Assembly: GCA_017480195.1 (NCBI GenBank)
Contig: JAFVBE010000045.1
Coordinates: forward strand, 1-34,861
DNA length: 34,861 nt
Direction of reading: 5' to 3'
DNA from: Lachnospiraceae bacterium
GTDB taxonomy: Bacteria > Bacillota > Clostridia > Lachnospirales > Lachnospiraceae
Of the stretch, positions 1 to 34,861 are shown one piece after another. How positions within the stretch are numbered: the stretch's first letter is position 1; the number at the start of each line of letters is the position of its first letter. A program made the translations under genes and the position numbers. The notes beneath the pieces were generated by a model that saw only the letters and a list, made by a program, of their open reading frames with translations, was not told where the DNA came from and ran no database searches.

Positions 1-72
1 GAAAATGAAACATTTTCGCCCCTAACCCCCGTCCCCAGAGGCACCTTTAACCCCCGTCCCCAGAGGCACTTT
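1..72. repeat. GC-rich tandem intergenic repeat (REP-like)
   Basis: Two copies of a 25-base unit (22-46 and 47-71) are built around the motif taacccccgtccccagaggc. Bases 14-36 recur exactly, in reverse complement, at 7697-7719. The block lies directly after the stop codon of lon in this AT-rich DNA. Similar GGGGACGGGGG-type intergenic repeats occur in many clostridia and can accompany REP-associated tyrosine transposases, but no such transposase is visible here. It might also affect 3' ends of lon transcripts. Confidence 0.7.
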
Positions 73-73
73 C

Positions 74-2368
74 CTACTTATTTATAATCTTTAACTTCTT
101 AAGTACATCCTCCACTTTATCTACAGGGATTATCTTAAGTGCTTCCTTAACCTCATCAGCAACATCTCTTAGGTCATCCTCGTTGTCAATCGGTATAAAT
201 ACAGTCTTTACCCCTGCACGCTGTGCCGCCATAAGCTTCTCAGGAAGTCCGCCTATCGGCTTGACATTTCCCTCGAGTGATACCTCTCCTGTCATAGCTA
301 CCGTCGGAGCAACAGGAATATCTCTTACAAGTGAGGCAAGTGCTGTCGTAAGGGTTATGCCGGCAGATGGTCCGTCCTTTGGAGTTGCGCCATCAGGTAC
401 ATGGATATGCAAGTCATTTTCTTCAAAAAGCTTCGACTTATTTGGAAACATATTCTTGACAAGACTGACTGCAATCTGTGCAGACTCTTTCATTACATCA
501 CCAAGCTGACCTGTCACGATAAGCTTGCCGCTTCCCTTTGTGAACATCGTCTCGATATAGAGTATCTCACCACCGACTGCTGTCCAAGCAAGTCCTGTAA
601 CTATACCCGATTTCTTCTGCTTGTGTATGAGTTCATGTCTCATAGGTCTTGTATCAAGAAGTTCTCTTAAATTCTCCTCTTTAACTACAAGTTTTTTATT
701 CTTTGATTTGCTCTCCTCATTGCTAACTATCTCAACCGCTGCACTCCTGCATAAGGTATCCATCCTCTTGCGGAGACCTCTGACACCGGCTTCTCTCGTA
801 TAATCTGAAATTATCTTCTTGATAATATCGTCGGACACCTCTAACTGCTTCTTAGTTATACCGACCTCTTCCATAGCCTTCGGAAGAAGATGCTTCTTCG
901 CTATCTCAAGCTTCTCTATCGGTGTATAACCCTGGAATTGTATTACCTCCATACGATTAAGCAGAGGCTCAGGTATCGTATCGACAGTATTCGCCGTACA
1001 TATGAATAATACATCTGACAAATCATACGGAACATTCAAATAATGGTCTGTAAAGCTGTGGTTCTGCTCAGGATCAAGTACCTCAAGCAAAGCACTTGCC
1101 GGGTCACCATTATAGGACTGCGACAGTTTATCAACCTCATCCAATACCATAACAGGATTAGATACCCCGCTCTTGTGGATTCCGTCTATTATTCTACCTG
1201 CCATAGCACCGATATATGTTCTTCTGTGTCCCCTGATATCAGCCTCATCACGCACACCGCCAAGACTTACCCTTACATACTTTCTGCCGAGTGCCTTAGC
1301 TATACTTTGACCTATACTGGTCTTACCTGTACCTGGAGCACCCACAAATAATATAATTGAGCCTGACTGCTGCTTCTTAAGGTTCATTACCGCTATCTGC
1401 TGTAATATACGCTTCTTAACCTTGGTAAGTCCGTAATGATCCTTGGATAATATCTTCTCTGCCTTATCCAACTTAATCTTCTTCATAGGCTCTTTCTTCC
1501 ACGAGAGCTCAGCCATATAATCAAGATAATCATACAGCATACCATACTCAGAGCTATTCTTGCCCTCCTGCTTGAGACGATTTAATATCTTCTCACATTC
1601 CTTGCTTGCAGTCTCATTCATGCCTGACTCTTTTAATTTTAATTCAAGCTTTCTGATATCCGATACATTTTCAGGATGCATCTCATCTAATTCGTTCTGA
1701 AGATATTCTATCTGCTTCCTGATGGCAGATTCACGGGCTATCTTTCTATAGTCCTCCTCCTGCGCATTCTGTGCATCCTGATTGACATTGCCCATCTCGA
1801 TATTCTCAATAAGCATCTTCTCTAGCATATCAAATCTCTTCTTGCGGCTGTCCTCAGCAAGTATCGCATATCTCTCACTATTTGAATTAATCAGCCACGG
1901 AGAAAATGCTGTCGCAATCTCACCAAGAGTTGACCACCTTGATGCATAGGTTCTGATGATAGGTCCCCACTGGTATTTCTGAGAGTATTCTATCAGTGAT
2001 GCCTTAACTCTGTTTATCCTTTCAACCACCGTATCCTCGTCCAAATCCTCTATATCAGGTCGTTTGGATATGGATAAATCTATAGAGTGATCTCTGAATA
2101 TCACTATCTCCTCAAGGTTGACACGATTCCTCGTATGTATCAGAAAATATCCATTGTCATCAACCTCAGTGATAATACCCGACAAGCCTATCGGATAAAA
2201 GCTCTCGCTTGTATATTCCTCCTTGGAAAGATGCTCCTTTGCAAACATAAGTATAACCTTGTCATCCACAGCCGGAGCCTTGCCTGTCATAAGCTGATAA
2301 TAATCAGACTTCACATATAGATTAGCATCAGGCACAGCCATAATATTATATATAGGTAAATTAGCCAT
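74..2368 (-). CDS. lon: ATP-dependent protease La (Lon)
   Basis: Cytoplasmic AAA+ serine protease that unfolds and degrades damaged and regulatory proteins. The 764-residue product has an N-terminal substrate-binding region, a coiled-coil part around 190-280, and an AAA+ domain with Walker A GAPGTGKT (about 343-350) and Walker B VMVLDEVDK. The C-terminal protease domain has catalytic Ser in KDGPSAG (about 668) and Lys in GGLPEKL (about 711), so the enzyme looks intact. The open frame extends 16 codons further upstream, but AAGGAGG lies 6 bases before the ATG at 2368, which fixes this start. A promoter and a perfect CIRCE operator lie just upstream, so HrcA-type heat-shock control is likely. 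It appears monocistronic. Confidence 0.96.
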   Translation of the reverse strand: MANLPIYNIMAVPDANLYVKSDYYQLMTGKAPAVDDKVILMFAKEHLSKEEYTSESFYPIGLSGIITEVDDNGYFLIHTRNRVNLEEIVIFRDHSIDLSISKRPDIEDLDEDTVVERINRVKASLIEYSQKYQWGPIIRTYASRWSTLGEIATAFSPWLINSNSERYAILAEDSRKKRFDMLEKMLIENIEMGNVNQDAQNAQEEDYRKIARESAIRKQIEYLQNELDEMHPENVSDIRKLELKLKESGMNETASKECEKILNRLKQEGKNSSEYGMLYDYLDYMAELSWKKEPMKKIKLDKAEKILSKDHYGLTKVKKRILQQIAVMNLKKQQSGSIILFVGAPGTGKTSIGQSIAKALGRKYVRVSLGGVRDEADIRGHRRTYIGAMAGRIIDGIHKSGVSNPVMVLDEVDKLSQSYNGDPASALLEVLDPEQNHSFTDHYLNVPYDLSDVLFICTANTVDTIPEPLLNRMEVIQFQGYTPIEKLEIAKKHLLPKAMEEVGITKKQLEVSDDIIKKIISDYTREAGVRGLRKRMDTLCRSAAVEIVSNEESKSKNKKLVVKEENLRELLDTRPMRHELIHKQKKSGIVTGLAWTAVGGEILYIETMFTKGSGKLIVTGQLGDVMKESAQIAVSLVKNMFPNKSKLFEENDLHIHVPDGATPKDGPSAGITLTTALASLVRDIPVAPTVAMTGEVSLEGNVKPIGGLPEKLMAAQRAGVKTVFIPIDNEDDLRDVADEVKEALKIIPVDKVEDVLKKLKIINK

Positions 2369-2409
2369 TTTTAACCTCCTTAAAAAACATAACAACCGGA
2401 TTCCATTTA

Positions 2410-2436
2410 TTAGCACTCTTGTTTATTGAGTGCTAA
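2410..2436 (-). promoter_or_regulatory. CIRCE operator (HrcA binding site) of lon
   Basis: The sequence is a perfect TTAGCACTC, nine-base spacer, GAGTGCTAA inverted repeat, matching the canonical CIRCE element bound by the heat-shock repressor HrcA. It lies just downstream of the -10 box of the lon promoter and 41 bases before the lon start, where bound repressor would block initiation or early elongation. CIRCE usually controls groESL and dnaK operons; control of lon is less usual. Confidence 0.93.
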
Positions 2437-2443
2437 TAAGATC

Positions 2444-2472
2444 AATATAGCACTAATATAAATTATTGTCAA
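2444..2472 (-). promoter_or_regulatory. sigma-A promoter of lon
   Basis: On the minus strand a consensus TTGACA (-35, 2472-2467) is followed by a 17-base spacer and TATATT (-10, 2449-2444). Transcription would start at about 2437, at the edge of the CIRCE element. Confidence 0.85.
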
Positions 2473-2488
2473 GCATATATTATTTAAG

Positions 2489-2720
2489 CAGCACTAAGAT
2501 GGATGATATAAAGGCGCGAATAGGGTATGGAAACAATTTGCACAATTTGTGTGAAATCAGAAATGAGAATTCGCGTAGGCTCGCTCAGAAACAGACTGTT
2601 TGAGCAAAGCGAGTTGTCTGTTTCGTGCAGAGCGTAAAGAATTCGAGTTTACTGATTTAGCAAATTGATTGCATGTTGACATACCCTATTTGCGCCTTTA
2701 TATCATCCATCTTAGTGCTG
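2489..2720. repeat. 232-bp imperfect palindromic intergenic element
   Basis: Arms 2489-2529 and 2680-2720 are inverted repeats of 41 bases with one mismatch. Weaker pairing continues inward, for example caatttg and aaatcag blocks and gaattc on both sides. An inner stem of aaacagac with gtctgttt encloses a loop containing gagcaaagcgagtt. No open frame and no clear target-site duplication are seen. It could be a MITE-like element or a long RNA hairpin between lon and the exporter operon. Two other long palindromes (10854-11041 and 20274-20570) share the architecture. Confidence 0.8.
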
Positions 2721-2733
2721 TCCACATAACAAA

Positions 2734-2771
2734 GAAGGGCGCCGTATGTCGAATACATACCAGCGCCCTTC
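2734..2771 (-). terminator. terminator after the heptad-repeat protein gene
   Basis: A stem of GAAGGGCGC (2734-2742) pairs with GCGCCCTTC (2763-2771), with further pairing of gtatgt and acatac inside. On the minus strand it lies 15 bases after the stop codon and is followed by a short T-rich stretch. It is probably a rho-independent terminator for the exporter operon. Confidence 0.7.
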
Positions 2772-2786
2772 GGGGAAAGAATTTTA

Positions 2787-5384
2787 TTATTCTGTTATGC
2801 CGTTAGTTTTAATAATGAATTTGGTAATTCCTGCATCACCCTCATTTATATCGGTAAATGTCTGATACTCCGATGATGCTTCAAATACTGCCTCAAGTCT
2901 TCCTGCCAAATCCTTAAAATCTCCGTTATAAGCCTCAACAATCTTCTTGATTGCGGTCTCGTTAAATTCATTCATTCCATCGCTTAACTCATTTGCACCG
3001 TCATTAAGCTGTGATACTCCATCTGCTATCTGAACACTTCCATCTGAAAGCTTTTTGCTTCCATCTGCTAACTGTGCGCTACCTGTCGCAAGCTGAGTTG
3101 TTCCTGCTGCAAGCTGACTGCTTCCATCTGCTAATCTATTCGTTCCATCTACCAACTGTGCGCTTCCATCTGCAAGCTGTGCACTTCCTGTTGCAAGCTG
3201 ACTGCTTCCATCTGCAAGCTTGGCTGTTCCGTCTGCAAGCTGACTGCTTCCATCTGCAAGCTGATTAGCACCATTGGAAAGCTTGTTTACACCTGCCGTC
3301 AGGCTTGGCACTTTCTCATTTAATGTACTTGTTCCCTGTGCAAGAGCCTGTGTACCCGATACGAGACTATAACCGTTTTCACCTACAGCCTCAATCTGTG
3401 CAGCTATCTGCTGTTTAGCCCCCTTCGCACCTTCTACTGCTGCCTGACCTGCTGCCTGACCTGCTGCCTGAGCCGCAGCACTCTGGCAAGTCGAAGCTAC
3501 ATTTTCACCTATTGATGGCGCTTGAGCCGCTATACCATCTGTTATTTTATCAGTTGCTAAATCTGCTATTCCTGATGACAGTTCACTTGATACTTCTCCA
3601 AGTGTTGCATTTACCTCGTTTTGAATATATGTTTTAGTTTCAGCATCCATTCCTTGTAAATATGCATCAAATGATATCGGTTCTCCTCCTCCAACAATGT
3701 AATTCTTATATGTATCTGATGTCACATAAGCACTATATGCCTGTGCAGCTCCTGCATTAAATAATTTTGTACTAAGCTCTGCCATCTTATCATTTTGTGC
3801 AAGACTTGTTTGTATTTCTGATGCAACCTGTGTTTTTATTAACTGCTTTGTATTTTCATTTGTTACCTCTTTTTTAAATTCACTTACTGCTCCATTATAA
3901 ATCAAATCATATTTTTCATCAGAAAACGCCTGATTAGCTGCCTCCACAGCAACCGCACTTGCCTGTGATGCAATAGCCGACTCCTGTTCTTCCGTCATAG
4001 GTGCGTTAAGTGCAGTATCAAGTGCCGTTACTCCCTGACTTATAGACTGTGCACTCTGATTAATTGTACTAACTCCTGTAGCAAGTGAATCCGAGCTTGT
4101 TACAAGGGTATCCATTCCTGTCTTAAGTTCTCCTGCTCCCGCTGCAAGCTGGTCAGCGCCTGTCTTTAAATCATTAACTCCGGTATTAAGTGCATCTGCT
4201 CCCGTCTTTAAATCATTTGCTCCGGTATTAAGTGCATCTGCTCCTGTCTTTAAATCATTAACGCCTGAGTTAAGAGTACCGGCTCCGGCTGCAAGTGAAT
4301 CAGCACCTGTCTTTAACTGATTTGCACCTGTAACTAATTGATTTGCGCCCGACTCAAAATCACCCATATTAGCAAGAAGTGTAGCCGTTCCGTCTGCAAG
4401 CTGTGCTGAACCGTCTGCCAATGCATCTCCCGCTTCACTAATCTGACTTACCATATCATCAAGCTCTGATGTATCTATACCACCCTCTGTACTGAACTCT
4501 GACGCCGATACAACAGCAGTCATAGTCATATCAAGTGAGAAGTCAGTTACATCTGCACTTACCTCGAAATACTCAGGTAAGCTTATATCACCCAAGCTCT
4601 CCTCATCAATATCAAGACTGTCTTTAAGTCCCGGCACTGCATATCCTATAACTATTGTATTGCTGCCCTGTGGCATCGTCTTGCCGTTTGTAACCTCTAT
4701 ATTGGTTGCATTCTCATCAAGTATAAGTCCTGAGATTGCAACAAACGGTACTGATACAGCTTCTTTTTTACCGTTAACTTCCTTCTCAACAGAAGTATTA
4801 TTGGTATAGTCAAATCTTATTGTAACCTTACCGCTCTTGCCTGCCATATCGGAAGCCTTAGTCTCCTTGCCGTCTAAATAATAGGTTACATTTACGCTTA
4901 CAGGAAGCTCCTTATTAGTAGTTCCCTGATAATATATGTCATTGCCGTTTGCCTGCCATGTGATTGTATCACCGCTCTGTGAGAATGCCTCGTCGCCCTT
5001 TACATTCTCTATATCCTTAAGGTCTGTCTTATCAACTAATTCATTCTTCTTATCAGGATTTCTGAGCCACTCACTAACTACTATATTGTCTACCTTACCT
5101 GATGCATCAGCGAAAGCATAAACTGTCTCATCCTTGTAGATATCCTTCTCTGTCACACTAAGCTTTGAAGTGATATCATCAACCAATGCGTCCTTTTCCT
5201 CCGGTGTAAGTTCTTCTGCTTCATTCTCTGCAAGTATCTCCTGCTGATAATCATTGACAGAAATACTTCTGTAATTCATTCCTGCAAAGCACGAAGCTCC
5301 TAAAACCGCCATAGCTGTCACGCTGCATATCGCATATTTTCTATTCTTCTTAAAATACTCTTTTATATCTATCATAGCTATCAT
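2787..5384 (-). CDS. YhgE/Pip-like heptad-repeat (xxxLxxG) surface protein of an MMPL exporter operon
   Basis: The 865-residue protein has one N-terminal membrane segment (about 17-36) and a large extracellular part. It carries two blocks of LxxG-type heptads: an early block with units such as LKTGADALNTG and a late block with units such as LADGSSQLADG. Between them is a Gln/Ala/Ser-rich helical region of about 230 residues. These repeats are typical of YhgE/Pip-like proteins beside MMPL transporters, and the MMPL gene lies 14 bases upstream. Unlike full YhgE proteins it has no C-terminal membrane bundle. It probably acts as a periplasm-like or wall-spanning partner of the exporter. The start could be 5384 or 5375, since a GGGAAAGG site serves either. 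The repeats make the DNA recombination-prone. Confidence 0.82.
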   Translation of the reverse strand: MIAMIDIKEYFKKNRKYAICSVTAMAVLGASCFAGMNYRSISVNDYQQEILAENEAEELTPEEKDALVDDITSKLSVTEKDIYKDETVYAFADASGKVDNIVVSEWLRNPDKKNELVDKTDLKDIENVKGDEAFSQSGDTITWQANGNDIYYQGTTNKELPVSVNVTYYLDGKETKASDMAGKSGKVTIRFDYTNNTSVEKEVNGKKEAVSVPFVAISGLILDENATNIEVTNGKTMPQGSNTIVIGYAVPGLKDSLDIDEESLGDISLPEYFEVSADVTDFSLDMTMTAVVSASEFSTEGGIDTSELDDMVSQISEAGDALADGSAQLADGTATLLANMGDFESGANQLVTGANQLKTGADSLAAGAGTLNSGVNDLKTGADALNTGANDLKTGADALNTGVNDLKTGADQLAAGAGELKTGMDTLVTSSDSLATGVSTINQSAQSISQGVTALDTALNAPMTEEQESAIASQASAVAVEAANQAFSDEKYDLIYNGAVSEFKKEVTNENTKQLIKTQVASEIQTSLAQNDKMAELSTKLFNAGAAQAYSAYVTSDTYKNYIVGGGEPISFDAYLQGMDAETKTYIQNEVNATLGEVSSELSSGIADLATDKITDGIAAQAPSIGENVASTCQSAAAQAAGQAAGQAAVEGAKGAKQQIAAQIEAVGENGYSLVSGTQALAQGTSTLNEKVPSLTAGVNKLSNGANQLADGSSQLADGTAKLADGSSQLATGSAQLADGSAQLVDGTNRLADGSSQLAAGTTQLATGSAQLADGSKKLSDGSVQIADGVSQLNDGANELSDGMNEFNETAIKKIVEAYNGDFKDLAGRLEAVFEASSEYQTFTDINEGDAGITKFIIKTNGITE

Positions 5385-5398
5385 CCTTTCCCTTAATT

Positions 5399-7513
5399 TT
5401 AACCCTGTAACTGCTCGTTATATGCTTCCTGCTTTTTCTCCTTCGGAGGCTTGAAGCCGACACTTGTGTTAATTATAATCTTATCAAATATCATAAACAT
5501 CGACGGAAGTACAAGTATAACAACTATCATACTTATGAGTGCTCCTCTTGCCATCAGTGTACATAGTGAACTAATCATATCAATATTGGAATATAAACCA
5601 ACACCAAAGGTCGCTGCGAAGAAGCTGAATCCACTTACAAGTATTGACTGCACCGAGGACTGCATGCCCTCTATGATTGCCTGTTTCTTGTCAAGTCCGT
5701 GATTTCTTCCACGCTTGTATTTGTTCGTCATAAGGATTGCATAGTCAACCGTCGCACCAAGCTGTATGGTTCCTATAACTATCGAAGCAATGAACGGAAG
5801 AACTGTGCCTGTGTAAGCCGGTATACCCATATTTATAAATATCGCAAATTCAATAACCGCAACCAGTATAACCGGAAGTGATATTGATTTGAATACGAAT
5901 ACTATAATCAGGAATATGACTCCTATTGATACGGCACTTACCGTCTTAAAGTCCTTATCGGTTATCTCTATAAGGTCCTTGGTACATGGCGCCTCACCAA
6001 TCAGCATTCCGCTTTCGTCGTAAGACTTAACTATGTTCTTGATTGTCTCACACTGCTCATTTACCTCATCAGTAGCAACTGCATACTCTGACATAACAAG
6101 GAGTAATTTATAATTCTCATTCTCAAGATTTGAAACCAATTCTTCCGGAAGTAATGCCTTCGGTATGGTTCCACCGAGCATACTGTCAAGTCCTACCACA
6201 CTCTTAACACCATCCACAGCCTTTATCTCATCTGTCATCTTTATGACTTCCTTGCTGCTTGTGCTGCTGTCAAGAAGTATCATATGGGTTGCGCCCATTT
6301 CGAATTCTTCGTTAAGCTTATCATTTGCGATACTGCTCTGTAGGTCTCTCGGAAGAGTACCGGCAAGGTCATAATAGACATCCGTATGTGTATAACCGTA
6401 TATCGCCGGTATAAGGATTATTACAAATAACACTATAAATATATAAAAATGATTTACCACCCATGAGGATATTCTGCTTATATCAGGCAGAAGCACCTTG
6501 TGCTTGGTCTTCTCTATCGCCTTGTCAAATATAAGTATCATGGAAGGAAGAACTGTTACACAGGCGATAACTCCGAATATAACGCCCTTCGCCATGACAA
6601 TACCCAAGTCAAGACCGAGTGTGAAGCTCATAAAGCATAGTGCTATGAAACCTGCTACCGTCGTGATTGAACTTCCTACTACGGAAGATATAGTATTGGA
6701 TATGGCGTGTGCCATCGCTCTGTTCTTATCTCCCGGATATACCTCCTGCTTCTCCTCGTAGCTGTGCCACAGGAAGATTGAATAATCCATCGTAACGCCC
6801 AACTGAAGTACCGCTGCAAGTGCCTGTGTTACATATGATATCTCGCCCTGTATTACATTTGTACCAAGGTTATAAATTATAGCCATTCCTATACTAAGCA
6901 GGAAGAACAATGGTACAAGGAATGAGTCCATTGATATAGCCAAAACTACTACGGCAAGCACAACTGCTATAAGTACATATATAGGAGTTTCTTTATCAGA
7001 GAGCTCCTTAGTATCAGTTATAACTGCGGACATACCTGAGAGGTAGCTCTGCTTGCTTATGATGCTTCTTAGCTCATCAATCGCTTCCATCGTATCATCA
7101 TCTGATATTGATGTAGGATAAAGTACAAACAAAAGTGTTGAATCTGTATCCTCATTTAAAAATATCTCTTTGATATTATCCGGCAGCATTTCTTTTGGTA
7201 TTGATAAATCGACTAATGAGTCATACCAGAGAACCGCCTTTACATTTGGTACCGCTTCCATCTCTTTACGCATCTTAGATATATCCTTGTCGGACATTCC
7301 TTCGACGACGCACATGGAAAATGCTCCGGTGCCGAATTCATCTACCATAATATCCTGACCTTTCATTGTTTCAATGTCCTTTGGAAGATATGTAAGGATA
7401 TCATAGTTTACTCTTGTGCTGAAATAACCAAGAGCTGATGGGATAAGTAAAAGAATTCCTATTACAAATATTGCAATCTTATGCTTTACTACCCATTTTC
7501 CAAAATTAATCAT
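5399..7513 (-). CDS. MMPL/RND-family membrane exporter
   Basis: The product is a 704-residue proton-driven exporter of the MMPL branch of the RND superfamily, acting in the cytoplasmic membrane on lipids or amphiphilic drugs. It has the duplicated layout of a membrane helix, an extracytoplasmic porter domain and a bundle of five or more helices, repeated twice. The proton-relay Asp-Tyr motifs are visible in both halves, as GVTMDY (about 239-244) and GATVDY (about 586-591). It starts at an ATG with only a weak GTGAG-type ribosome site. It lies between a TetR regulator upstream and the heptad-repeat protein downstream, a standard TetR-MMPL arrangement. The substrate cannot be read from sequence. 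Confidence 0.9.
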   Translation of the reverse strand: MINFGKWVVKHKIAIFVIGILLLIPSALGYFSTRVNYDILTYLPKDIETMKGQDIMVDEFGTGAFSMCVVEGMSDKDISKMRKEMEAVPNVKAVLWYDSLVDLSIPKEMLPDNIKEIFLNEDTDSTLLFVLYPTSISDDDTMEAIDELRSIISKQSYLSGMSAVITDTKELSDKETPIYVLIAVVLAVVVLAISMDSFLVPLFFLLSIGMAIIYNLGTNVIQGEISYVTQALAAVLQLGVTMDYSIFLWHSYEEKQEVYPGDKNRAMAHAISNTISSVVGSSITTVAGFIALCFMSFTLGLDLGIVMAKGVIFGVIACVTVLPSMILIFDKAIEKTKHKVLLPDISRISSWVVNHFYIFIVLFVIILIPAIYGYTHTDVYYDLAGTLPRDLQSSIANDKLNEEFEMGATHMILLDSSTSSKEVIKMTDEIKAVDGVKSVVGLDSMLGGTIPKALLPEELVSNLENENYKLLLVMSEYAVATDEVNEQCETIKNIVKSYDESGMLIGEAPCTKDLIEITDKDFKTVSAVSIGVIFLIIVFVFKSISLPVILVAVIEFAIFINMGIPAYTGTVLPFIASIVIGTIQLGATVDYAILMTNKYKRGRNHGLDKKQAIIEGMQSSVQSILVSGFSFFAATFGVGLYSNIDMISSLCTLMARGALISMIVVILVLPSMFMIFDKIIINTSVGFKPPKEKKQEAYNEQLQG

Positions 7514-7584
7514 CTTTTCTCACTTCTTTCCCTTTACTTTAATGTGGCAGGTTAGCTCTGCCTCATTTCGTTCTATATAATATG

Positions 7585-7619
7585 AAAAGGATTGAATAAA
7601 ATAAATATCCAATCCTTTT
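7585..7619. promoter_or_regulatory. inverted repeat between tetR and the MMPL gene
   Basis: AAAAGGATTG (7585-7594) pairs exactly with CAATCCTTTT (7610-7619) around a 15-base AT spacer, 72 bases before the MMPL start. It could be the TetR operator for the exporter or a terminator of the cls-tetR transcript. The short T run on the minus strand after the stem suits a terminator, and the position suits an operator. Confidence 0.45.
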
Positions 7620-7690
7620 TGAATGTATAATTTTAATATACACTTTAAACAATTTGTATATCAAAATTATACGTTTATTATTTTTTATAT

Positions 7691-7723
7691 GTCCCCGGGG
7701 ACGGGGGTTAGGGGCGAAATGTC
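7691..7723. repeat. second copy of the GC-rich REP-like repeat
   Basis: The element gtccccggggac followed by gggggttaggggcgaaa shares 23 exact bases (7697-7719) with the reverse complement of bases 14-36. It lies just after the 3' end of the TetR gene. Its GC content contrasts sharply with the surrounding AT-rich spacer, as expected for a dispersed intergenic repeat. Confidence 0.65.
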
Positions 7724-7741
7724 CTTGCAATCTTATGTATA

Positions 7742-8308
7742 CTATACAATATCATTAAATATATCAATAAACGAGTGATGATTTATATACTCAAATATCT
7801 CAGCAAGCTCATCCGGACTTATGGCAAAATCTCGCTTTATCCAATTGACGGCTATGTAGCATATGGTGTTGGCATAATATTCTGCCAGCATCTCTCTTGA
7901 CATCCAACTATACCGGAAATGATGTACCGGATGAAGTTTCTCAATAGTTGCCAGAAGAAGCTCCGCTACAGCATTAACGACAATATTTGAAAAGGAATTC
8001 TGTCCCTCAATCACCACTGCTCTTTTATAAAAATCCATATCATTTTTTATATTTGACAGAAGTAATGTATACGCTGCCGGTATCATATTATTGTACAAAA
8101 GCGGTCTTATCGGCTCAAGCAGTTCTGTTCTTATGATGTACTCCAACACCTCGTACTTGTCGCTGAAATGATTATAAAAGGTCGGTCTTATCACACCCGA
8201 CTTCTCCGTTATTTCCTTGACTGTTATCTTCTCTATCGGCGACTTACACAAAAGCTCCTTAAAGTTTTCTGCTATAATCTGTTTGGTATCCTTCTTTTCT
8301 TCCTTCAT
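7742..8308 (-). CDS. TetR/AcrR-family transcriptional regulator
   Basis: A DNA-binding repressor of about 188 residues. The N-terminal helix-turn-helix reads ITVKEITEKSGVIRPTFYNH followed by FSDKYEVLEYI, the TetR signature. The C-terminal all-helical ligand and dimerisation domain is not otherwise recognised. The open frame starts at 8332, but GGAGG lies inside it, 4 bases before an ATG at 8311 and 7 before the ATG at 8308, so one of those is the real start. It follows the cardiolipin synthase gene by 28 bases and precedes the MMPL exporter, which it most likely represses. Confidence 0.88.
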   Translation of the reverse strand: MKEEKKDTKQIIAENFKELLCKSPIEKITVKEITEKSGVIRPTFYNHFSDKYEVLEYIIRTELLEPIRPLLYNNMIPAAYTLLLSNIKNDMDFYKRAVVIEGQNSFSNIVVNAVAELLLATIEKLHPVHHFRYSWMSREMLAEYYANTICYIAVNWIKRDFAISPDELAEIFEYINHHSFIDIFNDIV

Positions 8309-8336
8309 CATTCCGCCTCCACTTGTATGCATTCGC

Positions 8337-9923
8337 TTATAGTAACGGGGATATAAGCCTTAACACACTCTGTCCGAATTTTTTTAGTGTTTTTGTACTA
8401 TTAATATACTCTAATGTAATCTCTTCACATTTTAAAAGCGTATCATTAAAATCTTCCTTTATATCATCTATGACACTTGATTCATACATCCACACGCCAC
8501 ATTCAAAATGCAGATAAAGACTTCTGAAATCAAAATTCACCGTACCTACAGTTGCGACCTTATCATCTACAATAACCGTCTTGGCATGTACAAAGCCGGG
8601 TGTGTACTGATATATCTTCACACCGCCTTTAACAAGCGCCCCATAGTTTGCCTGTGTGACCATATAAACCATCTTCTTATCAGGTATACCGGGCGTAATT
8701 ATCCTTACATCTATTCCGTTTTTTGCCGCAAGCGTCAGTGCGGTAATCATTTCATTATCTATTATAAGATATGGTGTCATAATATAGACATAGTGCTTTG
8801 CCTTATTAATCATATTAAGGTATATATTCTCACCAACTATCTCATCATCCACAGGGGTGTCTCCATAAGGCTGAATATATCCATCCGTCTCGTACTTTCT
8901 GTCACAATACTTGTCTACGACATATGTCGAATAATCCTCTTCCTCATCAGTAAGCATACGCCAAGTCTGCAGGAACATAAGAGTAAGATTCCATACCGCA
9001 TCCCCTTTAAGCATTATACCGGTGTCCTTCCAATGTCCGTAGCGGTCAACCTTATTTACATATTCATCCGCCAGATTGATACCGCCTGTAAAGCCTATAT
9101 ACCCATCTATAACGGTTATCTTCCTGTGGTCGCGGTTATTCTGTCTTAGGTTCACAACAGGCGCCACCTGATTGAACGCAGCAACCCGTATACCATATCT
9201 ATTCATATCCTTTATGAACTTTGAGGGCATTCCCATACCAGAGCCGAAGTCATCATATATTATCCTTACATCTACACCGTCCTCAACCTTTTTCTTTAGA
9301 ACCTCCAATACCTCATCCCACATCTGTCCCTCTTTTATGATGAAGTACTCCATAAATATATAATGCTTCGCATTGTTTAATTCTTCTATTAATGCATCAA
9401 AATTAATTTCACCAAGCGGAAAATATCTGACCTCGGTATTCTTATATACCGGATATCCCGCCGTCTTGGATATATAATAGACTTGTGCTGCTGCTGATTT
9501 ACTTAATTCTTTTATCTCTTCGTAATATCCGCTGTCATCAGGCATATATTGAAATGTGTCCAGATGATTTTTAAGTGCCTTTTTTATGAACTTTATTCTC
9601 GTCCTGTTACCTGCAAGAAGCACATACATTGCTCCCCCGACAAGCGGCACAGATAAAACCAGCACAACCCATGCAAGCTTATATGCGGGATTTACATCCT
9701 TATTGACTATATAGAGAACCACAAATGCTGATAGTAATAGCGCTGATGTCTCCCAATATAAGACATATTCCTGCATAACTCCGTATACAATCAGCAGGAA
9801 TAATATCTGAATTATCATCAAAGCGACATACAGAAAAAGCTTAGTGAAGAATATCCAACGATTCTTATCCTTATGAATCTTTCTATGTCTTATATTCTTA
9901 TTGTCTACAGATAAGCTCTCCAT
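8337..9923 (-). CDS. cls: cardiolipin synthase (phospholipase D family)
   Basis: Condenses two phosphatidylglycerols into cardiolipin and glycerol at the membrane. The 528-residue protein has N-terminal membrane segments (about 28-50, 58-74 and 82-103) and two PLD domains. The HKD motifs are complete: H266-x-K268-x4-D273 in DHRKITVID and H446-x-K448-x4-D453 in HAKTVIVDD. Length and topology match bacterial ClsA/Cls. The ribosome site is a modest GGCGGG about 8 bases before the ATG. It lies immediately upstream of tetR and probably shares a transcript, which suggests the region responds to envelope-active compounds. Confidence 0.93.
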   Translation of the reverse strand: MESLSVDNKNIRHRKIHKDKNRWIFFTKLFLYVALMIIQILFLLIVYGVMQEYVLYWETSALLLSAFVVLYIVNKDVNPAYKLAWVVLVLSVPLVGGAMYVLLAGNRTRIKFIKKALKNHLDTFQYMPDDSGYYEEIKELSKSAAAQVYYISKTAGYPVYKNTEVRYFPLGEINFDALIEELNNAKHYIFMEYFIIKEGQMWDEVLEVLKKKVEDGVDVRIIYDDFGSGMGMPSKFIKDMNRYGIRVAAFNQVAPVVNLRQNNRDHRKITVIDGYIGFTGGINLADEYVNKVDRYGHWKDTGIMLKGDAVWNLTLMFLQTWRMLTDEEEDYSTYVVDKYCDRKYETDGYIQPYGDTPVDDEIVGENIYLNMINKAKHYVYIMTPYLIIDNEMITALTLAAKNGIDVRIITPGIPDKKMVYMVTQANYGALVKGGVKIYQYTPGFVHAKTVIVDDKVATVGTVNFDFRSLYLHFECGVWMYESSVIDDIKEDFNDTLLKCEEITLEYINSTKTLKKFGQSVLRLISPLL

Positions 9924-9966
9924 ACTATTACCCGCCTGATATCCGTTATGATAATATATGCCTTAA

Positions 9967-10830
9967 TTATGAAGTCCATCTGCATGAAGCACCGCAAGGC
10001 AGGACAAGTCCGCTCTCTCTGACAGGTAGTCCAATCTCATCAGACACGACACTTCCGCCATGACCTTTCATAACCGTATTAGAAACCATATATGTAAGTA
10101 CAGATGGAGCAAGTCCGGTCGTATACGAATTAATCAGGAAGAATAACGCATCATCAGCAAGAAGCTTTGTCGTAAGCTCAATAAAGGAATATATCTTATC
10201 CTCTAATTTCCATATTTCCCCTTTTGGTCCTCTTCCATACGATGGCGGGTCCATAATTATTCCGTCGTATTTATTGCCACGCCTTATCTCACGCTCTACG
10301 AACTTAACACAATCGTCCACAAGCCACCTGATTGGTGCAGCTTCAAGTCCTGATGATACTGCATTTTCCTTCGCCCATGTCACCATACCCTTAGAAGCAT
10401 CCACATGAGTAACCTTTGCGCCTGCTTTAGCTGCTGCTATCGTAGCACCGCCGGTATATGCAAATAAATTCAAGACCTTTATCTCTTCCTTATCGGACTT
10501 TCTTATTATATCGCTGAACCAGTCCCAGTTGACCGCCTGCTCAGGAAATAGTCCTGTATGCTTAAACGAAAACGGCTTAAGGTTAAAGGTAAGCTCCTTA
10601 TATTTTATGCTCCATTGCTTAGGCAGATTCATAAACTCCCATTCTCCGCCACCGCTTTTACTTCTATGATAATGTCCGTTTAATTTTTTCCAATAAGGAT
10701 TATCCTTAGGAGTGTTCCAAAGCACCTGTGGATCAGGTCGAAGCAATATGTACTTTCCCCATCGCTCAAGCTTCTCGCCATCGGAGCAGTCTATTATCTC
10801 ATAATCCTTCCAATCATCTGCAAGCCACAT
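9967..10830 (-). CDS. class I SAM-dependent methyltransferase (RlmI/RlmK-like)
   Basis: The product of about 287 residues is a Rossmann-fold methyltransferase of the COG1092 type, which methylate 23S rRNA. Motif I reads NLFAYTGGATIAAAKAGA and motif IV reads DPPSYGRGP. The N-terminal part resembles the PUA-less short form of this family. The frame extends 19 codons upstream, but GGGAG lies 7 bases before the ATG at 10830 and the extension runs into a long palindrome, so 10830 is the better start. The exact rRNA target is unknown. Confidence 0.85.
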   Translation of the reverse strand: MWLADDWKDYEIIDCSDGEKLERWGKYILLRPDPQVLWNTPKDNPYWKKLNGHYHRSKSGGGEWEFMNLPKQWSIKYKELTFNLKPFSFKHTGLFPEQAVNWDWFSDIIRKSDKEEIKVLNLFAYTGGATIAAAKAGAKVTHVDASKGMVTWAKENAVSSGLEAAPIRWLVDDCVKFVEREIRRGNKYDGIIMDPPSYGRGPKGEIWKLEDKIYSFIELTTKLLADDALFFLINSYTTGLAPSVLTYMVSNTVMKGHGGSVVSDEIGLPVRESGLVLPCGASCRWTS

Positions 10831-10853
10831 ATTTTTTCTCCCAGCTTTTCTAC

Positions 10854-11041
10854 GGCTTGAGATAGAAGATAAATACATCGCAGGCACGCTCTCGCTAAGA
10901 TTCGCACGCAGCGGTACTAACTTCTTTAATCCTTGAGCATCATATTAACTCACTTCGCTCGTTATATGATGCTCCGGTCTTAAATCAGTAAGTACCGGCG
11001 GCTCATATTACCTGCTTATGCATTCATCTTCTATCTCAGCC
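10854..11041. repeat. 188-bp imperfect palindrome between methyltransferase and citrate synthase genes
   Basis: The outer arms ggct(t)gagatagaagat (10854-10870) and atcttctatctcagcc (11026-11041) are inverted. Pairing continues with gaps to a strong inner hairpin of GAGCATCATAT (10935-10945) and ATATGATGCTC (10964-10974) with an 11-base loop. On the minus strand the loop region reads gagcgaagtgagtt, 12 of 14 bases like the centre of the element at 2489-2720. It ends about 11 bases before the ribosome site of the methyltransferase gene, so it may shape that mRNA leader. Confidence 0.7.
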
Positions 11042-11088
11042 TGCTATAATCTATGGTGTAATCCAACAATGTTTATATTATATACCTT

Positions 11089-12453
11089 TTACCTCTTCTC
11101 GATTGGTATATATTCTCTGTGAGTTCCTACATATTTGTATGCAGGGCGGATTATCTTGCCCTTGTTGACAAGTTCTTCGAGGCGGTGAGCCGACCAGCCG
11201 GAGATTCTCGCTATGGCGAACATAGGCGTGAAGAGCTCGATAGGGATTCTTAGCATCGAGTATACGAAGCCACTATAGAAGTCCACATTTGCACATACTG
11301 ACTTCTGAGTGTTCCTATTGTCAGTTATGAGCTTCTTGGCTAATCCTTCAACTCTCTCATAGAGGGCATATTCCTTCTCCGTGCCCTTCTCCTCTGATAG
11401 CTGCTTAGCATAACCCTTAAGTATTACCGCTCTTGGGTCCGATTCACTGTATACCGCATGTCCCATACCGTATATGAGTCCCGAATTATCAAATGCTTTT
11501 TTATCTAATATGGCCTGAAGATATGAAGATAATTCATCTTCGCTCTCCCAGTCCTTGACATTTTGTTTTAAATCAGCAAACATCTGTTGTACCTTAAGAT
11601 TGGCACCGCCGTGTCTTGGTCCCTTGAGTGAACCAAGTGCAGCAGATATGGTTGAGTATGTATCCGTACCTGATGATGTAAGTACATGTGTGGTAAATGT
11701 CGAGTTATTACCACCGCCATGCTCGGCATGCAATATAAGACAGACATCCAAAACTTTCGCTTCTAATTGTGTGTACTTTCCGTCTGTTCTTATGAGTCTT
11801 AAGATATTTTCCGCCGTTGACCGGTTACGCTTCGGTCTGTGTATCATAAGACTCTTGTCCATATGATAATGTCTGTATGCCTGATAACCATATGCTGCAA
11901 TAACCGGGAATTGAGCTATAAGCTTAAGGGATTGAATAAGTACATTTTTGATACTTATATCATTTGCCAGCTCATCATAAGCATAGAGCGACTGAACACA
12001 CTTCTGAAGTACATTCATCATATCCTTGCTTGGAGATTTCATAATTACATCTCTGTTAAATGCTTCCGGCAACGCCCTTAAATCAGCCAGAACATTTACA
12101 AAGCAGTCAAGCTCATCCTTATCAGGAAGATGTCCGAATAAAAGAAGATATGTAGTCTCTTCGAATCCGTAGAGACTGTCATTTAATCCTGATACGATAT
12201 TCTTGACCTCATATCCCTGATAGTAAAGCTCACCCGGTATAGGAATTCTCTCCTCTCCCTTAAAGCCCACTACATCTGAAATCTCTGTAAGACCGGTCAG
12301 GACACCGCGTCCGTCTGCATCTCTTAATCCTCTTTTGACATTATATTTTTTATATAAGTCAACATCTATCTTGCCGGATTCATTGCATATCTCAACATAC
12401 TCGTCAAGTATTTTATTAAAATAAACCAACTCAGAATTAGTCATATCTGCCAT
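11089..12453 (-). CDS. gltA: citrate synthase
   Basis: Condenses oxaloacetate and acetyl-CoA to citrate; here probably part of an incomplete TCA route to 2-oxoglutarate and glutamate. The 454-residue protein carries the family signature around LHAEHGGGNNSTFTTH, the segment LGSLKGPRHGGANLKV, and the active-site block YGMGHAVYSESDPR. It is somewhat longer than the usual 370-430 residues because of an N-terminal extension. GGGAG lies 8 bases before the ATG. It appears to be a single-gene unit. A 2-methylcitrate synthase role is possible, but no prp genes are nearby. Confidence 0.92.
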   Translation of the reverse strand: MADMTNSELVYFNKILDEYVEICNESGKIDVDLYKKYNVKRGLRDADGRGVLTGLTEISDVVGFKGEERIPIPGELYYQGYEVKNIVSGLNDSLYGFEETTYLLLFGHLPDKDELDCFVNVLADLRALPEAFNRDVIMKSPSKDMMNVLQKCVQSLYAYDELANDISIKNVLIQSLKLIAQFPVIAAYGYQAYRHYHMDKSLMIHRPKRNRSTAENILRLIRTDGKYTQLEAKVLDVCLILHAEHGGGNNSTFTTHVLTSSGTDTYSTISAALGSLKGPRHGGANLKVQQMFADLKQNVKDWESEDELSSYLQAILDKKAFDNSGLIYGMGHAVYSESDPRAVILKGYAKQLSEEKGTEKEYALYERVEGLAKKLITDNRNTQKSVCANVDFYSGFVYSMLRIPIELFTPMFAIARISGWSAHRLEELVNKGKIIRPAYKYVGTHREYIPIEKR

Positions 12454-12601
12454 ATTTTCATCTCCCTTTTATAAAACTCAAATATTTTATATAGCTACAT
12501 CTCATATAATTATATATACCATAATAAATTAAGCCAGGCAAGCGTCGAAGCACTTATCAGGCGTGCCAATTGATAACGACCACTTATGCGGTGGTTAAAG
12601 C

Positions 12602-13192
12602 TTATATCTCTATGATATATTTTTCAAAGGCATTTATTACTTTTGTGTCATGATAAGAAGACTCCCTCTTAAAGTCCCTGCCGTAATTTATATGCACATG
12701 TCCATGCGCATATACCTTCGGCTTTTGTTCGTCTAATATATCAAGGAATACCTTAAATCCCGTATGTGGTAAATCCTCGCTGTCATTTAGATGATATGCC
12801 GGAGAATGTGCAATAAATATATCCACGCCGCCTGCTTTCTTGATTTTTCTCTTAAGCTTCCTGTACCTTTTTTCCATCTGACTCTCGGTGTATTGATATG
12901 CTCCGAAATTATAACACATACTTCCGCCTAAACCCATTATCCTTACTCCGTCATGTATATAGATATCATCATCAATACATATGCAGCCATCCGGCGGTGT
13001 CTCATCATAGCAATGGTCATGATTTCCATGTACATATAGGATAGGCACCTTTGCAAAGGTGGCAAAAAATGAAAGATATTGCGGCGCCAAATCCCCACAG
13101 GATATAATCAAATCTATACCATCTAATTTACTTTTCTCAAAAAAATCCCAATAATACTTAGACTCCTCATCTGCCAGTAATAAAATCCTCAT
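12602..13192 (-). CDS. calcineurin-like metallophosphoesterase
   Basis: The 196-residue cytoplasmic protein has most metal-binding motifs of the calcineurin-like fold: CGDLAPQY, GNHDH, an HSPAYH block and GHVHINYG. The first motif is degenerate, reading ADEES where DxH is usual. Substrates of the family range from phosphodiesters to nucleotides and cannot be assigned here. Its ATG lies two bases after the stop of the ParB/BMP fusion gene, and its ribosome site (GAGGAG) is inside the last codons of that gene, so translation is probably coupled and the two products are likely linked in function. Confidence 0.85.
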   Translation of the reverse strand: MRILLLADEESKYYWDFFEKSKLDGIDLIISCGDLAPQYLSFFATFAKVPILYVHGNHDHCYDETPPDGCICIDDDIYIHDGVRIMGLGGSMCYNFGAYQYTESQMEKRYRKLKRKIKKAGGVDIFIAHSPAYHLNDSEDLPHTGFKVFLDILDEQKPKVYAHGHVHINYGRDFKRESSYHDTKVINAFEKYIIEI

Positions 13193-13194
13193 AC

Positions 13195-15198
13195 CTACTC
13201 CTCGTTATCCCCCGTATCTTCGTCTGTCCTTACATCTGCTGCCTCGCCTGCACTCTCGGCTTGCACTGTGTCGGAAATATCCTCTGTCTGTCCTACACCC
13301 TTAAGCTCAACTATCGGCTTGGCATCATCCTTCAGCTCGTCAATAACAGGAATTTCCCCGACGATATTTTCCACCAGCCAGTTCATCTTCATTATGTCCT
13401 CAGGCAGCATATGCTCCTTCTTCTCATTTCTTATTCCACCGGTCTGATCCTTAATTACATCATCAAATGGGAAGAATTCATTATCTATCATAAGATTTTT
13501 AATAAGCTTGACAAGTCTCAGTGTTCCCTTAGGAATTTTATCCGAGTATATAAGATCTACAACTCCTGCAGATAATCCCCACCAATAATTTACTGCCTTG
13601 TTGTCTTCCTTTTCATCCTCCTTTAATTTGCCCTTAAGTACGGTATCTATAAGCTTCTCATAGAATACTCCCCACTGATATACCGGCATAGCAATATTAA
13701 AGGTTTTCTCATCCTCTATACTGTACAGTCCGAATCTTCTGCCCGAAGCATTCGGAGTTATCATAACCTGATCGGATATATAATTAATGTCACGTCTTCT
13801 AAAATTCTCTATCGCAGCCTCTCTCGATACGCCCTTAAGTGTCGTCCACTCAAGATAAACCTTTGCATTAGGATTAACCATAGCCGCACCAAGTGCAAAT
13901 GCATTGATATTAGCAGTCATACCAAGTATAGGATAATCCGCCAGATAACCGATTTTATCATTCGTCGTAAGTGCACCTGCCAGCATTCCGGCTAAGAATT
14001 TTACCTCATAAAGCCTTGCATAATATGTACTAATCAGCTTATGCGAGGTATTAAGCGAACAGTTAAGTATAACGACATCGGGATTATTTACGGCAGCCTT
14101 AAGACTCGCACTTACCTGTCTTGAGGAGGTGGTAAAAATAATCTTAACTCCCATCATTATGAGGTCTTCTATGGCAGTAATTATATCCTCCTCTGAATTA
14201 AGGTCATGTACCTTAAGAGTCTTAATCCTATCCGAGCAATGCTCCTCAAGATAAAGTCTTCCCAACTCGTGAGAATATAACCAATCGGATTTTTCGGGAT
14301 CCTTATCATACACAAATGCAACCTTAATCTGTTTCGGTGCAAAGCTCTTAAAATAGCTCGCTATACTCTTTTTACTTAAGTCAGGCGGATCTAACTTAAG
14401 ATTAATCTCCCTGCCTGATGACTCGATAAGATATTCCTCCCACATCTTATCAATCTTCTCTTTCATAACTGCGGATGTCCATGTTTTCACATTTTCGTAA
14501 CCATATATATCTATGAAAAGCAGGAAAGCATCGCCTGTCGTTATAGGTAATTTATCTCCGCCTCTGTTCTTCAAAGCAACACTAAAATTATGATTAGCCG
14601 AGCCAAAGTCCTTCTTCTGCTCCTCTGTCCATTCCGCATCAGGATTATCCGAGGTAAGCTCAAGAAGCCTCTTGAAAAAACCCTCCTGAGAAAACCATAT
14701 ATAATTCACATCCGTAAGCTTATAAAAATCTAAGAATTCATAGTAGATTTTAATCTCCTGATCATCCGTAAGCTTCGGAATCTTCCTTGTAACCTGTGCA
14801 GGTATATTTACCGCATCAAAATATTTTAATACGGATACTCTCTTGTTACCCTCTATAACATAGAATTTGTTCAGGTATTCATAAGCCTTAATCGGCTCTC
14901 TGATTCCCTCTTCAATCTGGCTGTCACAAAGAGTTGACCACTTAGAGCCAAACTCCGTCTTATAATCAAGTATAGGCATAAAATTATTAGCAAAAGCAAA
15001 TGTCCTTCCGGCATTGCTGGTACCTACTACGCTATCAAGTGGTATCTGAACCAAACCGAGACTTACCTCACTTTGTATATCCACATCCTTAAGTATCTCA
15101 TCAAGAACCGGAAGGTATGCATTTTCTCCTTTTGAAATAGCACTCTTAAAAGCCTTAAGACCTGCTTTCTGTGCCTTCTCATATTCTACATATGACAT
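13195..15198 (-). CDS. ParB-like / BMP (PnrA-like) ligand-binding fusion protein
   Basis: The 667-residue product has no signal peptide or lipobox, so it should be cytoplasmic. Residues about 45-135 resemble a ParB/sulfiredoxin-type domain, with VIEGNKRVSVLKYFD (114-128) resembling the nucleotide-binding G-x-R-R region. Residues about 290-580 resemble the BMP/PnrA periplasmic-binding fold used for purine nucleosides, with GVKIIFTTS, LAGMLAGALTTNDKIGYLAD and an NAFALGAAMVNP block. The tail (from about 630) is acidic and low-complexity. The start at 15198 has GGAAAGGAG 5 bases upstream; the frame reaches 15225 without such a site. A nucleoside-sensing role is inference only. Confidence 0.72.
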   Translation of the reverse strand: MSYVEYEKAQKAGLKAFKSAISKGENAYLPVLDEILKDVDIQSEVSLGLVQIPLDSVVGTSNAGRTFAFANNFMPILDYKTEFGSKWSTLCDSQIEEGIREPIKAYEYLNKFYVIEGNKRVSVLKYFDAVNIPAQVTRKIPKLTDDQEIKIYYEFLDFYKLTDVNYIWFSQEGFFKRLLELTSDNPDAEWTEEQKKDFGSANHNFSVALKNRGGDKLPITTGDAFLLFIDIYGYENVKTWTSAVMKEKIDKMWEEYLIESSGREINLKLDPPDLSKKSIASYFKSFAPKQIKVAFVYDKDPEKSDWLYSHELGRLYLEEHCSDRIKTLKVHDLNSEEDIITAIEDLIMMGVKIIFTTSSRQVSASLKAAVNNPDVVILNCSLNTSHKLISTYYARLYEVKFLAGMLAGALTTNDKIGYLADYPILGMTANINAFALGAAMVNPNAKVYLEWTTLKGVSREAAIENFRRRDINYISDQVMITPNASGRRFGLYSIEDEKTFNIAMPVYQWGVFYEKLIDTVLKGKLKEDEKEDNKAVNYWWGLSAGVVDLIYSDKIPKGTLRLVKLIKNLMIDNEFFPFDDVIKDQTGGIRNEKKEHMLPEDIMKMNWLVENIVGEIPVIDELKDDAKPIVELKGVGQTEDISDTVQAESAGEAADVRTDEDTGDNEE

Positions 15199-15396
15199 AA
15201 AAACTCCTTTCCCCGTAGGAAGCAAATCAATCTATAAAAATATCATCTATATTCTCACATTATTATACATCCAGCCTATCGGCTCAATGTGCTTTAACTT
15301 TATGTCGATGTCTGCATGCGTACATCGCTGCAAAGCTCATTATAGCATAAGCAGTCAAATATCGAAAGTGTCAGATTATACAAAAAAGGCAGTAAA

Positions 15397-15431
15397 AAAC
15401 GGCACTTTGTCTACAAAGCAAAGTGCCGTTT
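15397..15431 (-). terminator. terminator of the AraC-family gene
   Basis: A perfect 13-bp stem, AAACGGCACTTTG (15397-15409) with CAAAGTGCCGTTT (15419-15431), is followed on the minus strand by TTTACTGCC and a second T run. It lies 9 bases after the stop codon at 15441. Confidence 0.88.
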
Positions 15432-15440
15432 AAGCTCATA

Positions 15441-16295
15441 TTATTTCTCTTTTACAGGTATCCATACCTCTGTATAATATTCGGGATCCTGCGTTCCAAG
15501 CTTATAATCCATAGGGTTGCTGTAATACTCTATATTATATCCCTCTGCTATCTCATAATTGCTTGCAGGCAGCCATTCCGAGAATATCCTTCTGTTTACC
15601 TCCTGTAGAGGAAGCGGCATCGGACCCTTACACGGAAATACCGCCCATGTATGAGCCTTTATCTCATGCACATCTAAGTTCTTCTCCTCTGCCTGCCCTG
15701 CCACATAGTCATCAGCAATCATATATTTGAACTTATTGCCTGCCATCTCCTCATCAAAGCAGACTCCATACATACCAAGCACAAGTCTTTCATTAACACG
15801 CACAAATACCTCATCCCAGAATTTCGGAATGTCAATATTGGCATTTTCATAGGAAAAATCCTTAGACACTCCCATCACCTTAAATGCCTTTTTTTCTTCA
15901 AGCCTATAATCCATCGTACTACCTCCATATAATGTTAATTCAATATGCAGTGGTGCAAATGCTTTAATCGTAGCACCACCATATCTTGCATCAGTTGGCG
16001 TACTTCCATGAAATCTTGTAAATGCCTTCGTAAAGCTGTCCGGCGAATCATAGCCATATTTTAATGCAAGGTCAATCACCTTAATATCAGAAGAAAGCAG
16101 TTCATTTCCTGCAAGTGATAATCTCCTCATACGAATATATTCACCGACAGTATATCCGCACAGTATAGAAAAGCCCTTCTGGAAATAAAACGCGGACACA
16201 TTTACCTCCTTGGCTATCCTGCCTACCGTCAGCTCCTCAGTGATATTCTCCTCGATGTAATTAATGGCATCTTCTATGATTTTCGCCCAGTTCAT
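15441..16295 (-). CDS. AraC-family regulator with GyrI-like effector domain
   Basis: The 284-residue protein has an N-terminal AraC DNA-binding domain (two helix-turn-helix units, about 8-105, including LTVGRIAKEVNVSAFYFQKG and LALKYGYDSPDSFTKAF). Its C-terminal GyrI-like small-molecule-binding domain (about 125-284) ends in the typical YYTEVWIPVK. This arrangement is like Rob/SoxS-type and BmrR-like multidrug regulators, where the C-terminal domain binds amphipathic ligands. GGAGG lies 7 bases before the ATG. No obvious target gene is adjacent. Autoregulation is possible. Confidence 0.88.
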   Translation of the reverse strand: MNWAKIIEDAINYIEENITEELTVGRIAKEVNVSAFYFQKGFSILCGYTVGEYIRMRRLSLAGNELLSSDIKVIDLALKYGYDSPDSFTKAFTRFHGSTPTDARYGGATIKAFAPLHIELTLYGGSTMDYRLEEKKAFKVMGVSKDFSYENANIDIPKFWDEVFVRVNERLVLGMYGVCFDEEMAGNKFKYMIADDYVAGQAEEKNLDVHEIKAHTWAVFPCKGPMPLPLQEVNRRIFSEWLPASNYEIAEGYNIEYYSNPMDYKLGTQDPEYYTEVWIPVKEK

Positions 16296-16387
16296 ACCTG
16301 TACCTCCAACTTGATTATGGACTTAGGATATAATATTTTGAAATATATTTCCCGACAAATTGTGTTTTGTTTTGTCAGGAGATAGAA

Positions 16388-16437
16388 ATTATATATAAGT
16401 AGATTCGAGCCACTGCTGGAATTAGCGGAGGCTCGAA
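16388..16437. repeat. hairpin repeat, copy 1
   Basis: This 50-base unit contains a stem of TTCGAGCC and GGCTCGAA (16404-16437) around a loop with ctggaattagcgga. It resembles 17671-17720 at roughly 85 to 90 per cent identity in the same orientation. The two copies bracket the hypothetical gene, the Xre gene and the nuclease gene. On the minus strand it could act as a terminator for the hypothetical gene, although no T run follows. Confidence 0.65.
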
Positions 16438-16446
16438 GTGTTCTTA

Positions 16447-16749
16447 TCAGCTTAAATCATATGTTGTATATCCATATTCATTAATCTTTAACTGTACTTC
16501 TGTAAATTTCATTTCATTAGTGCTTTTAAACATACCTGTTTTATCAAATACAACTCTTGTCGGTTTATTCTTTGTAAAAAATTCGATATAAGGTGGATTA
16601 GCTGTGATATCTCTGAATGCAATACATTTATCGCTTTTTAATCGACTATTAATACATTCTGAAAATACAATTTTGTATCCATCCTTAAATATTATCCCAT
16701 TATTGTCTATTATTTTTATATCATAATAACTTTTTGCAATATATTCCAT
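16447..16749 (-). CDS. small hypothetical protein
   Basis: I do not recognise this 100-residue product. It is soluble, with no membrane segment and a mixed beta-rich pattern (IVFSECINSR, YIEFFTKNKP, TRVVFDKTGMF), and one cysteine. An upstream in-frame TTG (16767) exists, but the ATG at 16749 has AGGA about 9 bases before it. It is divergent from the Xre/nuclease pair across a 198-base spacer and is on the same repeat-bracketed segment, so it may belong to the same island. Confidence 0.6.
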   Translation of the reverse strand: MEYIAKSYYDIKIIDNNGIIFKDGYKIVFSECINSRLKSDKCIAFRDITANPPYIEFFTKNKPTRVVFDKTGMFKSTNEMKFTEVQLKINEYGYTTYDLS

Positions 16750-16878
16750 AATTGTAATTCCTATCAATAATCCATCAAATACCCATCAACTAAAATTGCG
16801 ATAGCCAAATTTCCTAAATACATCGTTTATTATATATCTTTAACTCCGATCACACAACAAATTTGCTTAAAATAAATA

Positions 16879-16907
16879 TTGACACATTATCTATATCTAT
16901 ATATAAT
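16879..16907 (+). promoter_or_regulatory. consensus promoter of the Xre/nuclease operon
   Basis: TTGACA (16879-16884), a 17-base spacer and TATAAT (16902-16907) form a full-consensus sigma-A promoter. Its -10 box overlaps a 22-bp palindrome, as expected for tight autorepression. Confidence 0.85.
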
Positions 16908-16926
16908 ATTCCTTAAAAGGAATATT
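16905..16926 (+). promoter_or_regulatory. palindromic operator of the Xre regulator
   Basis: AATATTCCTT, AA, AAGGAATATT is a perfect 10-bp-arm palindrome that covers the end of the -10 box and the expected start site (about 16914). It is a probable binding site for the Xre protein encoded 21 bases downstream. Confidence 0.72.
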
Positions 16927-16947
16927 GTGAATATCAAGGAGTAAAAT

Positions 16948-17214
16948 ATGCGAACATCCGAATCACTTTTTTTAAAAAATAACGAAGAATTAGTAATCAA
17001 TACTGAAACAATAGAATTAGAAGAGCAAATCCGCCGTCTTCTTGTATATACAAGATTATCATGCAATATGACTCAAAAGCAGCTTTCAGAAAAATCCGGT
17101 ATACGACAGTCAAATATAAGTCGTATTGAATGCGGTAGCTGCACACCTACACTTGAAACACTAAAAGAACTTGCGTCAGCTATGGACAAACAAATTAAAA
17201 TAGAATTTATATAA
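16948..17214 (+). CDS. Xre-family helix-turn-helix protein, antitoxin candidate
   Basis: The 88-residue DNA-binding protein has a Cro/C1-type helix-turn-helix at about 27-82 (LLVYTRLSCNMTQKQLSEKS, then GIRQSNISRIECGSCTPTLE) and a short N-terminal extension. AAGGAG lies 6 bases before the ATG. It is the first gene of a two-gene operon with a PD-(D/E)XK-like nuclease 34 bases downstream, behind a consensus promoter overlapped by a palindrome. Small Xre proteins in that setting are commonly antitoxins that bind the toxin and repress the operon. The antitoxin role is inferred from context. Confidence 0.85.
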   Translation: MRTSESLFLKNNEELVINTETIELEEQIRRLLVYTRLSCNMTQKQLSEKSGIRQSNISRIECGSCTPTLETLKELASAMDKQIKIEFI

Positions 17215-17248
17215 TCAAAGCTATTAAACATACTTAGGTAGGTACATT

Positions 17249-17635
17249 ATGGAAAAAGGATATATAGACACTTCTCAATTAAGCACTCCGCCAGAGAATC
17301 ACGAATTAGAAACAGCGAAGTTTTTTGCTGATTTAGGAAAAAATATAATATTTATAAATCCCATTAATATTAAAGGAACTCATACTCCTGATATTATAAT
17401 GGATGGTGTTGAATGGGAAATAAAAAGTCCAACAGGGAGTAGCAAGCATACAATCGAAAACAATTTTCGTAATGCTATTTCGCAATCTAAATATATAATA
17501 TTTGATTTAAGAAGAATAAAATTACCTGAAGCACATTGTTTATCGAGACTTGAGTTTGAATTTAAGTTACGCAAATATTTGAAAAGATTACTAATTATAA
17601 AAAAAGACAACTCTTTAATTGAAATAAAAAAATAA
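17249..17635 (+). CDS. small PD-(D/E)XK-like nuclease resembling CdiA C-terminal tRNases, toxin candidate
   Basis: The 128-residue product has the motif order of a PD-(D/E)XK nuclease. Glu19/Glu21 lie in an early helix (HELETAKFFADLG), then P47-D48 (THTPDIIMDG), then E57-x-K59 (EWEIKS), then a helix with a conserved Gln (NAISQSKYIIFDLRR). This pattern recalls CdiA-type toxin tips that cut tRNA, but here it stands alone, without a secretion domain. The ribosome site (TAGGTAGG) is weak. It pairs with an upstream Xre gene, suggesting a toxin-antitoxin role. A restriction or repair nuclease is an alternative. A hairpin and T run follow. Confidence 0.6.
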   Translation: MEKGYIDTSQLSTPPENHELETAKFFADLGKNIIFINPINIKGTHTPDIIMDGVEWEIKSPTGSSKHTIENNFRNAISQSKYIIFDLRRIKLPEAHCLSRLEFEFKLRKYLKRLLIIKKDNSLIEIKK

Positions 17636-17670
17636 TTTTTAAAAAAATATTGACTTTCTTAAAAAGTCTG

Positions 17671-17731
17671 ATATTATATAAATAGATTCGGGTCACTGAT
17701 GGAATTAGCGGAGGCTCGGATCTATTTTTTT
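17671..17731 (+). terminator. terminator of the Xre/nuclease operon (hairpin repeat, copy 2)
   Basis: The stem AGATTCGGGTC with GGCTCGGATCT (17684-17723, with G-U pairs) is followed by ATTTTTTT, a good rho-independent terminator on the plus strand. The unit 17671-17720 is a diverged direct copy of 16388-16437. Confidence 0.75.
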
Positions 17732-17732
17732 C

Positions 17733-17899
17733 AGCCGTGCAGCATCTCGCAACATCCGTTGCTCGATGTAGGGCTGCGCCTCTTTCTATATTACACAGTT
17801 TAACAGCCGGCACCTCGCAGCAAATCTGCTCGGTCTCGGGCTGTTTTTTTTAGCCGTGCAGCATCTCGCAACATCCGTTGCTCGATGTAGGGCTGCGCC
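17733..17899. repeat. 48-bp perfect direct repeat pair
   Basis: Bases 17733-17780 and 17852-17899 are identical over 48 positions, 119 bases apart. Each unit begins agccgtgcagcatctcgcaa, ends gggctgcgcc and can fold into an imperfect hairpin (gcagc with gctgc, cgcaac with gttgc). Each copy is preceded by a T run. The arrangement suggests a duplicated terminator-like element rather than a gene. Confidence 0.8.
17803..17851 (+). terminator. terminator-like hairpin with T8 run between the 48-bp repeats
   Basis: ACAGCC (17803-17808) pairs with GGCTGT (17839-17844), with an inner GCAG/CTGC hairpin, and is followed by eight T residues. No gene directly upstream needs it, so it may be part of the repeat unit or a second stop for the nuclease operon. 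Confidence 0.65.
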
Positions 17900-17906
17900 C
17901 TATACC

Positions 17907-17965
17907 GATAAATAAAAATAAGTGTCCTATCATGCAAACATGACGGACACTTATTTTTATTTATC
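17907..17965 (-). terminator. strong bidirectional terminator downstream of gdhA
   Basis: A perfect 21-bp inverted repeat (17907-17927 and 17945-17965) carries the core AAGTGTCC/GGACACTT flanked by A- and T-rich ends, with a further TCATG/CATGA stem inside. It lies 17 bases after the gdhA stop and would stop transcripts from both sides. Confidence 0.9.
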
Positions 17966-17981
17966 ACTGCACGGCTTGGCT

Positions 17982-19367
<1,386 letters not shown>

Positions 19368-19388
19368 TCAGCACAAACCGTTATTGCC

Positions 19389-19417
19389 ATTATAGTACAG
19401 CCTATTTTGATTGTAAA
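19389..19417 (-). promoter_or_regulatory. promoter of gdhA
   Basis: On the minus strand TTTACA (19417-19412), a 17-base spacer and TATAAT (19394-19389) lie between the lrp-like stop and gdhA. The predicted start is near 19382. The upstream Lrp-like protein is a plausible regulator. Confidence 0.78.
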
Positions 19418-19422
19418 GGAAT

Positions 19423-19935
19423 TTATTGAATTTTTTCTTTTTCCAATCCCTTACTTAATGTTATTGAATCCTCACGCCAATATTTACATCTGTGCTTAAC
19501 ACAGGTAGAAAAAGAAATCTGTGTCTTAGTCTTTCCAAAACGCTGCAGTTCAACTATGAAATGGTCTAACTCTGCCGTAGTCGGAAATCTCACCTCAATC
19601 AACATCGAATAATCTCCGGTCACGCAGTTACACTCGACCACATTAAGAATTCCATCGATATACTCGTAAAATTCCTCTCTGTCAGAAGGTTCAACCTGTA
19701 AATTAATAAAAGCCTTTACATAATGTCCCATAGCCTCAGGATTAAGTCTTGTAGTAAACCCTTCCAAAACTCCCTCATCAAGCATCCTGTCAATTCTTGT
19801 ACCTACCGCAGTCGGTGAAAGGAATACCTGCTCCGCAATATCCTTAAGAGAAGTCCTCGCATTGTCCTGAAGAATCTCCAATATCTTCTCATCCACCTCA
19901 TCCAGTTTATAATAAATCAATTCTCTCTTTTCCAT
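19423..19935 (-). CDS. Lrp/AsnC-family transcriptional regulator
   Basis: The 170-residue feast/famine regulator has an N-terminal winged helix (LDEVDEKILEILQDNARTSL, then KDIAEQVFLSPTAVGTRIDR) and a C-terminal RAM domain that binds amino acids (VKAFINLQV, VVECNCVTGDYSMLIEVRF). The ribosome site GAGGAG is 6 bases before the ATG. It lies directly upstream of gdhA on the same strand, and gdhA has a separate promoter, so control of glutamate synthesis in response to an amino acid is likely but inferred from position. Confidence 0.9.
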   Translation of the reverse strand: MEKRELIYYKLDEVDEKILEILQDNARTSLKDIAEQVFLSPTAVGTRIDRMLDEGVLEGFTTRLNPEAMGHYVKAFINLQVEPSDREEFYEYIDGILNVVECNCVTGDYSMLIEVRFPTTAELDHFIVELQRFGKTKTQISFSTCVKHRCKYWREDSITLSKGLEKEKIQ

Positions 19936-19953
19936 AACATTCTCCTCAATAAA

Positions 19954-20163
19954 TCAGAATTTATCAGACAATAATTTTATATAATCACTTCTACTTCCGT
20001 TCCAAAAACACTTAATACACCTTCCATTTTTAAAAATATGCTTACAATTTTCATAACCATATAAAATGCTTGCACATTCCGGGCATAAATTTTTCATTTT
20101 TGATTTTGATTTTAAGAATTGACTACCACATTCTACACAAATTCTAATCTCAATATCATTCAT
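19954..20163 (-). CDS. small zinc-ribbon protein
   Basis: This 69-residue soluble protein has three Cys pairs: CVECGSQF, CPEC and CIKC, plus an extra CKH, consistent with one or two zinc ribbons. The rest is basic and I do not recognise a family. The open frame begins at a TTG (20175), but GGGAG lies 5 bases before the ATG at 20163. It ends 18 bases before the Lrp-family gene and is probably cotranscribed with it. Confidence 0.65.
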   Translation of the reverse strand: MNDIEIRICVECGSQFLKSKSKMKNLCPECASILYGYENCKHIFKNGRCIKCFWNGSRSDYIKLLSDKF

Positions 20164-20273
20164 AGTATCTCCCAAAAAACATGATTATTACAATTGCTAA
20201 TATACTAACAACTACCATTCATTTTGTCAAATTGCAGCTCGAAATATCACGATTTATCGTGGTATTTTGAGCT

Positions 20274-20570
20274 GGTGTGGCGGATATGGCTCTTAGGGAC
20301 TTGCCTATTATATGTATGTCGGTTGTCAAAGGGCGTAGGGGTTATGGGTTTGCGAAAGAACCGTATAAAAACATGAGTACTTAAAGAAAAGGGATAGGGA
20401 CATATTTTGCGAAAAGCAATTATATGTTCCTATCCTTTTGATTTTAGTATCTCCTATGTTTTTATCCGAGCGAGAGCGCGTTCTTTGCAAACTCATATGA
20501 CACCGAAGCCTTATGACAGGCGACATACATTAGATAAGTTACAATACCCAAGAGCCATATCCGCCACACC
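20274..20570. repeat. 297-bp imperfect palindromic element with 21-bp perfect ends
   Basis: The terminal inverted repeats ggtgtggcggatatggctct(t) at 20274-20294 and 20550-20570 match exactly. Matching blocks continue inward, including atgtatgtcg, gtttgc.aagaac, ataaaaacat and ggatagg.acata. The centre is a strong hairpin of AAAAGGGATAGGGACATAT paired with ATATGTTCCTATCCTTTT around a GCGAAAAGC turn (about 20387-20439). One arm carries an extra gcgctctcgctcg block. It has no transposase gene. Confidence 0.8.
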
Positions 20571-20607
20571 CCTGATGCTTAAAATACATATGGTTTGTAG
20601 AAAAAAA

Positions 20608-20627
20608 CGGAACCCTTTCGGATTCCG
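20608..20627. terminator. bidirectional terminator downstream of the TPM-domain gene
   Basis: CGGAACCC and GGATTCCG form an 8-bp stem with one mismatch around TTTC. A CTTTTTG run follows on the plus strand and a GTTTTTTT run on the minus strand. It probably ends the minus-strand zinc-ribbon/SPFH/TPM operon. Confidence 0.75.
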
Positions 20628-20884
20628 CTTTTTGACATATGCTGAATGTGTGTATAGTAATTCGTAAAATTTGCACTAGGGAGACGAATCAACCAACACT
20701 ATGTGCTTATTTTACCAAATTAAATTTATTCGTCAATAATTGCAAAGTCTTTCGATTGTTTCACACAAAAACAGCTTTTTTGACTTGAGAAAACAAAGTC
20801 AAAACCTTTTTCAACTTGTTTTTTTAAACCACATTTACGGCATAACAATATGTATTCTGTAGCAGTTTTTTTACTGATAAGCAA

Positions 20885-21751
20885 TTAAAACTTACCATGT
20901 GAACCATGATATCCGCCACCTGATGAATGCGATATAGAGCCACCACCGGAGCTGCTCGTCTGTCTCGGAGTCTTCTGCACATTGCTATATAAGAACTGCT
21001 CGGTAGCAATACTAAGAAGTATACCTGCCGCAACGCCCGCCGCAACCTTACCTGCTGTACTGCCGTTAGCGCCATTGGTTATACCATTTCTCATATCATT
21101 TCCGCTGACATTCGCATTGGCCAGATAGCTTCTTGCTGCCGGCTGCGTATGTACACTCTTAAGAGTCGCCTTTTGACCGCTCATAATGATAAGCGATATT
21201 ACAAAACCTATGACAAACGATATAGGTATAGCTGCAATTCTCTTCATCTTATATTGGTTAAGATATTTCTCAACTTGACTTGCGTATTTATCAAATGCAT
21301 TATAGTAATTTCCGGCTGACAAATCACTCAAAATCGCCTCACCTATGGCATCCGTCTTGGTATACGGAAAAATCTTCTGTGCACCCTTCTTCGTAGTCTT
21401 GCTGTGAGCCGTTACAGCCCAGTCTCTGTCCTCCATGCTTATAAGAAGACTTACACCGCTGTTAGTCTTACCAATACCGAAGCCATTTGAAGTAAAGAAA
21501 TCATTTGCATATTTATTAGGATCTGTATATCCTATCGAATCAACTGTAATAATGATTACATCACATTTATACTTCTCGCTGATTTTAGCAAGCTTATCCT
21601 CAAGCTGTCTCTCCTCACTGTCAGATAATAAATCAGCATCATCGGTTACTCTTGGTGTTCCATTACTGCTGTCTGCATAAGAAGGCACATACGGAACAAA
21701 GATAAATAACATTAAAACAAATGTAAGTAAAGCTAAAAATTTCTTCTTCAT
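20885..21751 (-). CDS. TPM-domain membrane protein (YdjH/YgcG-like)
   Basis: The 288-residue exported protein has a signal peptide (about 1-26, ending SYADS) and an extracytoplasmic TPM domain (about 35-165) with ADLLSDSEERQLEDKL, KYKCDVIIITVDS and GVSLLISMEDRDWAV. One membrane segment follows (about 172-192), then a cytoplasmic tail rich in Gly, Ser and His. It matches the B. subtilis YdjH type, which works with YdjG and YdjI in membrane-stress handling and PspA recruitment. AAGGAGG is 7 bases before the ATG. It follows the YdjG-like gene by 12 bases and is the last gene of the operon. Confidence 0.85.
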   Translation of the reverse strand: MKKKFLALLTFVLMLFIFVPYVPSYADSSNGTPRVTDDADLLSDSEERQLEDKLAKISEKYKCDVIIITVDSIGYTDPNKYANDFFTSNGFGIGKTNSGVSLLISMEDRDWAVTAHSKTTKKGAQKIFPYTKTDAIGEAILSDLSAGNYYNAFDKYASQVEKYLNQYKMKRIAAIPISFVIGFVISLIIMSGQKATLKSVHTQPAARSYLANANVSGNDMRNGITNGANGSTAGKVAAGVAAGILLSIATEQFLYSNVQKTPRQTSSSGGGSISHSSGGGYHGSHGKF

Positions 21752-21763
21752 TCTGTTACCTCC

Positions 21764-22630
21764 TTATATTATAAGCAGCGATATACAGGTTATAACTGCA
21801 CCAAGAATCGCTGTCCACGCTAATAGTCCACGCTTATATGCTCCCTTGTCACACGGTAAATCACCGACCAGCTTACCCGTCTGACCATTCATTGCGAAGT
21901 AATAATGCTCGCCATTCCATGTGGTATTAAGAAGCCATACAGGGTATAAGGCATACTTGGTAACACCTTCCTTGATACGCACATTATTGCCCGCTGCAGT
22001 TACAGAAGAATATCCCGTAACGGATTCACGCATAACATCCTCAGCGCTCTGCTTTATCCTCTGGTTAGCTCTTGCTATGCTCTGCTCAGATGTAACATCA
22101 TATTTATCTGCAAGGAAGCCCGAAAGATACGCAGATTGGAAATCAACCGCCTCACTAAAGTCAAACGGTTCGATAGACTCCATAAGAGTATCCTCCATCT
22201 GAGACGAGCCGTCTACCGGTACACGCCTAAACGACAAATCCGCACGCCTTCTAACCAAATAATGCTCGGTCTTGGTATAATTGTAGCTGCTGTCACTCCA
22301 GCTTTTAGTCTTGGTAGCATTGAAACTCATATCCGCATCAACATCCGCATCAAAGAGCCAGAACGGAACATATACTCCCTTAATCTCATCTATATGATTC
22401 TGGTCCTTAAATATCTTAGGCAATAGCTTTTTGCCCTTTAAGTGATTATAATAAGCAGCCTTCGCAGCCTCTTTGTCTTTCTTGAACGGAATAACATAAT
22501 CCGGTTTTAAATCCCCCTTGAACTGACCTACCATTACTACCGGACTGTCACAATACGGACATTTGGTCGCTCCGACATTTTCATCAACAATAATCTCACC
22601 ACCACAGGCATTACACAGATATACACGCAT
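21764..22630 (-). CDS. TFIIB-type zinc-ribbon membrane protein, C-terminal part (YdjG-like)
   Basis: This 288-residue reading frame has a zinc ribbon at its start (CNACGG, then CPYC), a central segment with GDLKPDYVIPFKKDKEAA and GVYVPFWLFDADVD, and one C-terminal membrane helix (LLAWTAILGAVITCISLLII). It is in the same frame as the upstream 59-residue zinc-ribbon frame, separated only by a TGA and ten sense codons. It therefore looks like the larger part of one interrupted gene. A GGGAG sits 11 bases before this ATG, so separate translation is possible. Function by family is partner of TPM and SPFH proteins at the membrane. Confidence 0.8.
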   Translation of the reverse strand: MRVYLCNACGGEIIVDENVGATKCPYCDSPVVMVGQFKGDLKPDYVIPFKKDKEAAKAAYYNHLKGKKLLPKIFKDQNHIDEIKGVYVPFWLFDADVDADMSFNATKTKSWSDSSYNYTKTEHYLVRRRADLSFRRVPVDGSSQMEDTLMESIEPFDFSEAVDFQSAYLSGFLADKYDVTSEQSIARANQRIKQSAEDVMRESVTGYSSVTAAGNNVRIKEGVTKYALYPVWLLNTTWNGEHYYFAMNGQTGKLVGDLPCDKGAYKRGLLAWTAILGAVITCISLLII

Positions 22631-22660
22631 ATTATCTGTCTCTCCCGGAGTCCAATCCTG

Positions 22661-22840
22661 TCAGGCTTTATTACCCCATTCCATATCTGAATCCGGCTGA
22701 TTTAATACATCAACTCTTTCCTTAAGAGCATTGGCATCAAATACCGTATCGCAATATGGGCACTTGAACTGCTGTGATGTGGCGTCATACTGCACCTTGC
22801 CCCCGCAGCAGGGACAATCATATTCTATTAATCCTGCCAT
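22661..22840 (-). CDS. zinc-ribbon fragment, N-terminal part of YdjG-like protein
   Basis: This 59-residue frame contains one zinc ribbon (CPCCGG ... CPYC) and a short acidic tail ending WGNKA before a TGA. The frame extends upstream to 22882, but GGGAG lies 8 bases before the ATG at 22840. By itself it would be a minimal metal-binding peptide. Its in-frame continuity with the downstream gene argues that it is the first domain of one protein. Confidence 0.7.
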   Translation of the reverse strand: MAGLIEYDCPCCGGKVQYDATSQQFKCPYCDTVFDANALKERVDVLNQPDSDMEWGNKA

Positions 22841-22934
22841 AAGCTTTTCTCCCTTTTCCATATAAAGATTTGGTAATTGCAAAGCTTTCGCCCTACAATT
22901 ACCATCTCTTTAAAACTATATCATATACTGCATA

Positions 22935-24347
22935 CTACTGTATGTCATTATCATCAAACGGGTCACCGCACTGTGGACAGAACTTAGGTGGGTTCTTAGG
23001 GTCTTCCGGCTCCCATCCACACTTGTCACACTTATAAAGCGGTGCTCCTGCAGGCTTTGGCTTGCCACAGTTCTGACAGAACTTACCCTTATTTACGGAA
23101 CCACATTCGCAGGTCCATCCATCTGCTGATGCAGGTGCCGGTATTGGCTTAGCCTTACCACACTCGCTACAGAACTTAGCGGTATTTACTGCACCACACT
23201 CGCAAGTCCAACTATCACCTGCTGCCGCCGGTGAACCAGCCTGTGGCTGAGGCTGAAATTGCTGTGGTTGCTGCTGTTGCTGCATCTGCTGCTGTTGCTG
23301 CATCTGTTGTTGCTGCATTTGTTGCTGTTGCATCTGCTGCTGTTGTCCGCCTGCATAGAGTGCCTGTGGATTAAATCCACCTGCAGTCTGTGCCATATTC
23401 ATACCCATGAATCCCATCATAGCTCCACCCTGGTTTGAAGCGGCTGCCTTCATAGCGTCTGCCTGTGCTCCAACAAGAGTTGCCGCTGCCATAGTCTGAC
23501 TCTGAAGCATACCAGTCTTCTGAGCCTCTTTGATAAGCTGCTGATCCTCTTCCGGTAAATTCATTGGATTGAATGCTACAGAAACAAGCTCAATACCTCT
23601 TAACTGTGCCCACTTTTCATTGAGCTGAGTATTAAGAATCTGAACCATCTCATCCTTATGAGCTGAAATCTGGTTAGGTCTGATTTCAAGATTTGAAATC
23701 TCTGAAAATGATGGAGTAAGTGCGTCGATAAGTTCTCCCTTCATCATACCCTCAACTTCTGATGCCTTAAACTCATCAGCAACATTTGCACATACATTTG
23801 TATAGAAAAGTATAGGATTAGTTATATGATAAGAATACTTACCGCTTACTCTAACAGCTGTATCTATATCAAGATTAATCTTGCTGTCTACAACTCTGAA
23901 AGGAATAGGCTGTGAAGCTCCGAAAAGCTTCTCCTTAATCTCCTTGATATTAAAATAATAAACTCTCTGGTCCTTGCCGGTATCACCGCCAAAGGTAAAA
24001 CGCTTACCGATAGTGGCAAAGGTCTGCTTAACGCTCTGTCCAAGACTTCCGGTAAATAAGCTTGGCTCAGTAGATGAATTGTATGTAAATTCTCCCGGCT
24101 CGGCACAGATTTCTGCAACCTTACCCTGATCTACAATTATCATACACTGACCTTCGTTTACAGCGATAACAGAACCGTTTGTGATAATGTTATCTCTTCC
24201 ATGAGTATTAGATGACCCCTTGTCAGTTCTCTTCTGACCTTTCTTCATCAGCACATCATCAGGTAATGAATCACAGTAGAAGAACTCTTTCCACTGGTCC
24301 GCCATAACACTGCTTGCTGAGCTGACTAATGCTTTAATTAATCCCAT
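22935..24347 (-). CDS. SPFH-domain protein with C-terminal zinc ribbons (YdjI-like)
   Basis: The 470-residue protein has an SPFH/band-7-like domain (about 30-280, including VIAVNEGQCMIIVDQGKV and ISNLEIRPNQ). A Met/Ala-rich helical stretch follows, then a poly-Gln tract (about 334-366). Three zinc ribbons close the protein: CECGAVNTAKFCSECG, CECGSVNKGKFCQNCG and CDKCGW...CPQCG. It corresponds to B. subtilis YdjI, reported to recruit the membrane-stress protein PspA. GGGAG is 7 bases before the ATG. No pspA is visible nearby. The CAG-rich tract could vary in length between strains. Confidence 0.86.
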   Translation of the reverse strand: MGLIKALVSSASSVMADQWKEFFYCDSLPDDVLMKKGQKRTDKGSSNTHGRDNIITNGSVIAVNEGQCMIIVDQGKVAEICAEPGEFTYNSSTEPSLFTGSLGQSVKQTFATIGKRFTFGGDTGKDQRVYYFNIKEIKEKLFGASQPIPFRVVDSKINLDIDTAVRVSGKYSYHITNPILFYTNVCANVADEFKASEVEGMMKGELIDALTPSFSEISNLEIRPNQISAHKDEMVQILNTQLNEKWAQLRGIELVSVAFNPMNLPEEDQQLIKEAQKTGMLQSQTMAAATLVGAQADAMKAAASNQGGAMMGFMGMNMAQTAGGFNPQALYAGGQQQQMQQQQMQQQQMQQQQQMQQQQQPQQFQPQPQAGSPAAAGDSWTCECGAVNTAKFCSECGKAKPIPAPASADGWTCECGSVNKGKFCQNCGKPKPAGAPLYKCDKCGWEPEDPKNPPKFCPQCGDPFDDNDIQ

Positions 24348-24439
24348 TTTGTATCTCCCTTCTTCTTAATTAAATTAGGTTTTTATTTATATGTGAAATG
24401 TATCCTTGCAACTGTACTGCCCGGATACCCTTTACACTC

Positions 24440-25222
24440 TTACTCCACCTGTTCGCATCTGGAGAACTCCCAGGCTTTTATATTAAATGCTATAAGCGGT
24501 GTGTCACAGTATGCACATTTCCTTGCTCCAAGCATCGTAATCGGTGCTCCGCACTGCGGACAGGTAAGTGACACGCCATCGACATTGGAATTCTCAACCA
24601 AATCCCTATCCTGTATGTAAATCATGTCAACCTCATACTTGGACTGCTCAAATCTGTCCTTCGAGCCCTTTTTTATCTTGGATTCATCTTCCTCGTCTGT
24701 TATGTAATGATAGCTTTGAACCGCCGCCTGAAATCTTATGGTACATCTACCTGCACGCTTGTCATATCTGGCAATCTCCATCCTGTGTATCTTGACGCTC
24801 TTGTAATGCTCATGCTGGCGATTCATCGAATTCTTATCTATCCTGTCTGAAAGAGTCCTTCTTAATTCACTTGTACCTTCGGAAAGAATCGATGAACGCC
24901 TTTCATCTATCGCCTGAAGGAATGTAAGCAGAACATTCTTCGCCTTCTCCTTCATCTCCTCATAGTTGAATTCCGGAAAATCTCTCATAATAGCAGGGAG
25001 CATCATACTCGTTACACCCGATACAGACTTAGGACTCATATCCGTATCATCAAGACCATCCCTGAATCCTGCAAATGCCTCGTCAAGAGGGATTTTTTTT
25101 ACTCCGAACAGCTTCTGATTAAACTCTCTGACCTTATGACGCAGATAAAGCACTCCACCAAAGCCTGCCAGCACAATAACTGCCGCTATATAAAGTCCTA
25201 TTGATGCACCCCCGGAAAACAT
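24440..25222 (-). CDS. Tim44-like domain membrane protein with zinc ribbon
   Basis: The product of about 260 residues has an N-terminal membrane helix (about 6-27, GLYIAAVIVLAGFGGVLYL). A Tim44/Mba1-like domain (about 70-215) includes FPEFNYEEMKEKAKNVLLTF and a late YEVDMIYIQDRDL strand. A C-terminal zinc ribbon (CPQCG ... CAYCDTPL) follows. It is the first gene of the minus-strand operon with the SPFH, zinc-ribbon and TPM genes. The ATG at 25222 has AGGAGAG about 8 bases upstream; a TTG two codons earlier is the alternative. Zinc ribbons throughout this operon suggest that the products assemble together. Confidence 0.78.
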   Translation of the reverse strand: MFSGGASIGLYIAAVIVLAGFGGVLYLRHKVREFNQKLFGVKKIPLDEAFAGFRDGLDDTDMSPKSVSGVTSMMLPAIMRDFPEFNYEEMKEKAKNVLLTFLQAIDERRSSILSEGTSELRRTLSDRIDKNSMNRQHEHYKSVKIHRMEIARYDKRAGRCTIRFQAAVQSYHYITDEEDESKIKKGSKDRFEQSKYEVDMIYIQDRDLVENSNVDGVSLTCPQCGAPITMLGARKCAYCDTPLIAFNIKAWEFSRCEQVE

Positions 25223-25452
25223 AAGCAATTCTCTCCTAATACATTATATGGTTTAAAACATACACACCCACACATTTTTAATCGCATAAAATATCATATT
25301 TAAACAAAATTAATTATATTATAAATTTTTCTAATACGCAAGTTATACTACAAACTTTTATATACCAAATTATGAATATTTTACTTTTCAAAACAGGGAT
25401 TTTATTTTATACTGTATTATATATTTACATAAAGAATAATCGGAGGAATACT

Positions 25453-26079
25453 ATGGGATTAAGATTTAGGAAAAGTATATCGGTAGCTCCCGGTGTCAAG
25501 GTTAATGTCAATAAAAAAAGTGCCAGTGTTACCGTTGGAAAAAAAGGTGCCCATTACACTATGAGTACCTCAGGCAAGCAGACCGCTTCTGTCGGACTTC
25601 CGGGTACAGGACTTTCGTATTCGAAATCCTTCGGCGGTAAGAAGAAAAGCAGCAAGAGTTCTTCATCAAAGACGGGAAACTCTTCAAGCAGCCAATCCGT
25701 AGGTGAGACTGTAGAAAATGTTGCACAGACTGCCGCCAATAATTCAGGCTGTATAATACTCGCTGTTGCCGCAGTTGTAATACTTGCCCTTATTGTGCTT
25801 GGCATATGGGGTATAGTTAAGCTGGTAAGTAATCATACAAGCAAAGAAACAGCTTCTGATAATGTAGCAGTAACCCAGACAGCAGACTCCGATTCATCAG
25901 ATAGCCAATCAGTTGCGAATTCATCCTCAGGAAATTCAAGCAGTGAACAGGTATGGGTAACCGCAAGCGGAAGCAAGTACCACTCCAAGAGTGACTGTGG
26001 CGGTATAAGTAACGCTTATCAGATTACACTTGAGGAAGCCGAAACACGAGGACTTACGCCTTGTAAGAAATGCCACTAA
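25453..26079 (+). CDS. DUF4236-domain membrane protein
   Basis: The 208-residue protein starts with a DUF4236 domain (about 1-55; GLRFRKSISVAPGVKVNVNK, then GKKGAHYTMSTSG and GLPGTGLSYSKSF). A Ser/Lys-rich linker, one membrane helix (about 98-122) and a Ser-rich stretch follow. The tail is a small Cys/His module (KYHSKSDCGG ... GLTPCKKCH) that resembles a metal-binding domain fused to many surface and nuclease proteins. CGGAGG lies 6 bases before the ATG at 25453; the frame extends 27 codons upstream without a ribosome site. Its role is unknown. Confidence 0.8.
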   Translation: MGLRFRKSISVAPGVKVNVNKKSASVTVGKKGAHYTMSTSGKQTASVGLPGTGLSYSKSFGGKKKSSKSSSSKTGNSSSSQSVGETVENVAQTAANNSGCIILAVAAVVILALIVLGIWGIVKLVSNHTSKETASDNVAVTQTADSDSSDSQSVANSSSGNSSSEQVWVTASGSKYHSKSDCGGISNAYQITLEEAETRGLTPCKKCH

Positions 26080-26101
26080 GTCACAAGCCCGACAGTGGTG
26101 T

Positions 26102-26149
26102 ATGTAAGATTGATAAGCCAGCAAGTACGGCGCAGCTTAATGCTTACAT
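26102..26149 (+). other. hairpin between the DUF4236 and C39-like genes
   Basis: ATGTAAG and CTTACAT form the base, with a second AAGC/GCTT stem inside, in the 87-base gap. There is no T run, so it is unlikely to be a simple terminator. It could limit read-through or affect translation of the next gene. Confidence 0.4.
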
Positions 26150-26166
26150 CTTTAGGATATGATAGA

Positions 26167-26895
26167 ATGAAATTACTTAAAAAAACAACCTTAAAAAAAG
26201 AATATATTTCTGTAGACGGCTCATTCGGAGGCAATCAGAGATGGTTAAGAAAAGATGCAGACAAAGCCAATACCCTATCTAACTATGGCTGTGGTCTTAT
26301 CTCTGCAAATGATGTATTGCTTCACATATCCGACAAAGCAGATAATCCGTCAAAGGAAAAGTACATAGCGGCAGTTCGGGAAATGAACCGCCGCTATTTT
26401 CACATACTGCCATTTCTGGGTATATCGGGAATTCTGCTCAGCTTTTATATACGAATATATCTTCTTATGCATAGAAAACATTTCAAAGTGCACTATAAGG
26501 TAAGATGGGGTGTTATGCCACATAATATATTAAAGCGTATTACCGAAATGATTGAAAATGATATACCTGTTATACTGTCGATAGGTCCGGCTTTTATACG
26601 CCGAAGAAAAGAAAAACTCCCATTTTATACAGCAAAGATTACCGGTGATGATATTAACTTTACTCCTGCCACTCAAACCAAGGATCACTATGTAAATGTA
26701 ACCGGGGTGTACGAAACAATAAAAAAGCCTGCTGACATACTTAAAAACACTTCAGATAAAGACAAGCAATGCACGATTTATCTGGAAATATCATCATGGG
26801 GCAGAAAATATTATATAAATTATGCTGAATATATTGAATATATCAAAAAGCATGATAACTTTTTATTCAGCAACATTCTTTACATCCATAGCTGA
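26167..26895 (+). CDS. C39-like papain-fold peptidase candidate
   Basis: The product of about 242 residues has a pattern seen in C39-like cysteine peptidases. GGNQRWLRKDADKANTLSNY precedes GCGLISANDVLLHI with a candidate catalytic Cys, then KDHYVNVTGVYE with a candidate His, then EISSWGRKYYINYAEY with the later conserved block. A hydrophobic segment (about 81-97, HILPFLGISGILLSFYI) could be buried or membrane-associated. The frame opens with GTG codons at 26095, but the ATG at 26167 with AGGA upstream is more credible. It lies 87 bases after the DUF4236 gene. The function is not established. Confidence 0.6.
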   Translation: MKLLKKTTLKKEYISVDGSFGGNQRWLRKDADKANTLSNYGCGLISANDVLLHISDKADNPSKEKYIAAVREMNRRYFHILPFLGISGILLSFYIRIYLLMHRKHFKVHYKVRWGVMPHNILKRITEMIENDIPVILSIGPAFIRRRKEKLPFYTAKITGDDINFTPATQTKDHYVNVTGVYETIKKPADILKNTSDKDKQCTIYLEISSWGRKYYINYAEYIEYIKKHDNFLFSNILYIHS

Positions 26896-26929
26896 CAATT
26901 CATATTCTATATCTTTCACTGTGATACGC

Positions 26930-26958
26930 TTGAAATAATTATGTTTTATTTATATAAT
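26930..26958 (+). promoter_or_regulatory. promoter of the spermidine-synthase-like gene
   Basis: TTGAAA (26930-26935), a 17-base spacer and TATAAT (26953-26958) lie 76 bases before the start codon. Confidence 0.7.
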
Positions 26959-27033
26959 ATAGAATGCTGTTTATAATTAAGATTATGACAGTTATATTCT
27001 ATAATTAACAATATATGGAAAGGTTTTATAAAT

Positions 27034-28671
27034 ATGTCCAATCAGGAGCAGTCAAATAACAAACACAGAAAAATATTAGGTAATAAATTATATCTATATC
27101 TCACGGAATTCTTCGCCGGTATGTCGGTTATGGCGGTGGAGCTCGGTGCAAGCAGACTTATGGCGCCGTATTTTTCATCATCACAGATAGTCTGGACAAT
27201 CATAATCGGCACGATAATGATTGCTATGGCACTTGGCAACATCTATGGCGGTCGTGCGGCAGACAAGAATCCTAATCCTGACAAATTGTACGGAAGAATC
27301 ATCATAGCCGCCATATGGATAGCCGCCATTCCTGTGCTTGGCAAATACATCATACTCGGTATATCCGCACTGCTTATATTTACGGTTAATAACAATTTTC
27401 TTATTATAGCAGCCTTTGCAGCCTGCATGGTAATATTTGTATTCCCGCTTTTTCTGCTCGGTACAGTCACTCCGTCACTTGTAAAATACACGGTTGACAG
27501 CCTCGATGAGAGTGGAAAGACAGTCGGAAACTTAAATGCCGCCAATACAATCGGAAGCATCATAGGCACATTTGTGCCAACCTTTATCAGCATACCGACT
27601 GTGGGAACAGCCATAACATTTCTTATATTTTCAGGTATACTTTTACTGCTGTCTATAATATATTTTGCAAGCTCGAAGGTTAAATCCGTCAAGGCAATAG
27701 TCGGTGTAATACTCTATATAATTTGTATTATATTCGGTCACGATGGAAGCTTCGCATTCTGGATTAAGGATCTCACTTATGAAGGTGAGTCGATATATAA
27801 TTATCTACAGGTCTATGAGACGGAGGACGAGACAAGATTATCGACAAATGTTTTGTTCGGTGTACAGTCTGTGTATATGAAGGAAAAAGAACTCACAGGT
27901 ATGTACTACGATTATGCTATGGCAGCACCTTACATGACAGGTATAAATGAGAGAAACCATCTCGACATACTGATACTCGGTATGGGTACAGGCACCTATG
28001 CCACTCAATGCAGAAGATATTTTGATAACAATGAGCTATCCATAACGGGAGTTGAAATAGATGAGAAGATAACCTCATTGGCAGTCGATTATTTTGAGCT
28101 TCCGGAAGATATACCTGTCGTAACCTACGACGGCAGAGCATATCTTAATGTAATCAACGACAAGTATGATGTCATAATGGTGGACGCTTATCAGGATATC
28201 ACGATACCGTTTCAGATGTCATCAGTCGAGTTCTTCACACTTGTAAAGGAACATCTGAATGATAACGGCGTAATGGTTGTAAATATGAATATGCGTGGAA
28301 GTGACGACAACGCAACTGATGATATCAATGCATATCTTGCCGACACCATAGCAAATGTATTCTCCGAAGTCTACACCGTAAACTGCCGAGGCACCAACCG
28401 CGAGCTTTTTGCCTCAGACAATCCTGATATGATTAAAGCCTTTGAAGAAAATGTCTCTCTTGAAACCAATAATGAGCTAATTAATATGATGACTACAGTC
28501 TCCAACGGACTGACTGTCTATGAATCAGGCAATCATATAATGACCGACGACAAGGCTCCTGTCGAGCTGCTTGGCATGCGTATCATAGATGACTTGATAA
28601 AAGATGAAGTTGAATATTACCGTGATGTTTATAAGCGTGAGGGGATAAGCGGATTGATGGATGAGTTGTAA
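27034..28671 (+). CDS. polytopic membrane protein fused to a spermidine-synthase-like domain
   Basis: The 545-residue protein has seven or eight membrane helices in residues 20-245 (for example FAGMSVMAVELGASRLMAPY, then IVWTIIIGTIMIAMALG). Its C-terminal Rossmann domain is of spermidine-synthase type: the ligand loop reads LILGMGTGTYATQ, the acidic strand end GVEID, then YDGRAYL and VDAYQD. Such fusions are common, but few have a proven aminopropyltransferase activity. The glycine loop departs from the GGGDG of true enzymes, so the substrate is uncertain. The ribosome site is GAAAGG 9 bases before the ATG. A palindromic terminator follows. Confidence 0.85.
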   Translation: MSNQEQSNNKHRKILGNKLYLYLTEFFAGMSVMAVELGASRLMAPYFSSSQIVWTIIIGTIMIAMALGNIYGGRAADKNPNPDKLYGRIIIAAIWIAAIPVLGKYIILGISALLIFTVNNNFLIIAAFAACMVIFVFPLFLLGTVTPSLVKYTVDSLDESGKTVGNLNAANTIGSIIGTFVPTFISIPTVGTAITFLIFSGILLLLSIIYFASSKVKSVKAIVGVILYIICIIFGHDGSFAFWIKDLTYEGESIYNYLQVYETEDETRLSTNVLFGVQSVYMKEKELTGMYYDYAMAAPYMTGINERNHLDILILGMGTGTYATQCRRYFDNNELSITGVEIDEKITSLAVDYFELPEDIPVVTYDGRAYLNVINDKYDVIMVDAYQDITIPFQMSSVEFFTLVKEHLNDNGVMVVNMNMRGSDDNATDDINAYLADTIANVFSEVYTVNCRGTNRELFASDNPDMIKAFEENVSLETNNELINMMTTVSNGLTVYESGNHIMTDDKAPVELLGMRIIDDLIKDEVEYYRDVYKREGISGLMDEL

Positions 28672-28679
28672 AATAATTA

Positions 28680-28700
28680 TGGGTGCGTAAGACGCACCCA
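28680..28700. terminator. bidirectional terminator between convergent genes
   Basis: GGGTGCG and CGCACCC (28681-28699) form a compact GC stem with a five-base loop, flanked by T- and A-rich sequence. It separates the plus-strand membrane fusion gene from the minus-strand AlkZ-related gene. Confidence 0.85.
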
Positions 28701-28704
28701 TTTA

Positions 28705-29463
28705 TTATTTCCCAACCAGTCGGTTCACCACCTTCTCGTCTGCATCAGGATACATATCAAATATATGCTGTCTGATTCGCTCTCCTGACACCTCCGGCTT
28801 TTCCTTATAAGCCGATGACATATGCTTATATCCCCATACTGCCTCAGGTGGAAGAAGTATGGATACAGGCATACCGTATTCTTCATCCTTCTTGTTCCTG
28901 CGCCTCTTAAAATCAATCATCACAAGATAAAGCTGCATCTGCAAATCAGTGAGAACGCCCGGGAAATTCTTCTCGCCGCCTTTACCGAATCCTGCAAGCT
29001 TTTTGACCTGTGTGGAAAGAATCATCTCATCACTCCACATATCGTCTTCATCTTCTACATCATCCCTGATATATAAGTCCATTATCTTCTTACTTCTGCG
29101 ACTGGCATATCCATCCTCATAAAGAGCATCAAAATCATATCCTTTTCTACGGTAATTTGCAAAATACGGCAGCCATTCTAATGATATAAATCCCGCTTTT
29201 TTATCAAAGAATTTACCGTAAGCCACCTCACGGCTCCTTGCTATCTCTTCACGCCATATCCAAGGATCATCCTCTGCATCACCTGTCCACCAGCCCATGT
29301 ACCATGTATGTTCCTCAGCAGAAAAGCCCGGTATGTCACCGCCAAAAAGCGGCAAAAATCCGACCTTCTTTACATATTCAATCAACTCCTGCGGAGAATG
29401 TATGCAGCTTGGGTCATCATATTCAAGACCTGTTATAGTCCACTCGCCATTTTCTACTATCAT
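28705..29463 (-). CDS. AlkZ-related protein
   Basis: The 252-residue soluble protein is rich in Trp and acidic residues near the N-terminus (WYMGWWTGDAEDDPWIWREE), followed by AYGKFFDKKAGFISLEWLPY and a helical C-terminal half. It resembles the family annotated as AlkZ-related, distant relatives of HTH_42-type DNA glycosylases that unhook crosslinks. The catalytic Gln-x-Gln motif of true AlkZ is not obvious. AAAGGAAG is 6 bases before the ATG. It starts 16 bases after the radical SAM gene and probably shares its transcript. The family assignment rests on memory. Confidence 0.55.
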   Translation of the reverse strand: MIVENGEWTITGLEYDDPSCIHSPQELIEYVKKVGFLPLFGGDIPGFSAEEHTWYMGWWTGDAEDDPWIWREEIARSREVAYGKFFDKKAGFISLEWLPYFANYRRKGYDFDALYEDGYASRRSKKIMDLYIRDDVEDEDDMWSDEMILSTQVKKLAGFGKGGEKNFPGVLTDLQMQLYLVMIDFKRRRNKKDEEYGMPVSILLPPEAVWGYKHMSSAYKEKPEVSGERIRQHIFDMYPDADEKVVNRLVGK

Positions 29464-29479
29464 ATTTTCTTCCTTTCAA

Positions 29480-30328
29480 TCATATATTACCCTCGTATAC
29501 ATATTTTAATTTTTCCCTTGCGACCTCAGCAAGCCTTAATATCTTTCTTACATCTGTGGGCTGTCTGTCACTGTATTTGCTTCTCGGGAAAAACCTTGAT
29601 ATATGAAGTGGTATATGCTTATCATATTTTTTTTCAAGCTCATGCACCCAATCCGACAACTCTCTCATTTCTTCTTCTGTATCATTTTCATCAGGTATTA
29701 TAAGAGTTGTCAGTTCAATATGTGCCGACCTGACAGCCATTTCTATAAATCTCTTTGTAGTCTCAAAGTTGCCTTTTAATACATTTCTATAGTATTCCTC
29801 ATTAAAGCATTTAAGGTCAATATTAAATGCATCTATATAAGGTAGTATTTCTTCTATGATTTTCTCATTTACTGAACCATTTGTAACAACAACATTCTTC
29901 ATATCCTCCTCCCGGATAAGTCGTGCCGTATCACATACATATTCATAGCCGACAAGTGGCTCGTTATAAGTATAAGCAATTCCTATATTTCCCTTCGCCT
30001 TTAGTCCTACAGCAATATCGCATAGTGCCTTCGGCTCGATATATTCTGCCTGTGGTCTGACTCTGTCATCTGCTAAGGATATGCTCACATTCTGGCAGAA
30101 CGGACATTTTAGATTACACCCGTAGCTTCCGATAGATAGAATCATACTTCCGGGGTAAAACATATTAAGTGGTTTCTTCTCTATAGGGTCAAGCGCAATA
30201 GATGTTATATATCCATAATTCTCTGCAATTATTTTATTGTCCCTGCACACTCTCGCCATACAGGCTCCAACCTGTTCCTCACCGAGCTCACAGCCACGAA
30301 AGCAGACATTACATTTTACCTTATTCAT
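29480..30328 (-). CDS. amrS: AmmeMemoRadiSam-type radical SAM enzyme
   Basis: The 282-residue radical SAM protein belongs to the pyruvate-formate-lyase-activase-like group. The [4Fe-4S] motif is C71-x3-C75-x2-C78 (CNLKCPFC). An N-terminal Cys cluster (CNVCFRGCELGEEQVGAC) is the usual extra feature of AmrS. Later conserved blocks are YTYNEPLVGYEY, VVVTNGSV, IDAFNIDLKCF and HISRFFPRSK. AmrS usually sits with AMMECR1 and Memo genes; neither is seen here. GAGG is 5 bases before the ATG. A promoter and a structured leader of about 100 bases precede it, so expression may be RNA-regulated. Confidence 0.85.
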   Translation of the reverse strand: MNKVKCNVCFRGCELGEEQVGACMARVCRDNKIIAENYGYITSIALDPIEKKPLNMFYPGSMILSIGSYGCNLKCPFCQNVSISLADDRVRPQAEYIEPKALCDIAVGLKAKGNIGIAYTYNEPLVGYEYVCDTARLIREEDMKNVVVTNGSVNEKIIEEILPYIDAFNIDLKCFNEEYYRNVLKGNFETTKRFIEMAVRSAHIELTTLIIPDENDTEEEMRELSDWVHELEKKYDKHIPLHISRFFPRSKYSDRQPTDVRKILRLAEVAREKLKYVYEGNI

Positions 30329-30346
30329 ATATACCTCACATTTTTA

Positions 30347-30448
30347 AAAGTATCCGGCTGGAGTGTGTTACTTCGCATCATCTCATATTTTTGGAAAAGA
30401 CACCTCCACTATCTGCAAGCAGATATACCTCTCGGGACCGGATACCTG
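30347..30448 (-). promoter_or_regulatory. structured 5' leader of the radical SAM operon, riboswitch candidate
   Basis: The transcript predicted from the adjacent promoter begins almost exactly at this fold. GTATCCGG (30446-30439, read on the minus strand) closes with CCGGATAC (30358-30351). Inside are a short hairpin ATCTGC-TT-GCAGAT (30425-30412) and a longer arm TGGAGGTGT paired with ACACACTCCA (30409-30360), making a three-way junction. The junction strand UCCCGAGAGGUAU is unpaired. The fold ends about 10 bases before the ribosome site. I could not match it to TPP, SAM, cobalamin, THF, purine or guanidine classes. Confidence 0.5.
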
Positions 30449-30454
30449 ATATAA

Positions 30455-30483
30455 GTATAATATTATTATACTTCTTTTTCAAT
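30455..30483 (-). promoter_or_regulatory. promoter and palindrome of the radical SAM operon
   Basis: On the minus strand TTGAAA (30483-30478), a 17-base spacer and TATACT (30460-30455) form a promoter with a start near 30448. A perfect palindrome with AAGTATAATA and TATTATACTT arms (30454-30474) covers the spacer and -10 box and could be an operator. Confidence 0.65.
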
Positions 30484-30495
30484 ATATAAAACATA

Positions 30496-30533
30496 AAGGC
30501 TGTGTTACAAAAATTTATGTAACACAACCTTTA
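30496..30533 (-). terminator. terminator after the cysteine-synthase-like gene
   Basis: A 15-base stem, AAAGGCTGTGTTACA with TGTAACACAACCTTT (one mismatch), lies 24 bases after the stop codon at 30557. The T-rich run behind it on the minus strand is weak. It likely ends the LanC-like/CysK-like operon. Confidence 0.7.
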
Positions 30534-30556
30534 TATTCTATGCTTATATTATCTCC

Positions 30557-31561
30557 TTATAATACTGCCTTATCAAGCGGATACATATTAGTGCTAAGAT
30601 ATTTCATACCATTATCAGCAAGCATCGCTACAATGTTCTTTCCTGCATTTTCAGGCCGTTTTGCAACTATTGTCGCTGCATAAACTGCAGCCGCGGCAGA
30701 CTGTCCTAAAAACACTCCATCACTTTGTGCAAGCTCACGTCCTACAGCATATGCATCTTCACCCTTGACATCTATACATTCATTATAATTAAAGCCAACG
30801 ATAAATGGTGCCTTGGCTCCATCAGGGAATCCGGGATCACCAAAAGGAGCTATACCATCTATTGTCTGAGGGTTCTCTGAGCCTCCCGGTCGTGATGTCG
30901 GATCAGCCTGAACGGCAACTATCTCTATATCAGGATTTTTCTCTCGGAAATATTTTGCCAATCCTGTTATAGTTCCGGCTGTACCTGATGTAGCAACAAG
31001 AATATCCACTTTACCATCTGTATCTTCCCAGATTTCAGGACCTGTTGTATCATAATGAACACCCGGATTGGCAAGGTTCGCAAGCTGATTTATAAAATAA
31101 TGCGGAGTATCCTGAGCATCACAATAACTCTGGATGGCATCCTGATAAAACTGTGTTGTAAATGTTCCATTTCCCAGTGCTTCAGGTACTCCCGGAACAT
31201 CCATCATACTCTTGAGATCTACTCCATATGCACGAAGCATCTTCTGTCTCTCTGCCGATTGTCCCGGCTCAAGAAATACGGTAAGCTTGTATCCTCTGCT
31301 TGCTGCAAATGCCGCAAGACCAATACCTGTATTTCCTGAAGTATTCTCAACTATTGTGTCTCCCGGATGAAGAAGTCCATCTCTCTCAGCAGCAAGAATC
31401 ATATTTAATGCTGCTCTATCTTTCACTGATCCTGATGGATTAAAATACTCAAGCTTACCAAGAATGTGAGCATTTATGTTATTATTTTCCTCATACTTTA
31501 CAAATTCAAAAAGCGGTGTATGTCCTACTAAATCCGCAATATTTTTTACAATCTTACTCAT
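30557..31561 (-). CDS. cysteine-synthase-family PLP enzyme
   Basis: The 334-residue fold-type II PLP enzyme has the PLP-binding Lys47 in NPSGSVKDRAA, the substrate loop NTSGNTG (73-79) and the phosphate-binding GTAGTITG (193-200). It resembles O-acetylserine sulfhydrylases and related beta-replacement enzymes. The insert GGSENPQTIDGIAPFGDPGF and the partner gene suggest a specialised role rather than housekeeping cysteine synthesis. AAGGAGG is 7 bases before the ATG. It lies 26 bases after the LanC-like gene in a two-gene operon. Possible roles are supply of a thiol, Cys, diaminopropionate or dehydroalanine-derived substrate; none can be shown from sequence. Confidence 0.82.
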   Translation of the reverse strand: MSKIVKNIADLVGHTPLFEFVKYEENNNINAHILGKLEYFNPSGSVKDRAALNMILAAERDGLLHPGDTIVENTSGNTGIGLAAFAASRGYKLTVFLEPGQSAERQKMLRAYGVDLKSMMDVPGVPEALGNGTFTTQFYQDAIQSYCDAQDTPHYFINQLANLANPGVHYDTTGPEIWEDTDGKVDILVATSGTAGTITGLAKYFREKNPDIEIVAVQADPTSRPGGSENPQTIDGIAPFGDPGFPDGAKAPFIVGFNYNECIDVKGEDAYAVGRELAQSDGVFLGQSAAAAVYAATIVAKRPENAGKNIVAMLADNGMKYLSTNMYPLDKAVL

Positions 31562-31587
31562 TTTTATTCCTCCTTATTATATGTTAA

Positions 31588-32964
31588 TTAAAATAAATCC
31601 TGATATGGATCCTCTAAATATCCACTGATGTCCTTCTTAACTGTCAAAAAATTATAATAATATAATATTGATGATGCACAACCGGCACTGCCGTGATATA
31701 GCCCTGTCCACGCCTCGACCTCATTTGGAAGATGTCGGTTCCATGCTGTGTACCAGCGTCGTTTTCCATCATCTGTATTCGAATCGCCAATCAGGACATC
31801 TACAGCAGACTTTGCAGCATCCTTATATTTGTCATCCTTTGTCAATTGATAAATTTCCAAAAAATGTTCAACCATACCTGCCGCACCACAACAATAACAA
31901 TATGTATGCCAATATCCCTTTGAATGTTTTGTCGGTGCACCGGCTGCCAATATTCCATCAGTTAATCTTATAATCCATTCTTTATAAATTTCTTCTCCCG
32001 TAAGCTTATACAACTTATAAAATAATCTCGAATGTCCTATAGGACCCTGACATAAACCAAGATAATGCATCTTAGGAACATATGGGTCATTATATCTTAT
32101 AAGTGCTGCCTTTCCGTCAGGTGATACATCTGCTATTTTTCTTATATAATTAGCCGCCTTTCTTGCAAGTTCCAGATATCTTTCATTACCTGTATGTTCA
32201 AAAAGCTTCGCCATAATATAGCCACTTCCCGCTGCGCCATAGAAAAAACCCGGAAAAAATCCATTCTCACCTAATCCAAATGCAACCGAATCCATAGCAA
32301 GCCATCTTGCTGTATCATCAGTCTCCTCTGCTTCACCGGAAATTCTTTTTCCTGCACTATCTGCCGCCACAAGATAATTCTTATCACCAAGCTTCTCATA
32401 CAGCCATATTAGATACAGTACCAAGCCTCCATCAGCAAGAATACTGCATACATCACTCCAGTAACCACCATTCTCATCTTCCTTTTCTTCCTCAATTAAA
32501 ATCCTGGTAGTTTCCTTTGTATAAGTAAGATATTTATCATCACCTGTACTTTCATACAAAAGGTATGATACATAGGAACTTCCTACAGGTCCATCCATAA
32601 TACCAATCGGTATTCCTTTTAATGTTCCTTCTCCGAGATTTTTATATACATCTCTTCCAATGTCTCTGCCTATGACAAAATCAATGCCTGCCTTTGCTTT
32701 ATTCAGATACTTCTCTTCACCGGTTACCTGATATAATCGTAAGAAGAATAATGCAATCCCCGAAGCGCCACCATATAAACCACTAATTGATGTTAATGTT
32801 GCAGCTTCATCGGTTTCTTTTCCCGGGAGCACTTCCCAAAAGATTCCATTAGTATCAATATGCTCATAATCACTTATCCAATCTGCCGTTTCAATAACTG
32901 CTTTAAGATAGTCTGACGGGAGCTTATCATTAAATTCTTCTAACCATGATACCGTATCTGACAT
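31588..32964 (-). CDS. LanC-like (lanthionine cyclase-like) alpha-toroid protein
   Basis: The 458-residue protein has seven repeats of the LanC double alpha-barrel, each with a Gly-rich turn: YGGASG, MDGPVG, ADGG, YGAAGSG, CQGPIG, CCGAAG and YHGSAG. Zinc ligands of classical LanC are Cys, Cys and His; here the matching places appear to be Cys305 in LCQGPIG and Cys358-Cys359 in YCCGAAG, so a Cys may replace the His. It is cytoplasmic, with no membrane segment. GGAGG is 7 bases before the ATG at 32964. It heads an operon with a cysteine-synthase-like enzyme, without a LanB or LanM dehydratase. A glycosidase-like or thiol-adding role is possible. Confidence 0.75.
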   Translation of the reverse strand: MSDTVSWLEEFNDKLPSDYLKAVIETADWISDYEHIDTNGIFWEVLPGKETDEAATLTSISGLYGGASGIALFFLRLYQVTGEEKYLNKAKAGIDFVIGRDIGRDVYKNLGEGTLKGIPIGIMDGPVGSSYVSYLLYESTGDDKYLTYTKETTRILIEEEKEDENGGYWSDVCSILADGGLVLYLIWLYEKLGDKNYLVAADSAGKRISGEAEETDDTARWLAMDSVAFGLGENGFFPGFFYGAAGSGYIMAKLFEHTGNERYLELARKAANYIRKIADVSPDGKAALIRYNDPYVPKMHYLGLCQGPIGHSRLFYKLYKLTGEEIYKEWIIRLTDGILAAGAPTKHSKGYWHTYCYCCGAAGMVEHFLEIYQLTKDDKYKDAAKSAVDVLIGDSNTDDGKRRWYTAWNRHLPNEVEAWTGLYHGSAGCASSILYYYNFLTVKKDISGYLEDPYQDLF

Positions 32965-33172
32965 AATCATTCCTCCCTTCGCTTAGAATATATATTTATT
33001 TTTTCCTACCATTTAAGTATGAATTATTACATAAGGGATTGTAGCACGCTATTAATTTTTTTTATAATCTTATTTAGTTATAACTGATTATAGATAAAAG
33101 ATATAACCATAATAATTATAGGCATAATATATAAAACATCTTCACATACTATCCAAAAATGAGAGGTGAATT

Positions 33173-33337
33173 ATGAAAATAACAGATAAAAATATTCCGG
33201 TTAAAACTATACCAAAAGGAGTTTGGGAAGCAGACCACCCGGACAATGATTTGCAGCATAAAAATCAGAACAGTGCACTAAGTCCTTCCACAGATTTACA
33301 GGGCAATGGATATCCTGACAGCAGACAGAACAAATAA
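33173..33337 (+). CDS. 54-residue peptide ORF, divergent from the LanC-like operon
   Basis: The short frame starts at an ATG with GAGAGGTG about 5 bases upstream. The product is hydrophilic, with the N-terminal part MKITDKNIPVKTIPKGVWEA and a Ser/Thr/Asn/Gln-rich rest (NSALSPSTDLQGNG), and has no Cys. Its 3' end overlaps, in another frame, a decayed integrase tail. It may be a small peptide partner of the LanC-like operon or a chance frame at an old recombination junction. The good ribosome site keeps it worth listing. Confidence 0.4.
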   Translation: MKITDKNIPVKTIPKGVWEADHPDNDLQHKNQNSALSPSTDLQGNGYPDSRQNK

Positions 33338-33446
33338 AAGAAAGTTAATGGGACATTCACAAGTTTCTACAACTCTTCATTATCTTTGTAATGTAGATAA
33401 AGATAATGATAGCATAGAAGCATTTGAACACTTGGGGTTATGTTAA
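33306..33446 (+). pseudogene. tyrosine recombinase (integrase) C-terminal remnant A
   Basis: In this frame the DNA encodes MDILT, then RKLMGHSQVSTTLHYLCN and a tail ending EHLGLC before TAA. The LMGHSxVSTT block followed by a Tyr is the C-terminal signature of phage-type tyrosine recombinases. The N-terminal domain and the upstream catalytic Arg box are absent, so it is only a remnant. It ends 50 bases before the first copy of the tRNA-Leu-derived 64-bp repeat, the usual place of an integrase next to its att site. Confidence 0.7.
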
Positions 33447-33496
33447 TAATAAAAAGGTGTTCAAAAGTGTTCAAAATTTGAAAAAAATAAAAAGCA

Positions 33497-33560
33497 GCTC
33501 AAGCCCAGATAAATCAAGGCTTGAGCCACTTTAAAAAGTATGCCGGCGACCGGAATCGAA
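33497..33560. repeat. attachment-site copy 1 (tRNA-Leu 3' end duplicate)
   Basis: These 64 bases are identical to 34484-34547. They contain the last 20 bases of tRNA-Leu (33541-33560) and its terminator stem (33497-33527), but the remainder of the tRNA is absent here. This is the expected distal att site of an element integrated into the tRNA gene. Confidence 0.85.
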
Positions 33561-33657
33561 TTAATCGCCAGTAACAGAATATTAGATAGATAGGGGGTTT
33601 CTGACTGCTTCGTCATAAAAGTTAACCCTAATGTTAACCCCTATTATTGAAACATCA

Positions 33658-34176
33658 TTACTTCTTTTCATTATATTTCTTACACTCATTTTCCATCCTA
33701 ACAAAGTCCAAGCACTGGCTTCTTGCTGAAAAATATTTTTCGGATACATAATTGCTATATAGAACATTTGCTGTATTACATAGCTCTACCAAATGTTCAT
33801 TACACCATGATAATTCCTTAAATAATAATTCCTTCTTCTTTCTTGTTCGAGAATCATCGTGTGTTCTTATTTTAACATCTATTTCTTTTATCTGCTTATC
33901 TTCAACAGGAATCATGAGATTAAAGTTTAAAACACCTAATAATTGACCATCTTTTTCAATTTTCTTAAAATCAATCTTATTACGCATTTTCTTATGTTTA
34001 TTTTTAGGCTTGGAAAGTGGAACACAGTATTTTTGATTATTACATATCACAATAACTCCAAGAAATGGTCGCTCATCTTTTCCTGTCTGAGGAGAAACAG
34101 ACAAAACTCTATCATCAATTCTATGTAAATTTCGTATATATTTCATATCTATTTGATACAATTTAAGTTCTTTCAA
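33658..34176 (-). CDS. ToxN/AbiQ-family endoribonuclease toxin (type III toxin-antitoxin)
   Basis: The product of about 172 residues matches the ToxN/AbiQ/CptN pattern: an early YQIDMKYIRNLHRIDDRV, then DERPFLGVIVI, the basic PLSKPKNKHKKMRNKIDF core, and LLGVLNFNLMIPV. These toxins cut RNA and are held inactive by a small repeated antitoxin RNA encoded just upstream; several abort phage infection. No ATG is well placed at the 5' end. A TTG at 34176 with TGAG and GGAG upstream gives the usual family length, and an earlier TTG lies at 34203. The gene lies between att-like repeats and is probably mobile cargo. Confidence 0.8.
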   Translation of the reverse strand: MKELKLYQIDMKYIRNLHRIDDRVLSVSPQTGKDERPFLGVIVICNNQKYCVPLSKPKNKHKKMRNKIDFKKIEKDGQLLGVLNFNLMIPVEDKQIKEIDVKIRTHDDSRTRKKKELLFKELSWCNEHLVELCNTANVLYSNYVSEKYFSARSQCLDFVRMENECKKYNEKK

Positions 34177-34200
34177 AATTTTCTCAACTCCTATAATAGA

Positions 34201-34226
34201 CAAGGGCTATGTTGCCATAGCCCTTG
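34201..34226 (-). terminator. hairpin between antitoxin RNA and toxin gene
   Basis: CAAGGGCTATG and CATAGCCCTTG make a perfect 11-bp stem, with a GCAA tetraloop on the minus strand. A leaky terminator between antitoxin repeats and toxN is a constant feature of type III systems and sets the RNA-to-toxin ratio. The T run after the stem is poor, in keeping with partial read-through. Confidence 0.7.
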
Positions 34227-34293
34227 AATGTAGTGTCACCGTAGCGACTCTAACGCTTTTTTATGCGTCCACTTGTCGGCAGGACTCTCCATC
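34204..34293 (-). ncRNA. candidate ToxI/CptI-type antitoxin RNA
   Basis: The region between the promoter and the hairpin before the toxin gene is non-coding and about 90 bases long. It contains two degenerate units of 37 bases (34288-34252 and 34251-34215, minus strand). Each begins AGAGTC; matching parts include GTGGACGCAT against GTGACACTACAT and an A-rich end. The second unit can form GUCGC-UACG-GUGAC. Unit length and position fit type III antitoxins, which have 2 to 5 pseudoknot repeats of about 35-45 bases. The divergence between the units is greater than usual. Confidence 0.5.
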
Positions 34294-34469
34294 AATTTCA
34301 TTATAACTATTCCTCAACCAAAGTCAAGACCTATTTTAAATATAATGATATAAGAACGACTCAAAAAGCATATAATTATGATATTTTTGGTACAGAAGAT
34401 AAGGCTCAAGCAATTAAAGACTTCGAGGTCGGAAAGATAATGTTAACCCCATGTCACCCCCAATCTTGA
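34263..34469 (+). pseudogene. tyrosine recombinase C-terminal remnant B
   Basis: The frame encodes YNDIRTTQKAYNYDIFGTED, then KAQAIKDFE and a short tail. The DIxTTxxxY pattern fits the last catalytic Tyr region of a tyrosine recombinase, although the preceding GH box has decayed. Its 5' part overlaps the antitoxin RNA and its promoter on the other strand, so the ATG at 34263 is not meaningful. It ends 14 bases before att copy 2. Confidence 0.45.
34300..34327 (-). promoter_or_regulatory. promoter of the type III toxin-antitoxin locus
   Basis: On the minus strand TTGACT (34327-34322), a 16-base spacer and TATAAT (34305-34300) form a strong promoter with a start near 34293, directly before the antitoxin repeats. 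Confidence 0.72.
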
Positions 34470-34482
34470 GTTGGCAAAAAAA

Positions 34483-34514
34483 GGCTCAAGCCCAGATAAA
34501 TCAAGGCTTGAGCC
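34483..34514 (-). terminator. terminator of the tRNA operon
   Basis: GGCTCAAGCC and GGCTTGAGCC form a 10-bp stem, followed on the minus strand by TTTTTTT. It lies 13 bases after the 3' end of tRNA-Leu. Confidence 0.88.
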
Positions 34515-34547
34515 ACTTTAAAAAGTATGCCGGCGACCGGAATCGAA
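34484..34547. repeat. attachment-site copy 2 (at intact tRNA-Leu)
   Basis: This 64-base unit is identical to 33497-33560 and spans the last 20 bases of the intact tRNA-Leu plus its terminator. The two copies delimit a 987-bp unit carrying the type III toxin-antitoxin locus and integrase remnant B. Confidence 0.85.
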
Positions 34548-34613
34548 CCGGTACGGGAGATTAGTCCCGCAGGATTTTAAGTCCTGTGCGTCTGCCAGTT
34601 CCGCCACGCCGGC
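34528..34613 (-). tRNA. tRNA-Leu (anticodon TAA)
   Basis: The acceptor stem is GCCGGCG with CGCCGGC and discriminator A. The anticodon arm CAGGA-CTTAAAA-TCCTG gives TAA. A long variable arm (about 34551-34569) and a GGTTCGATTCC T arm mark a class II leucine tRNA. CCA is not encoded. Its 3' 20 bases are duplicated at 33541-33560. Confidence 0.95.
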
Positions 34614-34641
34614 AAATTTGGAACAATATTTAATTGTTTAG

Positions 34642-34715
34642 CGACCCGGATGGGGATCGAACCCACGACCTCCGCCGTGACAGGGCGGCGCTCTAACCAG
34701 CTGAGCCACCGGGCC
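34642..34715 (-). tRNA. tRNA-Asp (anticodon GTC)
   Basis: The acceptor stem is GGCCCGG with CCGGGTC and discriminator G. The anticodon arm CCGCC-CTGTCAC-GGCGG gives GTC. CCA is not encoded. It lies 28 bases upstream of tRNA-Leu in the same cluster. Confidence 0.95.
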
Positions 34716-34727
34716 ATAAAAGAAAAG

Positions 34728-34801
34728 TGGACGTTCAGGGACTCGAACCCCGGACCGATCGGTTATGAGCCGATTGCTCTAACCAGCTGAGCTAAACGTC
34801 C
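34728..34801 (-). tRNA. tRNA-Met (anticodon CAT)
   Basis: The acceptor stem is GGACGTT with AACGTCC and discriminator A. The anticodon arm ATCGG-CTCATAA-CCGAT gives CAT. It looks like elongator Met; a lysidine-modified tRNA-Ile that reads ATA also has CAT and cannot be fully excluded. CCA is not encoded. Confidence 0.9.
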
Positions 34802-34829
34802 ATATTTTTTCAACTATTTATTTTGCAAG

Positions 34830-34861
34830 AGCCGACGATCGGAATCGAACCGATAACCTGC
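34830..34861 (-). tRNA. partial tRNA at window edge, probably Thr
   Basis: Only the variable region, T arm (ATCGG-TTCGATT-CCGAT) and 3' acceptor strand (CGTCGGC, discriminator T) are present. The AGGTT variable loop resembles clostridial tRNA-Thr, but the anticodon lies outside the window. Confidence 0.6.

Follow-up and report, generated by a model that had tools for sequence, protein, structure and literature searches.

A ToxIN-like operon with a one-unit antitoxin RNA in what looks like an integrase-less cassette at a Lachnospiraceae tRNA-Leu gene

Results

The locus

The window analysed here (34,861 nucleotides, contig JAFVBE010000045.1 of a Lachnospiraceae bacterium) contains, close to its right end, an intact tRNA-Leu gene with the anticodon TAA and a gene of the ToxN/AbiQ family that is bracketed by two copies of the end of this tRNA gene (Table 1). 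The direct repeat covers 72 nt at 96% identity and includes 64 exact bases, with starts that are 987 apart; the exact part combines a terminator-like hairpin with the final 21 nt of tRNA-Leu(UAA), and the right copy forms the end of the intact gene. A 19-mer of the tRNA part and a 32-mer of the hairpin part are found at both repeat sites, where shuffles expect 0.00; the hairpin 32-mer has 1 mismatch at its edge in the left copy, and the 19-mer has one more match with 2 mismatches inside the next tRNA (34831-34849). The sequence-only reading of this DNA had described an exact 64-bp repeat around a ToxN/AbiQ-like gene at an intact tRNA-Leu, and repeat and gene are located exactly there. In the tRNA-proximal copy, the hairpin is stable (-22.1 kcal/mol, z -5.4), and it is absent from the list of our terminator scan, which had a loop limit of 8. 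As a T run stands behind the hairpin of the right copy, it would terminate the tRNA transcript.

Table 1. Features at the tRNA-Leu locus; coordinates refer to the window.
Feature	Position	Strand	Basis
Tyrosine-integrase C-terminal remnant, from an older element	33306..33446	+	likeness to G019 integrase
Arm-like sites of the older element (TTTTGAACAC twice)	33456..33476	-	word comparison
Distal attachment repeat, exact copy of 64 bp	33497..33560	-	repeat comparison
Body of the putative integrase-less cassette between the attachment repeats	33561..34483	.	repeat, arm comparison
Distal arm-like sites (AGGGGTTAACATTAGGGTTAAC)	33621..33642	-	word comparison of ends
ToxN/AbiQ-family toxin, 172 aa, TTG start	33658..34176	-	Pfam, PADLOC, PDB matches; AlphaFold2
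Intrinsic terminator between antitoxin and toxin	34201..34226	-	11-pair stem
Second antitoxin module, hairpin H2, UACG loop	34231..34252	-	covariation; fold
Single ToxI-like unit (possible pseudoknot)	34267..34291	-	alignment, reading
Promoter-like site TTGACT-16-TATAAT of the toxin-antitoxin operon	34300..34327	-	11/12 consensus matches
Possible C-terminal remnant of an integrase of the cassette itself	34344..34400	+	weak match to G017 integrase
Proximal arm-like site (GGGGGTGACATGGGGTTAACATTA)	34438..34461	-	word comparison of ends
Attachment repeat at the tRNA, 64 bp (21-nt end of tRNA-Leu, terminator-like hairpin)	34484..34547	-	repeat comparison
Intact tRNA-Leu (UAA), target gene	34527..34614	-	tRNA detection; Rfam tRNA

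The toxin gene is the sole ORF of more than 70 aa within the cassette body, where domain scans covered the toxin and the right-hand tail described below. It matches Pfam ToxN_toxin (E 9.5e-43), PADLOC AbiQ (1.7e-30) and ToxN of PDB entry 4ato (2.7e-14), and the four best PDB folds for its AlphaFold2 model (pLDDT 88.2, pTM 0.83) are those of ToxN (4ato, 2xd0, 7d8o) and AbiQ (4glk). The identity proposed from the letters has therefore passed the profile check, and the ToxN-family toxin expected of a ToxIN system is present. Translation likely starts at TTG 34176 and not at TTG 34203, because AGGAG precedes the former and the latter sits in the terminator. The active-site residues of E. coli ToxN are Lys33, Thr52, Ser53 and Lys55 (PMC8860590; this and the other articles cited by accession were available in part), and the positions aligned to them hold Arg, Ser, Lys and Lys in the window; because of the Lys at the catalytic Ser53 position, toxin activity is not assured. 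The nearest named relatives, at 73%, come from Lachnospiraceae metagenome bins. A phage origin of the toxin was discarded, as its relatives (E up to 1e-5) occur in 2 phage versus 56 plasmid records, all at <60% identity; a scan of IMG/VR, limited in its reach to close relatives, gave no match.

The antitoxin RNA

The putative operon consists of a near-consensus promoter, one ToxI-like unit, an A-rich linker, the hairpin H2, a terminator and the ToxN gene, in this order. The promoter scan gave 10 promoter-like sites versus 4.6 expected, among which the site of the operon scores best, and similar sites precede the unit in many relatives (by eye). The terminator scan gave 1 terminator-like site versus 0.7 expected by chance, and the terminator stem is present and covaries in an alignment of 13 sequences (A1). 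By these consensus scans, the single upstream promoter and the terminator between antitoxin and toxin that are expected of ToxIN are in place. An antitoxin in form of a tandem repeat array, which is a further criterion for ToxIN (PMC5086642), is absent; a single unit is followed by H2, and we therefore call the locus a variant and not a canonical ToxIN. ToxIN/AbiQ antitoxins have 2.8, 2.9 and 5.5 repeats according to the available text of PMC5086642 and 3 to 5.6 repeats in E. coli (PMC8860590), which gives a span of 2.8 to 5.6 repeats across these articles and PMC12373285; in case of antiQ, 0.8 unit was inviable, and 1.8 units were functional (PMC5086642). The sequence-only reading had named no antitoxin, and the one found here is unusual. 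With Rfam, the region matches no antitoxin family at E up to 5. The layout of one unit plus H2 is common to many relatives, other relatives have at least 2 repeats, and the genome of the window itself has a second ToxIN with three repeats at C29.

Conservation of the RNA was assessed in an alignment (A4) of 41 antitoxin sequences, 37 of them distinct, which were chosen for matching the RNA model or looking one-unit. The search behind it gave 45 matches, some of them multi-repeat loci, and L068 (28.5 bits) and L147 (19.9 bits) were left out. In A4, which was fitted to a model containing H2 and hence is biased towards it, the 8 pairs of H2 are formed in 96.9% of the cells, and both sides have changed in 6 of these pairs among the 37 distinct sequences. 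Covariation of the whole structure amounts to 0.455; shuffles give 0.168 +/- 0.015, and sliding the structure gives no more than 0.113. In the possible pseudoknot of the ToxI-like unit, the second stem is paired in 92.5% of the cells and nearly invariant, while the first is paired in 80.2%, its third pair being UA or CG in 17/37 and non-standard in 20/37 sequences, including the window. Folded in isolation, H2 appears as drawn; folded as a whole without pseudoknots, the window antitoxin favours a different long pairing over H2. RNAalifold, when applied to the first MAFFT alignment of 13 sequences, drew a pairing of AGCG with CGCU and not H2. Such a pairing, by which H2 would become a second pseudoknot, gave no covariation signal on A4 and was dropped.

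Could this be an ordinary ToxIN with a shortened array? In such a case, three transcripts, cleaved in the A-rich linker, would still provide the units of the usual 3:3 ring, and H2 would only stabilize the RNA or insulate the terminator. The linker AAAAGCG ahead of H2 resembles, by eye, the junction AAAAGCGGTGAG of multi-repeat relatives, and at least one complete repeat is essential for the activity of ToxI in vitro (PMC12373285, in its available part), which both agree with this explanation. On the other hand, H2 covaries, and of the 24 one-unit toxin loci in the tree described below, 22 have it in A4, while it is based on a fold at L068 and on reading at L147; as it is kept by covariation and present across one-unit loci, it is not mere decay. 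It also did not prove to be a diverged second ToxI repeat, since most of 13 sequences show nothing of this kind, and we do not claim such an origin; the H2 of the window aligns well with the last units of two multi-repeat relatives (17/1000 and 13/1000 shuffles as good), worse with three other units, and with its own unit no better than 889/1000 shuffles. We regard the shortened array as a real possibility that falls somewhat short of even odds.

A collapse of short-read repeats during assembly, which might have generated the 64-bp repeat or the single unit, is highly improbable. The 2.4 Mb source genome is 84.7% complete with 5.5% contamination and 63 contigs, and a motif that occurs repeatedly in their kin is present as a single copy in L082 and L145, but the DNA flanking the two repeat copies differs on each side, three-repeat arrays were assembled in similar genomes including this one, and H2 is positioned between unit and terminator in many genomes.

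Some one-unit antitoxins stand alone. No ToxN gene is found behind L152, L155, L161, L164, L166, L180, L061 and L074, and at L074 the antitoxin and its terminator are followed by a gene for a 287-aa protein. The genome of the window has a second one-unit antitoxin (L179, G000:C41:39692-39752), also with no ToxN behind it, which by eye lies behind an apparent transposase fragment.

Toxin tree and distribution

A tree was calculated from 47 toxin proteins (L157 was dropped from the 48 chosen, and partial, broken and near-copy toxins were excluded), with antitoxin types assigned by reading and L082, L140 and L145 unlabelled. In this tree, which is rooted by midpoint only and contains several multi-repeat rows on long branches, the 24 one-unit toxins are on one side of a branch (89/98) and the 20 multi-repeat toxins on the other. 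The label requires one change, a number reached by 0/500 label shuffles, and the one-unit branch recurs in 88% of the bootstrap trees, with a support below the 95 mark. The Ser53-aligned position is K, R or H in 12/24 one-unit versus 2/20 multi-repeat toxins (counted by eye).

The RNA model matches 28/397 genomes of the family at E up to 0.001 and reaches at least 36 bits at 24 places in 21 of the 397, the own genome included, in searches whose filters miss weak matches, as in all our large genome searches. In a sample of the class that includes family members, 6/391 genomes match, two of them from the same family. The four matches outside the family are weak: one belongs to a ToxN preceded by a multi-repeat array, and the other three are chance-like, have no ToxN nearby and were rejected.

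Cassette ends and integrase remnants

Within the window, a 13-bp arm-like word is present at just the two ends of the cassette (1 mismatch allowed), with 0.05 expected. By eye, the arm-like word GGGGTTAAC of the cassette occurs also at both ends of an element in G017, TTTGGAACC at the element ends in G019, TTTGGTGCA at those in G001, and TTTGAACAC at both ends of a cassette in G009 as well as in the older remnant of the window. The longest word common to both ends was matched in length by 0/500 letter shuffles for the window, 1/500 for G017, 2/500 for G009 and 1/500 for G001; for G019 the test was non-significant (29/500), and there the longest common word is not the arm-like word.

Two tyrosine-recombinase tails had been proposed beside the repeats, and they fared differently. 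The left tail shares 65% identity over 34 residues with the C-terminus of the intact G019 integrase, at a score (115) that 0/500 shuffles reach, and it alone gives PHROG 216 (integrase) at E 0.025, so this remnant is well founded. In case of the right tail (34263-34469), likeness is confined to about 34344-34400, aligned with residues 384-403 of the G017 integrase; the score of 36 is weak (6/500 shuffles as high, and 176/500 against the G019 integrase), and the initial part of this frame runs antisense to the antitoxin RNA. Pfam and PADLOC gave no integrase match for either tail.

Relatives at the same tRNA-Leu

The query DNA matches 35/37 genomes of the genus, largely through tRNA genes. The exact 19-base pattern of the tRNA end is found in 22/37 genomes, the own genome included, and in 2-3 copies in five of these (own genome 2, G001 2, G009 3, G017 2, G019 2), and the tRNA likeness of the six extra copies begins at the T-loop TTCGA or two bases earlier. 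The repeat thus is not common to all relatives, and complete elements with intact integrases exist beside the same tRNA: a 6.4-kb element with a 413-aa integrase in G017 and a 4.3-kb element with a 447-aa integrase ORF in G019 (Phage_integrase E 2e-13 and 9.6e-20). In G001 and G009, the cassettes at this tRNA are integrase-defective. The 990-bp cassette of G001 has no integrase among its listed ORFs, and short stretches close to both of its repeats resemble the left tail of the window; the 2.9-kb cassette of G009 has a 43-44% identical ToxN between two tRNA-end copies and a truncated integrase. Terminators were considered as a marker of the crossover, but no side could be assigned; G019 and G017 each have two differing copies, and those of the window, G009 and G001 are the same or almost so.

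Other cargo was noted at this tRNA. At L061 of G009 (798-1440), a PIN-domain gene (Pfam E 5.9e-18) and a small gene upstream of it, further toxin-antitoxin-like cargo, are flanked by an additional copy of the tRNA-Leu end on one side and by the toxin-less antitoxin on the other, and the 4.3-kb element of G019 carries a gene with a long internal tandem repeat (L057, 3710-4455).

The left flank of the locus matches G009 at about 85% identity as far as 33277. G009 then has 23 bp in place of 33278-34170, followed by a counterpart of 34171-34341 at 92%, and its toxin frame ends after five codons, which leaves an antitoxin without toxin. As the left flank is joined there to a toxin-less antitoxin, the ToxIN unit probably predates the divergence of the two species. 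The comparison of the genomes gave no clean orthologous empty site, which the sequence-only reading had suggested looking for, and this junction in G009 is the nearest comparison. To the left of the locus, the window has a LanC-like gene (31588-32970; Pfam E 1e-24) and, divergent and upstream of it, a 54-aa ORF (33173-33337); homology of this ORF to G009 stops after its first 36 residues, which are 89% identical. Elsewhere in the window (16948-17635), a small helix-turn-helix-like gene is followed by that of a 128-aa protein resembling, as an impression only, a contact-inhibition-type nuclease.

Discussion

We propose, with a probability of roughly 75% for the reading as a whole, that two integrative elements, both decayed, lie in tandem at the 3' end of tRNA-Leu(UAA), and that the inner one carries a ToxIN-like cargo with a one-unit-plus-H2 antitoxin. 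The outer element, left of 33497, would be reduced to about 220 bp, and the inner cassette would have lost its integrase while both attachment repeats and arm-like sites were kept. It is the comparison with the element ends of G001, G009, G017 and G019 that makes an integrase-less element with kept ends the best reading of the cassette, and the bracketed DNA resembles a CIME in that both attachment sites remain and the genes for integration and transfer are gone. The comparative data fit the idea of the sequence-only reading that integrations at one tRNA-Leu were serial, that integrases were lost and that a ToxN-type gene was retained. Because repeats and arm-like sites persist, a related tyrosine integrase could still move the cassette in trans.

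It is somewhat unlikely that the cassette is an immobile relic, long fixed, with repeats that are passive scars and a toxin pair kept by chance or addiction. Such a relic would agree with the lack of an integrase and with an eroding locus, as seen from the toxin-less antitoxin in G009 and from the 9/41 A4 antitoxins that have no ToxN, but identical repeats and matching arm-like words at both ends speak against it. Moreover, in G009, 288 bp that comprise the repeat, the arms and part of the truncated integrase recur with 99.3% identity at the contig end, beyond the distal repeat. Such a second copy would be expected if the integrase-defective element had moved recently, or the stretch may represent reads of an excised circle in the sample; a plain duplication may also be the cause. 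There is also a point against the proposed tandem of decayed elements: simple old decay does not predict that the two 64-bp copies are identical while the flank differs by about 15% from that of the antitoxin-keeping relative G009. Conversion, re-integration or constraint may be the cause.

How would the cargo function? The RNA ending at the terminator would outnumber the read-through toxin mRNA, and the ToxI-like unit would bind and block the endoribonuclease ToxN. When this short-lived RNA is lost, for example when a phage halts host transcription, the toxin would be freed, and a role of the pair in phage defence may follow from this. H2 most likely would substitute for the missing repeats, either by shielding the 3' side of the unit or by contacting the toxin. 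In a bolder version, which we consider unlikely, unit and H2 together constitute a distinct class of type III antitoxin, a self-contained inhibitor that acts at about 1:1 with ToxN and needs neither repeat processing nor ring assembly, so that the system fits cassettes of about 1 kb that hop between tRNA-Leu sites by means of integrases of others. A one-unit or non-repeat class of type III antitoxins was not described in the literature searched, as far as available (preprints and most subscription journals were outside its scope). A toxin branch with array-less antitoxins would be a clear test of what the repeats do, and the locus suggests a route by which small defence or addiction modules can pile up behind one tRNA without an integrase of their own.

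Comparison with known systems

The mobile side of the locus is of a known kind. As in CIMEs and accretion at tRNA 3' ends (PMC5704250, in its available part), attachment sites are kept, integration genes are lost and elements stand in tandem, whereas the cassette of the window is only about 1 kb long, has arm-like sites at both ends and carries a toxin pair alone. With AbiF and its ncRNA RCd22 of C. difficile, the locus shares an Abi-type toxin and a short structured RNA upstream; AbiF differs in being an Abi_2-family toxin with another RNA motif, of which there are two per RNA, uncleaved between them (PMC12373285), a distinction that is drawn by description. ToxIN/AbiQ is similar in its ToxN-family toxin and fold, in the order of promoter, antitoxin RNA, terminator and toxin, and in the ToxI-like unit, and the differences are that the window has one unit and a covarying hairpin in place of tandem units, and a Lys at the Ser53 position of the toxin.
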